The notes under the pieces are model-generated. The model saw only the letters and a program-made list of their open reading frames with translations. It did not search any database and was not told where the DNA came from. A stretch of DNA of 64,000 nucleotides from Corynebacterium durum (GTDB taxonomy: Bacteria; Actinomycetota; Actinomycetes; Mycobacteriales; Mycobacteriaceae), in assembly GCF_030408675.1 (NCBI RefSeq), contig NZ_CP047200.1, positions 124,001 through 188,000 on the forward strand. Direction: 5' to 3'. The translations under genes and the position numbers were made by a program. Positions 1 through 64,000 of this stretch are shown here, piece by piece. How positions within the stretch are numbered: position 1 is the first letter of the stretch; every line of letters starts with the position of its first letter.

Positions 1-52
1 TGGTTGCCTCAGCGCAAGGCGAGGTTTTATAACAATGAGGATTTGATTTTTC

Positions 53-1474
53 ATGTATATCAGCAATTTCCGTACGCCGACCCAACGTCGGCACCGTGCT
101 ATTGTGTCGGCGCTGATCACAGCAGCCGCACTTGCCATTGCCCCCAACACTGCGGCTAGCGCAGAAGTGGGGCTCAATTCGAACCCGATTCCAGGAATTG
201 ATATTTCTAGCCATCAGCATCCTGGTGAAAAGAACGAAACCCTTAATTGGAAGAGCGTCGGTAGTGATGGGCAGAAATTTGCCCTGATCAAAGCAACTGA
301 ATCGGATTCCTATGAGAACCCCCACTGGAAGTATGATGCAGAACAGGCAAAAGCCAATGGTATGAAGGTAGGGCTCTATCACTTTGCTCGAGTGAAGCAA
401 AGTGCAAAATCTCAAGCGGACTTTTTTGCAAAAGCTGTGAAAACTCTCGGTGACGACTCCCTTCCGCCTACGCTTGACATTGAGATTGCTAATGATAACG
501 CTGAAGATCATAACCCGCTGGATGCTGCGGGCGTGCAGCGTTGGGTGAAAGAATTTACCACCGAACTGGAAAAGCAAACTGGTCGCCCAACTATGATCTA
601 CACTTACCGATTCTTCTGGGAAGACTCAATGGCAAATTCCCAAGAATACAAAGATCATCCACTGTGGTTTGCGGCTTATGAACAATTGCCTCCACAACTT
701 CCCGGTGGCTGGAAGCACATGGTCATTTGGCAAAAGTCCGATAAAGGTCACGTGTCTGGCATCGAAGGTGATGTTGATTTGGATGTGTTCAACGGCACCG
801 AAGCCGAATTCAACTCTTTTGCATCGTCAGGCAAGCCCAAGGAGCAACCAAAGCCTAAGGAGCAACCGAAAGATAAGGATGCTTCTAAAGACAACAAGGA
901 CTCCAAGGATAAGGACGCTTCTAAAGACAAAAACGCGACCAAAGATGATGCATCCAAGAACAAGGATACGTCTAAGGACGACAAGACCACCACGTCTCAG
1001 AATGCGCCGAATAAGCCACAGGACAATCCAACGACACAGTCCAATGACTCCACCAGTAATAACCTAGCCCAAGACAAGCAGCCAATTGGTCCATCAGGCT
1101 CTGCCGATTTGTCGTCTGGAGGGCTGTCGTCTGGAAACTCCTCCGGTACCCCCGGTAACAACCCAGATCGTACCAAGGGATCTGGATCGTCTCACTCCTT
1201 CAGCTCTTCTGACCTAGAGGTGCTGTCCAAGGGAAACAATGGTCTGATCAAAGCTATCCTTGCTATTGCGACCGGTGGCGGCTCTAGGAACTTGCTTACT
1301 GATGCCACGAGCAGTGCAGGCTTCGATGAAAATAGTTCACGTGAGTTCGCTGACGAAGTGCAAAGCCAGATTGATCACAAGACCCTTCCAGTGAACGAAC
1401 TGCAGCGCATGTCTGAGAGTGACAAATACAACATCGGTGATCTGACCATTCTGCTCAGGAACTTCAGTGACTAA
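53..1474 (+). CDS. Secreted GH25 lysozyme (N-acetylmuramidase) with Lys/Asp-rich linker
   Basis: Cleaves peptidoglycan glycan strands outside the cell. Residues 1-37 form a signal peptide ending near ASA. The GH25 catalytic barrel spans about 45-260: GIDIS (Asp50), the catalytic strand LDIE (Asp142, Glu144) and the late DLDVFNG strand are all visible. A highly charged linker of KDKDASKD-like and KPKEQP repeats covers about 262-330, followed by a Ser/Gly-rich stretch and an alpha-helical tail (about 385-473) I do not recognise. There is no LPXTG motif, so it is probably released or held by charge. A GAGGA-like ribosome site precedes the ATG. It is transcribed alone and faces the emb operon tail to tail. 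Confidence 0.88.
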   Translation: MYISNFRTPTQRRHRAIVSALITAAALAIAPNTAASAEVGLNSNPIPGIDISSHQHPGEKNETLNWKSVGSDGQKFALIKATESDSYENPHWKYDAEQAKANGMKVGLYHFARVKQSAKSQADFFAKAVKTLGDDSLPPTLDIEIANDNAEDHNPLDAAGVQRWVKEFTTELEKQTGRPTMIYTYRFFWEDSMANSQEYKDHPLWFAAYEQLPPQLPGGWKHMVIWQKSDKGHVSGIEGDVDLDVFNGTEAEFNSFASSGKPKEQPKPKEQPKDKDASKDNKDSKDKDASKDKNATKDDASKNKDTSKDDKTTTSQNAPNKPQDNPTTQSNDSTSNNLAQDKQPIGPSGSADLSSGGLSSGNSSGTPGNNPDRTKGSGSSHSFSSSDLEVLSKGNNGLIKAILAIATGGGSRNLLTDATSSAGFDENSSREFADEVQSQIDHKTLPVNELQRMSESDKYNIGDLTILLRNFSD

Positions 1475-1784
1475 GGGGGTAACAGCTATTGCTGTTTTTG
1501 CGTAATCCTGTTTAAATTTGCATAGGCTGTTTTGCTCACGGCAGGGCCCGACCTACGGTTTTCGTCCAAAGCTTCGTAGTGGATGATTTATACGAGAACC
1601 ACACCATGGTCGGGTCCTTCTGATTGTGGGTGGGTGGATACATGGCGTTTTTGGGGCAGTGCGATAGCCCACCAGTTACCTGACGCGTCCCAGCTCTCCC
1701 GCAAATACCGAGAAGAAACCCCCGGGCCCTTGCCATCAGACAAGAGCTCCGGGGGTCTCTCAGTCAACCAGTCGAAGCCAAGTT
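1475..1784. other. Convergent intergenic region between lysozyme and emb
   Basis: I see no gene here. Short open frames in this span have no recognisable product. The only clear element is the hairpin at 1716-1758. Confidence 0.6.
1716..1758 (-). terminator. Rho-independent terminator of the dprE1-emb operon
   Basis: ACCCCCGG (1718-1725) pairs with CCGGGGGT (1749-1756), with an inner CTTG/CAAG pairing. On the minus strand the stem is followed by TTTCTTCT. It lies about 30 bases past the emb stop codon. Confidence 0.8.
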
Positions 1785-4700
1785 TTAGTCGTTGATCTTC
1801 ATGCGACCAGGGGTCCATAGTCCAGATCGGTGGATTTCCTGGTAGTCGATGATCGCCTCGGTGGGTGCGACTCCCCGGGAGTTCGTACGCAGGTGGTAGC
1901 GCTCAATGGAACCCCAGTCACGTCCCCAGTCATTCCGCAGATAGCTGGGCACCTCGATGGAGGAGTTGATTGCCTCAGCAACGCCGAGCGCGCCACCGCC
2001 GTTGTAGTCCTGCCATGGGGACAGCGTGACTTTGCCAGGGTGATCGGGCGCGATGCGGTACTCAGGGATTTCGGTGACACCAGCGTAGTGATCGAATGTG
2101 CGCTGGCAGGGGAACTGCAAAGCAACCGACCAGTCCAGTAACCCTGGGTTACTCGATCCGATGACGGTGTTCAGAGATTCCAGGGTGGGTACCCGCGGCG
2201 GGGTAAACGCCAGCCATTGCTCCGGGTTGAGGCTGGTGTCGGATGCCACGACACGCACCACGTTAGCGTTGGCCGGGATCTGGTCCATGGGAACACGCAG
2301 GTTGCGCCAGGACGGGGCGGGTCCAATGTCGAGCGGTTCGACGCTGCCAGTGTCAGTGACAGTTCCGTCGGGCTGGCGGACACCGTATTCCACGGCAAGT
2401 TCCTGTCCGTCTTGGTGCACGCCGCTAATGTCATGGTGTTCGATGCGTCCGGCAGCGGAAACCACCAACAGCGGTGCGTTCTCGTTGCGTTCAGGCAGCT
2501 GGTACCAGGCGGTGGTCACTTCGGCGGGGAACTGCGGGCCGTCTGTGTAGGAGCCCAAGACGGGGACCTTGGTGTAGTCCAAGCCGAAGGGGAGACGTGC
2601 GCGAGAGCCGTTGACACCAACGTCACCACGCACACCACCAGAGGTGCCAGTGGACTGTCCGGCGGCGTCGCCACTGGAGGTGTCATCGTCGGTGGAACCT
2701 GCGATGGATCCAGCTGCTTCCCCGCCCGAGTCAACGCCTTCAGCAGAGATGGAGGTGGGCACGTTGTTGGCATCGAAGCCGCGGTTATCTCCAATTTCTA
2801 GGGAGGATCCTAGTGGTGTTCCGTCAGCAGGGGTGAGGAAGGATTCGTTGGAGTTGGTTTCAAGCATGGCGTCATTGGCCAAGGCGCAGGTATTACCAGT
2901 CAGCGCACGCAGGTTGCCAAGCCCCACGGAATAGGCGGGGTACTGCGTGACAAAGCCTTTGGTCAGTGACAGCAGGGAGAACACCACCACAACAGCCGAA
3001 ACCACGGCAATGGGGGCGGCGGCAACACCAGCGAATTTCATTTGGTTGCGTTGACGTTTGGCGTTGAGTTGCTGCACCGTTCCTTCGGTTTCGGCGCGGG
3101 CGGTCTGGACGTCGCCAGCAAAAGACTGGATGGCGGCCGCCAGCAGCACAAGCAGTGCGATAACTAGCATTACTGTGGATGCTTCAATGTGGCGGTATTG
3201 GATGGATTTATCAAACCAGGGGATGCCAAAGCTTGAAATGTACCACCAGCCGTTGGTGCCGGACAGAGAGAAGGCCAGCACAAACAGGATCACACCGATG
3301 AAAAGCGTGCGGTTACGTGCGGACCGCATGGCCATGTGTGACACGGCCACCGCAGCGAGCGCTGCCAGCGCGGCACCGATACCCGCGTACACACCGAAGT
3401 GGTGAGTCCACTTGGTGGGGGTGAACATCATGAAGAACATGGTGCCGAAGAACACCATCATCAACCGGTTCGACGGGCCTGCGTCGGATCCCGGCACGCT
3501 GCGGTTGCGCAGCACAGAAGCCAACACCAACCCCAGGCACAGCAGCATCATCAGCACAGCAAAACGCCGGGTAAACGAGCCGTCCACCGTCTGTTGCATC
3601 AGGGTTTGGTAGCGAGCCCATTCCTGGTACCACGACAAAGCCGGTCCAATAGCGGACCGCACGCGTGTGGATTCGCGCACCGTGGCCAGCGTTTGATCAC
3701 CAAACACCGCTAACAAAATAGCCGTTCCCGATGCCAGGAATGGTGCCGTCATGGCCAGCACACCCTCAATTTTCGCGCCTCTCGACGCCTCGGGGCCAGC
3801 ATCCAGCAGCGGCAACCTGCGGTACACAATCTTGATCAAGCTAGACAATGCCGCAAGCAGCGCCGCGACAGCCATCAAACCAGTCGGGCCGGCACCCAAG
3901 GAGACTGTTGCAATGATGACGCCTACAGCAGCGGGCAGCAGTCGACGTGTCGCAATGGCGCGCTCCATGCACACCCACGTCAACAGCGCGCCCAACGCAA
4001 TCACAGGCTCCGGGCGCAGGCCATTGTTGTAGACCATCCAGAAGCCCAGGAATGAAAACGCCGCCGTCCAATGCGCCACCTTGCGCGCATTAATCTTCTC
4101 ACCCATGCGTGGCAGCACCTCACGGGAAATCACCCACCACGTCAAAATGCCAGCGACAAACTCCGGTAATCGCATCCACACAGAGGCTGTGGAGACGTGA
4201 GTTAATAAGGCCAGCAAGTCATAATATGGCGAACCAAACGGGGCTTCAGATACGCCGAACCAGCGGTAATAGTTCGCCATGTAGGTAGCGTTATCGGCAA
4301 CGCGGGCCATGGTCAGCAGGTAACCATCATCGGACGTGTTCGCACCAATGATGTACCAGTAAACCAAGACGACAATCACAATGGCGTCCAACAGTCGAGG
4401 CCGGAACCATCCATTGGGCAGCACTTTCCTGTGGCCTTGGCCATCCAGGCGATCCATTCGCTTCAACGCCCACAGTGATGCCACCAGCATGACCAGGCCA
4501 CCGTACATGCTCATGTACTTCCAGATACTGGGTGACGATGTAAACCGTGAGTTAATTTCCACCTGAACGTTGAGCCCGGCGTCGATAAGCGATGCCGTGT
4601 TGGCCGGTGTGTTGGCGAGTTCAGTGTAAATACCCGTCAACTGCGGGCGCTCGTCCCCCTTCAACTCGCCGCGATACTCCTCACCGCTGCTATCCCGTGC

Positions 4701-5192
4701 GCCGGGGATGCTCGCGACGGTGGATTCTTCGGTGGAGGAAATCTGCAGCACAGCGCCAGGTGGCAGGGCGTTGATTTGCTCGCGGTTCAGCTCCAGCGGA
4801 ACCTTGTTACGTACCACAACATCCAAGCCCGACTCGGAGTAGCGAACAAACAGGCCACGGGTGGTGGCATCTTTACTGTCTGCAGGGAGGGTGGACAGCA
4901 CCATGGACTGGTCAGGATTCATGTCCTGCAACGACTGCAGGGGTATCGACGCCTCGATCGACTGCGGTGCGTAGGAAATCAGCGGTGCCGTAATACTGTT
5001 CAGCTGATTCTGCTGCGGCCAACTAAACGACGACTGTGTTTGGTTCACCGGCATGAACGGGGTGAGCACAAACAACACGAAGCCGAGAAGACCACTCACA
5101 ATGGCCAGTCGCTTCACCCACCGGGGCGCGGTTTCTGACGGTTTTTCTGGCATTGGTTCTGACACAGTGCCATATTTTACGTTAGCTGCCAT
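1785..5192 (-). CDS. emb: Arabinosyltransferase Emb (arabinogalactan arabinan polymerase)
   Basis: GT-C family membrane enzyme that extends the arabinan of arabinogalactan from decaprenyl-phosphoryl-arabinose. At 1135 residues it is of normal family length. It has an N-terminal helix (about 28-50), a large periplasmic N domain (50-225), a polytopic core, and a C-terminal carbohydrate-binding half beyond about residue 780. The catalytic GT-C motif SDDGY lies at about 287-291 (Asp288/Asp289). The following MARVAD segment aligns with the ethambutol-resistance region of mycobacterial EmbB, with Met295 at the site equivalent to EmbB Met306 (inference from motif alignment). It overlaps the end of aftA by 11 bases and is last in the operon. 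Corynebacteria usually have one emb, so this is probably the only copy. Confidence 0.95.
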   Translation of the reverse strand: MAANVKYGTVSEPMPEKPSETAPRWVKRLAIVSGLLGFVLFVLTPFMPVNQTQSSFSWPQQNQLNSITAPLISYAPQSIEASIPLQSLQDMNPDQSMVLSTLPADSKDATTRGLFVRYSESGLDVVVRNKVPLELNREQINALPPGAVLQISSTEESTVASIPGARDSSGEEYRGELKGDERPQLTGIYTELANTPANTASLIDAGLNVQVEINSRFTSSPSIWKYMSMYGGLVMLVASLWALKRMDRLDGQGHRKVLPNGWFRPRLLDAIVIVVLVYWYIIGANTSDDGYLLTMARVADNATYMANYYRWFGVSEAPFGSPYYDLLALLTHVSTASVWMRLPEFVAGILTWWVISREVLPRMGEKINARKVAHWTAAFSFLGFWMVYNNGLRPEPVIALGALLTWVCMERAIATRRLLPAAVGVIIATVSLGAGPTGLMAVAALLAALSSLIKIVYRRLPLLDAGPEASRGAKIEGVLAMTAPFLASGTAILLAVFGDQTLATVRESTRVRSAIGPALSWYQEWARYQTLMQQTVDGSFTRRFAVLMMLLCLGLVLASVLRNRSVPGSDAGPSNRLMMVFFGTMFFMMFTPTKWTHHFGVYAGIGAALAALAAVAVSHMAMRSARNRTLFIGVILFVLAFSLSGTNGWWYISSFGIPWFDKSIQYRHIEASTVMLVIALLVLLAAAIQSFAGDVQTARAETEGTVQQLNAKRQRNQMKFAGVAAAPIAVVSAVVVVFSLLSLTKGFVTQYPAYSVGLGNLRALTGNTCALANDAMLETNSNESFLTPADGTPLGSSLEIGDNRGFDANNVPTSISAEGVDSGGEAAGSIAGSTDDDTSSGDAAGQSTGTSGGVRGDVGVNGSRARLPFGLDYTKVPVLGSYTDGPQFPAEVTTAWYQLPERNENAPLLVVSAAGRIEHHDISGVHQDGQELAVEYGVRQPDGTVTDTGSVEPLDIGPAPSWRNLRVPMDQIPANANVVRVVASDTSLNPEQWLAFTPPRVPTLESLNTVIGSSNPGLLDWSVALQFPCQRTFDHYAGVTEIPEYRIAPDHPGKVTLSPWQDYNGGGALGVAEAINSSIEVPSYLRNDWGRDWGSIERYHLRTNSRGVAPTEAIIDYQEIHRSGLWTPGRMKIND

Positions 5193-7323
5193 GATTTATA
5201 CGGGTCACCACCACAAAAGGACCCACCTGGGTCACGTTCCAATGTTCAGGATTATTTAAGAAAACCGCTGGATTAAACCACACACCGCGGAACCGCACAT
5301 TCGGGTTATTCGGATAAATATCCTCCGCGATGTCGTACATCCAGCCCTTGGACTTATCATCAACGTCACCAGTGAAAATGAAAACATCTGGGGAGCGCCA
5401 CTGCTTGTCCGACTCATCCAAGGATTCCCGGAACCTGCGGGGATCGGCAAGCGACGTCCAGGACTGCGTTGCCCACTCTTCAATCACATGGTTACGCATG
5501 GAAAACTCGCCTAGTGGATTAGCATAATGGCTGGTAAAAGACTGGAAACCATGATACGGGTAGAACGCCATAAAGTTGCGTTCATCCGTCAACACCACTG
5601 TTTCCCGTGGAACATACCCATCTTTCTGGATCACGCGATCAATCTCTGCATAATGGGCGCCAGAATCCGCAGGGAAACGGTCAGCGCGTTCGCCATTGCC
5701 GTCCGTGTCTGTATAGGCCAAATCAATCGCGTCATGATTACGGTTCGAAATTGTCTGTGCATAGCTCAAACCGCCAAAACCCAGCAGAATCACCATCACC
5801 AACGTCACCGTGCGACCACGACTTCGACCCACCAGGCGCGGATACAAGCGGGCAACCCCCACGAGGCGAATCTCCGCCAAGGCCAGCACGCCAGCTGTGG
5901 CCAACTGCATGGCAATCAGCGCGTCCAAACGGAAACCAAGCAGGGTATTACCGGTCAACGTGGCAACCATCGAGGCCACAATCCAGCCGTAGAACACCAC
6001 CAATGCCGCGCCCATGGCGCGCACATCACGATCCACAGCGCGGACCACTAAATACACCAAGCCGCACATACACAGCGCGCCAATGACGCTGAAAGACAAC
6101 ATGGGCATGGGGATCTGCGTGCCCTCATTGGGCAAATAGTGCATGGCGGTGGCGCCCGATTGTGGCCTGCCGCGATACACCGCCATGACATAGGGACCCC
6201 ACACAATTGCCGCAACAGCAATGGAACCCACACCAACCGTTAGCAAATGCAGCAGCGGCATCAGTGTGCGGTGCGCGCCCGCAGCCAACACTGCAGCTAC
6301 CACCACCACGCTGAGGGCAATGGCGGCTGTGTACAGCGTGTACATGGAGGCAGAAGCGCCAAGGAACAAAATTGCCCCAGCCATCGAATACACCGAACCA
6401 CGAACGGCGCGTCCAGCTACGATCGTTGCGGCGGGAGTGCCCAGGGCGATAATCGCAGCGTAGGGCTCCTCCGCCGACATCACCAACACCACGCACACGT
6501 TTACCAAAGCAATGCCCGTAGCTACGGGAAGGCTGCCGCACAGCCGTTGCCACACTGGAACCAACATGCAGGCCGCGGCAGAAATCGACACCAGTGCCCA
6601 TGGCTGGAATGCCTCCCAGCCGGGCAGTCCAATGAGGTTGGCAAAACGGCCGCCCAACCAGAACCAACCAGCTGGGTAGTAGGGCGGCATATCGATGTAA
6701 CTCATGTCCTTGAGCTGCATCGAATCAGTCATACGGGTGAGATATTCAGTGCGGAAGCCCTGGTCAACCGTCACACCGTCCAAATATAATTTGGTGGCAG
6801 CTAAGGGGACGCCTATGGTGGTCACCACAAGGGCGGCAGGGGAGAGGTAGCACACCACATAGGTCAACCATGTGCGCCACCGTGGGCGCTTCCTAGTAGT
6901 GACATCCGCATCCCGCGATGTTGTTGTACGGGCATCATCGGGGTTGCGGGACGTGTGGGCATCATGCGATTCCGATACGTCAGCTGCAGAGGTGTTGCCC
7001 GAATTGTGCTCGTCTCTCAGCCAGAAATACACCAGCACCATAGTCACAATCAGGACGGCAATCGTGCCAGCGTTACCCACGGCGCGCGATACGTAGGAAC
7101 CGCCAAACGCAGGTAAATGGGTTTGTTTCAACACAAACCAACACAACAAAGTAAAAAGACCCCCGCCGAAAGCGGCGGCAACAATGCCCAGCGTGGTCCA
7201 GCCACGGCTCACAATGTCTGTTTCATACGCCTCATGCCGACCTCGGTCCGGGCCTGAAGTGGAGGCCAGCTTCGCCTCATGGCCACGTGATGAGCCAGAG
7301 GCGCTGGTAGCTGTATGTGTCAT
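5182..7323 (-). CDS. aftA: Arabinofuranosyltransferase AftA
   Basis: Adds the first arabinofuranose to galactan, priming the arabinan later extended by Emb. It is a polytopic membrane protein with about ten or more helices and a C-terminal extracytoplasmic domain; the segment with MPPYYPAGW in the first external loop is typical of AftA. I chose the ATG at 7323 (MTHTAT...). The frame is open up to a TTG at 7401, but that extension is low-complexity. The 3' end overlaps emb by 11 bases, so the two are translationally coupled. It lies between dprE2 and emb, the normal corynebacterial and mycobacterial arrangement. Confidence 0.92.
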   Translation of the reverse strand: MTHTATSASGSSRGHEAKLASTSGPDRGRHEAYETDIVSRGWTTLGIVAAAFGGGLFTLLCWFVLKQTHLPAFGGSYVSRAVGNAGTIAVLIVTMVLVYFWLRDEHNSGNTSAADVSESHDAHTSRNPDDARTTTSRDADVTTRKRPRWRTWLTYVVCYLSPAALVVTTIGVPLAATKLYLDGVTVDQGFRTEYLTRMTDSMQLKDMSYIDMPPYYPAGWFWLGGRFANLIGLPGWEAFQPWALVSISAAACMLVPVWQRLCGSLPVATGIALVNVCVVLVMSAEEPYAAIIALGTPAATIVAGRAVRGSVYSMAGAILFLGASASMYTLYTAAIALSVVVVAAVLAAGAHRTLMPLLHLLTVGVGSIAVAAIVWGPYVMAVYRGRPQSGATAMHYLPNEGTQIPMPMLSFSVIGALCMCGLVYLVVRAVDRDVRAMGAALVVFYGWIVASMVATLTGNTLLGFRLDALIAMQLATAGVLALAEIRLVGVARLYPRLVGRSRGRTVTLVMVILLGFGGLSYAQTISNRNHDAIDLAYTDTDGNGERADRFPADSGAHYAEIDRVIQKDGYVPRETVVLTDERNFMAFYPYHGFQSFTSHYANPLGEFSMRNHVIEEWATQSWTSLADPRRFRESLDESDKQWRSPDVFIFTGDVDDKSKGWMYDIAEDIYPNNPNVRFRGVWFNPAVFLNNPEHWNVTQVGPFVVVTRINHGS

Positions 7324-7410
7324 AGCGTCCAGTGTTCCATATTCGCAGTGCTTAACTGTAGATACCGCCGGTGCGGATGTCCCCCGCTCCCCCTGTTGCA
7401 AGGAAGCGTA

Positions 7411-7457
7411 AAAGGGCCGACCAGCCTAAACAAATAGTCTAAACTAGTTGACCCTTT
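7411..7457 (-). terminator. Intercistronic hairpin between dprE2 and aftA
   Basis: AAAGGGCCGACCAG (7411-7424) pairs with CTAGTTGACCCTTT (7444-7457). On the minus strand only one of 14 pairs fails, counting G-U pairs, and the stem ends in CCCTTTT. It could be a partial terminator, attenuator or processing site that uncouples aftA-emb from dprE1-dprE2. Confidence 0.5.
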
Positions 7458-7493
7458 AACTTTAGGATCAGCCTTACGTCCCCAAGGAGGGTT

Positions 7494-8255
7494 TTAGAAA
7501 GGCAGCTTGCGGAAAATCGGACGCGGGATGTGCTGCAGCACTGCCATTACATACTGGAAGGCCGGGTGAACCCAAATGATGTCTTTACGGTCCAAGACGG
7601 CCCTGAATACGGCCTCAGCTACCTGCTGGCGGTCCACCGTCAAGGGAGCCTCTTTCACGTCGGCGCTCATCTTTGTGCGTACCTGACCTGGGCGAACCAC
7701 AAGGACGTGGGCACCACTGCCGCGCAGTGCTTCGCCCAGCTGGGTGTAGAAACCATCGAAACCGGCTTTGGTGGAGCCGTACATGAAGTTCGAGCGGCGT
7801 ACCTTCACACCAGCAACAGATGACAAAGCGACGATGGTGCCGTGGCCTTGCTCTTTGAACTTCTGCCCCAGCAGCACGCCCACAGACACGGCACCGGTGT
7901 AGTTGATCTGCGCGCTTTCAACAGCCTTTTCCTGGTTTTGCCACAGTTCTTCGGCGTCTCCGAGGGTGCCGAAGGCAACGACGGCAAGATCAACATCGCC
8001 GTTGGCAAAGGCGGCGTCAATGACCTCAGGGTGTGAATCGGTATCGGCGGCGTCGAAGTCGATAACCTCAACGGCGCTGGCACCTGCCTGCTCCACCTGG
8101 CGTACTGCGGCGTCGAGACGCGGGGAATCGAGGCGGGCTGCGAGGGTGACACGGGCGGGGCCGTGGCTGAGGAATTCCTGGACAATGGCGAGTCCAATGT
8201 CGGAGGTCCCGCCAAGAAGCAGAATGTTTTGGGCTTTACCCACAGCGTTCAGCAT
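7494..8255 (-). CDS. dprE2: Decaprenylphosphoryl-2-keto-ribose reductase DprE2
   Basis: NADH-dependent short-chain dehydrogenase that reduces the keto intermediate made by DprE1 to decaprenyl-phosphoryl-arabinose, the arabinose donor for AftA and Emb. At 253 residues it is a standard SDR. The nucleotide-binding GGTSDIG lies near residues 15-21, an ALSSVAG strand carries the catalytic Ser, and YGSTKAG supplies the YxxxK pair. It starts 17 bases after dprE1 in the same direction, matching the conserved dprE1-dprE2 pair. Confidence 0.95.
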
Positions 8256-8272
8256 GTTTTTAAGTCCTTTAC

Positions 8273-9739
8273 TTAGTGCAGTTCCAGGCGGCGCGACATG
8301 TCAGATGCGAAAACGCCGTTCGGGTCGATGGCATTGCGGGTCTTCAGCCAGCCTTCCATGCCGGGGTACATAGCGTGGAAGTCCTCTGCAGAGGTGCGGG
8401 ATTCTTTGGCCAGGTACAGGCGGCCGCCGAACTCCATAACGCGACGATCTAGGTCGTCCAGGAACTCGCCAAGACCAGCCTTAATGGGGAAGTCCACACA
8501 CACATTCCAACCGGGCATCGGGTAGGACAAGGGAGCGCGGTTGCCCTCGCCGAACAGCTTAAACACGTTCAGAGCGGAGTAGTGACCGGAGCGCTGGATG
8601 TCGCGGATAATCTCCTTGAACGGCTCCACGGCCTCGCGGGGAACAACAAACTGGTACTGCAGGAAGCCGCGGGAACCGTAGCCGCGGTTCCACTCGCCAA
8701 TCAGGTCCAGCGGCTGGTAGAACTGCGTGAGGTTCTGCACCTTGTTCTTGTAGGTGCCAGATTTCAGCCACCACAGCTCACCAATGGCGATCATGCTGAG
8801 CTTGTTCATGGTGAACGAGGGGAAAATATCTGGAACGGTGACTAGCTGCGGGGCGTTGAACTTCAGCGGGTCTTTCGCCAGCTTCGGGTTGAGTTCTTCC
8901 AGCTGGGCGAGGGTGGCCAGGGAGCCGCGGGAAATGGCGGAGCGTCCCAGCTTCGGTTCGGGGGAGATCGCATCGAACCATGCGGACGAGTAGGTGTAGT
9001 TCTTTTCAGACCCGTCGGAGTGGAACTCAATGGTCTCATCCAGTGAGCTGGTGAGGTCGCCATCGGCAATGAAGTAAGCGGTTTCGGTGCGGGTCATCTT
9101 GATGCGGGCGCGCACAATGATGCCGGTCAGTCCCATGCCGCCGACGGTGGCCCAGAACAATTCACCTTTCGGGTCGTCGGGGGTGCCTTCCGGTTCGAGG
9201 TGGAGAATCCGGCCATCGGCGACCAGCAGATCCATGGAGACCACATGATCGCCGAAGGAACCCGCTGAGTGGTGGTTCTTGCCGTGAATATCCGGTCCGA
9301 TGGCGCCACCAATGGTGACCTGGCGGGTGCCCGGCAGAACCGGAACCCATAGGCCGTAGGGGAGGGCAGCTTTCATCAGCTGGTCGAGGGTGACGCCGCC
9401 TTCTACATCAACAATGGCGGTTTCTGGGTCAATGGAGTGGATGCGGTTAAATGGCTGCATATCCACCACCAGGCCACCGGCGTTTTGGGCGCAGTCGCCG
9501 TAGGAACGGCCCATGCCACGTGCGATGACGCCGCGGCGAAGGTGTTCAGGTTTGGAATCGTTCTGCTCTGCAACAAGGCGAACCGCCTCGCAGATGGTCT
9601 CCAAGTCGGGGGTGGAAAGAACCTCGGCTGTGGAGGGGGCGGTGCGGCCCCAACCGGTCAAAGATTTGGCTTCTGTGTTGAGGGCTCCGAAGGCACCGCT
9701 CGAAGCAACGGTGCTGGACGCGCCCTTATCGCTCGTCAT
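8273..9739 (-). CDS. dprE1: Decaprenylphosphoryl-beta-D-ribose oxidase DprE1
   Basis: FAD enzyme that oxidises the C2 hydroxyl of decaprenyl-phosphoryl-ribose, the first step of epimerisation to the arabinose donor. At 488 residues it has a VAO-type FAD domain with GRSYGDC and [10 protein letters not shown] motifs and an ALO-like C-terminal domain. The [11 protein letters not shown] segment places a cysteine at residue 414, 74 residues from the C-terminus. That is the position of Cys387 in the mycobacterial enzyme, the covalent target of benzothiazinones. It is the first gene of the dprE1-dprE2-aftA-emb operon. Confidence 0.95.
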
Positions 9740-10026
9740 CGCTTTACCAGGCTACTCCCGATTTCGATGCTTAGCCTGGAGTTACACGCCCATGTTTGTT
9801 TCCAGACGTTTCGCTTGGGGTAGGGAATGGGGAAGCGCTGCGTGACGACGCCGCGTCCACCACGGTAAAAGGGCACGTTAAGCGTGATATTCCTGCTGTA
9901 GCTGGCGGTTTTAGGAAAGCCTTATATGTGTGATAATTCCCACGTTCCGAATGTGTGGGTTTATGGTGGTTTTATGTCCGTACGCGAGTGTGCTGATGAT
10001 TGCTTTTGGGCAGGTAGTGGTAGGTA

Positions 10027-10251
10027 TCACAGATCCATGAGGTCACGGATCTCCTGCGGCAGTTCCTCCTGTGAGGTGATTTCGGGTCCGTCGTAGTTGT
10101 CTAAAATCTCGTAGACGCGCACCCGATCCTTGCTGTCCAGCATGGGGATTTCCTGCGCCATCATGAGGGTCATGGCCGGGCTCATGGGGGTGGTGGTCTT
10201 GTCCGCTGCAATGTGGGAGGCGGGTTCTTTCTTTTTAAACAGGCCAAACAT
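10027..10251 (-). CDS. Small conserved-type hypothetical protein (74 aa)
   Basis: I do not recognise this protein. It begins MFGLFKKKEP, a short basic amphipathic start, and has an acidic C-terminal half ending DLMDL. No signal peptide or full membrane segment is visible. It is divergent from the pair at 10.3-11.4 kb and separated from dprE1 by 287 bases in which I see no gene. Good coding character and a clean ATG support it as real. Confidence 0.6.
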   Translation of the reverse strand: MFGLFKKKEPASHIAADKTTTPMSPAMTLMMAQEIPMLDSKDRVRVYEILDNYDGPEITSQEELPQEIRDLMDL

Positions 10252-10299
10252 GCCCTCTAGGGTACCCCCGTGTCTGTATTCTCAAGTACTGTGTGGTTC

Positions 10300-10818
10300 A
10301 TGAGCACAGAGACCCATGACACATATGCCGGTAACAACGCCTTGTTGGATGACACCCTGCTTAACGACACCCTGCCGTCCCGCATTACCCAGGCCGTCGG
10401 TGCCGGACTGTTTATGGCCGTACCAGACTATGTTGACTCGCGGCCGTTGCGCTGGCTGGTCCGCGGAGGTATCGCCGCGGGAACGGTTGGTTTGGTGGCC
10501 TACTTTAACTCCATTGACGATGACCCCAACAACGATCCAGCCATCATTATGGATCGCGTCAAGCAGCGCGTTGGTGACCTTGGTTTTGGGGATGGCCCTG
10601 AGTCTGATGATGTGATCGGTGATTTTGATTCCCCACTGAAAACCTGGGGGATTCTCGGCGCTGGTGCCATTGGCGTGGCCACTGTGCTGAAAGTTAACGG
10701 GGCAGTTAACAAGGTCCTCGCTGGAGGACTGCGCAAGGTTGGTGTTGGTCGCCCCCACACCGCACTCGGCGTGCTCACTGGTTCAGCAGTGTTTGCCTTG
10801 AGCGGTCGGGAGCGTTAA
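10300..10818 (+). CDS. Hypothetical membrane-associated protein
   Basis: Unknown function. Two hydrophobic segments are visible, one around RWLVRGGIAAGTVGLVAYF and one around WGILGAGAIGVATVLKV, separated by an acidic loop, with a third weak glycine-rich segment near the end. The ATG at 10300 gives MSTETHD; a GTG at 10270, with AGGG upstream, would add ten residues and cannot be excluded. Its TAA stop abuts the ATG of the next gene (TAAATG), so the two are co-translated. Confidence 0.6.
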   Translation: MSTETHDTYAGNNALLDDTLLNDTLPSRITQAVGAGLFMAVPDYVDSRPLRWLVRGGIAAGTVGLVAYFNSIDDDPNNDPAIIMDRVKQRVGDLGFGDGPESDDVIGDFDSPLKTWGILGAGAIGVATVLKVNGAVNKVLAGGLRKVGVGRPHTALGVLTGSAVFALSGRER

Positions 10819-11388
10819 ATGTACCCCACGGTGTCCGTGGTTGATGTCATCTCCGCTGAGGGGGCCAATGGTGCTCCCGACGGTGAGCGACTCGTCGTTT
10901 GGCACGTGCAAACCGCCCCTGATGCTGCAGCGGATGCGCTCAGCGGTGCCTGGATTTTTGGTGACAGTACGGGCCACAGCATCGCACAGGCGGCTGATGT
11001 GGTGTCGGGTACCGTGATGCTGCCCACGCCAAGCGCCAGTGATCATGCGGTGCTGGAGCAGCTGGGCGTCGATAAGCAGATCAGCGTGGATGCTGTGATC
11101 AAAGCCATGGAGGCCGAGCTCAAGCGCTATAAGGCTGTGGCTACAGAGGCGAAGAAGAACAATCCACAGTTGACGCTTCCGCGTTTTGAAGCAATCCGTA
11201 CGCCGGACCTGGATGATATTACTGCGGGTTTTCATGGCGAACCGGAGGCGCGTGATGCGTGGGCCTACGCCACGGCGGTGGCTGAACTGGTGGAGCAGTG
11301 GAACGCAATAGAATCGCAACGCAAAACCCGCAAATACCTGCAGGAAGAGTTCGGGGCGGATGTTCGGCCGCTGCCTGTGGCCCCCTGA
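10819..11388 (+). CDS. Hypothetical protein, coupled to upstream membrane protein
   Basis: Unknown function, 189 residues, no signal peptide or membrane helix. The first half looks like a small alpha/beta domain with a VVWHVQTA strand. The second half is helical and charged (about 95-130), with a conserved-looking PRFEAIRTPDLDD patch. It starts immediately after the stop of the upstream gene and is 28 bases before the next, so the three probably form one transcript. Confidence 0.6.
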   Translation: MYPTVSVVDVISAEGANGAPDGERLVVWHVQTAPDAAADALSGAWIFGDSTGHSIAQAADVVSGTVMLPTPSASDHAVLEQLGVDKQISVDAVIKAMEAELKRYKAVATEAKKNNPQLTLPRFEAIRTPDLDDITAGFHGEPEARDAWAYATAVAELVEQWNAIESQRKTRKYLQEEFGADVRPLPVAP

Positions 11389-11416
11389 AGCATGATATGT
11401 CACTACGCTGGGAACC

Positions 11417-12292
11417 ATGTCCACCTCATTGGCACAAGGCGACGCGTTGGCGAAAGTGATCACTTTCCCCACGACGCGCAGGAAGCCGCGCACCCTAATT
11501 TTCCGCGCGGCAGTCGATCAGGCAGACGTGCATCGTCACCTCGGCATCAATGATTCGCTTCCGCTGACGGAGCTTCACCGCGTCCTGTCCATCAGCTTCG
11601 GGTTGAGCGAGGAGCAAACCCCGTGGTCGTTCGACAGTGATGATGTGGCCGTGGATGTGCAGGAGTGCGTTCATCAGTACCTGTCCGAGCCTGAGGACCA
11701 GCTACTGTACCGCTGGGGTTTATGGACCATCACACTTGAGACCATCGATTCCTACGTGCGGGATGCCGGCACACCTGATGCGTTGTGTATTGGTGGTTCC
11801 GGCGCGCTTGGCCACGACACCTTCAATGTTGCGGAGATAAACGCGCAGCTCACCGGCGAAGCCACGATTGAGGCGGTGCTTGACTCTGTTCGGGAACCGG
11901 TGCGGGACCTCATCGAGCGTTCCCAGCTTTACGACTTTGTCGCTCTGCTGCAAGCCATGGAACTGACCCGTCCGGCGGTGCTGGAGCCCTCGCTTGTCGA
12001 CGCCCGCGACACCCTTCCCCTTGAACATGAGGCTGCGGCCCGCGACGCCTTCTGGTCCTGCGTCCTCGCCCTGTCCACGCTTGCCGACGCCGCCGTGGGC
12101 GGCAAGATCATTGAGGAAACGATGGCCGCCATAGGCTGGACCAACGATAATGGCGATCCCCTCAGCGCCACCCATATCCGCAGCATGTGCGCGCAGTCCC
12201 TGCATAAATTGGCCGAGCTGGGCGCTTATGGGACGCAGGCCCTCGCTCCCGTGGATCGTCTGGATATTTACCGCGCGCTACTCAGGGCGTGA
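11417..12292 (+). CDS. pRiA4b ORF-3-like (IS1096 passenger type) domain protein
   Basis: The N-terminal 110 residues fit the pRiA4b ORF-3-like fold: a FRAAV strand, the SLPLTELHRVLSISFGL helix and the following PWSFD strand match the pattern 'tLaeLH..iq.afgW...H.F'. The rest is helical with no motif I know. The family occurs in plasmid, transposon and chromosomal settings and its biochemical role is unclear. Here it is an ordinary GC-rich chromosomal gene with no transposase nearby. Its 3' end overlaps convergent glfT1 by 15 bases. Confidence 0.55.
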   Translation: MSTSLAQGDALAKVITFPTTRRKPRTLIFRAAVDQADVHRHLGINDSLPLTELHRVLSISFGLSEEQTPWSFDSDDVAVDVQECVHQYLSEPEDQLLYRWGLWTITLETIDSYVRDAGTPDALCIGGSGALGHDTFNVAEINAQLTGEATIEAVLDSVREPVRDLIERSQLYDFVALLQAMELTRPAVLEPSLVDARDTLPLEHEAAARDAFWSCVLALSTLADAAVGGKIIEETMAAIGWTNDNGDPLSATHIRSMCAQSLHKLAELGAYGTQALAPVDRLDIYRALLRA

Positions 12293-13198
12293 GAAGCGTT
12301 CCCGCCAGCCCATGCGTTGCAGACGCAGCCACTCCACAAAACCTTTGGGATCTTTGCGTTGAACTAGGAAGAACCAGCCGAAACGGGCGTATTCCTGGGG
12401 AATGAGTCGGCGCATACCGGGCTGGCTCATCAGGAAACCGCGATTGCGGTAGGTGAAGAAACGTTTGTTGGGATTGTCGGGGTATTGGGTGTGCATCCGC
12501 CCGCCAAGAATGGGTTTGAACTCGTCAGTCCCATCGGGATGCAGGTAGGCGGTGGAGAGGCAGGTGCCAAATTTCAGCCCAGAGCGGACGAGTCGACGAT
12601 GGTATTCCACTTCATCGCCGCGAATGAAAAGCCGCAGATCAGGCACCCCAATGCGTTCCATGGCGTAGGCCGAAATGAGGGCACCATTGAACAGTGAGGC
12701 GATGCCTTCAAGGAGATCATCCTCCGGGTGGGCGGGGTCGATGAGTTCATGGCGGTAGCGTCGCCATTCCACACCGCGCCGCAAGGGGAAGGCAAGACGG
12801 TCCGGGGTGTTGGCGTTGCATACGACAGGGGATACTTCCTCCAGCTGGTTGCGTTCCGCGCAACGCAGCAGTGTGGCCAGCACTTCAGGGCCTTCGGGGC
12901 TGCCGTCATCGTCGGCGCACCACACGGCGTCGGCACCGAGGGCGAGGGCATGCAGGAATCCGTAGGCGAAACCTCCGGCACCTCCAAGGTTGTGTTTCGA
13001 GGGCAAGTAGACACCTTTATCTCCGGCGACCTCGACGAGCAGATTCCGGACAGTCTCCTCAGCGCCGTTATCCACAACAATGATCCAGTCCACAGGGTGG
13101 CTTTGGGATGCAACAACAGCGAGGGAGGTGCGGAGAAGATCGGCGCGGTTGTGGGTGACGATGACGGCGGCGATGGTCGAGTCGTGGTCAAGCGGCAT
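12278..13198 (-). CDS. glfT1: Galactofuranosyltransferase GlfT1
   Basis: GT2 family enzyme that adds the first galactofuranose residues to the decaprenyl-PP-GlcNAc-Rha linker, starting galactan synthesis at the inner membrane. At 306 residues it has the N-terminal VIVTHNRADLL strand, the NLGGAGGFAYG donor-binding segment and the metal-binding WCADDDGSPEG motif near residue 95, all typical of GlfT1. There is no membrane helix. In mycobacteria glfT1 sits beside wzt/wzm; here a metal transporter and two other genes lie between them. Confidence 0.92.
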   Translation of the reverse strand: MPLDHDSTIAAVIVTHNRADLLRTSLAVVASQSHPVDWIIVVDNGAEETVRNLLVEVAGDKGVYLPSKHNLGGAGGFAYGFLHALALGADAVWCADDDGSPEGPEVLATLLRCAERNQLEEVSPVVCNANTPDRLAFPLRRGVEWRRYRHELIDPAHPEDDLLEGIASLFNGALISAYAMERIGVPDLRLFIRGDEVEYHRRLVRSGLKFGTCLSTAYLHPDGTDEFKPILGGRMHTQYPDNPNKRFFTYRNRGFLMSQPGMRRLIPQEYARFGWFFLVQRKDPKGFVEWLRLQRMGWRERFSRPE

Positions 13199-13450
13199 GA
13201 CTGTTATTGTCGCACAGGTGACAAGGCAGTGTGGCGTGGCCGGTGTGTTTAGTTTTATTCACAGTAAATGGATAATGCGTGCATGCTATTGAACATAGGA
13301 TAGGTGCTGAAATTGTGTCCGAAAGCAGGTATCGGTTCAGGTGAGGGGTGAAAAAGGGATGTGGCTAGGCCACAGAGAGACACCCCCAAAAGAAACCAAA
13401 GGGGCCCCCATTTAGATGAGTTTCATATGTTCAGATTTATGCTTTTGGGC

Positions 13451-14599
13451 ATGAGATTTTACTTCTTTTCCGCATCTGCCCCTGCGGCCGCGCCTCGCGC
13501 GTCGGTCACGAGCCGTCGTGGATTCCTCCGCACCGCCAGTGCTGTTATTGCTGCAACAGTGCTGGTAGGAGGGTTGAGCGCTTGCGTTGTTGATAATTCT
13601 GATTCCAATAATTCTTCCTCCAAAAACAGCAGTGGCGATAAAGCTCTGACCGTGTTTGCCACCACGGGTTACATTGGTGATGCGGTGCATAATATTGCCC
13701 CCGATGCCGATGTGTCTGTGATGGTTGGACCGGGGGGAGATCCACACACCTACCAGCCCACAACCCAGGATTTGGCCAAGATTCAAGACTCGAGTGTGGT
13801 GTTGTGGACTGGACCCGACATGGAAACTCACATGGCGGATGAGCTAGAGGCCCAAAGCGACCGTCAATTTGCGGTATCGTCGGCGATTCCCGAGCAGGAT
13901 TTGTTGCCCTGGCAGGATCATGACGAGCACGATCATGATCATGACCACGGCAAATACGATCCGCATATTTGGAACAGCACCACGAACTGGAAGTATGTGG
14001 TGGATGGCATTGCCAAGAAACTCGGCGAAGTGGATAGCGGCAACGCCGATACTTACAAGAAAAATGCCGAATCCTATAAACAGCAAATTGACGAGGCTGG
14101 TAATTATGTGCAAACGAAGATGACGGAGATCCCGCAGGATCGCCGCATTTTGGTCAGCGGGCATGATACTTTTAATTACTTTGGCAAGCAGTTCGGTCTT
14201 GACGTGAAGGCCACTGACTTGATCACTTCTGAGTCTGAACTCAGCGCGACTGAGCTCAATGAACTTGCTGATTTTATTGCCCAGCGGAAAGTGCCCACGA
14301 TTTTCGGGGATAATTCTGCCAACCCGCAGGCCATTAATTCGCTGAAAGAGGCCGTGAAGTCCAAGGGCTGGGACGTGAATGTGTCAACGGATGAGCTTTA
14401 TGCCGATTCACTCGGCGCTGAAGCCCCAACGGATACCTATGTAGGTGTGATGCGCTACAACGCTGACACGATTCACAAGGCTTTAGTTGATCCTGCCGCG
14501 ACCCCAGCACCCGGACCAGCGCCAGCACCCGGACCAGCGCCAGCACCCGGACCAGCGCCGACACCTGCTCCCGAGCAAGCCCCGGCTCCTGCCCCCTAA
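13451..14599 (+). CDS. mntA: Metal (Mn/Zn) ABC transporter substrate-binding lipoprotein
   Basis: Cluster A-I metal-binding lipoprotein. A Tat-type signal (SRRGFLRTA) is followed by the lipobox LSAC. The core shows GGDPHTYQP (first metal His), a histidine-rich loop HDEHDHDHDHG, and late GHDTFNYFG and FGDNSANP motifs. The loop is typical of zinc binders, but the four-gene ABCD layout resembles mntABCD of C. diphtheriae, so the metal is undecided. The C-terminus carries three 18-bp repeats encoding PAPGPA (about 14504-14560). The start is uncertain: ATGs at 13427 and 13439 and a GTG at 13361 are also in frame. Confidence 0.82.
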   Translation: MRFYFFSASAPAAAPRASVTSRRGFLRTASAVIAATVLVGGLSACVVDNSDSNNSSSKNSSGDKALTVFATTGYIGDAVHNIAPDADVSVMVGPGGDPHTYQPTTQDLAKIQDSSVVLWTGPDMETHMADELEAQSDRQFAVSSAIPEQDLLPWQDHDEHDHDHDHGKYDPHIWNSTTNWKYVVDGIAKKLGEVDSGNADTYKKNAESYKQQIDEAGNYVQTKMTEIPQDRRILVSGHDTFNYFGKQFGLDVKATDLITSESELSATELNELADFIAQRKVPTIFGDNSANPQAINSLKEAVKSKGWDVNVSTDELYADSLGAEAPTDTYVGVMRYNADTIHKALVDPAATPAPGPAPAPGPAPAPGPAPTPAPEQAPAPAP

Positions 14600-14615
14600 G
14601 CGCCTCTTGAGTAGT

Positions 14616-15350
14616 ATGCCGCAGAAGAAAAAGAGTAAAAGCGCGCTTGCTGTTCGGGATTTGACGGTTAGCTATGGCTCAAATCGGGTGGTTGATGATG
14701 TCTCATTTCGAGTCCCGCAGGGGACCGTGATGGGGCTTATCGGCCCGAATGGTGCTGGAAAGTCAACGATCATTAAATCGGTGATTGACCTCATTCCCCT
14801 TGAGCGTGGTGATATCCGTTTTTTTGGCGAGCCGCTGTCGCGTAGCCGTCACCGGGTGGCTTATATGCCGCAGGCCGCCGATGTGGATTGGGATTACCCC
14901 ATCACGGTTGAGCAGGTGGTGGCCATGGGCTTGTACCCCAAGCTGGGCTGGTTTCGCCGCATGTCGGCCGAGGAGAAACGCCTGGTGGCCGCCAATTTGG
15001 AGTATGTTGGCATTTCTGATCTGGCTAAGCGCCAGATTTCCGAATTGTCGGGTGGCCAGCGCCGTCGAGTGTTTATGGCCCGTATTTTGACACAGCAACC
15101 GGATTTGTATTTGCTGGATGAGCCCTTCGCGGGTGTCGACGCCGCGAGTGAACAGGTGATCCGCGATGTTCTGGTTGAACTGCGGGATCAGGGTGTGACA
15201 ATCCTGATTGTGCACCACAATTTGTCCACCGTTGCGTCGTTGTGCCAGCACGTCACCATTGTGAATAAGCGCCTAGTTGCTTCCGGCCCGATTGATAAGG
15301 CGTTTACCAAAGAAAAAGTCAATGAGGCATTTGGGCTGGGGTTGGTGTGA
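14616..15350 (+). CDS. mntB: Metal ABC transporter ATP-binding protein
   Basis: Cytoplasmic ATPase of the importer. Walker A GPNGAGKST, signature LSGGQRRR, Walker B LYLLDEPFAGVD and the switch HH are in normal order within 244 residues. The ATG at 14616 follows the substrate-binding gene by 16 bases. The frame is open further upstream, but that reads the proline-repeat DNA. Its TGA overlaps the ATG of the next permease by one base (TGATG). Confidence 0.9.
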   Translation: MPQKKKSKSALAVRDLTVSYGSNRVVDDVSFRVPQGTVMGLIGPNGAGKSTIIKSVIDLIPLERGDIRFFGEPLSRSRHRVAYMPQAADVDWDYPITVEQVVAMGLYPKLGWFRRMSAEEKRLVAANLEYVGISDLAKRQISELSGGQRRRVFMARILTQQPDLYLLDEPFAGVDAASEQVIRDVLVELRDQGVTILIVHHNLSTVASLCQHVTIVNKRLVASGPIDKAFTKEKVNEAFGLGLV

Positions 15351-16234
15351 TGTCGTTCATTGACTTTCTTTCCGAGTTTTCCTACCAGCGCATCATCATC
15401 GGCACCACTCTCATCGGTGCTTGCGCCGGGGCGATGGGGGTGTTCCTGTATTTGCGCAGGCAGTCCCTGCTATCGGACGTCATCGGGTCCGCCGCCACCC
15501 CCGGCGTCATGGGCATCTTCCTGGCTGTGTCGCTGTCGCCACTGCTTTTCGACGCCCGCTCCATGCCGGTCATCACCATTGGTGCGCTGGTCACGGGGTT
15601 GCTGGCTGCGGTCCTGGCGAACCGCATCGCGGCCACTACGCGTATTGGCATCGACACGACTATGGCCGTGGTGATGTCGCTGTTTCTGGGTGGCGGCCTG
15701 GTGTTGCTGCAGGTCATTCAGCGTAGCCGCATTCGGGGTAAAGGTGGCATGGAGGAGTTGATGTTTGGTAATTCCGCCACCCTCACCAACCTGGATGTGG
15801 GCACTATCGCGGTGGTGAGCATCGCCGTGGCTGTTGTGATGATCCTGCTGTGGCGGCCCTTTACCATGATGACCTTTGATCAGACACTCAGCCAGGTGTC
15901 TGGGCTGCCCCTACGGTGGCTATCGCCACTGCTGCTGTCGCTGATTGTACTGGCCGTGGTGATCGGCGTGAAAGCGGTGGGCTTGATCCTCATGATCGCG
16001 TTTGCGGTGTTCCCACCCGCCGCAGCCAGGCAATGGTCCAAGACGGTACGTCAGATGGTGCTGTTCTCGGCGGGTATTGGTGGTGTCGCGTCGGTGGTGG
16101 GCACCTACATTTCTGTCGCTGTGGGCAAGGTGCCCACTGGACCAGTGATTGTCCTAGTCCTCACCGCTTTCGTGGGTGTGTCCCTGGTAGCGGCTCCTCG
16201 GCGTAGTGGTGTGAGGGGAGGGGCACGCGCATGA
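15350..16234 (+). CDS. mntC: Metal ABC transporter permease (first)
   Basis: Membrane permease of the ABC-3 family with about eight hydrophobic helices. The family features seen are an early LRRQSLLSDVIGSA loop and the internal VKAVGLILMIAFAVFPPAAA segment near the coupling region. It overlaps the ATPase gene by one base and the second permease by four (ATGA), so all four genes are one operon. Confidence 0.88.
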   Translation: MSFIDFLSEFSYQRIIIGTTLIGACAGAMGVFLYLRRQSLLSDVIGSAATPGVMGIFLAVSLSPLLFDARSMPVITIGALVTGLLAAVLANRIAATTRIGIDTTMAVVMSLFLGGGLVLLQVIQRSRIRGKGGMEELMFGNSATLTNLDVGTIAVVSIAVAVVMILLWRPFTMMTFDQTLSQVSGLPLRWLSPLLLSLIVLAVVIGVKAVGLILMIAFAVFPPAAARQWSKTVRQMVLFSAGIGGVASVVGTYISVAVGKVPTGPVIVLVLTAFVGVSLVAAPRRSGVRGGARA

Positions 16235-17076
16235 GTTTTGCCATTTCGGTTGCCTTGTTGGCGGCTGTTGTTGCAGTGACCTGTGCGCTGCCGGGAACGG
16301 TGCTGGTGCTGCGTCGACAAGCGATGATGAGTGACGCGATGGCACACGCGGTGCTTCCGGGCATTGCGGTGGCGGCGTTGTGGTCGGATTCGCCAACCTC
16401 GCCGTGGCTGATTGTCGGTGCGACGTTGGGCGGCGTAGTGCTGGTGGCGGGCACGGAATGGCTGCGTGGTCTGGGGCGCTTTACTGAGGATAGTGCCGTT
16501 GGCCTGGTGTTTCCCGCGTTTTTTGCTGTGGGTGTGATCATCATTTCCACGCGCGTGCGGCATTCGCCGATTTCTGAGCATTCGGTGTTGATGGGTGACC
16601 TGAACATCGCAGCCCTGTCGCACTGGATTGTGGGCAATATCGACCTGGGGCCAGTGGACGCGTGGATTGTGGGTTCGGTGGGCCTAGTGACGGGGATTGC
16701 GTTGTTTATCGCCCGCCGTCCGCTGTCGATTTCCGCATTTGATCCCGTGTTTGGGCGGTCGATTGGGCTGCGCACGAGGCTGCTGCACTACGTGATTATG
16801 ACGCTGGTCTCGCTCACGGTTGTGGTGGCATTTCACGCCGCCGGTGCGGTGCTGGTGGTGGCACTGATGGTGGTTCCTGCCGCGACGGCGCTGCTGTTTA
16901 CCCGTTCGCTGAGTTCAACGGTGCTGGTGGCCGTGGTGGTGGCACTGGTGGGGTCGCAGCTGGGTTTCTGGCTGGCCTACCTTATCGACGCCGCGACCTC
17001 GCCCATGATGGCGCTGCTAGATGGTGTTATTTTTCTCGCCGTGTGGTTGGTTACCCGGTTGCGGGCGCGGGCATAG
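16231..17076 (+). CDS. mntD: Metal ABC transporter permease (second)
   Basis: Second ABC-3 family permease, 281 residues and polytopic. LRRQAMMSDAMAHAVLPG is the typical loop after helix 1, and FHAAGAVLVVALMVVPAATA is the late conserved segment. Paired permeases suggest a heterodimeric channel as in MntABCD systems. It ends four bases before the convergent lipoprotein gene. Confidence 0.88.
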   Translation: MSFAISVALLAAVVAVTCALPGTVLVLRRQAMMSDAMAHAVLPGIAVAALWSDSPTSPWLIVGATLGGVVLVAGTEWLRGLGRFTEDSAVGLVFPAFFAVGVIIISTRVRHSPISEHSVLMGDLNIAALSHWIVGNIDLGPVDAWIVGSVGLVTGIALFIARRPLSISAFDPVFGRSIGLRTRLLHYVIMTLVSLTVVVAFHAAGAVLVVALMVVPAATALLFTRSLSSTVLVAVVVALVGSQLGFWLAYLIDAATSPMMALLDGVIFLAVWLVTRLRARA

Positions 17077-17080
17077 CGGG

Positions 17081-18184
17081 TCAGTCCTCTGCCCAGATTT
17101 TTTCCAGCACGTGCCAGTGGTCGGGGGTCATCATGCTGGCGGGGGTCACGGAGACGGAGTTTGCGCCTGCCTTGGCCACGGCCTGCAGGCTCGTCTCTAG
17201 GTCGCGGGGGCTGACGGTCTGGTTGTCGGGGGCCCAGAGTCCGCTAGACATGGTGAAGTTGTCGGAGAATGACTTTTTCAGCTCTTTCGTCACTTCGCCG
17301 CCGTATGTGGGGCGTTTATTCTCAAGGCCGAAGTAGTTCCACACCACAATACGATCAACGGATTCGAGAAGCATCTTGTAGTTGTGCCCAGATTCGGTGC
17401 GGTCGCCTTCAGCGTCGTCCCAAGGGGCACGAACGTCGACATCAAGCTGGGTATCGTCATGGCGGCGCGCTTCGGCTTTGACCTTAGACAACAGCGATGC
17501 CAGGGCTTTTGATCTCCACTGCCCGATGGAGGCGTGGGATTCGTTGATGCTGCCATCGTTGCGCCGCGGCCAGTCTTTGGCACCGGTAGCGGCGCAGTAG
17601 GATTTCAAATCATCCTCGCCGAACGTGGCGTTGTCAAACATGAGCTCAGTGAGGGCGATGCGGTGTGGTGTGTAGCGGGTACACAGCTCTCCCACAAGAT
17701 TGACCAGGCGCTCCGCCACCGCGCCCTCGGTGAGCGCCGTCACGCTGGCGAACTCGCTGGATTTTTTGCCGGACGGCGTGTTGCCCGCGAGGTTGGCCTG
17801 CTGGCTGATCCAATTGGGAAGCAGGGCGTCGATAGTCAGCGTGAGCTGATAGTCCCCCGGGAGGAACTTCCCCAGCTTATCCAACGCCTCTGCAACATAG
17901 TCGGTGCCGCTTTCCTGGACCATGCTGGCACTGATTTCTGGAACAGTGGACCATTCGAATGCCAGCCAGTCGGTGCGACCCACGGCCAGACTAATGGCAT
18001 TCACATGAGCTTTTTGCAGGTTAGGGCCATAGTCGGCCCAGCGTGGTGTGGCGGTGACCAGATCCTCAAAACCGAAGTTCATTGAGCGTTCTTCAGGAAC
18101 AACCTTCTTTGCCACACAACCTCCCAAGACTGTTGCCGCGGCCGCAGTGGTTGCAGCAATCATGAACTGACGACGGTTCAGCAT
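17081..18184 (-). CDS. Tat-exported lipoprotein, possible TIM-barrel glycosidase-like
   Basis: The start at 18184 gives MLNRRQFMIAA, a twin-arginine signal, followed by the lipobox VLGGC, so it is probably a membrane-anchored lipoprotein. The mature part (about 340 residues) alternates strands and helices, with segments such as LTLTIDALLPNW, LDVDVRAPWDD and DRIVVWNYF that recall glycoside-hydrolase-like TIM barrels. This fold assignment is inference; I do not recognise the family. It is convergent with the metal permease, with a four-base gap and no visible terminator. Confidence 0.6.
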   Translation of the reverse strand: MLNRRQFMIAATTAAAATVLGGCVAKKVVPEERSMNFGFEDLVTATPRWADYGPNLQKAHVNAISLAVGRTDWLAFEWSTVPEISASMVQESGTDYVAEALDKLGKFLPGDYQLTLTIDALLPNWISQQANLAGNTPSGKKSSEFASVTALTEGAVAERLVNLVGELCTRYTPHRIALTELMFDNATFGEDDLKSYCAATGAKDWPRRNDGSINESHASIGQWRSKALASLLSKVKAEARRHDDTQLDVDVRAPWDDAEGDRTESGHNYKMLLESVDRIVVWNYFGLENKRPTYGGEVTKELKKSFSDNFTMSSGLWAPDNQTVSPRDLETSLQAVAKAGANSVSVTPASMMTPDHWHVLEKIWAED

Positions 18185-18392
18185 CCTGCCTCCAGACTTC
18201 ATAAAGCTAGTTTCGTGTAGCTAAATCCCACTCAGTCACTTTAGCGGTCGGAGCCTGTGTCCGCGTGCCGGGGTTACCGCGAGGACCGGAGCAGGGAGAT
18301 TAACGCCGCGCGTACACCCCAGGAGCGACGTCGCGAGTCTGGCGAGAGATACTGCTGATGCGGCGGTGTGGTGGCTATGCGGGGCTGCCATA

Positions 18393-19436
18393 ATGGGCCG
18401 TATGGTACTACCGATACAGCGACGCACACGGATCGATTCCCTTGATGTTGTGCGAGGGATCGCCGTCTGCGGCATTGCCTTTGTGAACATCGCGCCCATC
18501 GTGCGCTTTGACAGTTGGGCAGAAAATGCTGTCAGCCACTTCCTTAACCTTTTTGTGCAGCAGCGTTTCTTCCCGATATTTTCGCTGCTCTTCGGCATCG
18601 GTTTCGGCATGATGTGGTCCCGTGCCCGCGAACGCTCTCAGCGTCCCCGCCTGGTGTTGCTTCGCAGAATCTTGTTTCTACTTGGGTTGGGGATTCCACA
18701 CGAGATGGTGCACCCAGGTGAGGCGTTGCTGCCCTACGCCACTGTGGCATTGGTGATCCTCCTGCCCGCAACCTGGATCCCACAGCGGTGGCTCGTGCCT
18801 GTGACTGCCGGTCTTGGTGCTCTTTCACTGGTTGGTCTTTTGGCTATTGGTGGGGGAAGCATCATGATCGTTCCATCGCTGCTGCTTCTTGGCTTTGCCT
18901 ACGCCGTGTCCGGCGAGGTTGAGCACTGTGAAGATGATTTCCGGGTGTTTGTTTTTGCTTGCGCAGTGCTTCTGCCTGCGGTTATTGGGTGCCTGTATTG
19001 GCAGCTCCATCCGAGTAGCCCCGAGATGGCACTACAGGCAGAATCGGTAGCAGGTACTGTATTGGCCGCCTTCTACATTGGGGTGATCATGCTGCTCATG
19101 CACACCCCAGCGCGGCGTGTATTGACGGCCGTGTTTGCTCCGTTGGGACGCATGGCCTTGACGAACTATGTGTCCGCCACCCTGGTGTTTTACATGGTGA
19201 AGTGGTGGGGGAAGGACGCGCTTGGCTTGGCGGATGGCACTCTGCGTGACTGGCAAATATTGATGCTAGTGGTGGCGGTTATGCTGATTGCTCAGTCCAT
19301 CGTGTCGGCATTGTGGCTGCGGCGCTTCAAGCAAGGGCCGCTAGAACAATTATGGCGCTGGGCGACCTGGGGGCAGTGGGGTGTCACGTCGCAGACTGCG
19401 GCGAAAATTTCGGCGGCGTCCGGTCAAAGGGAGTAA
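18393..19436 (+). CDS. DUF418 family membrane protein
   Basis: Polytopic protein of YeiB/DUF418 type: the N-terminal RIDSLDVVRGIAVCGIAFVNI helix, the RFFPIFSLLFGIGFG segment and the C-terminal block GRMALTNYVSATLVFY are characteristic. Function is unknown; members are often linked to envelope or small-molecule acyl transfer. The start at 18393 (MGRMVLP) or 18402 is likely; a GTG at 18366 adds nine residues. A palindromic repeat lies directly after the stop. Confidence 0.75.
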   Translation: MGRMVLPIQRRTRIDSLDVVRGIAVCGIAFVNIAPIVRFDSWAENAVSHFLNLFVQQRFFPIFSLLFGIGFGMMWSRARERSQRPRLVLLRRILFLLGLGIPHEMVHPGEALLPYATVALVILLPATWIPQRWLVPVTAGLGALSLVGLLAIGGGSIMIVPSLLLLGFAYAVSGEVEHCEDDFRVFVFACAVLLPAVIGCLYWQLHPSSPEMALQAESVAGTVLAAFYIGVIMLLMHTPARRVLTAVFAPLGRMALTNYVSATLVFYMVKWWGKDALGLADGTLRDWQILMLVVAVMLIAQSIVSALWLRRFKQGPLEQLWRWATWGQWGVTSQTAAKISAASGQRE

Positions 19437-19447
19437 CACTGCGCATG

Positions 19448-19510
19448 AAAATTTGCTTATCGCCAAGCTCAAAAAACGCCGAATTTCGTGCTTCGAGATA
19501 AGCAAATTTT
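19448..19510. repeat. Palindromic intergenic repeat, copy 1
   Basis: AAAATTTGCTTATC (19448-19461) and GATAAGCAAATTTT (19497-19510) are perfect 14-bp inverted arms around a 35-bp centre containing CAAGCTCAAAAAACGCCGAA. It sits between convergent DUF418 and wzt genes. Against copy 3 (reverse complement), 45 of 61 positions match without gaps, by hand alignment. Confidence 0.8.
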
Positions 19511-19514
19511 GTAG

Positions 19515-20321
19515 CTACTCTTCTTCGCCTTTGTCCCGTTTTTCCATGCGTTTCATCAGGCGACGAACGTGGTCGGCGGCACCTTTGCCTTCGTATGCTT
19601 CTACGATGTCATCAACGGTGCCCACTTGGTGGAGGGTGCCGTGGTCAACCCAGATTGCGGTGTCGCAGAGCTGGGCTAGGAAGTCATTGGAGTGTGAGGC
19701 GAAGACGAGGATACCGGAGCGTTTCACCAGTTCTTGGAGTCGGCTTCGGGCTTTGGCCATGAAGGCGGCATCAACGGCACCGAGTCCTTCATCAAGGAGG
19801 AGGATTTCGGGTTCGATGGAGGTGACCACACCGAGGGCGAGGCGGATGCGCATGCCGGTTGAGTAGGTGCGCAGCGGCATGGAGAGGTATTCGCCGAGCT
19901 CGGAGAATTCGGCGATTTCGTCCATTTTGGCTTTCATCTGTTTACGGCTTTGTCCAAGGAAAAGCCCGCGGATGATGATGTTTTCGTAGCCGGAGATTTC
20001 CGGGTCCATGCCCACGCCGAGGTCGAAGACGGGGGCGACGCGCCCGCGAATGTCGGCGGACCCGCGGGTGGGTTCGTAGATGCCGGAGAGCAGACGCAGC
20101 AGGGTGGATTTGCCTGCGCCGTTGTGGCCGACGAGGCCAACGCGGTCGCCTTCGCGCAGGTGGAGGTTGATGTCTTTGAGGGCTTCGACCACCACGACAT
20201 TGTCGGAGTTGCGTCCGATGGCGCCACCTGCTGCGCCAAGGAAGGCTTTTTTCATGGAGCGCGATTTTGCGTCGAAGATGGGGAAGTCGACGCAGGCGTT
20301 GTAGGTATCGATGGAAACCAT
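19515..20321 (-). CDS. wzt: ABC transporter ATP-binding protein Wzt (galactan export)
   Basis: ATPase of the exporter thought to flip lipid-linked galactan across the membrane for arabinogalactan assembly. Walker A GHNGAGKST, a Wzt/TagH-type region PVFDLGVGMDPE, Walker B EILLLDEGLGAVD and the H-loop FASHS are present. The protein has 268 residues and no C-terminal carbohydrate-binding domain, like mycobacterial Rv3781. It follows wzm by 22 bases. The stop lies five bases from palindromic repeat copy 1. Confidence 0.9.
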   Translation of the reverse strand: MVSIDTYNACVDFPIFDAKSRSMKKAFLGAAGGAIGRNSDNVVVVEALKDINLHLREGDRVGLVGHNGAGKSTLLRLLSGIYEPTRGSADIRGRVAPVFDLGVGMDPEISGYENIIIRGLFLGQSRKQMKAKMDEIAEFSELGEYLSMPLRTYSTGMRIRLALGVVTSIEPEILLLDEGLGAVDAAFMAKARSRLQELVKRSGILVFASHSNDFLAQLCDTAIWVDHGTLHQVGTVDDIVEAYEGKGAADHVRRLMKRMEKRDKGEEE

Positions 20322-20343
20322 GGTGTTGTGTTCTCCTATGAGC

Positions 20344-21288
20344 CTAAACCCAGTAGCTGACGCGGAATCGCCATTGTTTCATGGCGAAGAGGGCGAGGAG
20401 TAGCCCGGCAACGGTGAATCCGATGACAACCCACCAGTGGTAGGTCGGCAGTGGCGCGCCGATGAGGGGGGATCGGAAGACTTCCATGTAGTGGTAGAGG
20501 GGGTTGAGCTGGGCGATACGTGCCCGTGACGCGACGTCGCCACCTTGAGCGGTGAGGATGTCGGTCATCCAGACGATGGGGGTGACGTAGAACAACAGCT
20601 GGATGAGGGAGTCGAGGAGTGGGGCGACATCGCGATAGCGAGTAGCGATGATACCGAAGAACATGGACACCCACACGCCGTTGATGACCAGGAGTGCGAG
20701 TCCGGGGATGGCGAGGAGAAGGTGCCAGCCGAGGGGGCGAGGGAATACGAACATGAGGACGACCCAGATCACCATGTTGTGTGCGAGGAAGAGCGTGTGT
20801 TTCCACACGAGGCGGTAGACGTGGACCGACAGTGCCGAGGGCAGCTGCTTAATTAAACCTTCATTATCAATAAAAATTTCAGACCCTTCCTTAATGGAGC
20901 CTGAGATAAAGTTCCACATAATTAACCCCACCGTAACGTGCGGTAGAAACTTCTCTACTGGTACCTTAAAAAGGACCGAGTAAAGCAAGCCCAAAGTGGC
21001 CGCCATAACACCCGTTGCGATGGTGATCCACAATGGTCCTAGCATTGACCTGCGGTAACGCTGTTTAATGTCTTGCCAACCCAGTTGTAGCCACAGCTCA
21101 TGCTGCAGGAAACCGCGTACAAGGTCGGACCATGCGGCACGAAAAGTTCGAGACTGGGAAGTGTGAGTTTCAGAGGCATCAACCTGCGTGATACGTGCGA
21201 AGGTTTCCTGAGACTCTTTGGGAACTGCTTTATCTGACACAACCACAACCCTAGCTGCCCGGGTGCGTGAAGCGGGATAAGCGGGCAT
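20344..21288 (-). CDS. wzm: ABC transporter permease Wzm (galactan export)
   Basis: ABC-2 type polysaccharide permease with six hydrophobic helices after a cytoplasmic N-terminus of about 65 residues. The RYRRSMLGPLWITI segment before helix 1 is typical of O-antigen and teichoic acid exporters. I set the start at the ATG at 21288 (MPAYPAS); an open extension to 21414 would run through the divergent gene's start. The pair with wzt is directly adjacent. Confidence 0.88.
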   Translation of the reverse strand: MPAYPASRTRAARVVVVSDKAVPKESQETFARITQVDASETHTSQSRTFRAAWSDLVRGFLQHELWLQLGWQDIKQRYRRSMLGPLWITIATGVMAATLGLLYSVLFKVPVEKFLPHVTVGLIMWNFISGSIKEGSEIFIDNEGLIKQLPSALSVHVYRLVWKHTLFLAHNMVIWVVLMFVFPRPLGWHLLLAIPGLALLVINGVWVSMFFGIIATRYRDVAPLLDSLIQLLFYVTPIVWMTDILTAQGGDVASRARIAQLNPLYHYMEVFRSPLIGAPLPTYHWWVVIGFTVAGLLLALFAMKQWRFRVSYWV

Positions 21289-21327
21289 ACTAACAACAGG
21301 GAAACTTTTTTGATGAGGAGTGACGCC

Positions 21328-22575
21328 ATGGTTTTTGACGTGGCCCGAGTGCGTGGGCTCTACGTCTCGTTGAGTGACGGTTGGACCTACCTCAACGCGC
21401 AAGAGAACGCCCAAGTTCCAGAGAAGGTATCGACGGGCGTGGCCATGGCTTTTCGTACTGCGGCATCAATAGCGATGCTGGAACCGGCCACCGGTTCGCA
21501 TTCAAAATCCCAGCTGGTTGGCCAGCAGCTGGGAATTTCGCAAGTGGAGGCGGCGCGTCGAGCCATTGCCGACCTTGTTGGGGCCACCCCTGAGCGGGTG
21601 GTGCTCGGGCCAAATAAGCAGATGCTTATGCGTTCGCTTGCCGACGCCCTGCGCCCCATCCTCCGCCCCAACACCTCCGTTGTGCTCTGCCGCAGCGACG
21701 AACCCACCACCACGCAACACTTCCAAAACTTTGATGCCTCCGTGATGTGGGCCGAACCAGACCTGGGCACTGGCGAACTGCCGGCATGGCAATTCAGCAG
21801 ACTGGTGTCCGGTTCGACGCGGCTTGTGGTGCTTCCTGCTGCTCACCGTCTCGTGGGCACAATCACACCCGTCTCTGAGATTTCCGATACCGTTCACTCA
21901 GCTTCCCGCGCCTGGGTGCTTGTCGACGCCTCGGCTATCGCACCGTATCGCAGCATCGACATGGAGATCATGGGCGCGGACATCATCGCAGTGGAATGCG
22001 CCCCTCTTGGCGGACCCCAAATCGCCGCCTTGGCGTTCCGCGACACCACCATGTTCCCGCGTCTCGCGGCCGTCAATCCCCTCGCGCCCCATGATTCCGC
22101 CCAAAAGCTAGAACTCGGTGCCCTGCCGATTGGTTTGCTCGGGGGAGTGGCCCCCGCTATTGAGCACCTTGCCGGCCTGGATGAATACGCACGCGGAACC
22201 CGCCGCACCCGACTGACCAGTAGCTTCGCAGATCTGGCGCACTACCATTACTTCCTCACGCACCACCTCGTGGAATCCCTACACGGGTTGGGCAATGTGC
22301 ACCTGCTGGGCATTAGTGGCGAGGCTGCCGGACTAGGTGTCACCGCTATCGACCGTGTCCCTCGAGTCACTTTCCTGGTTCCTGGGGTCTCTGCAGAAAC
22401 GGTTCAGCAACGGCTCATGGCCAATGGAATCGTCACCAGCGTGAGTCCTCATGATCCCCTCCTCGAAGCCATGGGAGCCGGTGAGGCTGGCGGATCAGTC
22501 ACCGTGGGACTCGCCCCCTTCAACACCACCCACGACATCGACCAGCTCACCCGCGCACTGGCATCCCTGGCCTAA
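21328..22575 (+). CDS. Class-V aminotransferase-fold protein lacking the PLP lysine
   Basis: Cysteine-desulfurase-like fold, about 415 residues; location beside wzm and quinone oxidoreductase matches Rv3778c of M. tuberculosis. The family block GAD-x10-GP is present as GADIIAVECAPLGGP, but the His-Lys of the usual SGHKxxGP is Ala-Pro, so the Schiff-base lysine is missing. The ring-stacking strand reads VLVDASA, with Ala where Gln or His is usual, and the phosphate loop is altered (VLGPNKQ). It is probably a pseudoenzyme or has a non-PLP role. The ATG at 21328 has GAGGAG seven bases upstream. Confidence 0.72.
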   Translation: MVFDVARVRGLYVSLSDGWTYLNAQENAQVPEKVSTGVAMAFRTAASIAMLEPATGSHSKSQLVGQQLGISQVEAARRAIADLVGATPERVVLGPNKQMLMRSLADALRPILRPNTSVVLCRSDEPTTTQHFQNFDASVMWAEPDLGTGELPAWQFSRLVSGSTRLVVLPAAHRLVGTITPVSEISDTVHSASRAWVLVDASAIAPYRSIDMEIMGADIIAVECAPLGGPQIAALAFRDTTMFPRLAAVNPLAPHDSAQKLELGALPIGLLGGVAPAIEHLAGLDEYARGTRRTRLTSSFADLAHYHYFLTHHLVESLHGLGNVHLLGISGEAAGLGVTAIDRVPRVTFLVPGVSAETVQQRLMANGIVTSVSPHDPLLEAMGAGEAGGSVTVGLAPFNTTHDIDQLTRALASLA

Positions 22576-23543
22576 TCCACTTCTAAGATCACCTTGCCCG
22601 TAACCGCGCCGGAGCCAAGCAGCTCATGTGCGCGGGCGGCATCGGCAAGCGGGATGGTGGCGTGGATACGGTGAGTGATGCGGCCGTCGGCAAGCATGGG
22701 CCACACGTTCTCCACTGTTTCGGACACGATGCGGGCCTTATCGTCGAGTTTGCGTGCCCGCAGCGCCGTGGCCGAGATTGTGCCGCGTTTGGTGAGCAAG
22801 CGGGCGATGTTGAGTTCGCCCTTCACCCCGCCCTGCATGCCGATGATCACCATGTGGCCGTCCATGGCTAATGCGCGCACATTCTTGTCCAGATACTTCG
22901 CGCCCATAATGTCCAAAATCACATCGGCCTTGTTCTTCATGACCTCAGCGAAATCCTCATCCCGGTAATTAATCAGGATGTCCGCGCCCAGCTCCTTGCA
23001 GGTCTGCAGTTTTTCCGGCGAACCTGCCGTGACCGCCACCGTGCAGCCCAGAGCCTTGCCCAACTGAATCGCAAACGTGCCGATACCGCCCGCGCCGCCG
23101 TGAATCAGCAGCGTCTGGCCCTCGTGCAGGCCCGCCAGCATCACCAGATTCGACCAGACCGTGCAGGCCACCTCCACAATGCTCGCAGCCTCCACGAAGG
23201 AATAGCCCTCCGGCAGTGGCATGAGCTGGCCCTCCGGCACCGCCACGTACTCCGCGTAGCCCCCGCCTGCCAACAAACATGCCACTTGATCGCCACGCTT
23301 GTGGCCGGTGGTGCCAGGATCTACCACGGTGCCCGCGCACTCAAGGCCCATGATCTCGCTCGCGCCAGGAGGTGGGGGATAGTGACCGGCAGCCTGCAGG
23401 AGGTCGCCACGGTTCACGCCCGTCGCATGAACCTTCACTAGGGCCTCGCCGGGGGCCAGTTGGGGCATGGGTACCTCGGTAAGCATGAGGGAGGTCTTGT
23501 CCTCTGGGTTGCTTAGCGTGATTGCTTTCATCGTGTCCGTCAT
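22572..23543 (-). CDS. NAD(P)H quinone oxidoreductase, MDR family (PIG3-like)
   Basis: Zinc-independent medium-chain reductase of 323 residues. It begins MTDTMKAITL and has the GVNRGDLLQAAGHYPPPPGASEI substrate motif of PIG3-type quinone reductases, then the NADPH site IHGGAGGIGTFAIQLGKALG. The ATG at 23543 fits the family; the frame is open to 23669 without homology. It overlaps the upstream convergent gene by four bases. Synteny matches Rv3777. Confidence 0.85.
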   Translation of the reverse strand: MTDTMKAITLSNPEDKTSLMLTEVPMPQLAPGEALVKVHATGVNRGDLLQAAGHYPPPPGASEIMGLECAGTVVDPGTTGHKRGDQVACLLAGGGYAEYVAVPEGQLMPLPEGYSFVEAASIVEVACTVWSNLVMLAGLHEGQTLLIHGGAGGIGTFAIQLGKALGCTVAVTAGSPEKLQTCKELGADILINYRDEDFAEVMKNKADVILDIMGAKYLDKNVRALAMDGHMVIIGMQGGVKGELNIARLLTKRGTISATALRARKLDDKARIVSETVENVWPMLADGRITHRIHATIPLADAARAHELLGSGAVTGKVILEVD

Positions 23544-23641
23544 GACATCGAGAGTAGGCCAAAATGGTGCGGAGTGGGGGTTATCCGCTACAATGCTGAG
23601 GGTGCTTGGCATGGATGTTGTTGATCCATGAACTGAGCCTA

Positions 23642-23728
23642 GGAAGTATGGCAGAGCGGCCGAATGCACTCGCCTTGAAAGCGAGCGTCCCGTGAAACGG
23701 ACCGGGGGTTCAAATCCCTCTACTTCCG
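23642..23728 (+). tRNA. tRNA-Ser(TGA)
   Basis: Acceptor GGAAGTA pairs with TACTTCC, the anticodon loop is CTTGAAA with anticodon TGA, there is a long variable arm, and the T loop is GGTTCAAATCC. CCA is not encoded. Confidence 0.93.
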
Positions 23729-23735
23729 CACAAAC

Positions 23736-23762
23736 ACCCCTGGTAGCTCTAGCTGCCGGGGG
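23736..23762 (+). terminator. Hairpin after tRNA-Ser(TGA)
   Basis: ACCCCTGGTAGCT and AGCTGCCGGGGGT pair with two G-U pairs around a two-base turn. It overlaps the 3' end of the convergent marR gene and can serve both. Confidence 0.6.
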
Positions 23763-24243
23763 TATTGCTGTTTAGAGCTTCGTTGCTGAGATATCTGGAA
23801 AGCGCGTGTAGATACTTGAGCACATCATTGATGGCGGTGTCAGATAGCGCGGGGTAGATGGTATGCAGGGCGGTGCTAATGGCATCGTCAGTGTCCGTGC
23901 TATTAAAAGTGCTGAGTAGTTGTTGGGGGACAGTGAGTAATTTTCGCCGTTTGTCGTGAGGGTCAGGTGTGCAGGTAACAGACCCATGGTCAATCATGGC
24001 GTAGACCAAGTGTGACACGCGGCTTTGTGCTAAATGCGTCCGGCGCGAGATGTCCATGATGGTCGTGTTGGGGTGCTCGGCGATGTCCTCAAAGACCATT
24101 ACCTCAGTGGGGTTGGCAGGGTTGTCTGGCAAAGAGCCGGCCGCAACGGCAACGGCGTGGAGCATACGAGAAAGTTTGTGAAGTTCACCTAAAGTCACAG
24201 TGCTTAGCCTAGGTGGGTGGCTGAAACTGGGAAAGTGCGCCAT
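23749..24243 (-). CDS. MarR-family transcriptional regulator
   Basis: 164 residues with a central winged helix: NPTEVMVFEDIAEHPNTTIMDISRRTHLAQSRVSHLVYAMIDHGSV gives helix-turn-helix and wing, and DPHDKRRKLLTV is the usual wing strand. It is divergent from a small membrane protein with only 36 bases between the start codons. A perfect palindrome just upstream of its ATG is a likely autoregulatory operator. The target is probably the divergent gene. Confidence 0.78.
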   Translation of the reverse strand: MAHFPSFSHPPRLSTVTLGELHKLSRMLHAVAVAAGSLPDNPANPTEVMVFEDIAEHPNTTIMDISRRTHLAQSRVSHLVYAMIDHGSVTCTPDPHDKRRKLLTVPQQLLSTFNSTDTDDAISTALHTIYPALSDTAINDVLKYLHALSRYLSNEALNSNTPGS

Positions 24244-24248
24244 AATAT

Positions 24249-24260
24249 ATCTCTAGAGAT
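24249..24260. promoter_or_regulatory. Palindromic operator candidate for the MarR regulator
   Basis: ATCTCTAGAGAT is a perfect 12-bp palindrome in the 36-bp gap between marR and the divergent membrane gene. A looser flanking match (GTATCTATGGAGAT) follows at once. The position six bases before the marR ATG suggests direct occlusion of a short-leader promoter. Confidence 0.55.
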
Positions 24261-24279
24261 GTATCTATGGAGATGATTT

Positions 24280-24792
24280 ATGAGTATTGTGGACTACCTC
24301 ATTTCGATCGCGTTGATTCTGCTGGTCATTCGGCAAATGTGGCCGCGCCGACTCACAATCGTGGGGTTGATGTGGCCACTGCTGCTTATCGCCTGGGCAG
24401 CAGTGGACTATGTCACAGTTCCTGAGCTTTCAGGCAACAACGGCGTCATGTTCGTTGGGTGCGTAGTGGTGGGGGTGTTGTTTGGCATTGGCTGTGCCAT
24501 GTTTACCCGCGTCTACTGGGAAAACGGAACCTATAAAGTTCAGGCGACGGGGTTAGCACTGTTTTTCTGGCTGCTCGGTGTCGGTGGGCGATTGGTATTC
24601 GGGATTTTCGCTGAACACGGAGGTGGGGAGCGGATCTATACCTTTTCCATGAACCACGGCTTACGCTTAGAAACCTGGGGAACAGCACTCATATCGATGG
24701 CGTTGTGCGAAGTGGTGAGTCGGGCGCTAGTGCTACTGGGAAAACGAATAAAACAAGGTGCCGTTACTGTACCCGGCCAAGGTAGCAGTTGA
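24280..24792 (+). CDS. Small polytopic membrane protein, MarR-linked
   Basis: 170 residues with about five hydrophobic helices and a conserved-looking GVGGRLVFGIFAEHGGG loop. I do not recognise the family. GGAGATG upstream of the ATG is a plausible ribosome site. It is divergent from marR and probably its target, so a stress or efflux-related role is possible but not shown. Its end overlaps the convergent merR gene by 29 bases. Confidence 0.6.
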   Translation: MSIVDYLISIALILLVIRQMWPRRLTIVGLMWPLLLIAWAAVDYVTVPELSGNNGVMFVGCVVVGVLFGIGCAMFTRVYWENGTYKVQATGLALFFWLLGVGGRLVFGIFAEHGGGERIYTFSMNHGLRLETWGTALISMALCEVVSRALVLLGKRIKQGAVTVPGQGSS

Positions 24793-25117
24793 TGCGTTCG
24801 CACGCCGTGGTGAGATGGTCAATGTGCTCCTGGAGTCGGTCGCGTTCGGACTTCAGCAACGCCGCCATCTCAGGATTGGCCTGGCGGGGGAGTTCCGCGG
24901 TGGGGCCATGCAGGCAGGGGAGCAGTTCACGCACAATCCTGGTGGGAATGCCTGCTCCCACCAGGATCTTGATCTGGTGGACCTGCTCAATGGCCTCATC
25001 GCCGTAGTCGCGGTAGTTGTTGCCGGAGCGGTCCGGCTCCAATAAACCCTGCTCCTCGTAGTAACGCAGCTGCCGGGTGGTGCTTCCAGTGCGCCGGGCA
25101 AGATCCCCAATTTTCAT
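24764..25117 (-). CDS. MerR-family transcriptional regulator
   Basis: 117 residues: the N-terminal MKIGDLARRTGSTTRQLRYYEEQGLL is the canonical MerR helix-turn-helix and wing start, followed by the second wing NYRDYGDEA and a C-terminal dimerising coiled coil (about 85-117). A few cysteines are present (CLHG, CERINC), but no known metal-binding array. It is divergent from an LLM oxidoreductase, whose promoter has a MerR-type architecture. Confidence 0.85.
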   Translation of the reverse strand: MKIGDLARRTGSTTRQLRYYEEQGLLEPDRSGNNYRDYGDEAIEQVHQIKILVGAGIPTRIVRELLPCLHGPTAELPRQANPEMAALLKSERDRLQEHIDHLTTACERINCYLGRVQ

Positions 25118-25176
25118 ACTGCTACTCCTTACGGCATGTGCCGCTACGTGCTGTTATACGCTTCTTATGCGCTTCG

Positions 25177-25208
25177 ACTTGACCTTCACGTCAACGTCAA
25201 AGTATAGC
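25177..25208 (+). promoter_or_regulatory. MerR-type promoter and operator of the LLM oxidoreductase
   Basis: A -35 TTGACC (25179-25184) and -10 TATAGC (25203-25208) are separated by 18 bases. The spacer region holds the inverted repeat ACTTGAC / GTCAAAGT (25177-25203). Overlong spacers carrying a dyad are typical of MerR activation. The start codon is only eight bases past the -10, so the mRNA is probably leaderless. Confidence 0.65.
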
Positions 25209-25216
25209 CTTGGCGC

Positions 25217-26218
25217 ATGAGTAATCACACCGACATAGACGTCACAGTGGAAAACCCCCGCCCGTGGGCCGACCATCGTGGCTTGAACAGGGCATTCCGC
25301 GCTGGCGCGATGACCATTGGTTTGATCGCCCCGCTGGAAGGTTTCGACGGCCCCGTCCCCACAATGAGCAATCACATCGAGCTGATCCAGCAGGCAGAGC
25401 GCGCTGGTTTCTCCACGCTGTGGGTGCGCGACGTACCCCTCCTCGATCCATCGTTCGGCGACACCGGTCAAGTGTTTGATACCTGGACCTACCTCGGATA
25501 CCTCGCCGCGCGCACCGAAAATATCGCATTGGGCACCGCGAGTGTGGTGCTGCCGCTGCGCCACCCCCTCGACACCGCCAAGGCGGCCACCAGTGTGGAC
25601 CAGCTTTCCGACGGTCGGTTCCTTCTCGGCGTTGCCACCGGGGACCGGGCTGTGGAATTCCCCGCCTACAACATTGACTACCAGACTCGCGGCGCACGAT
25701 TCCGAGACACGCTCGCCTACCTGCGAACCGCCACGGAGCGACGCTTCCCATTGATCTCCTCGTCCCTCGGAACGATGGAGGGTACGGACCTGCTGCCCAA
25801 ACCCCTCCATGGCAGGCTGCCGATCTTTGTCACGGGTCGCAGCCAACAACAGATCGAATGGATCGCCGACAACGCCGACGGTTGGCTGTTCTACACGCTG
25901 CCGTTCGAACAGCAGGCATTCAACGTGCAGCGCTGGCGGCGGCTAACCAAACGAGACGACGGCGTGTTTAAGCCCTTCGCCCAGGCAACCTACCTCGATC
26001 TTGTCGAAAACCCCCAACAGCGCCCACGATCCATCCACCAGGGCATCAGCATTGGCAGGGAACCATTGCTTGAACTGCTTCAACACTGGCAGGGGATAGG
26101 CATCGACCAGCTCATGTTCAACTTCAAGCAAAGCCGCCGTCCCGTCGCAGACGTAATGGCCGAAATGGCCGAATATGTGCTGCCGCACTTCCCTCCGGGG
26201 GATCAGGAACGTGGGTAA
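25217..26218 (+). CDS. LLM-class flavin-dependent oxidoreductase (luciferase-like)
   Basis: Luciferase-like TIM-barrel monooxygenase or reductase using FMN or F420, 333 residues. Recognisable parts are the N-terminal TIGLIAPLEGFDGPVPTM, the NIALGTASVVLPLRHPLDTAKAATSVD block and the GRFLLGVATGDRAVEFPAY segment, which fit the BA3436-type subfamily. The substrate is unknown. No ribosome site precedes the ATG, which agrees with a leaderless transcript from the MerR-type promoter. Confidence 0.82.
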   Translation: MSNHTDIDVTVENPRPWADHRGLNRAFRAGAMTIGLIAPLEGFDGPVPTMSNHIELIQQAERAGFSTLWVRDVPLLDPSFGDTGQVFDTWTYLGYLAARTENIALGTASVVLPLRHPLDTAKAATSVDQLSDGRFLLGVATGDRAVEFPAYNIDYQTRGARFRDTLAYLRTATERRFPLISSSLGTMEGTDLLPKPLHGRLPIFVTGRSQQQIEWIADNADGWLFYTLPFEQQAFNVQRWRRLTKRDDGVFKPFAQATYLDLVENPQQRPRSIHQGISIGREPLLELLQHWQGIGIDQLMFNFKQSRRPVADVMAEMAEYVLPHFPPGDQERG

Positions 26219-26226
26219 GAGCTAAA

Positions 26227-26256
26227 AAGATAGCTGTTATTTTTAATGGCTATCTC
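26227..26256. terminator. Bidirectional terminator between LLM gene and Abi gene
   Basis: AGATAGC (26228-26234) pairs with GCTATCT (26249-26255), with A-rich flank on the left and TCTT on the right. It overlaps the Abi stop codon at 26250. Confidence 0.6.
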
Positions 26257-27203
26257 TTGGATCCCACATGTGATATGCCATATGTGTAAGCCGGATTCTG
26301 ATCAAGGATCGCCTTTAGTTCGCCTGCGAAAGCACGACGGGTATCACGTCCTTGAAAACTGGCTAGATTATAGAAGGCAATGACCATGGACCGAGGGTCT
26401 GCATGTGCTATTTCCTTGCGGAAAAGCCCTTTCTTGGGCATTGAGTATGTAGTGGGCCTCATCCATAGTCGCGCGTGGTGGGAGACCAAATTCCGCAGCG
26501 AGCGCAAAGAGTCAAGTCCACGATGGAAGCGATCGGCCTTGAAGTCTATTTCTTCCGCGACCCGCCTCCAGATGTGTTCCTTAGAGTCTTGATCAGTGTC
26601 GCAGCGGATGATGAACTCAGACAAATGTCCAAGGGAAAAGCTGTCAACCACCGACCATAGGGGAAGGCCCCTCAGGATCTCCTGCGTTTTGTTCGGATCC
26701 ATTGCGTTGCATGTTTTTGGTACGCTTATGTGCAGGTCAGTGCAGTTTCCTTTGATTATGTCAACTACGCACTTCTCACTATATCTAAGTATGTCGTTTG
26801 CTATCCCTGTTGCAAAATCTTCATTGCTATATTCGCTTCCTAGATCGATGAAATTTGAGGATTCCAAAAAGTCGCCAGTTGCAGGATATTTGTCGCAATA
26901 ATGTTTTATAATGCAGTGCCGAAGCAAAAGTTCTGCTCTTCTGAGTCCCTTGTAGAGCAGGATTGATATTTCGGTTTCTGTATCAATAATGTCAAAAACT
27001 TGTGACGGAGTCTTTGGGGTGTCGATCAATTGCTGGTCATGCAGCATTCGAAAATTTCGTGCGTACCCAATGAAATAATGAAAATTTATTTCTCCCAGTC
27101 TGTGTCTATCTGGCTCAGCAATGCTATCTTTTGGGAAATAATGTTTTGTGTAAAGGTACTCTACTCGATCGTCCAAGCTCAGAAATGGAGGTGTGCTGGC
27201 CAT
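26250..27203 (-). CDS. Abi-family abortive infection protein (HEPN-type)
   Basis: 317 residues matching the AbiD/AbiF (Abi_2) pattern: the start LSLDDRVEYL, then INFHYFIGYAR, then RAELLLRHCIIKHYC, and the HEPN-like RNLVSHHARLW motif near residue 240, which has the Arg-x4-His spacing of RNase HEPN domains. Such proteins stop phage growth by cutting RNA and killing or arresting the cell (family knowledge). The gene is AT-richer than its neighbours, which suggests recent acquisition. It has no partner antitoxin in view. A strong dyad lies 25 bases upstream of its ATG. Confidence 0.8.
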   Translation of the reverse strand: MASTPPFLSLDDRVEYLYTKHYFPKDSIAEPDRHRLGEINFHYFIGYARNFRMLHDQQLIDTPKTPSQVFDIIDTETEISILLYKGLRRAELLLRHCIIKHYCDKYPATGDFLESSNFIDLGSEYSNEDFATGIANDILRYSEKCVVDIIKGNCTDLHISVPKTCNAMDPNKTQEILRGLPLWSVVDSFSLGHLSEFIIRCDTDQDSKEHIWRRVAEEIDFKADRFHRGLDSLRSLRNLVSHHARLWMRPTTYSMPKKGLFRKEIAHADPRSMVIAFYNLASFQGRDTRRAFAGELKAILDQNPAYTYGISHVGSKR

Positions 27204-27228
27204 ATTGGGTCTTTCTTATGAGTAGAGA

Positions 27229-27260
27229 GACCCCTAAACGATCAATGTCGCTTAGGGGTC
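27229..27260 (-). promoter_or_regulatory. 12-bp dyad upstream of the Abi gene
   Basis: GACCCCTAAACG (27229-27240) and CGCTTAGGGGTC (27249-27260) pair with one mismatch (a G-U pair in one RNA orientation) around an 8-base loop. It has no following T-run in the direction of the Abi gene, so it is more like an operator or leader hairpin than a terminator. Confidence 0.45.
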
Positions 27261-27454
27261 AGGGCCTTCAGCGGGACGCATATAAAATAGAGGCGGCTGC
27301 AGGGGCTGTTGGTGCCATTCTATAGTCTTTGCATGCGCATGCCATCGGAATGGCTTAGACTTGCCAGGATTTACCCCCGTGTGTAGGCTCTAGCTGGTAT
27401 TTTGATCAAACCGTCGGGGATGCCGGGGCTTGTCGTCTGAAATTTGCATAAGAA

Positions 27455-28492
27455 CTACGCGTTTAAAGCCTCCCACGCCGCCAGCAATCTTTCCGTCTCC
27501 TCCGCTGTTGTCGCCGTGATGCGCAGCCCTTCCGGGAAGGCTCGCACCAGCACACCCGCAGCGGCGAGGCGGGCGGCGAGTTCCGGGGCGTCGTCACGCG
27601 GCACCCACACGAAATTGGCTTGCGATGCCACGCCACCCACCGCCGCAGCGATACGCGCTCGCCCCGCAACAACCTCGTCGGTGTGTTCCAGCAGGGCATC
27701 CGCGGCCGCGAGCGACGCCAGCGCACCTGCCTGCGCCACAGCATTCACCCCGAACGGCAGCGCAACCTTATTCAAGGCGTCAATAACCTCCGTATTCGCG
27801 CTAAACGCGTAGCCCACACGGGCCCCTGCCAGCCCATACGCCTTAGAGAAGGTGCGCAGGCCTACCAGGTTTGGAAACGCCTGAAGATACTCGGTAGACA
27901 GCGGCGTATCGACGTCCCGAATGTACTCCATGTACGCCTCGTCAAGCGCCACCAACACCTGCGGCGGAACCTTGCGCATGAAGTCCTCAAATTCGGCGCG
28001 GGTGATGGTTGTGCCTGTGGGATTATTCGGATTGCACACAAACATCAGTCGCGTGCGGTCGGTGATGGCGTCCAGCATTGCGGGGAGGTCATGGCGATGA
28101 TCCTTGGTGAGTGGAACCGGCACAGGGGTGGCCCCGACGACCTGGGCGAAAATCGGGTATGCCTCAAAACTCCGCCACGCAAACACCACCTCATCCCCAT
28201 CGGTACAGCTGATCTGGACAAGTTGCTGGCACAACGCCGACGACCCGCACCCCACCGCAACATTATCAAGGCCGGGAAGCGAAAGCGCGCTGGCCAATGC
28301 CTGCCTGAGCTCCGTGACACCCATATCCGGGTAGCGATTCACAGTCGCCGCCGCATCGGTCATTGCCTGCACTGCCTGAGGCAGCGGCGGATGCGTGCAT
28401 TCATTACTGGACAGCTTCAGCGCATCAGACATACGCGCGCCGGGAACATAAGCGGGAATGGAGTTAAGGTCAGGTCGAATCATAGGCGCCAT
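27455..28492 (-). CDS. pat: Aromatic (phenylalanine-type) aminotransferase Pat/HisC2
   Basis: Fold-type I PLP aminotransferase of 345 residues related to histidinol-phosphate aminotransferase. It has the N-terminal IRPDLNSIPAYVPGA and KLSSNE substrate loop, NPNNPTG, the DEAYMEY strand and the PLP lysine motif TFSKAYGLAGARVGY. In corynebacteria this gene (pat) makes phenylalanine or tyrosine from the keto acids, which suits tyrA a few kilobases away. A second ATG at 28483 (MIRPDL) may be the real start. The transcript probably has a short or no leader. Confidence 0.88.
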   Translation of the reverse strand: MAPMIRPDLNSIPAYVPGARMSDALKLSSNECTHPPLPQAVQAMTDAAATVNRYPDMGVTELRQALASALSLPGLDNVAVGCGSSALCQQLVQISCTDGDEVVFAWRSFEAYPIFAQVVGATPVPVPLTKDHRHDLPAMLDAITDRTRLMFVCNPNNPTGTTITRAEFEDFMRKVPPQVLVALDEAYMEYIRDVDTPLSTEYLQAFPNLVGLRTFSKAYGLAGARVGYAFSANTEVIDALNKVALPFGVNAVAQAGALASLAAADALLEHTDEVVAGRARIAAAVGGVASQANFVWVPRDDAPELAARLAAAGVLVRAFPEGLRITATTAEETERLLAAWEALNA

Positions 28493-28569
28493 AATACCGC
28501 GTGAACAGTGCTTTTGGTGGCTGCAGGTGTGGGAAGGTAGTATTGCGAATGGTTTCTTTTGAAGCCGCT

Positions 28570-28661
28570 GGAGGCGTGCCAGAGCGGCCGAATGGGGCTC
28601 ACTGCTAATGAGTTGTCCTCTTAACGGAGGACCGGAGGTTCAAATCCTCTCGCCTCCGCCA
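28570..28661 (+). tRNA. tRNA-Ser(GCT)
   Basis: Acceptor GGAGGCG pairs with CGCCTCC, the anticodon loop is CTGCTAA with anticodon GCT, there is a long variable arm, and the 3' CCA is encoded. Confidence 0.93.
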
Positions 28662-28684
28662 CCCTCACAGGGTTAACTGAATAT

Positions 28685-28760
28685 GCGCCCGTAGCTCAAC
28701 GGATAGAGCATCTGACTACGGATCAGAAGGTTGGGGGTTCGAATCCCTCCGGGCGCACCA
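28685..28760 (+). tRNA. tRNA-Arg(ACG), copy 1
   Basis: Acceptor GCGCCCG pairs with CGGGCGC, the anticodon loop is TACGGA with anticodon ACG, the T loop is GGTTCGAATCC, and CCA is encoded. The A34 needs TadA deamination to inosine; tadA lies at 34.4 kb. Confidence 0.95.
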
Positions 28761-28761
28761 C

Positions 28762-28801
28762 AATCCCGGTTTTCGTGCTTGGTTGCACAGCCGGGATTTT
28801 T
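28762..28801 (+). terminator. Terminator after tRNA-Arg copy 1
   Basis: AATCCCGG (28762-28769) pairs with CCGGGATT (28791-28798) and is followed by a T-run. Confidence 0.75.
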
Positions 28802-28931
28802 GCTTATCGCGGGCGGGTTTTGGATGGCTTTGCGGGTACGGTATTTGCCCCAAATATGCGCTGCGTACAGCCCATTTGCCAGGGGGAGGGGTGCAGTGTA
28901 GTGTTATTTTTCGTTGCACACCAGCAAAACT

Positions 28932-29007
28932 GCGCCCGTAGCTCAACGGATAGAGCATCTGACTACGGATCAGAAGGTTGGGGGTTCGAATCCCTCCGGG
29001 CGCACCA
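28932..29007 (+). tRNA. tRNA-Arg(ACG), copy 2
   Basis: All 76 bases are identical to the copy at 28685-28760, including the encoded CCA. The 171-bp spacer holds the first copy's terminator and no gene. Confidence 0.95.
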
Positions 29008-29008
29008 C

Positions 29009-30169
29009 TTACATAATGCTCAACGCGCTCAGCGTTGTGTAATCCTCATCGGAGGGGCGCGCAATAATCCATCGTGGGGGATGAAAATTCGGGTGTTCCC
29101 GAACAAGATGGGGGAATTCGTTCAGAACCTTGTCACTGGGGACGAGGTATATCGTATTGTCCTCACGGGCAAAAACAAGCATGTCGGTGGATGGCACACT
29201 TGTTTCGTCCATCGTTTCTGCGACGATGGCCGTGGAGATTACATCATCGTTTAACCCCCGAACCTCAAATGTGGCCAGGAAAACCTCGCTGTGCTCCTGC
29301 ATTACACTTTGGATGGCCGAATGCAGCCGATGCTGAGCTTTAAGCTCCAGCATGCGCAGTTTCATACCCAGCTCAGTGTCGCGGGGAGGCAGCTTGACCA
29401 CCCAGTGATCGTCCACAATCAGGTGTGGTACTGGGTGAATTCCATCATGGGCATCAATAGCCGGGTTGAGTAGATCTAACAAGGCATCCCACTGGTCCGT
29501 TTCGGAATTCACCAGAAACAGTTGAGAGCGGCGCGCAGGGATAACCACCCAATAGGTGTCTGTTTGCGTCCACAGGTGGAAGAGCAAGGACTCCATGGTT
29601 TTGACGTCCGCGAACCAGGCTGCCTCGTTGCCGTCTGGGTTGTCCAGTACCAAGACGTCTGGGCCTAGGCCAATTTCAGAGAACGTCATGTTCCCGGCCA
29701 TGGTGCGCAGATTTTCAATTGCTTGGCTTTGAAACTGCAGGTCATCAAAGTGATCATGCTGCTCTGGCATCTGTGAATCGTTGATAATGCGCAATAGGTC
29801 AGGTTCATCAATGGCCAGACCAAGCCCAATAAAGTCAGTAAGCCACGCCACGACGCTGGGAGCAGCGTTGTCTGGTCTTGGTGCGAAATAATCCGCGCTG
29901 CGGACTAGTGGAACAACATCTTGGAGAGACAGCTGGTCAGAGGTCTTGCCGTTTGCTTTCATGACATCCAGGGTCCGGTGGATCCGGGCGATGCGATCCT
30001 CCTCTGACTCATCAGCCGTGAGCGGGTTAGCCATTTCGGGGTTGATTCCCGAGGACGTCCCGTCGTCAAAGAGCACGGTGATTAGCCCAAGGTTGTTGTC
30101 CTCCGACGGGCGTACATCCACCACCTGAGGATGTAGTCGCAGGATCCGCATCATGTCTTCTCTGCTCAT
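29009..30169 (-). CDS. Hypothetical cytoplasmic protein (386 aa)
   Basis: I do not recognise this family. There is no signal peptide or membrane helix. The sequence alternates strands and helices, with an acidic N-terminal domain (VVDVRPSEDNNLGLITVLFDDG), a middle with VLVLDNPDGNE, and a C-terminal half of strands such as TYWVVIPARRSQLFLVN and DMLVFAREDNTIYLVPS. Its stop lies one base from the end of tRNA-Arg copy 2, on the opposite strand, with no room for a terminator. It may share a transcript direction with the hydrolase at 30213. Confidence 0.6.
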   Translation of the reverse strand: MSREDMMRILRLHPQVVDVRPSEDNNLGLITVLFDDGTSSGINPEMANPLTADESEEDRIARIHRTLDVMKANGKTSDQLSLQDVVPLVRSADYFAPRPDNAAPSVVAWLTDFIGLGLAIDEPDLLRIINDSQMPEQHDHFDDLQFQSQAIENLRTMAGNMTFSEIGLGPDVLVLDNPDGNEAAWFADVKTMESLLFHLWTQTDTYWVVIPARRSQLFLVNSETDQWDALLDLLNPAIDAHDGIHPVPHLIVDDHWVVKLPPRDTELGMKLRMLELKAQHRLHSAIQSVMQEHSEVFLATFEVRGLNDDVISTAIVAETMDETSVPSTDMLVFAREDNTIYLVPSDKVLNEFPHLVREHPNFHPPRWIIARPSDEDYTTLSALSIM

Positions 30170-30212
30170 GGTTAGATCCTACTGATGTCGGGTGAACATG
30201 TGAGGGCACCAG

Positions 30213-31112
30213 CTAGGAATTAATCATCTTGAGGGTGGCATCAGCAACGATTTCTTGAGTTTGGTAGCTAAAACCATGACCTTCACCATCAATGGGTTTT
30301 AACGTTGCGGTGGTAAATGTCTTTGCTGCTCGCTCTGAATAAGAAATGGGCACGAGCTCGTCCGCTGCTCCGTGAAAAATGAGAACGTTGCCGCTGAACT
30401 TTGACATATGTTTGTAGATGTCCACGTTGTAGACGTCCGTAAAGTACCGTCGGCCAACAGTTAATCCCATCAGGTCGTAGGTGTTGGGAATGTCGGCTTC
30501 CGTGGGGAAGCGTTTATGGGCATCGTCAAACAGAGAAAAAGCCGGGTACAGAAGGACAATGCCCTGCACTCCTGCAGGGTGTTGGTTGGCGACCAGCGTG
30601 GTGACAACGCCACCCTGGCTAGCACCAATGAGGTAGATGCGTCTGGAGTCTACGTAGGTAAGTTTCTCCACCTCTTTTAGTGCATCTCGTAGATTTTGCA
30701 CCTCTGTAAACACGGACATGTCGGTCATGTCGCCTTCACTTTGCCCAGGTACATACCCTGAACCTCCGGAGAAGTCGTAGCTGAATACGACTATTCCATG
30801 TTGAGCCAGAATGTCTTGCATGTGTGATTCCTGATCATGGTTTCCTCCAAAACCATGGCTCATGATTGCTACTGGCCGTTGTCCTGTAGCCTCAGGGATC
30901 CTTATTTTACCGTAAATACGGTTTCCGTCGCTCTGAAAACTGAGCTCTTCGGTTTTCACTGTGTACGTTTCTTCGGACGATGCGCTGGTTGATAGTCCGC
31001 CCGGCGAGGCGGTGGCATGTGAACCTTCATCTGATGACGAGCACGCACTGGTACCAAGCAAAATTCCGGTAGCTGCGAGCGGCAGCATCTGCAGAAAGGT
31101 TCTTCGTTGCAT
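30213..31112 (-). CDS. Tat-exported lipoprotein alpha/beta hydrolase
   Basis: Begins MQRRTFLQML (twin-arginine) with the lipobox GTSAC, then a hydrolase of about 270 residues. The oxyanion region MSHGFGG, the nucleophile elbow GASQGG and a late HG pair (GEGHGFS) give a Ser-Asp-His set, with LIFHGAADELVPI supplying the Asp. It is probably an esterase or peptidase-like lipase on the outer face of the membrane; the substrate is unknown. A good GGTGGAG ribosome site precedes the ATG. Confidence 0.8.
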   Translation of the reverse strand: MQRRTFLQMLPLAATGILLGTSACSSSDEGSHATASPGGLSTSASSEETYTVKTEELSFQSDGNRIYGKIRIPEATGQRPVAIMSHGFGGNHDQESHMQDILAQHGIVVFSYDFSGGSGYVPGQSEGDMTDMSVFTEVQNLRDALKEVEKLTYVDSRRIYLIGASQGGVVTTLVANQHPAGVQGIVLLYPAFSLFDDAHKRFPTEADIPNTYDLMGLTVGRRYFTDVYNVDIYKHMSKFSGNVLIFHGAADELVPISYSERAAKTFTTATLKPIDGEGHGFSYQTQEIVADATLKMINS

Positions 31113-31590
31113 GTTATCTCCACCTGTTTCTCAGTGATAAGGGCTAGACAGTCGCTGTGGTTGGCGGCGACATCCGTGATATTTTCTTGAAACCCCGATG
31201 GAGAATCACGAAAAGAAAGATCACAGGGAAGCTGATGGTGTGCTTGAGCAGTGCTGCGGGGTTCATTGGAGCGTACAGGGCAGGCAGCCCTGTACGCTTC
31301 TGTGGCTAGCGCATTTCCGCGTTCCCATGCCCAGCTACCAGGTGTTTTTGCGGTGTCTTCCCTGCGACGGGATGGTGTGCAACTGTGTAGCGTCATTGCG
31401 GAGGTGGCTACTTTGCCACCAATAAATACAGCTCGCCCTGTGGTCATATAGCCCTTTGTTTTTGTGACGGTATATCTCTTCTGGGAATCTATGCCATTTT
31501 AACAAGCATCCTAGATTCCTGGAAGGTATTTTGAGTACTTTTCAGGGGCGTAGAACTTAATGACCACCACTGTCCACCCCCCCGATCACC
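31113..31590. other. 478-bp gap with two perfect hairpins
   Basis: No convincing gene. AGCGTACAGGGC (31270-31281) and GCCCTGTACGCT (31287-31298) form a perfect 12-bp stem with a 5-base loop, and GGTGGC/GCCACC (31403-31420) forms a second. Neither has a T-run. An open frame on the minus strand (31447 down to 30956) has a plausible ribosome site but no recognisable product. Confidence 0.5.
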
Positions 31591-32643
31591 TCACTTAATC
31601 GTGTACCCCGTCACTGGCCCCTCGGTGTTGGGTTTCCAACCAAGTTCTGGTGCCACGTGTTCGGCGAAATTGCGAAGGATACTCAGGTTAAGCTCTACTC
31701 CTAACTGGTTGGGGATGGTGAGCATGAGGGTGTCGGCGGACATGACCGCGGCGTCGTTACGCAGCTGTTCCACCAGCTTGTCGGGTTCGGCGGCGTAGGT
31801 GCGGCCGAAGGTGGAGACGAGGCCATCGATACGCCCTACTTGGTCCTGGCTGTGTGCCTGCGAGCCAAAAATCTGGTGATCGTGGTCGCTGACTAGTGGG
31901 AAGATGCTGCGGCTGACGGAGACACGCGGTGCGTTGTTGGCGTGCCCAGCATTTTTCCATGCTGTGCGGTAGCGTTCGATTTGCTCGGCTTGGAGGTCGG
32001 CAAATGCTTCGCCATTAGTTTCAGTGAGCAAAGTGGAACTCATTAGGTTCACGCCTTTTTCCGCTGCCCATTCGGCAGTGTCGCGGGTGCCTGCACCCCA
32101 CCAGATATGATCGCGAAGGCCGGGAGAATGGGGCAGAACCGGTAACTTTATGCCGTCCCCGTAGTAGGTGGGGTCGGCTGATACCATGCCTTTGCCTTCC
32201 ACAGCATCAAGGAAACGGTCGAATTTTGCGCGAGCAATGTCGGCACCGCGCGGATCAGTGGATCCGGTGTAGCCGAATGCCTCCCAGCCGCGTTCGGCTT
32301 CTTCGGGGGATCCCCGGGAGACGCCGAGGGCGACGCGGCCGTCGGCAATGTAGTCGAGTGCTGCAGCTTCTTCAGCGAGGTAGAGAGGGTTTTCGTAGCG
32401 CAGGTCGATCACGCCTGTACCCACTTCGATGCGCGTGGTGCGGGCGGCGATGGCGGAGAGCAGCGGCATGGGGGATGCCGCTTGGGTGGCAAAGTGGTGG
32501 ACGCGGAAGTACGCGCCGTTGACGCCGATCTCGTCGGCGCCGACTGCCAGGTCTATCGCCTCGTGGAGAACATCGCGCGGTCCGGGGTGCTGGTCGCGCG
32601 CCATGCTGTAGTGTCCGAAACTTAAAAATCCGAATGCCTTCAT
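31591..32643 (-). CDS. LLM-class flavin-dependent oxidoreductase
   Basis: 350-residue luciferase-like oxidoreductase. It starts MKAFGFLSFGHY and has the RIEVGTGVIDLRYENPLYLAEEAAALD block and GRVALGVSRGSPEEAERG, typical of the second LLM subfamily in actinobacteria. The substrate cannot be told from sequence. It is only distantly similar to the LLM protein at 25.2 kb, so this is not a local duplication. It follows tyrA in the same direction with a 74-base gap. Confidence 0.82.
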   Translation of the reverse strand: MKAFGFLSFGHYSMARDQHPGPRDVLHEAIDLAVGADEIGVNGAYFRVHHFATQAASPMPLLSAIAARTTRIEVGTGVIDLRYENPLYLAEEAAALDYIADGRVALGVSRGSPEEAERGWEAFGYTGSTDPRGADIARAKFDRFLDAVEGKGMVSADPTYYGDGIKLPVLPHSPGLRDHIWWGAGTRDTAEWAAEKGVNLMSSTLLTETNGEAFADLQAEQIERYRTAWKNAGHANNAPRVSVSRSIFPLVSDHDHQIFGSQAHSQDQVGRIDGLVSTFGRTYAAEPDKLVEQLRNDAAVMSADTLMLTIPNQLGVELNLSILRNFAEHVAPELGWKPNTEGPVTGYTIK

Positions 32644-32717
32644 GTTTCCTACAACATTGTTGATGTGTCACCTATTCCCCGGCGCGCTCCGCGGCGCGCC
32701 CTTTGCTCTATGTCTGT

Positions 32718-33773
32718 TCAAAACACCTCAATCCGCGCGCCCACGTTTTCTGCCTGGATCAGCTGGCTCACCCAGTTGTCTGCGCCAGGGTGGAAGCGAA
32801 TAACGGGGCGGGCGGACATATCCGACCCAGGACCACTGTGCACAGAACCGCCGCTGCTAGAACCACTCCGGGAGTTGGAGCGCGCTTCGTAGCGGATGCG
32901 GGAGCGGTACCCGGCATCGACAAGCTCGCCAACGCTGGGTTTGTCGGCGTCAAGGTTGGCGCGGGCATCCTGAAGCAACGTCAGTGTTTCGTCTAGGGCG
33001 TCAAGCAGGGCGGCGTGGTTGGTTTCGCACATGGCGCGCACCAGGGACGGTGCCGAACCCGCCACGCGGGTGCCGTCGCGAAAACTGCCCGCAGCCAGGG
33101 ACAACGCCAGAGTGCCGCCGTTGTCTCCGACGATGGCTAGGGCTTCCGCGAGGATGTGTGGGAGGTGGGAGATGCGGGCGACGGCGGCATCGTGGTGGTC
33201 CACCCGAGCGGGAATGACCTCTGCCCCCACTCGGGTGGCCATGTGCACCACATCAATCCACAGGTCAATCCAGCTTTGCGAAGGCCGCGTGTCCAGTGCG
33301 TGATCGAAGGTGACTACCCAGGCCGCGCCGTCGAAAAGCCCATTTTTCGACGCCCGCCACCCGCTGTCAGCGGTACCGGCCATGGGGTGCCCGCCGACGT
33401 AGCGATCCTCCAGTCCGTGCTGTTTCACCAGCTCATACACTTTCCCTTTGACACTGACCACGTCGGTGAAACCGCAGGAAGGGGCGTATTCTTTGATGTC
33501 GTGAAGCAGCGCATCAATGGCAGGCATAGGGGTTGCCAGCACGATCAGCGCAAACTCCTCCTCGGCGCGGCGTAGCGCATCCTCTAGGGAATCTGTGACG
33601 TCGAATCCCTCAGCCCTTGCAGCGCGGGCGGCGGAGGGGGAGCGGTTGTAGCCAAAAGCGGCATGTCCGCTGGTGGTGAGGTCGCGCAGCAGCGAACCCC
33701 CAATCAAGCCAAGGCCAAGAATACAAACCGGGCGGGAAATGTCAGTGGTGGTCACCTGACAAGTGTGGCACAT
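32718..33773 (-). CDS. tyrA: Prephenate dehydrogenase TyrA
   Basis: Converts prephenate (or arogenate) towards tyrosine with NAD(P). Rossmann motif ILGLGLIGGS, the substrate motif GGHPMAGT and the late helical AAGSFRDGTR region are in place. The C-terminal tail (about 300-350) is Ser/Gly-rich and lower in conservation. The start is either ATG at 33773 or GTG at 33752; the frame extends to 33830, which would overlap the divergent gene. Pat at 27.5 kb supplies the neighbouring aromatic transamination. Confidence 0.9.
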   Translation of the reverse strand: MCHTCQVTTTDISRPVCILGLGLIGGSLLRDLTTSGHAAFGYNRSPSAARAARAEGFDVTDSLEDALRRAEEEFALIVLATPMPAIDALLHDIKEYAPSCGFTDVVSVKGKVYELVKQHGLEDRYVGGHPMAGTADSGWRASKNGLFDGAAWVVTFDHALDTRPSQSWIDLWIDVVHMATRVGAEVIPARVDHHDAAVARISHLPHILAEALAIVGDNGGTLALSLAAGSFRDGTRVAGSAPSLVRAMCETNHAALLDALDETLTLLQDARANLDADKPSVGELVDAGYRSRIRYEARSNSRSGSSSGGSVHSGPGSDMSARPVIRFHPGADNWVSQLIQAENVGARIEVF

Positions 33774-33793
33774 TCCGACTACGGTTACTCCGT

Positions 33794-34366
33794 ATGGAAA
33801 CGAACAGCACACCAATGGGTGACCCCGCATCGGTTGCCCCCGGTGTCACGGATGCAGGCGCGACCTTAGACGGACACGAACCTGACCTCTGCTTTGCCGT
33901 CACTGTCACCCGAAACGGCACCGACTGGACGGTCAACTCCCTGAAAAGCTGCTTCAGTCGCATCGACGACACCATCGAAGCTGTTCAGAGGCTTGGCTCG
34001 GAAAACCCCACCTTTGCCATGCTGTGCGTTGACGACGAGTACTTCATCATCGTCCGCCCCACCCCCTCCCGCGTCCACCTCCTGCTTTCCGACGCCACGA
34101 TGGCCGTGGACGATAACCTCGCCTCCAGCGTCCTTGACGCCATGGGTGCCCAAACCCCCGAAATGACGGAGGAAGAACTCGACCGCCTCGATCCCTGGGC
34201 CGAAGGCGACCTGAGCATCCTTGCCGACCTGGGGCTCAGCGAACAAGTGATGTCCGTCATCTGCGATGACTCTGAACTTTGGGCCTCCGAACAACTGCTC
34301 CGCATCGCCGCTGAACTCGGGTTTGAATCTGAACTCTCCGCTGCCGCAGACCTGGACCTGGATTAG
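33794..34366 (+). CDS. tRNA adenosine deaminase-associated protein
   Basis: 190-residue protein seen next to tadA across actinobacteria. The N-terminal domain has FAVTVTRNGTDWTV and AMLCVDDEYFIIVRPTPSRVHLLLSDATMA strands, and the C-terminus is acidic and helical (DPWAEGDLSILADLGLS). Its role is not established; adjacency suggests support of TadA or its tRNA substrate. Its stop lies one base before the tadA ATG, so the two are co-translated. The start is 20 bases from divergent tyrA. Confidence 0.85.
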   Translation: METNSTPMGDPASVAPGVTDAGATLDGHEPDLCFAVTVTRNGTDWTVNSLKSCFSRIDDTIEAVQRLGSENPTFAMLCVDDEYFIIVRPTPSRVHLLLSDATMAVDDNLASSVLDAMGAQTPEMTEEELDRLDPWAEGDLSILADLGLSEQVMSVICDDSELWASEQLLRIAAELGFESELSAAADLDLD

Positions 34367-34367
34367 C

Positions 34368-34844
34368 ATGACCCTGCCGCGCGAAGCCGGGCTCGTGCGC
34401 GATGAACGCTACATGCGCCGCGCACTTGAGGTTGCCCGCAGCACACCGCGTGACGACGTCCCGGTGGGCGCCGTAATATTCGGACCTGACGGGCGGGAAC
34501 TCGGTTACGGCACCAATCGCCGCGAAGCTGACCAAGACCCCATCGCCCATGCCGAAATTCTGGCCATCCAAGCGGCCGTCCGTTCTTATGGGGACGGGTG
34601 GCGGCTCACCGACTGCACTCTCGCCGTCACCCTCGAACCTTGTGCGATGTGCGCCGGTGCGCTCGTTGGTGCGCGACTGGGGCGACTCGTCTTTGGGGCA
34701 TACGAACCGAAAACAGGTGCGTGTGGATCGGCTTTTGACATTGTTCGCGACCCCTCTGTACTGCATAAACTCGAAGTGCGGGGCGGGGTTCTCGAACGAG
34801 AATGTGCTGATCTCTTGAAAGTTTTCTTCAGCTCATTACGCTAG
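34368..34844 (+). CDS. tadA: tRNA-specific adenosine deaminase TadA
   Basis: Deaminates A34 to inosine in tRNA-Arg(ACG), whose two identical genes lie at 28.7 and 28.9 kb. At 158 residues it has the catalytic HAEILAI (His and Glu) and zinc-binding PCAMCAGAL motifs, and the YGTNRREADQDP start is typical. I chose ATG 34368; the frame is open to 34266 but that reads the upstream gene out of frame. Confidence 0.95.
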   Translation: MTLPREAGLVRDERYMRRALEVARSTPRDDVPVGAVIFGPDGRELGYGTNRREADQDPIAHAEILAIQAAVRSYGDGWRLTDCTLAVTLEPCAMCAGALVGARLGRLVFGAYEPKTGACGSAFDIVRDPSVLHKLEVRGGVLERECADLLKVFFSSLR

Positions 34845-34849
34845 GGGCC

Positions 34850-35032
34850 ATGAGTAACTTTGGAGACAAGATCCGCAAGCAAGGCGACGAACTGAAAGAA
34901 AAATTCGACGACGCAGCCGACAAGTTCAAAGACTCGAAACTTGGTGAACAGGTCAGCGAAGGCATAGACAAAGCTAGAGACAAAGCCGAAGAAGCCGCAG
35001 GTAAACTCAAGGACAAGTTCAACCGGGGGTAG
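34850..35032 (+). CDS. Small charged amphipathic protein (CsbD-like)
   Basis: 60 residues, almost all Lys, Glu, Asp and Ala in heptad-like order (FDDAADKFKDSKLGEQVSEG), predicted to be a long amphipathic helix. It resembles the CsbD stress-protein type in composition, but I cannot assign it firmly. It lies five bases past tadA and 91 bases before a clearer CsbD gene. Confidence 0.6.
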   Translation: MSNFGDKIRKQGDELKEKFDDAADKFKDSKLGEQVSEGIDKARDKAEEAAGKLKDKFNRG

Positions 35033-35123
35033 TGCGCACTCAGATGCTGATCAATAAAATATGTTAACCTCGCTGCAGGTTCGCACAAGCGGATTTGTCC
35101 CCACTACATGTAAGGAGTGCACC

Positions 35124-35327
35124 ATGGGTGATCTCGGAGACAAGGCACAAGAATTCGGCGGAAAAGCCAAAGAAGGAATCGGCGAAGCCGTAGGCAACGA
35201 CGACCTGGCCAACGAGGGCCGTGCCGACCAGGCGAAAGCAGAGGTCAAGGAAAAGCTCAGCGAAGCTGGGGACGCCGTCAAAGGTGCCGCCGACAAGGTT
35301 CTTGGGCACTTCAAAAAAGACGATTAG
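35124..35327 (+). CDS. CsbD-family stress-response protein
   Basis: 67 residues: MGDLGDKAQEFGGKAKEGIG followed by AVGNDDLANEGRADQAKAEV is the CsbD signature. AAGGAG lies just upstream of ATG 35124, which fixes the start over the longer open frame. Members are small hydrophilic proteins induced by general stress in Gram-positive bacteria; their molecular role is unknown. Confidence 0.82.
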   Translation: MGDLGDKAQEFGGKAKEGIGEAVGNDDLANEGRADQAKAEVKEKLSEAGDAVKGAADKVLGHFKKDD

Positions 35328-35415
35328 ATAGCGGTTTATGCTGCTAGGCGCCGTTTTGTGAGTACTTAGCAGCGGTGATTTGGCTTAGCCGCTACGCTCC
35401 GATACGCTTGTTGGC

Positions 35416-35506
35416 GGTGGCGTGTCCGAGCGGCCGAAGGTGCTCGCCTCGAAAGCGAGTGTTGGGTAATCCCCAACCGGGGGTTCAAATCCCCCCGCCA
35501 CCGCCA
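35416..35506 (+). tRNA. tRNA-Ser(CGA)
   Basis: Acceptor GGTGGCG pairs with CGCCACC, the anticodon loop is CTCGAAA with anticodon CGA, there is a long variable arm, and CCA is encoded. It marks the left edge of an accessory island. Confidence 0.94.
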
Positions 35507-35508
35507 AT

Positions 35509-35535
35509 AACCCCCAGCTGAATGGCTGGGGGTTT
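35509..35535 (+). terminator. Terminator of tRNA-Ser(CGA)
   Basis: AACCCCCAGC pairs with GCTGGGGGTT, followed by TTCGTGTTT. Confidence 0.8.
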
Positions 35536-35553
35536 CGTGTTTGCTGGATGCGA

Positions 35554-35612
35554 AATGTGCTTATCCCCAAGCTGGAAAAAGGGGTGTTTTCGTGCCTGGG
35601 CATAAGCACATT
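35554..35612. repeat. Palindromic intergenic repeat, copy 2
   Basis: AATGTGCTTAT (35554-35564) and ATAAGCACATT (35602-35612) are perfect arms extended inward by CCCA/TGGG. The centre has CAAGCTGGAAAAA and TTTTCGTGC, shared in part with copy 1. It sits between the tRNA-Ser terminator and the end of a convergent small gene. Confidence 0.7.
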
Positions 35613-35630
35613 GTGCAACCCACCGTGGTT

Positions 35631-35855
35631 TTAATGATCTTTCAAAGATGCGCGGCGATACACCAGGTACGCCACCGGCCCAATAATGGGCAAGATGATT
35701 ACAGCCAGTCCAGCCATTGCCTTTGCTGTGGAGGAGGCCTCGGATCGGGCGATAAGGATGATCACGCTTATAGTGAGAATGGCGGACGCGATGAAGATCA
35801 GGCTCATGATCACGTCGTATGTAGTGGGGACGAGCGGATTCATGGGGGTGAGCAT
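35631..35855 (-). CDS. Small PLDc_N-domain membrane protein
   Basis: 74 residues with two hydrophobic helices and the closing motif IGPVAYLVYRR, typical of the phospholipase D N-terminal (PLDc_N) or cardiolipin-synthase leader domain occurring alone. Such stand-alone versions are common in actinobacteria, and their function is unknown. An internal ATG at 35843 could also be the start. Confidence 0.7.
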   Translation of the reverse strand: MLTPMNPLVPTTYDVIMSLIFIASAILTISVIILIARSEASSTAKAMAGLAVIILPIIGPVAYLVYRRASLKDH

Positions 35856-36045
35856 ATGGTGTGATCTGTCGCATGGAGGGGCGACACGCCGTTACCATCG
35901 TTGACGAAACCAGCAACCATTAGTACACTCTCTATCGAACAAAATTTCCTATTGTGAGGGGTGTGTGCAATGCAGGGTAGTCCGCTGTTGTCTAGCAATG
36001 GTATTAGAGGCAGCTTCATGACCATCGTTACCGAAAGTTAGTGCG

Positions 36046-37416
36046 ATGGCGAGGAAACACTTTGAGCTCACGGACTGCACGCAGCGGGTGGGGGACCGGG
36101 TGTTGCACCGCATTCGGGCGACGCGGGATCTACCGCGTCACGGCGTCGATAAGGGCATGGTGGGTGGTTGGGTTGAGCATTCGACGTGCCTTGCGGGTGA
36201 TGCTTGGGTGGATGACGACGCCCGCGTCTTCCGCAACGCCAAAGTCTATGGCCAGGCGCTGGCGGGGGAAGATGCGTTGATTGCTGACCGGGCGAAAGTG
36301 TACGGGGATGCTGTGGTGGTGGGGGATGCCCGCGTTATGGACCAGGCGAAAGTGCTGGGCAAAGTGGAACTAAGCGAGTGTGTGCAGGTGCGTGATAATG
36401 CGCGCATTCGTGGGGACACATGGATTGAAGATTTTGTGCAGTTCACGGGCGATATGGATTACAACGGTGGCCCTGATCTGCAGGGGTTTAGGCCAGACAT
36501 AACGCCACGGAACGAGCAGGATGATTACGTTCCGGGGGAGCCGTATTTCAGGCTTGTGGGTCATGCTCGAAAAATCGAGGGCGTGTTGATGAAGCGGGTG
36601 AAGGCGATACGGAACCTGCCGCACGCGGGTGTCTTCAAAGGCGATGTTGGTGGCTGGGTTGAGAAAGAAAGCAACCTGGCGGATGGTGCGTGGGTCGCCG
36701 ATGATGCAAAAGTCTACGGTGATGCACTTCTTGCGGGGGAAGTAGTCGTGTTTGAGCAGGCCAGGGTGTGTGACCGTGCTCGTGTAACCGGTCGCGCGAA
36801 GGTGTGGGGAAGCGCCGTCATTTGCGGTGACGCCCAGGTGAGGGGCGATGCGGTGGTGTGTGGTCAAGCGTACGTATGTGGAAAAGCACAGGTTGGAAGC
36901 GATGATGAGAGGGCGTGCGTCTGCGACTGCGCGCGCGTGGACGGTAGGGCGCGGGTGCTCAATTGCGCCCGCGTTTATGGCAACGCTGAGGTGACGGGGA
37001 GCGCGGTTGTTTCGTCGTTTGCTCGGGTGTTTAGCGACGCACGGGTGCGTGCGCGGGCGAAAGTGCAGGATCGCGCTCGGATTTTTGGCACCACCATACT
37101 CACTGGGGCGGTACGGGTCGGCGGCAATGCGGAAATATGTGCTGATGTGACGCTGAGTGACACAAAAAACGTGACCACCATCGGCGACTATCTTGAGCCG
37201 TTTTATGAAAGCGCAACTTTGATACGCACAGGTGACGGGGCCGATGATCACCTGCTCCGGGTGGGACTGTGGCAGGGGACCGTGGATAAGTTTGCCACCA
37301 GGATTGAGGAGCTGCCTGCGAGCTGGTCGGCAAACGGCACGCAGCGGAGGATGTGGCGCGCCGAATATAAGAAAATAGAGAAGACTGCGAGAGTGCTAAC
37401 GTCGCGTCCGCGTTGA
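36046..37416 (+). CDS. Phage-type hexapeptide (beta-helix) repeat protein, internally duplicated
   Basis: 456 residues. Most of it is a run of short repeats of the form 'A-x-V-x-G-x-A' (AKVYGDALLAGEV, ARVTGRAKVWGSAVICGDAQ), which predicts a beta-helix solenoid. Two units share a leading domain: residues 6-76 (FELTDC...DLPRHGVDKGMVGGWVE) repeat at 168-232 (FRLVGH...NLPHAGVFKGDVGGWVE), so the gene arose by internal duplication. The GGWVE plus 'NL..GAWV.DDA.VYG.A' pattern is one I know from prophage and mobile-element proteins; function is unknown. There is no signal peptide. It lies in the island behind tRNA-Ser(CGA). Confidence 0.68.
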   Translation: MARKHFELTDCTQRVGDRVLHRIRATRDLPRHGVDKGMVGGWVEHSTCLAGDAWVDDDARVFRNAKVYGQALAGEDALIADRAKVYGDAVVVGDARVMDQAKVLGKVELSECVQVRDNARIRGDTWIEDFVQFTGDMDYNGGPDLQGFRPDITPRNEQDDYVPGEPYFRLVGHARKIEGVLMKRVKAIRNLPHAGVFKGDVGGWVEKESNLADGAWVADDAKVYGDALLAGEVVVFEQARVCDRARVTGRAKVWGSAVICGDAQVRGDAVVCGQAYVCGKAQVGSDDERACVCDCARVDGRARVLNCARVYGNAEVTGSAVVSSFARVFSDARVRARAKVQDRARIFGTTILTGAVRVGGNAEICADVTLSDTKNVTTIGDYLEPFYESATLIRTGDGADDHLLRVGLWQGTVDKFATRIEELPASWSANGTQRRMWRAEYKKIEKTARVLTSRPR

Positions 37417-37488
37417 CGTAACATACATAACAAAATTGGTGGGTTTATTGGGAAAACTAGTCGATGATGACGCGTCTATAATCAAGAT

Positions 37489-38037
37489 ATGTCCTCGCTC
37501 ACAAGTAGATACTACGATACGCTGCTGCGGCACTTGTCAACCAAGGATCGAGCTGCATTTTTAGAGCTGCCGGGAGCTGAAGAGGACGACATTACGCAGG
37601 TTCTGGAAGCGTATCCGAACGCGCCAGTTGATGTGATTGAGCTGCTGCGATTGCGCGATGGAACGCCTTTTGAGTTGCCAATTTTGGGGTGGCATAACGG
37701 GGATTTTTGGGAGGGTTATAGTCTCAATTCGTGTCGGGATATTATTGGGAATAAATCGCGAGAAAGTATTATTGACTTTTACGGAATTGACTATATTGAA
37801 TCCGAAGGCGATGAAATTTTCGACCCCCGCATTGATGTCACAATTCCCATGTTTCGTCGCTTATTCTTTGCGGCCGATACGACGTTCTATCAGTTGTATG
37901 TGGATGTTGATCCGGCGCCCGGCGGCACGGTGGGGCAGGTGATTCGCTTCGCGGGCGACGGCGACGAGTGGTTAGTCATTGCACCCAGCTTCGCGGACTA
38001 CCTACAGCAGGTCATTGATGCCTATGGGTACCCCTGA
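37489..38037 (+). CDS. SUKH (Smi1/KNR4-like) domain protein
   Basis: 182 residues fitting the SUKH fold: the helical start YYDTLLRHLSTKDRAAFLELPGA, the VIELLRLRDGTPF turn corresponding to 'L...Y...NG', and a C-terminal FRRLFFAADTTFYQLYVDVDP...GQVIRF...EWLVIAPSFADYL that matches the family end. SUKH proteins are often immunity proteins of polymorphic toxins (family knowledge), but no toxin is visible here. The middle of the gene is AT-rich. It lies 72 bases after the repeat protein. Confidence 0.72.
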   Translation: MSSLTSRYYDTLLRHLSTKDRAAFLELPGAEEDDITQVLEAYPNAPVDVIELLRLRDGTPFELPILGWHNGDFWEGYSLNSCRDIIGNKSRESIIDFYGIDYIESEGDEIFDPRIDVTIPMFRRLFFAADTTFYQLYVDVDPAPGGTVGQVIRFAGDGDEWLVIAPSFADYLQQVIDAYGYP

Positions 38038-38189
38038 GGTACCCTAACCCCTCGCGTGTATCGACCATGTATCGACATCGCGTCTTACCTGCTGTTAGTG
38101 CGCAATTCCACTGTTTTTATGAACAAAATTGTGATTTTTGTTCATTCTGAAAAGGAAATTTTCATGATAGCCTTATGTGGTCCATAAGG

Positions 38190-38218
38190 GGCCACTGCTG
38201 TAGTCAGCGATAGTGGCC
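38190..38218 (+). promoter_or_regulatory. Leader hairpin of lipoprotein A
   Basis: GGCCACT (38190-38196) pairs with AGTGGCC (38212-38218), with an inner GCTG/CAGC. It ends 31 bases before the start codon. The equivalent position before lipoprotein B keeps a stem with changed bases. Confidence 0.5.
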
Positions 38219-38249
38219 AAGAGTGCAGGTATGGTGAGTGAGGAACTCT

Positions 38250-38825
38250 ATGCGCAAGAATATGACTGCCGTCGCGGCGCTGGCGGCAGTAGCAGTGCTG
38301 GCTTTTGGTGTTGCCGGCTGTGGAAGCGATGATGCTGGGGAAAAGAAATTTAAGGTTGCTGACGTATCAAAGGAATCTCGCGTTTTGACAACCACTTTTG
38401 CTGATTCATCCGTCCCGCCAAGCACCTACGAGCAAGATTCGAAGGGCAATTTCAAGGTGACGGCGGAGACCCCGGGTCAAGGCAAGTCAGAAACGTATTA
38501 CGTTGATGGGAAGTTCTATAACTGCAGCAACGGTACATGCGCTGAAGATTCAACAATGAGTAAGGCTGCTGCCAACACTGACGTGCTCAAGGAATATCAG
38601 CAGCGGTTGGATCAGGCCAAGGACACCGCGCAGTATCTGGGCGAGGAATCCTGCTCCTCTGGCACGTGTGATACGTGGGAAGTGGAGAATCAGAAGTTCT
38701 TCATGGATAAAGATCACCGCGTGGTGCGCATCGTTGCCCAGACGACCAATCCATTCACCAACGAACCAACCGAGTCGACCACCGAGGTTGAGTACAAGGA
38801 CGTGCCCGAGATTAAAGCGCCGTAG
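38250..38825 (+). CDS. Secreted lipoprotein A of a tandem pair
   Basis: Starts MRKNMTAVAAL with a lipobox AGC, then a mature domain of about 165 residues. Features are SKESRVLTTTFADSSVPPSTYEQD, TYYVDGKFYNCSNGTCAED and YLGEESCSSGTCDTW, with two Cys pairs that could form disulfides, ending in TEVEYKDVPEIK. The fold resembles small secreted LppX/LprG- or lipocalin-like proteins only loosely; I do not assign one. ATG 38250 has GAGG seven bases upstream; a GTG at 38238 is in frame. It is paralogous to the next gene. Confidence 0.75.
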   Translation: MRKNMTAVAALAAVAVLAFGVAGCGSDDAGEKKFKVADVSKESRVLTTTFADSSVPPSTYEQDSKGNFKVTAETPGQGKSETYYVDGKFYNCSNGTCAEDSTMSKAAANTDVLKEYQQRLDQAKDTAQYLGEESCSSGTCDTWEVENQKFFMDKDHRVVRIVAQTTNPFTNEPTESTTEVEYKDVPEIKAP

Positions 38826-38957
38826 GTGTAACTGTACGCGTATCGACGCCCACCCTGCCTGCTGTTAGTGTGCACCGTCCCTGCTTTACGGCAGAAATTG
38901 CTATTTCCGTTCATTCTGAAAAGAAAATCTTCATGATACGCTTATGTTGTCCATAAT

Positions 38958-38988
38958 TGGCCGCCGTCACATGTGGCAAATGCGGCCA
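38958..38988 (+). promoter_or_regulatory. Leader hairpin of lipoprotein B
   Basis: TGGCCGC (38958-38964) pairs with GCGGCCA (38982-38988), at the same distance from the start codon as in lipoprotein A but with different stem bases. Confidence 0.5.
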
Positions 38989-39018
38989 GGATCACATGTA
39001 TGTTGAGTGAGGGATTCT

Positions 39019-39648
39019 ATGCGCAAGAATATGACTGCCGTCGCAGCGCTGGCGGCAGCGACGGTGTTGGCTTTTGGTATTGCTGCCTGCGGAAATGGCG
39101 GAAGCAGTGATACCAGCAGCGGGGGAACATCGGCGACAGCCCAGAGCGGCAATGGGGAAAAGAAAATGGAGGTTGCTGACGTATCAAAGGAATCTTTTGT
39201 TTCCACTACTAAATACGCTGATAGCGGTCTCCCTCCCAGCGTTCAGGAGCAGGATAAAAAGGGGAACCTCAAAATCACAACGGAAGTCCCCAACCAAGGT
39301 AAGACGGAAATATATTACGTAGACAAGAAATTCTATCGGTGTGAGAATGGTCCGTGTACCGAAGATGCGACGCTGAACGAAGCGGCAGCTGATACAGATA
39401 TGGTCAAACAATTCCAGGACCAGCTACAGCAGGCCAAGGACGCTGCGAAGTATCTAGGTGAGGAATCCTGCTCCGCAGGTACCTGTGAGACGTGGGAGAT
39501 GGGAGGCCAGAAGTACTTCCTGGACAAGGATCACCGCCTGTCACGTGTCACCGCTTCAGCAACTAATCCGTACACCAACGAACCAACGGAAATGACCACA
39601 GAGGTCGAGTACAAGGACGTGCCCGAGATTAAAGTACCGCAGATGTAG
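39019..39648 (+). CDS. Secreted lipoprotein B of a tandem pair
   Basis: Starts MRKNMTAVAAL with a lipobox AAC, then a Ser/Gly/Thr linker absent from the neighbour and the same mature domain: SKESFVSTTKYADSGLPPSVQEQD, YYVDKKFYRCENGPCTED, YLGEESCSAGTCETW. The four cysteines are conserved with lipoprotein A. About 200 bases upstream are also duplicated, including GTTCATTCTGAAAAG and a hairpin. The signal-peptide DNA is nearly identical, so the duplication is fairly recent or kept by conversion. Confidence 0.75.
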   Translation: MRKNMTAVAALAAATVLAFGIAACGNGGSSDTSSGGTSATAQSGNGEKKMEVADVSKESFVSTTKYADSGLPPSVQEQDKKGNLKITTEVPNQGKTEIYYVDKKFYRCENGPCTEDATLNEAAADTDMVKQFQDQLQQAKDAAKYLGEESCSAGTCETWEMGGQKYFLDKDHRLSRVTASATNPYTNEPTEMTTEVEYKDVPEIKVPQM

Positions 39649-39815
39649 CGAGACGGTACCCCTGGGCTGAAACCTTATCCGTCCGGGCGTCGATAAGCAT
39701 GAGGTACGCATCAACAGTGATACATGTGACGGTGCCTGTCGCCGAGGAAGCGACGCGAGTCTAGGTACACTGGAGTACTTGTTGGTAGTTGCGACGTGGA
39801 GTGGAGGGTAGGGTA

Positions 39816-42278
39816 GTGGCCCAGTTGCTGTTTAAGCTGGGGCGTTGGTCTTTTCGGTGGAAATGGATTGTGATCGTCGCCTGGCTGCTGATCTTCGTGG
39901 CGGTCTGGGCGGCGCAAACGTCCCTCCAGCGTGGATTTAACGACCAGTTCGCCATCCCCGGCACCCCCTCGGAAAAGGCCGTGGAGCTGCTACAGGAGAA
40001 CTTCCCAGACGTACGCAACCCCGTCGAAGCAACGGGCGTGACCATGGTGTTTGCCGCCCCAGAGGGCCATACCCTGACGGAGGAGCAGTACACCAAGGCG
40101 ATTGATGAGGTGATCGCCTCCCTGGACGCGAACCTGGACGGCATTATTGACCGAACTCGTTACGGCAATCCAGTAACGCTCAGCCCCCAGCTGGAAAAAA
40201 TGGTGATCGACCAGACCACCTCCATGGGGCTGCCAGAGAATATCGCGCATGTCGACGCCGCGAACCTCGCCCTGCTCAGCACCGATAAACGCGTCGGCTA
40301 CACCACATTCAGCCTGGATGTGCCCTCGCCTGCGGACGTGACGGACGAACAGCGCGCCGCGATCCGTTCCGCTATGGATGTGGGCCGCGAGAAGGGTCTG
40401 ACCGTGGAAACCGGCGGAGCGGCGTTTGGTGACCCCCTGAATATTAAGACCACCAGTGAAGCCATCGGCGTGGGCATTGCCTTTATCGTGCTGATCTTCA
40501 CTTTTGGGTCGGTGGTGGCTGCGGGGCTTCCACTGATCACCGCCATCTTTGGCGTGGGACTTGGCAGCATGTCTATTCTGCTGGCCACCCACTGGGTGAA
40601 CCTCAACAACGTCACGCCCGTCCTGGCGGTGATGTTGGGCCTAGCGGTGGGCATCGACTACGCCCTATTTATCCTCTCCCGGTATCGCGCCGAGTACAGA
40701 CGCATGCCGCGTGACCAAGCGGCAGGCATGGCGGTGGGAACCGCAGGTTCCGCCGTGGTGTTTGCTGGGCTGACGGTGGTGATTGCGCTAGTGGCGCTGT
40801 CCATTGTGAACATTCCATTCCTCACCTACATGGGGCTTTCCGCCGCCCTCACGGTCAGTATCGCAGTGCTGGTGGCGTTGACGTTTGTACCGGCGCTGCT
40901 GGGCGTGGTGGGCAAGTACGCGTTTGGCATCAAGATTCCGGGTGTTGGCGGTAATGCGTGGAGCAAGAAATCCACCCGCGACCCCTCACAACGCCGGTCC
41001 AAAGGCCGGATGTGGGTGACCTTTGTGCAGAAAGTCCCGGCGCTGATCCTCACCGTTGTGGTGCTGGGGTTGGGCGCGTTGACGGCCCCGGTGATGCGTC
41101 TGGAACTGTCGTTGCCCAATGACACTCTGTCCAACCTGGATACGACCCAGCGTAAATCCGCCGATCTGCTCAAAGATGCCTTCGGTCCCGGCATCAACGC
41201 GCCCTTCTTGATCGTTGTGGACGGCAACAATGTCAACCCTGATTCTCAGGTATTGGCACCGCTGATCGAGGCCCAGGAAGCCGAAGCGCAGCGTAACAAC
41301 AAGCCCTTTGACCGCAAAGCCGCCGCAGCAGCAGCGTCGTTTATTTACGTGGCGCAGCGTTTCAACGGCAACGTGGATGTGAAACACGCCCAGCTAGTTG
41401 CCGCCAACGAGAAAGTCACAGCCGCGCAGTTGATGCTCACCCCGAACTCGGGTCCGGCGGATGAGGCTACCTCTAAACTCATGAGTTCCTTGCGTGCTCA
41501 GGAAGCCGAAATCGAATACTCCACCGGCGTGAACATCGGCATTACCGGGCTCACGCCAATCCAGCGCGATGTGACGCAACGCCTCTCCGACGCCATGCCG
41601 CTGTACCTGGCCGTGGTGGTGGGCTTGGCCATCTTCCTGCTGCTCCTGATTTTCCGATCCATCATGGTGCCGCTCATTGCGGGCTTGGGCTTCCTGCTCT
41701 CTGTTGGCGCGGCCTTTGGTACTACAGTGCTGTTCTGGCAGGAGGGACTCGGCGGGTTCGTGAACACCCCTGGGCCGCTGATCTCCTTCATGCCCATCTT
41801 CCTGATCGGCGTGACGTTCGGCCTGGCCATGGACTACCAAGTTTTCCTGGTCTCCCGCATGCGGGAATACTACGCTCACCACCGCGGCATACCAACGCCT
41901 GGGTCGAAATACAACGCAGTCGAGGAATCGGTCATTGAGGGCTACACACTGGGGAGCCGCGTGGTGACCTCAGCGGCGCTCATCATGATTGCTGTGTTCA
42001 TCGCCTTTATCGACCAGCCGTTGCCGTTCATCCAGGTCTTCGGCTTCGCGCTTGGCATGGGTGTGCTTTTCGATGCGTTCTTTATCCGCATGGGCCTGAT
42101 CCCCGCCTCCATGTTCCTGCTTGGGCGCGCCACCTGGTGGATTCCCCGCTGGCTTGACCGCATCCTGCCCACCCTGGACATTGAGGGCACCAAGCTGGAA
42201 AAACAGTGGGAACAGTACCGCGAACAGGAAGAACGTGATGCGGAACCCGACTATGACCTAGTGCCTGAGCGCGCCTGA
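39816..42278 (+). CDS. MMPL/RND-family membrane exporter (CmpL-type)
   Basis: 820-residue RND transporter of the MmpL type with a helix at 15-35, a large external loop, helices 2-6, a second loop and helices 7-12. Proton-relay Asp-Tyr pairs are seen in both halves: VGIDYALFILSRYR (helix 4) and LAMDYQVFLVSRMREY (helix 10). Corynebacterial CmpL proteins move lipids such as trehalose monomycolate; synteny (CsbD upstream, aspT-dnaX downstream) fits cmpL1 of C. glutamicum, but the substrate is inference. The start GTG 39816 follows GGAGGG. Confidence 0.85.
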   Translation: MAQLLFKLGRWSFRWKWIVIVAWLLIFVAVWAAQTSLQRGFNDQFAIPGTPSEKAVELLQENFPDVRNPVEATGVTMVFAAPEGHTLTEEQYTKAIDEVIASLDANLDGIIDRTRYGNPVTLSPQLEKMVIDQTTSMGLPENIAHVDAANLALLSTDKRVGYTTFSLDVPSPADVTDEQRAAIRSAMDVGREKGLTVETGGAAFGDPLNIKTTSEAIGVGIAFIVLIFTFGSVVAAGLPLITAIFGVGLGSMSILLATHWVNLNNVTPVLAVMLGLAVGIDYALFILSRYRAEYRRMPRDQAAGMAVGTAGSAVVFAGLTVVIALVALSIVNIPFLTYMGLSAALTVSIAVLVALTFVPALLGVVGKYAFGIKIPGVGGNAWSKKSTRDPSQRRSKGRMWVTFVQKVPALILTVVVLGLGALTAPVMRLELSLPNDTLSNLDTTQRKSADLLKDAFGPGINAPFLIVVDGNNVNPDSQVLAPLIEAQEAEAQRNNKPFDRKAAAAAASFIYVAQRFNGNVDVKHAQLVAANEKVTAAQLMLTPNSGPADEATSKLMSSLRAQEAEIEYSTGVNIGITGLTPIQRDVTQRLSDAMPLYLAVVVGLAIFLLLLIFRSIMVPLIAGLGFLLSVGAAFGTTVLFWQEGLGGFVNTPGPLISFMPIFLIGVTFGLAMDYQVFLVSRMREYYAHHRGIPTPGSKYNAVEESVIEGYTLGSRVVTSAALIMIAVFIAFIDQPLPFIQVFGFALGMGVLFDAFFIRMGLIPASMFLLGRATWWIPRWLDRILPTLDIEGTKLEKQWEQYREQEERDAEPDYDLVPERA

Positions 42279-42315
42279 CGGTCCCTTGCAACAGGCCAGG
42301 CGTTACAGTAATGGA

Positions 42316-43614
42316 ATGACTGAAGGTACCTTTCACGACACCACTTTTGAACTGGGCACTCGCCTGGAGGCAACACCCCGTAACGGCGATGGGGGCCATG
42401 GTGCACGCCACGGTCGTACCGGGGTGATCCACACCCCGCACGGTGATATTGCCACCCCAGCGTTTATTCCGGTGGGTACGAAAGCCAGCGTGAAAACCCT
42501 CACTCCCGAGCAGGTCCGAGATGCGGGCGCGCAGGCCGTGCTTTCCAACGCCTACCACCTGTACCTTCAGCCGGGACCAGACATTGTGGATGAGGCCGGG
42601 GGTGTCGCCGCGTTTGAAAACTGGCACGGGCCGACCTATACCGACTCGGGTGGCTTCCAGGTGATGAGCCTGGGAGTGGGCTTCAAAAAAGTCCTGGCCA
42701 TGAGCACCGAAGGCCTGAAAGAACACGATATCCGCGCCCGTGGCAAAGACCGCTGGGCCCACGTGGATGAAGAAGGTGTGAACTTCCGCAGCGTGATCGA
42801 TGGTTCCAAGCACCGCTTCACCCCGGAAATATCCATGCAGATTCAGCACCAGCTCGGCGCGGACATCATGTTCGCCTTCGACGAGCTCACCACCCTGCTG
42901 GATACCCGTCTTTACCAGGAACAATCGGTCGAACGCACCCACCGCTGGGCCCAACGATGCCTCGACGAACATGATCGCTTGACCCGCGCGCGCGTCGATA
43001 AGCCCCTGCAAAGTCTGTGGGGCGTGGTGCAGGGGGCGCAGTACGAGGACCTGAGGCGTCAGGCAGCCCGCGGGCTTGTGGAACTGAGCGATGCCGCGGA
43101 GGCCGAGGGGCGTCGCGGGTTCGGCGGGTACGGCATTGGTGGAGCACTGGAAAAGGAAAACCTGGGCACCATTGTCAGCTGGGTGTGTGACGAACTTCCC
43201 GAGCTGAAACCCCGCCACCTCCTGGGCATTTCCGAACCCGACGACCTGTTTGTTGCCGTCGAAGCAGGTGCCGATACGTTCGACTGCGTGGCACCAACCC
43301 GGTTGGGGCGTCGCGGCGGCGTGTACACCCTTGACGGGCGCATCAACCTGACCAACGCGCGGTTCACCCGTGACTTCACGCCCATTGACGCGGAACTTGG
43401 CGGCTACGTGTCCGAAAACTACACGCGCGCTTACATTCATCACCTGCTCAAAGCCAAGGAATTCCTTGCCGGAACGCTATGCACCCTGCACAATCTGCAC
43501 TTCATGATCGGGCTGGTGGATAAAATCCGCTGGTCCATCGACAACGGCGACTACGAAGCCTTCCGTGACGACTTCCTCGGGCGGTACTACGCCACGGGCG
43601 GGCGCGCGCAGTAA
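42316..43614 (+). CDS. tgt: tRNA-guanine transglycosylase Tgt lacking the zinc cysteines
   Basis: Exchanges G34 for a queuosine precursor in GU(N) tRNAs. The nucleophile and base-binding motifs are intact: TDSGGFQVMSL (Asp) and TFDCVAPTRLGRRGG (Asp). The protein is 432 residues, with an insertion of about 25 residues after GFQVMSLG that occurs in actinobacterial versions. Where the usual CxCxxC zinc motif is expected before NYTRAYIHH, the sequence reads AELGGYVSE, so all three cysteines are gone; the later His (TLHNLHF) remains. The start is the ATG at 42316. It ends in a 15-bp tandem repeat. Confidence 0.9.
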   Translation: MTEGTFHDTTFELGTRLEATPRNGDGGHGARHGRTGVIHTPHGDIATPAFIPVGTKASVKTLTPEQVRDAGAQAVLSNAYHLYLQPGPDIVDEAGGVAAFENWHGPTYTDSGGFQVMSLGVGFKKVLAMSTEGLKEHDIRARGKDRWAHVDEEGVNFRSVIDGSKHRFTPEISMQIQHQLGADIMFAFDELTTLLDTRLYQEQSVERTHRWAQRCLDEHDRLTRARVDKPLQSLWGVVQGAQYEDLRRQAARGLVELSDAAEAEGRRGFGGYGIGGALEKENLGTIVSWVCDELPELKPRHLLGISEPDDLFVAVEAGADTFDCVAPTRLGRRGGVYTLDGRINLTNARFTRDFTPIDAELGGYVSENYTRAYIHHLLKAKEFLAGTLCTLHNLHFMIGLVDKIRWSIDNGDYEAFRDDFLGRYYATGGRAQ

Positions 43615-43650
43615 GTTCGTGCGCAGTAGGTTCGTGCGCAGTAGGTTTTA
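43606..43650 (+). repeat. 15-bp tandem repeat (x3) over the tgt stop codon
   Basis: GCGCAGTARGTTCGT is present at 43606-43620, 43621-43635 and, with a changed end, 43636-43650. The first unit contains the tgt stop codon. Confidence 0.85.
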
Positions 43651-43659
43651 GTTGCTATG

Positions 43660-44364
43660 TCAGTAGCCCTCGTGGTTTTTCACAAACCGAATCACCGCGT
43701 AGGTGACTGGCATGACAGCGACCTCAACAGCGGTTTTCCACAGAAACCCCACCACCGTGTAATTTACCGTGTCGCCCACGCTGGCAATCCCAATAACAGG
43801 TGCTGCAATGAGGCAAAACACCAGGGTGTCACCACATTCCCCGACTACGGTGGACCCCAGCAACCGAGCCCACAGGCTTTTCTCCCCGGTACGCTGCTTC
43901 ATATGAACCAGCACGTAGGAGTTCAGCAATTGCCCCACCAGATACCCGGCTAACGACGCCACGACAATCCGCGGCACCAGCCCCAGAGCTGCGGAAAAAG
44001 CGTCTTGCCCCTCATAAAAAGGTGCAGACGGAAGTGCGATGGCGATGTAGAACGATGCCACTGCCAACATCATGGCGGCAAAGCCCGTCCAAATGGCGCG
44101 CCGAGTTGCGGCAAAGCCGTAGCATTCCGAGAGGACGTCGCCGATGACGTAGGCGATGGGGAAGAGGAAGAACGCGCCATCGGTAATCAGTGGCCCCAAG
44201 GCCACGCCTTTGGTGGCCGTGACGTTGGAGATGATGAAAACGACAACAAACAGCGCAAGAAGTATGGGATAGTAGCTGCGCTGTACTGGAATTGACCTCA
44301 CAGTGGAGTTTGAAGTGCTGTTGTGCGGCGGGGTGCTGGGTATCGGGCCGGGTATGTCAGGCAT
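43660..44364 (-). CDS. yhhQ: Queuosine precursor transporter YhhQ (VUT family)
   Basis: Polytopic importer of queuosine precursors (preQ0 or preQ1). Its characteristic block is IISNVTATKGVALGPLITDGAFFLFPIAYVIGDVLSECYGF, with a later VGECGDTLVFCLIA helix. The start ATG at 44364 (MPDIPGP) is preferred to the open extension. It is convergent with tgt, giving a functional pair. Confidence 0.88.
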   Translation of the reverse strand: MPDIPGPIPSTPPHNSTSNSTVRSIPVQRSYYPILLALFVVVFIISNVTATKGVALGPLITDGAFFLFPIAYVIGDVLSECYGFAATRRAIWTGFAAMMLAVASFYIAIALPSAPFYEGQDAFSAALGLVPRIVVASLAGYLVGQLLNSYVLVHMKQRTGEKSLWARLLGSTVVGECGDTLVFCLIAAPVIGIASVGDTVNYTVVGFLWKTAVEVAVMPVTYAVIRFVKNHEGY

Positions 44365-45137
44365 GGGTTTTATCGTGCCATAGGGGGCGTGGTGTCGGTG
44401 TGTGGGGGTTTGTGGACAATACGGTGACCAATGTAGAACATTGCGTACATATTCCCCCAATTCGGACGTTCCAACAACGCGAAGCTGTGTGTTGTTCGTT
44501 TTTGGAAACGATCATAGTGTGGGTGCCATGTGTGCCTACGTGGATGTGCTAGGTGTTTGAAAATGGCGGCTGGAATGCATTAATGCCTTTGGTTGATATA
44601 CCAACATTTCTCAAGCACTTTAAGCTTAAAATAAAATAAGAATAATTTGATGAATCTTGATCGGGAAATGTATCTAGTTAGCGGGGGTGACACGTGTACG
44701 CTACGGATACTTTTATTGGCAGGGAGAGATGTGGGGTTGGTGTGGTTTCATTCAAGAATGAAAGTAATGGTGATACGCCAACAAAAACTGCTTTAGCTGC
44801 AGTTATGCTAGAAACTTCGATGAAGTTTGAAGGCTAGAAACGGGGATCAATTCGCCGGAATGCTTCCTTGCTCCGTACGAAAGATTTTCATTAGTGGGGG
44901 AGGAAAACGGGGGTGATTTTTGCTAAGAATTCGCAGTTGAGAAATAAATATCTCGATTATATTGACTCTTGGATTTATTTAAGGGTTATAGTAACGAGCG
45001 AAGATAACACCTTGTGCTCTTGTTGCAGTGTGATGGGGTTATCTCGTCATCAGTCTCTTTGTTTTGGGCTGCTCACGCCTCCTTTATATGTGAGCATGTC
45101 TGCGAAGCAAGAGTGATTCACTAAGGATGGGAATTAA
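44365..45137. other. 773-bp AT-rich gap upstream of the first surface protein
   Basis: No gene I can support. The right two thirds is AT-rich, unlike the flanks. AAACTTC/GAAGTTT (44812-44828) is a tight hairpin. The region probably carries the promoter and perhaps a long leader of the surface protein at 45138. Confidence 0.5.
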
Positions 45138-47006
45138 ATGAGTACTCTTCACCTAAATCTTAGGGAGGGGAAGCACCACATCTTGCTGGCTATCGTGACT
45201 GCATTGTCACTCGTAGCTGGTTTCTTGGTCGCTCCTCCCACTGCGCAAGCGGATGTCAACACTGGAATTAAGGTGACCGATCTGAAGCTGACGGCTTCGG
45301 ATCAAAACGGCAACCCGCTCAACAACAACGCGATGATTACTCGTGACACCGCAGCACGTCTGGACTTCAACTGGGATGCCTCTGGAACGCGTGTGAAGTC
45401 TGGGGATACTTTCACCATTGATCTTCCTGAGCAGTTCCAGAGCTGGCGTAACTACGAAAAGCACCCCCTTGTTGTTGACCACAATGGTCAAAGCGTGCAG
45501 GTGGGTGACTGCAACAGCGAGACAAAGACCATCAACTGCGTTTTCAATGACAAGGTTGATGAGCTGAATGCAGACGGTTACCGCGGCATTGAAGGCTCAG
45601 GCTGGGCCGTGTTCAAGGTGCTCGGTGAGCACGAAGGCCCCGCCATTGACTTTGTAGTCAACGGTGAGAAGACCGCCGTTGACCTTCCCGGCGGCAAAAT
45701 CCCCGGCATTCCTGGTGATTACTTCAACATGGGCTTTGGCAAGATGGCTGCCTACCTCGGCCCGAACACCGATAGCATCACCTGGGACATCAACTTCAAC
45801 TCCACTCACGTGAAGAACCTGCTGAAGGACACCCCTCAAGCATTGACTGTGGACGGCAAGACCTCCCAGACCATCACTTTTGAAGACATCCTGGGCCCCG
45901 GCCAGAAGTTCAACCCGAATACTGGCAACTTCCAGCTGATGATCCGCAACAGCAAGAACCACCCCGCCAACATCCTGAAGCCTCTGGCTTTTGTGAGCGG
46001 TGCCAAGGACAAAGTGGTCACCGAATACGGCGACTTCACCATCGCTTTCGACCGCAAGAATGACCAGGAAGGTACCTTCACCCTCACTGGCCCGTGGGCA
46101 GAAGACACGAACTACAAGATCGTGTACACCGCCCTGCCGGATTCCGCCGATGGTCGCGCAGTTGCCGACCACGCTTACTACAACGAATCCACCATCAAGG
46201 GAAGTACCCAGAAGGCTCACTTCTCCCGCCAGTTCAGCCGATCCTTCGACGTGACTGCTAGGTTGCTGCCTGGTTTCGGTGGCCTGGAAGTGACCAAGAA
46301 GGTCGCCAATGACCCGCAGAACAAGGTTCCGGCCGAGTCCGAGTACATCGTGAACATCGAGTACACCCTGCCGAACAACACCACTGCATCGAACTACCCG
46401 ACCTGGACCCCAGTGGGCACCCTGAACGATGCGAAGACCGGCGGTACTGCCTCCATGACAGTGAAGGCCAATGAAGCTAAGCGCTTCACCGGCCAGTTCC
46501 CCACCGGAACCACCGTCAAACTGACAGAAGAAAGGTCAACCCTCCCGAACGGCATCCAGTGGCGTGACCCTGAGTTCACCGTTAACGGCAAGAGCGCCGA
46601 TACCTTCACGGTGGAAGAGCTGAAGCACGCTTCCGTGGAGCTGACCAACGAAGTCGCACGCATCGACGTCAGCCCGCTGCCGAACCCGGATCAGAATGAT
46701 CCCACCAATCCGGACAACCCCACCGATCCGGTCAACCCAATCAACCCGACCGATCCGACGGACCCGAATAAGCCGGACAACAACAATGGTTCCTCTGGTA
46801 ACGGTTCCTCCGGTGCTGGTTCCGCCACTGGTAGCTCCCGTGGATCCAGCATCTCGGGTAGCTCCGTCTCCCCGTGGTGGCTGCTCCTGGGTATTGCCCC
46901 GCTGCTGATGTTCCTTCCTCCGCACGTGCTGAAGCACTTCCAGCCCAGCAACAACGCGCAGGTTCCGGCACAGGCACCGGTCAAGCAAGGACCCCGTAAG
47001 GGATAG
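45138..47006 (+). CDS. Large surface protein with Ig-like adhesin domains and C-terminal anchor helix
   Basis: 622 residues. The signal peptide ends near AQADV. Residues about 40-180 look like an MSCRAMM-type adhesion domain (KSGDTFTIDLP), a second Ig-like domain follows to about 380, and a DUF5979-type domain covers about 385-510 (GFGGLEVTKKVAN, YTLPNNTTAS, LTEERSTLP). A Pro/Asp/Asn repeat (NPTDPTDPNKP) and Gly/Ser linker lead to a membrane helix, WWLLLGIAPLLMFL, with a basic tail. There is no LPXTG, so it is membrane-held, not sortase-anchored. A paralogue is at 50.7 kb. Confidence 0.78.
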   Translation: MSTLHLNLREGKHHILLAIVTALSLVAGFLVAPPTAQADVNTGIKVTDLKLTASDQNGNPLNNNAMITRDTAARLDFNWDASGTRVKSGDTFTIDLPEQFQSWRNYEKHPLVVDHNGQSVQVGDCNSETKTINCVFNDKVDELNADGYRGIEGSGWAVFKVLGEHEGPAIDFVVNGEKTAVDLPGGKIPGIPGDYFNMGFGKMAAYLGPNTDSITWDINFNSTHVKNLLKDTPQALTVDGKTSQTITFEDILGPGQKFNPNTGNFQLMIRNSKNHPANILKPLAFVSGAKDKVVTEYGDFTIAFDRKNDQEGTFTLTGPWAEDTNYKIVYTALPDSADGRAVADHAYYNESTIKGSTQKAHFSRQFSRSFDVTARLLPGFGGLEVTKKVANDPQNKVPAESEYIVNIEYTLPNNTTASNYPTWTPVGTLNDAKTGGTASMTVKANEAKRFTGQFPTGTTVKLTEERSTLPNGIQWRDPEFTVNGKSADTFTVEELKHASVELTNEVARIDVSPLPNPDQNDPTNPDNPTDPVNPINPTDPTDPNKPDNNNGSSGNGSSGAGSATGSSRGSSISGSSVSPWWLLLGIAPLLMFLPPHVLKHFQPSNNAQVPAQAPVKQGPRKG

Positions 47007-47044
47007 TTCCTTAACACCAGATTTACGGTAACAACGCTCGCTCG

Positions 47045-47076
47045 CCCCGCTCGACATTCCTGTTGAGCGGGGTTTT
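47045..47076 (+). terminator. Terminator of the surface protein gene
   Basis: CCCCGCTC (47045-47052) pairs with GAGCGGGG (47065-47072), followed by TTTTC. Confidence 0.85.
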
Positions 47077-47104
47077 CTTGACCCTGCGTTGTACCATGGT
47101 GGGC

Positions 47105-48007
47105 ATGTCTGGAGCTGGACGTTACGCGCCGTCGCCAAGTGGTGACCTGCATTATGGAAACCTTCGCACCGCCTTGCTGGCCTGGTTGTGGGCGCGCAGC
47201 ACTGGCCGCGATTTTCGGATGCGGGTGGATGACATTGATACGCAGCGCTCCTCGGCTACAAGCGCCGAACGTCAGCTGGCGGACCTTGCGGCGCTGGGCA
47301 TTGATTGGGACGGCGAGGTGCTGTACCAACACGACCGCTTCGATGCCTACGCCAACACCCTCAGACACCTTGAGCAACGCGGACTGGTGTACGAATGCTA
47401 CTGCTCCCGGCGCGAAATTCAGGAAGCCGCCCGCGCCCCGCACGCCGTGCCTGGCTCCTACCCAGGAACCTGCCGCTCGCTTGACGACGCCACCCGTGCC
47501 CAGCGCCGCGCTAACCTCGCCGCTGCGGGGCGCGTGCCCGCGCTACGACTTCGTGCCGACGTGACGCAGTGGACCGTGCACGATTTTTTCGCGGGTGACT
47601 ACACCGGCGACGTGGATGACATGGTGCTTCGCCGCGGCGGGCAGGCTCCGGATTGGGCGTACAACCTGGCCGTGGTGGTCGACGATGCATTTCAGGGCGT
47701 TGACCAGGTGGTTCGTGGCAGGGACCTGCTTTCCTCCGCGCCCCGGCAGGCGTATCTCGCGGGCCTTCTGGGTATTGAGGCTCCGGATTATGTGCATGTG
47801 CCGCTGGTGCTCGGCCCCACGGGGCGCAGGCTGGCCAAACGCGACGGTGCCGTTACACTCCGCGAAATGCTTCACGACGCCACGCCAGGGGAGGTTGTCT
47901 CCCGGCTTGCTGCGTCTTTGGGTTTCGGGCAGGTGAGTTCTGCGGCGGAATTGCTAGAGGTGTTCGATCCGGCCGCGCTGAGCGGGGAGGATTATGTGTG
48001 GGGGTAG
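47105..48007 (+). CDS. gluQ: Glutamyl-Q tRNA(Asp) synthetase GluQ
   Basis: Truncated GluRS paralogue (300 residues, no anticodon-binding domain) that attaches glutamate to queuosine in tRNA-Asp. Present are the class I start [15 protein letters not shown] (HxGN), the zinc ligands CYCSRREI and YPGTC, and the KMSKS-like RRLAKRDGA. The start ATG at 47105 is chosen over the upstream in-frame ATG at 47096 because it gives the expected N-terminus. Together with tgt and yhhQ it forms a queuosine set. Confidence 0.92.
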
Positions 48008-48016
48008 GGGGCTGCG

Positions 48017-48077
48017 AAGTTTGCTTATGGTCGAGCGTGAAAATCGGCCATTTTTGAGCTTGAGCATAGGCAAACTT
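48017..48077. repeat. Palindromic intergenic repeat, copy 3 (inverted)
   Basis: AAGTTTGCTTATG (48017-48029) and CATAGGCAAACTT (48065-48077) pair with one mismatch. The reverse complement carries CAAGCTCAAAAA and GCCGATTTTC as in copy 1. It sits between convergent gluQ and tRNA-Ser(GGA). Confidence 0.8.
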
Positions 48078-48120
48078 TTATGCAAGCGTTTGCGCTAGCG
48101 CCGTATCCCGACGCACAACA

Positions 48121-48153
48121 AAAGGACCCCAGCCATATTTGGCTGGGGTCCTT
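48121..48153 (-). terminator. Terminator of tRNA-Ser(GGA)
   Basis: AAAGGACCCCAGCC pairs with GGCTGGGGTCCTT around a six-base loop. On the minus strand TTTTGTTG follows. Confidence 0.85.
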
Positions 48154-48157
48154 ACTG

Positions 48158-48242
48158 CGGAGGATAGGGGATTTGAACCCCTGAGGGATTGCTCCCAACA
48201 CGCGTTCCAGGCGTGCGACATAGGCCGCTAGTCGAATCCTCC
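48158..48242 (-). tRNA. tRNA-Ser(GGA)
   Basis: Read on the minus strand: acceptor GGAGGAT pairs with ATCCTCC, the anticodon stem is CACGC/GCGTG with loop CTGGAAC (anticodon GGA), and there is a long variable arm. CCA is not encoded. Confidence 0.93.
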
Positions 48243-48370
48243 ATCAAGAACATGTCACCAAAGGGCGCTGTTCCTTGAAAGACTGTACACTTTCCGCACT
48301 CCCGTTGGCAAATTGCTGGTGGGAGTGGTGTTTTGGCGCGTGGTGCGGTGTGAGGCTAGGGTTGTTGCTA

Positions 48371-48457
48371 GGACTCCGTGTGGTGTTTATCTTGTGAACT
48401 CCCCCAGGGCAGGAATGCAGCAAGGGTCAGCGAGCTCTGGCAGGTGCGCGGGGTCCC
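48371..48457 (+). ncRNA. ffs: Signal recognition particle RNA (4.5S type)
   Basis: GGACTCCGTG at the 5' end can pair with GCGCGGGGTCC at the 3' end. The apical part GGCAGGAATGCAGCAAGGGT with GCTCTGG is the conserved SRP domain IV hairpin with its asymmetric loop. It lies just before aspT, as in related genomes. Confidence 0.85.
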
Positions 48458-48578
48458 TTAATTCTTTCTAAAAACTCAACATCTTTTGAGGTTTTGCGTC
48501 TAAAGTGGGGGCCGGTGGCCACCTTTTTGTTTGGCCACCATAGTTGCAGTTTTTTCGCACCGTGGAGGGTGGCCTGAT

Positions 48579-49850
48579 ATGGCGTTGCAGGATTTTGAGG
48601 CCCAGGAGTTGGCCCAGTTTGCTGAGGATATTTCACAGGCGTATGAGGATTTGAAAGCCCGCAATCTTGCTTTGGATTTGACTAGGGGGAAGCCGTCTTC
48701 CGAGCAGCTGGATTTTTCCGACGAGCTGCTTGGCCTGCCCGGATCCGGTAATTTCCAGTCTGCGGATGGCACGGATTGCCGTAACTATGGTGGTTTGGCT
48801 GGTGTTAAGGATATCCGCGAGATTTATGCGGAGTTGCTGGGCATTCCTGTTGATCAGGTGTATGCGGGGGATGCGTCGAGCTTGAACATTATGTTTGACC
48901 TGATCATGGCCTCCTACATTTGGGGGACTAATGATTCCCCCCGTCCTTGGAAGGATGAGCCGGTAGTGAAGTGGCTGTGCCCGGTACCGGGCTACGACAG
49001 GCACTTCACCATCACCGAACATTTCGGTTTTGAGATGCTGCCGGTTCCCATGCTTGACGACGGCCCCGACATGGATGTGGTCCGTGATCTGGTGAAGGAT
49101 CCTGCAGTGAAGGGCATGTGGACGGTGCCGATTTTCGGTAACCCGACAGGCGTGACCTTCTCCGAGAAGGTGTGCCGCGAGCTTGCAGAGATGGAGACCG
49201 CAGCTCCTGATTTCCGCATCGTGTGGGATAACGCTTACGCGGTGCACACCTTCACGGATGAGTTCCCGGTAGTGCATAACGTTATTGAGTTTGCCAAGGA
49301 AGCAGGCCACCCGAACCGTTTCTGGTTCATGACCTCCACCTCTAAGATCACCTTTGCGGGTTCCGGCGTGAGTTTCTTTGCCTCGTCACCAGAGAACCTG
49401 GCATGGTATGCCTCTCATGCGAATGTGCGTGGTATCGGCCCGAACAAACTGAATCAGCTGGCCCACGCGCAGTACTTCAAGGATGCCGAGGGCGTGCGTA
49501 TTCTCATGCGCAAGCATGCTGGCTCGCTGGCCCCGAAGTTTGAACGTGTGCTGCAGATTCTTGAAAAACGCCTGGGGGAGTACGGAGTGGCTAGCTGGAC
49601 CAAACCCGAGGGCGGCTACTTCATTTCCCTGGATGTTGTGGACGGCACCGCGTCTCGCGTGGTGGAGCTGGCCAAGGAAGCGGGCATTGCTCTGACGGGA
49701 GCTGGCTCGTCCTTCCCGCTGCACAAAGATCCGAATGACCGCAATATCCGCCTCGCGCCGTCGCTTCCGCCGGTGGAGGAAGTGGAGGTAGCCATGGATG
49801 GTGTGGCTACGTGCGTGTTGTTGGCTGCGGCAGAAAAGTTTGCGGATTAA
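48579..49850 (+). CDS. aspT: Aspartate aminotransferase AspT (subgroup Ic)
   Basis: Main aspartate transaminase of corynebacteria, interconverting aspartate and oxaloacetate. At 423 residues it belongs to the unusual aminotransferase group found in C. glutamicum: NYGGLAGVKDIREIYAELLG, the CPVPGYDRHF loop, PIFGNPTGVTFS, WDNAYAVHTF and the PLP lysine in TSTSKITFAGSG. The ATG at 48579 follows GAGGGTGGCC. It is upstream of the SUFU-like gene by two bases and part of the aspT-dnaX-recR order. Confidence 0.92.
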   Translation: MALQDFEAQELAQFAEDISQAYEDLKARNLALDLTRGKPSSEQLDFSDELLGLPGSGNFQSADGTDCRNYGGLAGVKDIREIYAELLGIPVDQVYAGDASSLNIMFDLIMASYIWGTNDSPRPWKDEPVVKWLCPVPGYDRHFTITEHFGFEMLPVPMLDDGPDMDVVRDLVKDPAVKGMWTVPIFGNPTGVTFSEKVCRELAEMETAAPDFRIVWDNAYAVHTFTDEFPVVHNVIEFAKEAGHPNRFWFMTSTSKITFAGSGVSFFASSPENLAWYASHANVRGIGPNKLNQLAHAQYFKDAEGVRILMRKHAGSLAPKFERVLQILEKRLGEYGVASWTKPEGGYFISLDVVDGTASRVVELAKEAGIALTGAGSSFPLHKDPNDRNIRLAPSLPPVEEVEVAMDGVATCVLLAAAEKFAD

Positions 49851-49852
49851 CC

Positions 49853-50455
49853 GTGAATTTGCAGGAAACAGCATATTGGCTGGATGGTCTTTTTCCGGGA
49901 GATTTGAAATTCTCCCGGATTAACGGCCTGCATATTGCCAGCATTGATCTGAGTTCCGAGGACACCACTGAGGCGTTGGCCTGTACTGCGGATTTCGGCC
50001 GGGTGGACACTGGTTTGGTGAGTTCGGAAGAGGCGTTCGAGGACAGGGGCGTCGAAAAGCAGGTGGAGGTGCGCAGCGAGATTTTCTGCGTGGCATCTGC
50101 TGAGCCTGAGGTTGTGGAACGCGCGGTGGTGGCTGCGGCGTCGTTTTTGGCGGAGAGCAACACCATTCAGACTGGTATTGTGCCTGCTCAGCCGGGCCAA
50201 TTGCTGCCTGCGGTGGGGGTATTTGGTGGGCTGGCGGAGATGCCGGGGATTGAGGTTCGGCATGGGTTGCTGGTTGCTCCGTATGTGTGGTCGGATGGGG
50301 TGCCCCGGATGCGTGAGGATGACCGCATCACCACGATGCTGCAGCTTGTGATGCTCACCGACGATGAATATGAGTACGCCACCACCTATGGTGTTGATGA
50401 GCTTCAGGAAGCGATGGTGAACGAGGGAGTCAATATTCTCGATTTGGGCCGATAA
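49853..50455 (+). CDS. Suppressor-of-fused (SUFU)-like protein
   Basis: 200 residues. The second half, VRHGLLVAPYVWSDGVPRMREDDRITTMLQLVMLTDDEYEYATTYGVDELQ, matches the SUFU-domain pattern of bacterial members (a 'PL...E' helix after a strand pair). The N-terminal half is an alpha/beta domain starting NLQETAYWLDGLFPGD. In bacteria such proteins often act as immunity proteins or have unknown roles. It starts with GTG two bases after aspT. An alternative is a plain hypothetical. Confidence 0.6.
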   Translation: MNLQETAYWLDGLFPGDLKFSRINGLHIASIDLSSEDTTEALACTADFGRVDTGLVSSEEAFEDRGVEKQVEVRSEIFCVASAEPEVVERAVVAAASFLAESNTIQTGIVPAQPGQLLPAVGVFGGLAEMPGIEVRHGLLVAPYVWSDGVPRMREDDRITTMLQLVMLTDDEYEYATTYGVDELQEAMVNEGVNILDLGR

Positions 50456-50669
50456 CCTGGTACTTATCGCGTTATCGGCCCTGGATGGGGGTCAACCTGA
50501 GAATTCTTTATTGAAAAAGGGCTGCGTGGCCGCAAGTGGCCTGGACAGCTCGATTTGTGCATTGGTATTATTAGTGTATCCTGTGAAAAACGCTTATTAA
50601 TTTTAGTTTATATTTCAACTAATTTTTAGAAAACGGATGTCACGTGGATTCACTGTTTAGGAAAAACCA

Positions 50670-52250
50670 ATGATCCTCAGCTCTGAACACACCAACACAA
50701 CCCGCGCCAGGATGGTTGCGCTGCTGACAGTGCTGTGTGTCGTGTTGTCCATCACCGTTGGGGCTGTCGCGACCGTCACAGGAACCGCCGTCGCCCACGC
50801 ACAAACCGCCAACAACCAAGCGAGCGAGCCTCGTGCGGGCGATGCCTGGTCCACCCGAACCAACACCCGCAAGCTCGACGGCACTTACGCCACCTGGGCG
50901 GCCCGCTTCAACACCACCGCGCTCGCCGCAAACGTTCCCAACCTTGCTTTTACCGGCACCCCCACGCAGCTTAACTTTGCGGTGACCGCCGACGACGGGC
51001 AGGTACTCGTCGATGAACAGCCCTATTGGGAACTCCACCGCGTCGAGGCTGGAAAGGCCGAGGGTGCCGGGGAAGCGGACTCCGCCACTCTTCTGGCCTC
51101 CGCAGCAGTCGCAGCAGATGGCTACAGCGTCAGCTACGAATTCACCGATGCTGCCGGGACCAGCGCGAACGTTACTATCAACGGCCCCTTCGCCCCCGAC
51201 GCCACCTACGAGGTACGCTTCCACACCATCCCCATCAGCCCCGCGAAACCCTACTTCGATCGGGGTGCTGGCCTCCACGTCACCACCGCCATCGCGGGGC
51301 TTAACTCCACGGCGACAAACTACGACATCAGCGGCACCATCACCAGCGAGGAGACCACGCCAGGCTTCGGTACGTTCTCCATCACCAACCTGGTTCAAGG
51401 CGGGGCAGCCGACAAGATGCCCGCAGGCGCGCGCTTCATTATCAACGGCACCTACACCCTTCCCAACGGCACCACCACCAGCGACTACGCTGACTGGTCC
51501 GCCCCGGGGACCATCCGCGCCGACAAAACCGGCGGCGCCTTCACCATGATGGTGGGCAAAGACAACGCCGCCACGCTTGACGACGCCGCCCACCCCGGGC
51601 ACATCATCCAGTTTCCGCTGGGCACTCGCATTGACTTCAAAGAACAACAGCCCCAAGACTCGTGGGAGTACGCCTGGGCACCGCCCTTTTTCCGCATCGG
51701 AAACGACATCATTTCCGGCGTGACACTCAGTGCAGAAAAAACCCACATTGAGGTAGTGAACCAGGTGCACATGCGAAGCGACGTCACACCTGCCTGGACA
51801 TTGCTCACCGGCATTCCATTCCTCGGATCCGTCATCGCCCCGCTCGTAGCCTCAGGACTGGGGATCCTACCTACTGGATCGTCCACGCCGTCTGGGGCTG
51901 GCATGTCGGGGGCAGCGCAATCAGCAGCCCCCGACAACCCGGTCGTGCCCAGCGCGAATGGCTTCTCCGGCTCATCCCAGCCCGGCGAACTTTCCCAAGG
52001 GGATTCCGGTCACGAGCAGCCCAGCATCGCCCAGGCAGAAGTCCTCAACCGGGACGGGGGAACCGCGCGAAAGATCGCAGGCAATGCAGGCACGTCCGCC
52101 CATATGGACGTGTCTGCGGTGCGCGCCACCTCATCCTCCGCCGTGCTTGATGCGCTGCGCGTGGGCTGGGTGGTTATCGTTTTGGCACTGCTGTTGCTGG
52201 TCGTCGCCGTGGGTCTGCTGATTACCGTGGCGTACCGCAATCGCCTGTAA
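50670..52250 (+). CDS. Surface protein, paralogue of the 45.1-kb adhesin
   Basis: 526 residues. The signal peptide ends near AHAQT. An Ig-like N-terminal domain (about 50-215) is followed by a DUF5979-type domain (about 220-360: GFGTFSITNLVQG, TYTLPNGTTTSDYADW, FPLGTRIDFKEQQ). These segments align with GFGGLEVTKK, YTLPNNTTASNYPTW and FPTGTTVKLTEE of the first surface protein. A Gly/Ser/Pro-rich stalk and a C-terminal helix (VIVLALLLLVVAVGLLI) with a basic end follow. Again there is no LPXTG. It is preceded by a 215-base AT-rich upstream region. Confidence 0.75.
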   Translation: MILSSEHTNTTRARMVALLTVLCVVLSITVGAVATVTGTAVAHAQTANNQASEPRAGDAWSTRTNTRKLDGTYATWAARFNTTALAANVPNLAFTGTPTQLNFAVTADDGQVLVDEQPYWELHRVEAGKAEGAGEADSATLLASAAVAADGYSVSYEFTDAAGTSANVTINGPFAPDATYEVRFHTIPISPAKPYFDRGAGLHVTTAIAGLNSTATNYDISGTITSEETTPGFGTFSITNLVQGGAADKMPAGARFIINGTYTLPNGTTTSDYADWSAPGTIRADKTGGAFTMMVGKDNAATLDDAAHPGHIIQFPLGTRIDFKEQQPQDSWEYAWAPPFFRIGNDIISGVTLSAEKTHIEVVNQVHMRSDVTPAWTLLTGIPFLGSVIAPLVASGLGILPTGSSTPSGAGMSGAAQSAAPDNPVVPSANGFSGSSQPGELSQGDSGHEQPSIAQAEVLNRDGGTARKIAGNAGTSAHMDVSAVRATSSSAVLDALRVGWVVIVLALLLLVVAVGLLITVAYRNRL

Positions 52251-52306
52251 CCCTGTAACCAGGCGCGGGTGTCCCCGTGTCTGGCCTGGGCGGTAGGCTC
52301 TACATC

Positions 52307-54535
52307 GTGGCTCTTTATCGTAAGTATCGTCCAGCCTCTTTCGCGGAGGTGATCGGCCAGGATCATGTGACCAGGCCGTTGTCCGTCGCTCTTGATAGCG
52401 GACGTATCAATCATGCTTACTTATTTACTGGCCCGCGGGGGTGCGGTAAAACATCGTCGGCTCGTATTTTGGCGCGGTCCCTCAACTGCGTGCAAGGGCC
52501 AACGTCCACCCCCTGTGGGGTGTGTAACTCGTGTGTGTCGCTGGCACCCGGGGGGGCGGGCAACCTGGACGTGGTGGAGTTGGATGCCGCCAGCCACAAC
52601 GGCGTGGACGATATGCGTGACCTGCGCGATCGCGCCACATACGCCCCGGCGGAATCCCGCTACCGCATCTTCATTATCGACGAAGCCCACATGATCACCA
52701 CCCAGGGCTTCAACGCCCTGCTGAAGATTGTGGAGGAGCCCCCAGAGCACCTGATCTTCATTTTCGCCACCACCGAGCCAGAAAAAGTCATCGGCACAAT
52801 CCGCTCCCGCACGCACAACTACCCGTTCCGGCTGCTCGCCCCGCCGGACATGCGCATGCTGCTGGAACGCACCTGCCAGGCGGAAAGCGTGCAGGTAGAG
52901 GATTCCGTCTACCCGCTGATCATTCGCGCCGGGGGTGGATCGCCCCGTGATTCACTCTCCGTCCTGGACCAGCTGCTCGCGGGCACTGGTCCAGAGGGGT
53001 TGACGTACGATCTTGCCTCCCGGCTGTTAGGCATCACCAGTTCCACGCTTATCGACGCCGCCGTGGACGCCCTGGCCACCAGCGACAGCGCAGGTATGTT
53101 CCTCGCGGTAGATCACGCCATCGCCGCAGGTTTGGAACCCAGGCGTTTTACTGCTGACTTACTAGACCACTTCCGTGACCTCATGGTGTTGCAGGCTGTG
53201 CCCGATGCGGTGGACAACGGCCTGGTGGACGCCCCGCAAGACCGCATTGAGACGCTACAGCGGCAGGCCGCGTCCTTCCAACCAGCGGCTCTGGCTGCCA
53301 TCGCCTCCACCATCAACAGCAATGTGGACGAAATGCGCAACGCCACCGCGCCCAGGCTGCTTCTGGAAATCCTGGCGGCGAAGCTCATCATCTCTGCGTC
53401 TGGTGGGGGAGTGGTTCAGGCTGCGCCTGTTGCCTCTGCTGCGGCACCAGCGCCAACGCCGCCTGCGCCTGCGCCCGCGCCCTCGCCAAGTGGTCGGGTC
53501 TACGAGCGGAAATCCCAGCGTCTTGCACGGGAAGCAGCCGAGGCTGCAGCGCAGGCATCTGCTGCTCCAGAACCCGAACCCGAAGTGGCACAAGTCCAGG
53601 CCCCAGAACCCGAACCTGTGCCGGCTCCCGAACCCGTGGTTGAGCAACAGCCTGAGCCGGAACCCGAACCAGCACCGGAACCCCAACCCGAACCCGCGCA
53701 GCCTGCCGCGTCTATTGCCGAGCAGGTCCGTTCGCAATGGACAGCCGTGCGCACGAAGGTTGGAAGCGCGAATAAGGTTGCCGAGATTATGCTCACCGAA
53801 GCCCGGGTGCTGGGCATGCGCGACGGCACCTTAGTCATCGGGCACAACACTGGCGCCCTCGCCTCTCGACTGAACGATCCCCGCAACAACCAAGCCATCG
53901 TGGACGCGGTGAAGGATGTTGTGGGAGTTGAAGTGCCGATCACCTGTGTGATTGGGACAAACCCCAGTGAAGCCGGAATTAGCGCGGAGAACACGGGGGA
54001 GCTGACGCCAAAAAAACCGTGGACCCCACCGGTCGTTGAGAAGAGCGAGGAGAAGCCGGGAGAAGAAGAAAAACCCGCCTCGACCGGATGGGGAAAGCCC
54101 GCTGCTCTCGGTGGGTCTCAGGGTGAGACACCTCAAGCCCCGCAGCCTGCGGTAACCCCGAAAGACGTCGATACGCAGCCAAAAGAGGAACCCCGGAAGC
54201 TGAAACGCTGGGAAGAAGCGGCGGCGCGCGGGCGGGCTGCTCTGGAGGCAAACGGTGGCATGCCGGAGCCTCCACCGCCACCGCCGATGGACGAGTCAGT
54301 GCCGCTGCCGCCCGAACCCGACGATGACGTGCCGCCCCCGCCAGCAGGTGACCCCTACGGATACCCCGCAGATGAGGGTATTCCCGCACCGCCGCCCCCG
54401 CCAGCGGACACGAATGCGGAGGAAGAGGAAATGCTGCGGGAAGCTGCGCAGGAGCCGGGAAACCGCGACCGTCGAGACGCAAAAACCGTAGCCATGGACC
54501 TGCTGAGCCAAGAGCTCGGCGCCAAGCCCGTCTAA
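52307..54535 (+). CDS. dnaX: DNA polymerase III subunits gamma/tau DnaX
   Basis: Clamp-loader ATPase of the replisome, 742 residues. Walker A GPRGCGKTSS, the zinc module CVQGPTSTPCGVCNSC, Walker B FIIDEAHM, the SRC-like sensor region and domain III are all intact to about residue 370. The tail (about 390-480) is Pro/Glu/Ala-rich (PEPEPAPEPQPEP), then comes a tau-like folded segment QVRSQWTAVRTKVGSANKVAEIML and an acidic proline-rich C-terminus. The start is the GTG at 52307. An A7 slippery site at 54010-54016 may generate a shorter gamma form. Confidence 0.95.
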   Translation: MALYRKYRPASFAEVIGQDHVTRPLSVALDSGRINHAYLFTGPRGCGKTSSARILARSLNCVQGPTSTPCGVCNSCVSLAPGGAGNLDVVELDAASHNGVDDMRDLRDRATYAPAESRYRIFIIDEAHMITTQGFNALLKIVEEPPEHLIFIFATTEPEKVIGTIRSRTHNYPFRLLAPPDMRMLLERTCQAESVQVEDSVYPLIIRAGGGSPRDSLSVLDQLLAGTGPEGLTYDLASRLLGITSSTLIDAAVDALATSDSAGMFLAVDHAIAAGLEPRRFTADLLDHFRDLMVLQAVPDAVDNGLVDAPQDRIETLQRQAASFQPAALAAIASTINSNVDEMRNATAPRLLLEILAAKLIISASGGGVVQAAPVASAAAPAPTPPAPAPAPSPSGRVYERKSQRLAREAAEAAAQASAAPEPEPEVAQVQAPEPEPVPAPEPVVEQQPEPEPEPAPEPQPEPAQPAASIAEQVRSQWTAVRTKVGSANKVAEIMLTEARVLGMRDGTLVIGHNTGALASRLNDPRNNQAIVDAVKDVVGVEVPITCVIGTNPSEAGISAENTGELTPKKPWTPPVVEKSEEKPGEEEKPASTGWGKPAALGGSQGETPQAPQPAVTPKDVDTQPKEEPRKLKRWEEAAARGRAALEANGGMPEPPPPPPMDESVPLPPEPDDDVPPPPAGDPYGYPADEGIPAPPPPPADTNAEEEEMLREAAQEPGNRDRRDAKTVAMDLLSQELGAKPV
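53995..54039 (+). promoter_or_regulatory. Candidate -1 programmed frameshift site in dnaX
   Basis: The in-frame heptamer A AAA AAA lies at 54010-54016 (codons CCA AAA AAA). An SD-like GGGGGAG lies at 53995-54001, eight bases upstream. A -1 slip reads ACC GTG GAC CCC ACC GGT CGT TGA, with a stop at 54037-54039. The product would be about 577 residues. No strong downstream stem is seen; a weak CCGG/CCGG pairing is possible. Confidence 0.6.
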
Positions 54536-54600
54536 CAGCCCCACGGCGACGGCAAAAAATACTAGACTCGTACTACTACTGACAACACGAAAGGTACATA

Positions 54601-54915
54601 ATGACTGAGCCTAACGACATGGCCGCACTCATGGCGCAAGCCCAGGAGATGAAAGCCCAGCTGGACCAAGCCCAGCAAGAAATCATGGCAGCCTCCGTGG
54701 TCGGCGAAGCCGGAAATGGACTGGTCAAGGCCACCATGGGTGGCAACGGTCAAATCTCCGACCTGGTTATCGACCCCAAAGTCGTTGACCCCGAGGACGT
54801 AGATACCCTCCAAGACCTCATCCTCGGCGCACTTGCCGATGCCCACCAGAAAGTCGCCGCCCTCGCCGAAGAAAAAATCGGCCCCCTCTCCCAGGGCTTC
54901 CAAGGAATGTTCTAA
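54601..54915 (+). CDS. ybaB: YbaB/EbfC nucleoid-associated protein
   Basis: 104-residue dimeric DNA-binding protein. The N-terminal helix MAALMAQAQEMKAQLDQAQQEI, the strand VKATMGGNGQISDLVIDPKV and the C-terminal helix DLILGALADAHQKVAAL define the family. It sits between dnaX and recR as in most bacteria, with AAGG upstream of the ATG. Confidence 0.93.
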   Translation: MTEPNDMAALMAQAQEMKAQLDQAQQEIMAASVVGEAGNGLVKATMGGNGQISDLVIDPKVVDPEDVDTLQDLILGALADAHQKVAALAEEKIGPLSQGFQGMF

Positions 54916-55002
54916 ACCTTCCACCCAACGTGCGGCCAGGGCAGATGCATACTTACCTGGCCGCTTTTCCACGTCTCACACAGAAAAGGCTCGCTCACCA
55001 CA

Positions 55003-55629
55003 GTGTTTGAAGGACCACTCCAGGACCTCATCGACGAACTTTCCCGGCTACCAGGCGTAGGTCCAAAAAGCGCCCAACGGATCGCCTTCCACCTCCTCAC
55101 CGCCGAAACCACCGACATCAACAGGCTTATCGACGCCCTCGGGGCCGTGCAGCATGGCGTCACCTTCTGCCGCATCTGCAGCAACATCTCCCGCGAAGAA
55201 ATCTGCCGCTTCTGCGCCGATTCGGGGCGCGACCCTGGCATTATTTGCGTGGTTGAAGAACCCAAAGACATCCAAGTCATCGAACGCACCGGTGAATACA
55301 ACGGGCGGTATCACGTGCTCGGTGGGGCGCTCGATCCCCTGGCCAACATTGGACCCAAAGACCTGAGCATCACCGCCCTACTTCAACGTGTCGGCGGTGT
55401 TCTCGACGACGTGGAAGGTCGGGGCATTCCCGAGGTGCGCGAAGTCATCCTGGCTACCGACCCCAACACCGAAGGCGAAGCCACCGCCTCCTACTTAGCG
55501 CGCATGCTTCGCGACTTCCCCGACCTCATAGTCTCCCGCCTGGCCAGCGGCATGCCCCTCGGCGGCGACCTCGAATTCGTGGACGAACTCACCCTCTCCC
55601 GGGCGTTGAGCGGGAGGTTGAGACTATAG
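55003..55629 (+). CDS. recR: Recombination mediator RecR
   Basis: Helps RecF and RecO load RecA at gaps. At 208 residues it has the helix-hairpin-helix [17 protein letters not shown], the zinc finger [16 protein letters not shown] and the Toprim domain with [27 protein letters not shown]. The start is GTG 55003. It is the last gene of the dnaX-ybaB-recR block. Confidence 0.95.
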
Positions 55630-55666
55630 GGGGGTAGCGATTGAGAAACGTCATATGATTGCCGGC

Positions 55667-56505
55667 ATGGGCAAAAAGTACCGATTCTATATTTTTCTGG
55701 TTCTGGCAGCACCAAGATGGTGGCCGAAGTGGTTGCAGAGACCCTATCGGGCAGTGAGATTGAGCCAGTGATGATGGAGGTCACGCAGAAGCTGTCGGCC
55801 GATGATGTAGCACCGTACGGTTTCTTTGTTGTGCTAACGCCGACCTATAACGCGCGTCCGTCGCAGTTGCTGCTCGACTTTATCGATGGGCTGCCGTTAG
55901 CGCGCTATGAGAAAGCTGCCTATGTTATCGCCACATACGGCTTGTATCCAATCAACTGCCAACGCATTGTTGGGCAGCGTCTATTGAGTCGGGGAATTCG
56001 GCCGGTTGGATATGGTGGGGTTCGCGGTCCGGCATCTGACGGTTCTTTACTATTCCCAAGTTGGCTTTCCTTCATGTTCCACTACGAAAAGCATGTTCCC
56101 CGAAAAATACGTGCCATGGTTGAAGAGATAGAAGCGTTGGCACAGGACTGGCGTTCGCGGCCAACAACATTGCCGCAGTTCAAGTGGTACGCTCCGCTCG
56201 ATTTTCCGGTCAACACGGTTTTCACTCGCTGGTACTTCCGGCGCTTCTACCGGCCGAACATTCGTGTCCTACCGGACCGCTGGGACGGTAAACCCATTGA
56301 CGATGCCTACCCAGAAGCATGGCAGAAAAATGGCAACGGAGTGCCGGTATATCACCCAGAATCTGATCACGATTTTGCTCTGCGGGCCGTCCACAGGACG
56401 CCACATAAGGCAGTTATTTTCCATGATCGCATGAAGGACAAGCCCCGCTTAACGCCGGAATTCTATGCGGAGCGCAAGCGGGAGATTTTAGAGCGTATGC
56501 GGTAG
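55667..56505 (+). pseudogene. Flavodoxin-like gene with an N-terminal frameshift
   Basis: The frame ending at 56505 encodes a flavodoxin-type protein (VAEVVAETL, VVLTPTYNARPSQLLLDFIDGL, YVIATYGLYP) with a C-terminal extension. The FMN phosphate loop ILYFSGSGSTK is encoded upstream of the first in-frame ATG (55717), in a stretch with no start codon. The only good ATG (55667) is in another frame. Adding one A to the A5 run at 55673-55677 would give MGKKVPILYFSGSGSTK, a normal start. So the gene is broken, phase-variable, or carries a sequencing error. If translated from 55717 it would lack the phosphate loop. Confidence 0.6.
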
Positions 56506-56840
56506 GAGGTTTTGTCGCTGGGTGTAGTAGTGCCGTCATAATGTTTGCTCATCAAACTGTCGCTTTTGGTGTCTGAAAACGACAGTTTGATGAGCAAACA
56601 CTATAGGACACCGTTCACAAAAGCCTGGTGTATCAGTGGTCTCATTGTTTATGACGGTACTTAACGTCTCCCGTTGCTGCAGGAAAAGAAGAGGCCCCTG
56701 GGACCCCAGCCGGACGATTGGCCCTAGAGATCTCGCGTGGGGAACTTTCGCTGGTCACGTAGTGCTGCTTGTTTGCTATCTGGGTGGATGTGTGGTTTCC
56801 TCAACCAAGGAATCAATAGTATCGCACCTACTACACCCTT
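56506..56840. other. 335-bp gap before the giant gene
   Basis: Holds repeat copy 4 (56542-56600) and presumably the promoter of the giant gene. I see no further gene. Confidence 0.5.
56542..56600. repeat. Palindromic intergenic repeat, copy 4
   Basis: Perfect 21-bp inverted arms (56542-56562 and 56580-56600), starting TGTTTGCTCATC and ending GATGAGCAAACA, enclose a 17-base loop with CTTTT and GAAAA ends. The outer arms match the TTTGCTTATC of copies 1 and 3. It lies just after the flavodoxin-like gene. Confidence 0.85.
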
Positions 56841-59800
56841 ATGGAAAGCACACACCCCCTCATCGCAATGACGTTCAGCGGACCAGCCCACTCGCAGCCT
56901 GTGGTCCGCTTGGTTTCTGAACCCATTATTCCCGCCGAAACCACCATGCTGGGATTATTCGGCCTGCATGCCGACACACAACAGGCAGTGGGGACAAGCA
57001 CCCAACACGCTGTTGGTTTTCCTGCATGGCCAATTATGACCGACCCAGACAATGCCCACCATGCCTTGAATCTGGTCGCCGAGCTGGAACAGATTCGCCG
57101 TCGCCCCAGTCTTCGGCGGGCTAGAACACGTATTAATGCTGTGACCGCGCAGTTGGCAGCTTCTGCACCGCATTTTGCCCCGACGTTTTTGGAGGAGGTT
57201 GCCCGGATTTTCGTCACCGTGGGGAACCGACAAGCCGCACGACAATTTTTCGGCAAAGCGAGGGCGGTGGAGCGTGCTCATAAAGTGGCGATTGATCTAG
57301 AACGGCACCAGGCTGCGTGTGTGGAGTTTGCTCATGCTGGTGTTGTTGGTGCTGCGGAACTGGTGGCGGAATGCCGTGCAGTTGGAACTCGTGACGGTGA
57401 TGCCAAGCAGGGGTTTACGTATGCATTGGGGTTGGTGCATGCTCAGGCTCGGGCGGGGGTGTGTCCGTCAACGGGCGTGGTTGTGGTGCTACGGCAGTTG
57501 GGCCAGCGCGCGGGGATGACTTCGGCTGAGGTTGATCAAGCACTGGTGGCCGGATTGCTGGGGCTTGCTGTGCTTACAAAGGCGCCGACCAAGTTGTTTG
57601 TGGTGCTTGCTGAGGCGTTGAAGCAGCATCCAAAGGCGCTTGAGGTGTTGTGGGGTGTTACACCTCGGAAAACAAAGCCGCTGCATTTTCTGCGGTTGTG
57701 GCATGCTGCGGGGTTGTTGGAGTTTATGCACACTGATCGTGCGCGCTACGCGCAGTGGTTGGTGGAATTTATTAATACCTACAGTGATGATGATGAAATA
57801 AGCGACTACAGTGCGGTGCTTGAGGGGGAGCTTGCCTATTGTGGTGATGCGCTTCGTGGGTTGCGTGTACGCAGGAATTTTATGTGGATGCCGCTTAATG
57901 TTATCGATATATTATGTGAATATGACGTCTCCTGGGATGTCAAAGGTCTTGGCATTGCCATGGGGGAAGTAGATTGGGCTTATTGGCTGGAGGATGAGCA
58001 TGCTGAAAATCGTCGACCTCTACTACATGCGGCACGCCATCAAGATATTTCTTCATGTTTTGTTGAAGGAATTTTCGATTTCGAGGTCAAGAAATATCTT
58101 GATGTTTTCCTTTCCCATGAGGGTGCGCGAATAATACTAGGTAAAAAATTAGATGAACTAGTAGGTCGCACGGAAGATATCTTCAATAATAATAAAATTA
58201 TTGATGATTGGTCTTTTCTGGCGGTGCCAAAAGTGTATGATGTCTATGGTGAGCGAGTGAAAAAACTCTTTACTCGTAATGCTGATGAGCTCTTGGTGTC
58301 CGCGCTACATGCAGGAACGATAGCGGAATTAACCTGGCCTGCTTATGAGCAGGCGGTTGCGCGAGTTAGGTCGAAATCTAAGAAAACTGATTTTAACGTC
58401 TTCGATTCTTTCCCTGCTGTGGCGGTAGTCTCTGGGGCATATGTAGAGGTGGTGGATGGTGATGCCACACTAGCCAGTGGAGAACTTCCTGCGCGCTATG
58501 AAAACATTCATTCGGTTTTAACCGTTGGTGATAAAGTTCAAGTTTATCTTACGCCGCATAACCAGTCAGATGGTCGCCTTATGTGGCTGGGTGATTTGCA
58601 AACTTATTCAGTAGACGAACATAGGTGGGGTTCTGAGGGTGTCAGCCTGCCTCTTTCCGATGGAACACGTTTAACAGCTTTTGGTCTACTGCGGCCGACG
58701 GAGTTGAAGTTAGGGTTATGCAATTTCGGGAACGTTATAGCTATAAATAAAGAAAATTTACCCATTTTTGCATCAGCTTATAACGAAGATGAACTGGTGC
58801 TATGGGATGGAACTGATTATAAAAAATGGGAGGGAACTGCTAGGGAAGCACTAGAAAAAATAGGTGCGTTTTCCTATGGGGTAGATATTTCAGAAATCCC
58901 GGAAGAATCCAAGATCATGACTGGATTATCAACCATTATTCCAGCCTTTCCAACGACTAAGCATAGCCTGCTTGGCGCTGTGCAGGGGAACCATGTTTAC
59001 ATTCAATATGAATATAATGATGACTATTATATTGTCTCGCCGCATGGTAACTACAAGTGTGATAGTAATTTCCAGGGTGCCATTCCTAAACCTGGTGGTG
59101 GTATATGGCTTGTATGTAATAGTAGTTCCCCCTGGAAAGATACTGAAACAGAAGTGAAAATCACATTACAAGATAAAGATTCCCCATTTCAAAATTTGCC
59201 TTTTGCTGCATTTCATCAGTTCCACTATCGTGATGAACATGCAAGTAAGCTCATGCGAATCTATACCCATGACCAAGCACGGCAAGTGTTCGACGCAGTA
59301 ACTGATAACGAAGTATATTCCATTTTTTCTCATCAATTAAGAAGTGGCGATGAGATATTACTAAACGAACTTGTAGCCACGCAACGCACTATCCGCGTAC
59401 AAGTTGCGAAATTTCAAGAACTTGTCAAGCAGTTAACTCAAAGCGCTGTCGTCCCTGATATTTGCATCAGTGAACCAGCTGCAAACTTACTATATCTATA
59501 CTTAGATAAACGATCCTATGATTATCTACATTTAGCATCGCGTGATGCTCAAATCATCGCATCGTTCATTGTCGATCCCGATAACTTTTCCGCTCTTTCT
59601 TCCGATGAGTTTGACTCTGAATGGGTCAAACTCATGCATAATGAACGTTTCATCATTGGCATGCTGGGCTCTCCCTTGCTTCCTCAACTCTATAAAAAAG
59701 ATAATGCTTTTACCGACCTAGTAGATTTTTTCCGTACAGCAACTAAACTTGGTATCTTTGGATGTGGTTGGCGCCGAGCTTCCATTGATATTGGTACCTA

Positions 59801-61280
59801 TGAGTCAGTTGAATATGTGGCAGATATTCTTCCTCACGGTTCTGTCGTTGAGGGGTGTCTTGTGCTTGATTCTGAATATGACTGGAATGGAAATAAATGT
59901 AGTATATCTCGCATTATTCTCACTCCTGATGGTCGGGAAAAAGTTGGCGAATATACAGTTAAGTACAATCAAGATGTCAGCATGAATGCCGAGGATTTCC
60001 TTGCCTGTCTCGATGCGATCAGTGAAACGAGCAGTAGAACCCTTAATGAAGATGTAATAAAGGAAATCTCTCGGGGAACCGGCCTGATTCCCGCTACTGT
60101 CTGCTATGTATTTGGCGGTATGAAACATCATGATGATTTTGATTTTCCAAGTAGCTATGGATTTACAACCGTAGAGAGAGCAATTACAAGACTTTACCTA
60201 CATTTCTTGGCAGATGAATGCCTTGATCATTTTTCTAAAAATAACAACGATGATCAGCAGTTTACCGGTTTCCTTCAGTTACTGGCTCACGCTGTACCGC
60301 AAACCGATCCAGTATCTTATATCCAGCAGGGGCCGGATACTGCAGCCATTATTTCTTATTGGCAAGAAATATTAGGAGAACCCGGTATGCATATCACCGC
60401 TGATATGCACTACAAGGTTCTTGTGGATTCTCATGTGACGTTACATTCGCCGTGGTACAGACCAGTGTACGAAATAATTTTTAATCGTCCCGAACTAGAC
60501 CCTTCAAGTTGGCCACCTTTCTACAAGGACTCTCTTGCGATCTACTTGCATTTGGCGCAGAACCTAGAGCTCAACGATCCGGGAAGGCCATTTGTTGCCC
60601 ATAAACTCTCGTGGCTGCGTGAATCCGCAGAGAAAAACTTGAAAAATTCTGAGTATCTTGCCGCTGTTCCTTTTGGCAGTAGTTTCACTGATCCCGGTTT
60701 TACTGGAGATAAGCGCCCTGATGTTCAGGCAATCAGGCTTTTGATGGACGGCCACCTGGATGCCTACATTGCGGATCTGAGCATTGTGCATGACGTCGCG
60801 GGATGTCCCTGGGATCCTGCGGTTTCCGCTCCTGAGGTAGTAGACCAGGTTGCCACCCAGTTGAATGTCAGTCATGATGCTGCGCGCTATTACCTGCAGA
60901 TGTTGGGTTTGATGTACCCAACTGACGCAGATGTTCGTAGGTGGAACAACTGGGATGCGGCCACTCTCCGGGCAGCAGTTGCCGAGCTGGCAGACCGTGG
61001 GTTGATTGTGGAAGGTCATCGTGCGCGTGCGGGCCGCAGTTGGTTCCTACCTGGTGCCTGGCTTGAAGGTAGAAAGAAGGATCGCCCGACAGAGGAGTGG
61101 AAAGCAAAGCATTATTTGTTGTGGCAGGATCTCAAAGTTCGGCCGGTGCTTCCTGGAAGTCCTTTGCTTATGCCAATCGCCCAGCTGTATCAGCAGGTAT
61201 GGCAACGCTATATTGCCGGTGATGTGCCGGGATATGTGGAACTACGTACCAAAAAGTATCGGCCGCGGAAAAACCGCTAG
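56841..61280 (+). CDS. Giant protein of unknown function (1479 aa)
   Basis: I do not recognise an enzyme motif. The N-terminal 330 residues are helical and repeat-like (RRPSLRRARTRINAVTAQLA, ARQFFGKARAVERAHKVAID), suggesting a TPR or HEAT-like scaffold. The middle (about 340-1290) is AT-rich, acidic and strand-rich, with propeller-like segments such as LGAVQGNHVYIQYEYNDDYYIVSPHG. The C-terminus (about 1340-1445) looks like a winged helix, with VVDQVATQLNVSHDAARYYLQMLGL and WLEGRKKDRPTEEWKAKHYLLW, ending in basic KKYRPRKNR. Similar-looking large proteins occur in other actinobacteria. It has no partner genes here. No clear ribosome site precedes the ATG, and later starts are possible. Confidence 0.7.
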   Translation: MESTHPLIAMTFSGPAHSQPVVRLVSEPIIPAETTMLGLFGLHADTQQAVGTSTQHAVGFPAWPIMTDPDNAHHALNLVAELEQIRRRPSLRRARTRINAVTAQLAASAPHFAPTFLEEVARIFVTVGNRQAARQFFGKARAVERAHKVAIDLERHQAACVEFAHAGVVGAAELVAECRAVGTRDGDAKQGFTYALGLVHAQARAGVCPSTGVVVVLRQLGQRAGMTSAEVDQALVAGLLGLAVLTKAPTKLFVVLAEALKQHPKALEVLWGVTPRKTKPLHFLRLWHAAGLLEFMHTDRARYAQWLVEFINTYSDDDEISDYSAVLEGELAYCGDALRGLRVRRNFMWMPLNVIDILCEYDVSWDVKGLGIAMGEVDWAYWLEDEHAENRRPLLHAARHQDISSCFVEGIFDFEVKKYLDVFLSHEGARIILGKKLDELVGRTEDIFNNNKIIDDWSFLAVPKVYDVYGERVKKLFTRNADELLVSALHAGTIAELTWPAYEQAVARVRSKSKKTDFNVFDSFPAVAVVSGAYVEVVDGDATLASGELPARYENIHSVLTVGDKVQVYLTPHNQSDGRLMWLGDLQTYSVDEHRWGSEGVSLPLSDGTRLTAFGLLRPTELKLGLCNFGNVIAINKENLPIFASAYNEDELVLWDGTDYKKWEGTAREALEKIGAFSYGVDISEIPEESKIMTGLSTIIPAFPTTKHSLLGAVQGNHVYIQYEYNDDYYIVSPHGNYKCDSNFQGAIPKPGGGIWLVCNSSSPWKDTETEVKITLQDKDSPFQNLPFAAFHQFHYRDEHASKLMRIYTHDQARQVFDAVTDNEVYSIFSHQLRSGDEILLNELVATQRTIRVQVAKFQELVKQLTQSAVVPDICISEPAANLLYLYLDKRSYDYLHLASRDAQIIASFIVDPDNFSALSSDEFDSEWVKLMHNERFIIGMLGSPLLPQLYKKDNAFTDLVDFFRTATKLGIFGCGWRRASIDIGTYESVEYVADILPHGSVVEGCLVLDSEYDWNGNKCSISRIILTPDGREKVGEYTVKYNQDVSMNAEDFLACLDAISETSSRTLNEDVIKEISRGTGLIPATVCYVFGGMKHHDDFDFPSSYGFTTVERAITRLYLHFLADECLDHFSKNNNDDQQFTGFLQLLAHAVPQTDPVSYIQQGPDTAAIISYWQEILGEPGMHITADMHYKVLVDSHVTLHSPWYRPVYEIIFNRPELDPSSWPPFYKDSLAIYLHLAQNLELNDPGRPFVAHKLSWLRESAEKNLKNSEYLAAVPFGSSFTDPGFTGDKRPDVQAIRLLMDGHLDAYIADLSIVHDVAGCPWDPAVSAPEVVDQVATQLNVSHDAARYYLQMLGLMYPTDADVRRWNNWDAATLRAAVAELADRGLIVEGHRARAGRSWFLPGAWLEGRKKDRPTEEWKAKHYLLWQDLKVRPVLPGSPLLMPIAQLYQQVWQRYIAGDVPGYVELRTKKYRPRKNR

Positions 61281-61391
61281 TGGGCGTTGCTAACGTGTCG
61301 CTCGACGCATGTCTCCCGTCACGGCCAATGCTCTACCAAGATCCCAGTTCACAACCGAGGCCCGCATAAGCCCCCAGAACCTCCCAAAAAC

Positions 61392-62141
61392 CTACCTCAA
61401 TCTCTCCTTCCTTAGCTGCTCAACCTCGGGAATATCCAGCGGCTCCAGGGAGGACAGTTCAACACCCATCGCACGAGCAAGCAGCAGGTCGGCAAGCTGA
61501 GGGTTGCGGGCGAGCGCTGGTCCGTGCATGTAGGTGGCTATGATGCTGCCTTGTACTACGCCTTCGGCGCCTACTTGCCCGTCAGCTTCAGCGGAACCGT
61601 CAGCGGTTGCGCCGTGGGCATCGCAGTTTCCTACACCCCGGATCACGCGCCCGAGTGGGGCGGCGTCGGGACCAAGGATGGTGGCACCCATGTGGTTTTC
61701 AAAGCCGGTGAGTGTGTCGGTGAGTTCCGGGATTCCGGCTGGGGTGGAGATGAGTTCGCCGATGGTGCGTTTCCCAAGGGAGCTGGTGGTGGCGTCGATG
61801 AGTCCAACGCCGTCGACGATGCGCCCGTCGGCGCGGAAGGATTCGCCAAGGACTTGCAGTCCGGCGCATATGGCGAAGATGGGTCGCCCGAGGTTGGCGG
61901 CTTCGATGAGTCCCCGGTGTTCGGTGAGGTGTTTTGCTGCGAGGATTTGTGCGGTGTCTTCGCCACCGCCGACGCAGTAGAGGTCCAGGTTGGTGGGCAC
62001 GGGTTCGCCAAGTTTGATGGTCACGACCTCCGTGTCAATGCCGCGCTTGCGGGCGCGTCCCCGCAGAACAAGGGCGTTGCCGTTGTCGCCGTAGGTGCCT
62101 AGGACGTCGGGGAGGATGAGTCCGATGGTTAGTTCGCTCAT
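61392..62141 (-). CDS. gatD: Lipid II isoglutaminyl synthase glutaminase subunit GatD
   Basis: Class I CobB/CobQ-type glutamine amidotransferase that supplies ammonia to MurT for amidating D-Glu of lipid II. At 249 residues, LILPDVLGTYGDNGNALVL starts the fold, the nucleophile is in FAICAGLQVLGESF and the catalytic His in ATYMHGPALARN. The start at 62141 overlaps the murT stop by four bases (ATGA). An open extension to 62231 has no homology. Confidence 0.93.
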   Translation of the reverse strand: MSELTIGLILPDVLGTYGDNGNALVLRGRARKRGIDTEVVTIKLGEPVPTNLDLYCVGGGEDTAQILAAKHLTEHRGLIEAANLGRPIFAICAGLQVLGESFRADGRIVDGVGLIDATTSSLGKRTIGELISTPAGIPELTDTLTGFENHMGATILGPDAAPLGRVIRGVGNCDAHGATADGSAEADGQVGAEGVVQGSIIATYMHGPALARNPQLADLLLARAMGVELSSLEPLDIPEVEQLRKERLR

Positions 62142-63430
62142 TTGCGCACCTCTGTTATTTTCTCCAGGGCTTTTTTCAGGTCGCGGAATGCGGTGTAATT
62201 GGCGAGTACTTCGACGTGTCCGGGTGGGCAACTGCGGATGGCCGCCACGGTGCTGGGTACGTGCGTGTGGGGCACATCGGCGTAGATGAGTCGGACGGCG
62301 AGGTCGGTACCACGTTCTCCGGCTGCGACAATGTGGGTGTTTTCGAATGCTTCGAAGGAGACGTCCCAGAGCCAGGAGAGGTCTTCACCGTCGGCGACTT
62401 GCCCGTTGACGCTGATCACGATGCCGTCGGCGGTGCGGTCCACCATGGAGAGTGCTTCTTGCCACCCTGCGGGGTTCTTGGCTAGGAGCATGTGCACTTC
62501 CCATTGTTCGAAAGTAATGGTGGAGTAGCGTCCGGCTACGTTGGAGACGGCTTGGACTGCCTGCACTGCACCATCAAGGGGGATCCTAAACACTTCAATG
62601 GCAGCGGCGAGGGCTTCTGTGGCGTTGCCACGGTTAGCGTTGCCGGGCAGGGTCAACGACAAAGGCACAACCTCCGCCGAAACCTCAGAAGGTACTGCAA
62701 TGCCTGATTCGCTGATGCTCCAGGTGGGTGTGGGGCGGCGGAATGTGCGGCCGTCGGCAAGCGGGGTGAGGGCGTGCCAGTCGTCGCCGTCGCGGACGAT
62801 GTGCCCGCCGGTGCGGGGGCAGCTGACGGAGTCGCCAACCCAGCCTGCACCTGCGGAGACCCAGATGACGTTGGGTGCGTCGTAGGCAACGGAGGTGACC
62901 AGGACGTCGTCGCAGTTGGCGATCACGGTCATTTCTGGGTGTGCTTCCACGCAGGCCCGCAGACGCCGCTCGATGGTGTTAATTTCACCCACGCGGTCAA
63001 GCTGGTCGCGGGTGAGGTTCAACAGCACCAGGCAGGAAGGGTTCAGGCGGTCGGCAACTGCGGGGACGTGCAGTTCGTCGCATTCCAGCACCACATGCGA
63101 CGCCCCGCGACCCGCCATGAGTGCGGAAATGATGCCGGCGTCCATGTTGTCGCCACCTTCGTTGGTGGCCACGGCGTACTGTGTGCGCAGCGCTGCGGCC
63201 AGCATGCGTGTGGTGGTGGATTTTCCGTTGGTGCCGGTGATCAGGGCCACGGGGCGTCCGCCACCGAGGTTGGCCATGATGTTCGGGTCAATGGCCCCCG
63301 CGATGAGGCCGCCGATCATGCCACCGGCCCCCCGACCAGTCATTTGCGACGCCTTGGTGGCCAATGTCGCCGCTGTGGTGGCTACGGTAGTGCGCAGCCG
63401 CTGCAGAGGCGCAGGAAGGTTCAAGCTCAT
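62138..63430 (-). CDS. murT: Lipid II isoglutaminyl synthase MurT with degraded zinc ribbon
   Basis: Mur-ligase-like ATPase that, with GatD, converts D-Glu to D-isoGln in lipid II, needed for efficient cross-linking. At 430 residues it has GTNGKSTTTRMLA (P-loop), the NEGGDNMDAGI region and the C-terminal DUF1727 domain. Where other MurT proteins carry a Cys4 zinc ribbon (CPxCG...CPxCG), this one reads SCPRTGGHIVRDGDDWHA with only one cysteine. It lies upstream of gatD with a four-base overlap. Confidence 0.92.
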   Translation of the reverse strand: MSLNLPAPLQRLRTTVATTAATLATKASQMTGRGAGGMIGGLIAGAIDPNIMANLGGGRPVALITGTNGKSTTTRMLAAALRTQYAVATNEGGDNMDAGIISALMAGRGASHVVLECDELHVPAVADRLNPSCLVLLNLTRDQLDRVGEINTIERRLRACVEAHPEMTVIANCDDVLVTSVAYDAPNVIWVSAGAGWVGDSVSCPRTGGHIVRDGDDWHALTPLADGRTFRRPTPTWSISESGIAVPSEVSAEVVPLSLTLPGNANRGNATEALAAAIEVFRIPLDGAVQAVQAVSNVAGRYSTITFEQWEVHMLLAKNPAGWQEALSMVDRTADGIVISVNGQVADGEDLSWLWDVSFEAFENTHIVAAGERGTDLAVRLIYADVPHTHVPSTVAAIRSCPPGHVEVLANYTAFRDLKKALEKITEVRK

Positions 63431-63456
63431 TCCCTAAATACTAGTGAATCCAGCAC

Positions 63457-64000
63457 TTATTCGGCGGTACCTGCACGAACATTTTGGGTGAGCTGCATAA
63501 ATTCAGTATCGGACACCAAAGGAATGCCTTTGCGGCGCGCGTGCATGGCCTTTCCGCGTAGTTCCCCCTCCTGGTTGCACACCACCAGGCTGGTTTCCCG
63601 GGTGAGCTGTTCAGAGTAGGCGAGTCCTGCATCCATCGCCGCCGCGATTATCTCGTCGGGGTCAACGGTGATGTCGGGGGTGATCACCACCTCCATCCCC
63701 TGCACCAGTTCCTTTCCGGGTTGGTGCATGCCGGGATTGGTGTAGCGGCGGGTGGCGGTCGCAGCGTCGAGACGCAGGCGACTGCGCTGCAGGCCAAAAC
63801 GATCCCCACGCAGGTCATTCGGGCTTGCCTGAACCACGTCACTGTCTCTCAGGCGGTTGAAAAACATGCGTCCGAGCAGCAGCGTGTTTTCCCGCGCCAG
63901 CTGCTCGGCCGGGATGGCCGCGCGCGCCACGGATGCCTTGGGGGAGGGGGCGCGCATGCCGAGTGCCCGTGCCACGGCCCGTAGGCGTGTGTCCGGCAGG
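63457..64000 (-). CDS. DnaQ-like 3'-5' exonuclease with C-terminal BRCT domain (partial)
   Basis: Only the C-terminal part is inside the window; the frame stays open past the right edge. The last 80 residues (LVQGMEVVITPDITVDPDEIIAAAMDAGL...TSLVVCNQEGELRGKAMHARRKGIPLVSDTEFMQL) fit a BRCT domain. The exonuclease domain would lie outside. The assignment rests on the BRCT and on gene order: in C. glutamicum a dnaQ-like gene follows the murT/gatD pair. Confidence 0.7.
   Translation of the reverse strand, partial: LPDTRLRAVARALGMRAPSPKASVARAAIPAEQLARENTLLLGRMFFNRLRDSDVVQASPNDLRGDRFGLQRSRLRLDAATATRRYTNPGMHQPGKELVQGMEVVITPDITVDPDEIIAAAMDAGLAYSEQLTRETSLVVCNQEGELRGKAMHARRKGIPLVSDTEFMQLTQNVRAGTAE

Follow-up and report, generated by a model that had tools for sequence, protein, structure and literature searches.

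The need for a form of DnaX that cannot bind the polymerase alpha is a matter of long-standing debate, based mainly on E. coli. The question is marked by "considerable controversy", in the words of one excerpted paper (PMC5009743), and a 2012 review states, in the portion available, that most other bacteria keep no dnaX frameshift signature and may make no gamma (PMC3290774). The first of these sources, in the same excerpted form, reports that, in E. coli, A_AAA_AAA slips less readily than A_AAA_AAG, and it associates the presence of a second lysine tRNA with inefficient slippage at AAG (PMC5009743). Frame transitions within dnaX are recorded more widely; for example, the GeneTack dnaX cluster holds 17 two-ORF genes, 12 of the 17 with the transition at poly-A (PMC3711429, in extract). 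Additionally, an engineered E. coli tau, I618X, is described in the accessible part of its report as having negligible alpha binding, like gamma (PMC11470591). For corynebacteria, the initial annotation of the DNA considered here knew of no report of dnaX frameshifting, and we likewise found none in the literature searched, for the most part papers outside subscription and some of them in partial text.

Here we describe a candidate -1 frameshift cassette in dnaX of Corynebacterium durum, contained in a window of 64 kb (the whole stretch of DNA that was analysed), together with the pattern found at the same place in dnaX across the genus. Programmed -1 frameshifting in corynebacterial dnaX is supported by these sequence comparisons, and more by the genus pattern than by the run of seven A (A7) in the window. 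The features of the window that bear on this proposal are as follows.

52307..54535, + strand: dnaX (tau), 742 codons from a GTG start at 52307, with NCBIfam NF005844 and TIGR02397 above cut-off
53714..53956, + strand: tau domain V, KH-like fold, about residues 470-550
53995..54001, + strand: SD-like GGGGGAG, 8 nt 5' of the heptamer, in a predicted duplex with the 16S 3' end
54010..54016, + strand: candidate slippery heptamer A_AAA_AAA, codons 568-570 (P-K-K), zero frame CCA AAA AAA
54016..54036, + strand: seven -1 frame codons, ACC GTG GAC CCC ACC GGT CGT (TVDPTGR)
54024..54035, + strand: 5' arm of a stem in a 100-nt fold, starting 7 nt after the heptamer
54037..54039, + strand: -1 frame stop, TGA
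54081..54093, + strand: 3' arm of the stem, closing a three-way junction in the fold
54299..54319, + strand: VPLPPEP motif, in the tail predicted to be lost, conserved in alignment A1
54467..54532, + strand: C-terminal motif DRRDAKTVAMDLLSQELGAKPV, predicted helix 725-737, lost in the predicted short form

In the dnaX frame, GTG at 52277 is the first start codon, GTG at 52307 is the start common to relatives, and the N-terminal VALYRKYRP agrees with that of named relatives. Downstream lie what we take to be a YbaB/EbfC-like ORF (54601-54915) and then a RecR-like ORF (55003-55629). A run of seven G is present at 52550-52556, within the coding sequence of the ATPase domain. The VPLPPEP motif is a conserved island in the otherwise variable DnaX linker; in alignment A1, which comprises 35 of the 42 complete named Corynebacterium dnaX ORFs plus the window ORF, positions P202, P204 and P207 are identical in all 36 tau C-halves and P205 and E206 are the same in at least 90% of them, and the motif looks like a docking motif. 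The C-terminal motif has counterparts beyond the genus, with similar endings in the 27 outgroup loci described below.

The cassette at 53995-54039 is confirmed. The in-frame A AAA AAA heptamer, the GGGGGAG run eight bases upstream (separated from it by the spacer CTGACGCC) and the nearby -1 stop, reached after seven codons, all lie where the initial annotation had placed them, and the slippage product that it had put at about 577 residues is, by -1 frame translation, 577 residues long with the C-terminus KKTVDPTGR. The +1 frame stays open for longer, its next stop lying 45 codons from the candidate slip site. The duplex predicted for GGGGGAG has an energy of -10.3 kcal/mol, among the strongest 5% of dnaX positions. 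The annotation did not include the downstream stem, which consists of 12 bp with one bulge and a 45-nt loop that encloses the -1 stop and two small hairpins. When loops of up to 60 nt and one bulge are allowed, a setting that was scored after the fold had been seen, this stem ranks in the top 0.6% of gene positions, and the 100-nt fold that contains it has a z of -2.2. At shorter range, the 40-nt fold is average (percentile 0.48), the 80-nt fold is weak (percentile 0.22), and no local hairpin was found after the heptamer when loops were limited to 25 nt.

How might these elements work together? We consider it probable that 54010-54016 is a programmed -1 ribosomal frameshift signal from which a 577-residue DnaX is made beside the 742-residue tau. 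A ribosome with AAA AAA in its P and A sites would be held up both by the stem ahead of it and, on its trailing side, by base-pairing between GGGGGAG and 16S rRNA; the two tRNAs would re-pair one base back, and seven -1 codons would be read before termination at TGA. The resulting protein would keep the clamp-loader domains I-III and domain V and would lose the flexible linker and the C-terminal helix. It may enter clamp loaders, which would then not be tied to alpha; by analogy with E. coli tau, the short DnaX would have no hold on polymerase alpha and could load clamps away from the polymerase.

A simpler account is that the A7 is an accident of two lysine codons following a proline codon, with background frameshifting that is of no use in this species. 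We regard this account as possible, if doubtful. Runs of seven A are rare and not exceptional in the 2.79-Mb genome (150 positions on both strands), and the window has two against a mean of 5.8 in dinucleotide shuffles. Throughout, a shift-prone heptamer in shuffles and scans means an in-phase X_XXY_YYZ with Y = A or T; among 5000 synonymous-codon shuffles of the window dnaX, 3.3% place such a heptamer here with a -1 stop no more than 7 codons on, and 21% of the gene's codon positions are followed by a -1 stop at that distance or less. An accident is also favored by the comparison with relatives. An A7 is found at the homologous place in 1 of 233 Corynebacterium dnaX loci, the window's own, and in phase anywhere in the ORF in 1 of 218 anchored dnaX ORFs scanned whole, a comparison that is not among close kin because identity is no higher than 57-63% even for the full-length DnaX matches with the best scores. 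In other words, the window cassette is without conservation of its own. Moreover, 168 of the 233 loci have no site with a -1 stop within 8 codons at the place, so the genus can do without one. However, the SD-like pairing is in the strongest 5%, the stem 7 nt downstream is in the top 0.6%, and the A7 sits at exactly the place that is enriched for slip sites in the genus. Conservation in relatives, to which the initial annotation had looked for a verdict, thus fails for the sequence of the heptamer and holds for its place, at which different heptamers, followed at once or shortly by a -1 stop, occur in other lineages.

The evidence for that place comes from a survey of 242 genomes of the genus, each of which gave a protein match, in some cases only to a fragment or a paralogue. 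We recovered 236 dnaX loci from 235 genomes (genomes G023, G074, G091, G118, G166, G184 and G231, without a usable dnaX, were left out), with 18 of the 236 ORFs, those lacking a recognised start, taken from stop to stop. After exclusion of three N-terminal pieces without domain V (L118, L270 and L302), 233 loci were scanned. In keeping with the genus assignment, 45 named Corynebacterium loci match dnaX loci of this set at 100% identity across the aligned part. One genome, G009, has two dnaX matches of near-equal score, at C1:23815 and C1:2438206, which may reflect duplication or assembly overlap. We defined the place as codons -6 to +62 from the end of domain V, located with a profile built on the conserved domain that follows the first proline-rich stretch, and took expectations from 300 synonymous shuffles per gene.

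Slip sites are concentrated at this place. With a -1 stop within 2 codons there are 38 sites against 3.1 expected, made up of 21 against 0.37 in a single clade of 33 loci (clade A) and 17 against 2.7 in the other 200 loci; with a stop within 5 codons there are 52 against 6.1, and 30 against 5.6 outside clade A. Control regions of the same genes behave differently: for stops within 2 codons, 9 sites are found before the place (11.1 expected) and 4 after it (2.4 expected), and for stops within 5 codons, 12 before (17.9 expected) and 10 after (4.1 expected), the last a mild excess. When whole genes are considered, 39 of the 52 sites with a stop within 2 codons fall in codons -20 to +59 from the domain end. 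A site with a -1 stop within 8 codons is present at the place in 65 of the 233 loci. A +1-stop control outside clade A gave 5 against 1.0 expected, an unexplained mild excess.

The heptamers are also enriched when stops are ignored, and in one reading phase: 86 in-phase heptamers occur at the place against 28.8 expected, whereas the other two phases have 20 against 22.4 and 12 against 11.2. This phase argument uses heptamer counts alone, the phase-0 stop control being void by construction as zero-frame stops are impossible. Since the excess is confined to the phase that lets both tRNAs slip, it points to translation and not to RNA polymerase or a DNA site.

The last point bears on two further explanations. 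The first is RNA polymerase slippage on the A7, as at the A9 of Thermus thermophilus, which would yield mRNAs missing or gaining an A and, from them, the short product. The initial annotation had raised this route as well, and we find it improbable. The window genome does encode both tRNA-Lys(UUU) and tRNA-Lys(CUU), which are among 30 of its 50 tRNA matches, and Thermus likewise has two lysine tRNAs, according to the excerpt of PMC5009743. The run, however, is seven nucleotides long, whereas in a large share of genomes the mark of selection against slippage is seen at runs of nine A or T, as given in the part of PMC1088944 that was available; the +1 stop in the window is 45 codons away, whereas Thermus has stops near in both frames (PMC5009743, same excerpt). 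Additionally, the other 64 genomes with a site have no homopolymer there, and only one phase shows the heptamer excess. The second explanation is that the genus-wide pattern reflects a conserved peptide or a DNA-binding site and has nothing to do with frameshifting. Short peptides such as PGKAE and DPKAAGF do recur at the place, but synonymous shuffles, which keep the peptide, predict 6.1 sites and not 52, the residue before GK varies while the last base of its codon stays G, and four heptamer families share a phase and a near -1 stop without sharing a sequence. We therefore judge a peptide or DNA site very improbable as the source of the pattern. A pure peptide effect was also considered separately for GTDPxAAGF-S (the G_GGU_UUU-AG sites, 6 loci) and for DPK (the 18 C_CCA_AAA sites); it is countered overall by the 30 sites against 5.6 expected, and single cases may be chance.

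The case for programmed -1 frameshifting is strongest in clade A, which is recovered as one clade with support of 1.0. In 21 of its 33 loci the site reads NCG GGA AAA NCT GAR, with a stop after one -1 codon (GGG AAA AGC TGA or ATC TGA). All 21 sites use GGA and all 21 use AAA; elsewhere in the same genes GGA serves 12% of Gly and AAA 14% of Lys. The Ala or Ser codon after GGA AAA is always NCT, and the residue before is P in 17, T in 2, A in 1 and S in 1, with a codon whose last base is always G. We consider programmed frameshifting in clade A very likely. The remaining 12 loci divide into 7 with G_GGA_AAA and stops 4-8 codons on and 5 with no such site within 8 codons. An identical G_GGA_AAA cassette is found outside clade A in C. 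spheniscorum (L254), and other lineages have C_CCU_UUU-GA (6 loci), G_GGU_UUU-AG (6) and C_CCA_AAA with stops 2-7 codons on (18).

Candidate stimulators were scored family by family. Hairpins follow the G_GGA_AAA heptamers, mostly starting 4-7 nt downstream (4-9 allowed). Of 30 such sites, 20 have a hairpin that ranks among the top 5% of positions in its gene, and 23 have one among the top 10%; the corresponding figures for random codons drawn at the place from genomes that lack a site (n=504) are 4.4% and 8.1%. The stems have varied sequences (GGCTGCGG/CCGCAGCC, ACCGGCGG/CCGCCGGT, GCCGGCTCAGCTG/CGGCTGAGTCGGC, GCCCCCGCG/CGTGGGGGC and others), so what is conserved is the structure and not the sequence. 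A looser stem test (loop to 60 nt, one bulge) weakens this result because the background gains stems too: 5 of 30 G_GGA_AAA sites are in the top 5%, with a median percentile of 0.08, against 7 of 168 controls. Hairpins at C_CCA_AAA reach the top 5% at 5 of 18 sites, and those at G_GGU_UUU and C_CCU_UUU are ordinary, with 0 of 12 in the top 10%. At C_CCU_UUU, SD-like pairing is in the strongest 5% at 5 of 6 sites; at the 6 G_GGU_UUU sites neither hairpin nor SD-like pairing stands out. Four loci (L068, L272, L305 and L400) read GGGAAAA GCTGA ACCGGC..., resembling the E. coli AAAAAAG AGTGA ACCGGC... in stop, spacer and start of stem.

The lysine codon at the site is almost uniformly AAA. Among sites at the place with stops within 8 codons, GGGAAAA occurs 30 times against 0 for GGGAAAG, and CCCAAAA 18 times against 1 for CCCAAAG. 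This preference for AAA over AAG, together with the two lysine tRNAs of the window genome, is consistent with the reported link between a second lysine tRNA and AAG, and is not a test of it.

Parsimony on the dnaX tree (FastTree, N-terminal 365 residues plus domain V, midpoint-rooted) requires 17 changes when the -1 stop must fall within 2 codons and 24 when it may fall within 5, on a tree in which many deep nodes, including those near the window's species, have low support and in which related genomes are not independent. Searching 38 genomes of other genera gave 28 loci, 27 with domain V, and in 25 of the 27 no heptamer with Y = A or T was present at -25 to +80 of the domain end; the other two, which belong to a single genus, carry G_GGA_AAA, the -1 stop following after 2 codons in one and after 11 in the other. 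The former, L363 (another genus of the family), carries its heptamer after domain V at locus position 3425, with a strong purine run, AGGAGGGGGG, upstream, and is the sole near-stop case among the 27 outgroup loci.

Taken together, the best reading is that a recurrent, lineage-specific -1 frameshift gives an alpha-uncoupled short tau that is gamma-like in effect and not in extent. In its fullest form, to which we lean somewhat, corynebacteria would have repeatedly evolved -1 frameshifting just past tau domain V, using at least four heptamers, to make a short tau that loads clamps without holding alpha; selection would maintain the frameshift and where it occurs while its signal is exchanged over time, and the A7 of the window would be one such signal, with an IS911-like three-way-junction stem. 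If this reading is true, DnaX truncation by frameshifting would have a second, independent instance in corynebacteria, placed at a different point and removing only the tail. This tail corresponds in position to the alpha-binding end of E. coli tau, which would suggest that alpha binding, and not domains IV-V as a whole, is the selected loss. The turnover of heptamers among sister species would also provide a natural series for how frameshift signals arise, set in a genus with two lysine tRNAs (one genome checked) in which AAA-ending sites prevail over AAG.

Comparison with known systems places the corynebacterial sites among several precedents. The three-way-junction stem of IS911 is the structure to which the window stem can be likened. 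Thermus thermophilus dnaX resembles the window in having an A run late in the gene and a truncated product (predicted in the window), but, as reported in the available parts of PMC1088944 and PMC5009743, its run is an A9 at which RNA polymerase slips, with near stops in both alternative frames; the window has an A7, its -1 stop comes after 7 codons and its +1 stop after 45, and the sister sites are not homopolymers. For these reasons of run length, sister sites and phase, transcriptional slippage at the A7 is the less likely route. The dnaX of Chlorobium and other two-ORF dnaX genes share with the window a frame transition within dnaX; in those genes, as far as the extracted source describes them, zero-frame reading terminates early and tau, the longer product, comes from the shift, whereas in the window tau is the zero-frame product.

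The E. coli dnaX cassette (RF00382) is the most instructive comparison. Both have an in-phase A_AAA_AAR, an SD-like run (8 nt away in the window, 10 nt in E. coli), a downstream stem (a candidate with a 45-nt loop in the window), a -1 stop soon after and a shorter DnaX (predicted in the window), and many of the G_GGA_AAA sites share with E. coli a -1 stop after one codon and a GC-rich hairpin at 4-7 nt (5 in E. coli). When E. coli dnaX was run through the same scan as a control, one heptamer was found as a match, with its stop after one codon, and the stem at 5 nt fell at the 6.5th percentile, or the 9th in the looser test; its SD pairing, at -7.2 kcal/mol, is in the strongest 13%, compared with the strongest 5% for the -10.3 of the window. 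The two differ in position, the E. coli slip site being at codons 428-430 after domain III and the candidate site of the window at 568-570 after domain V, in distance to the -1 stop, one codon in E. coli and seven in the window, and in the heptamers of sister species, which differ. RF00382 itself had no match in the window at 52000-55600, nor at E 0.01 in 8 corynebacterial loci including the window's own L001, with E 3.1e-20 for the E. coli control. Of the E. coli layout, with which the initial annotation had compared the site, the heptamer and the SD-like run are present in the window, and the immediate stop, the RF00382 match and the cut after domain III are absent; the product would not be gamma of the E. 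coli type, as the cut comes after domain V and only the linker and C-terminal motif would be lost. The resemblance of the clade A cassette to that of E. coli has apparently arisen by convergence. The predicted protein also resembles E. coli tau I618X, in which the core of domain V is kept and the last 25 residues are gone. According to the part of its report available (PMC11470591), that truncation is an engineered stop whose chromosomal introduction was tried and failed, whereas the natural case proposed here would make both forms.
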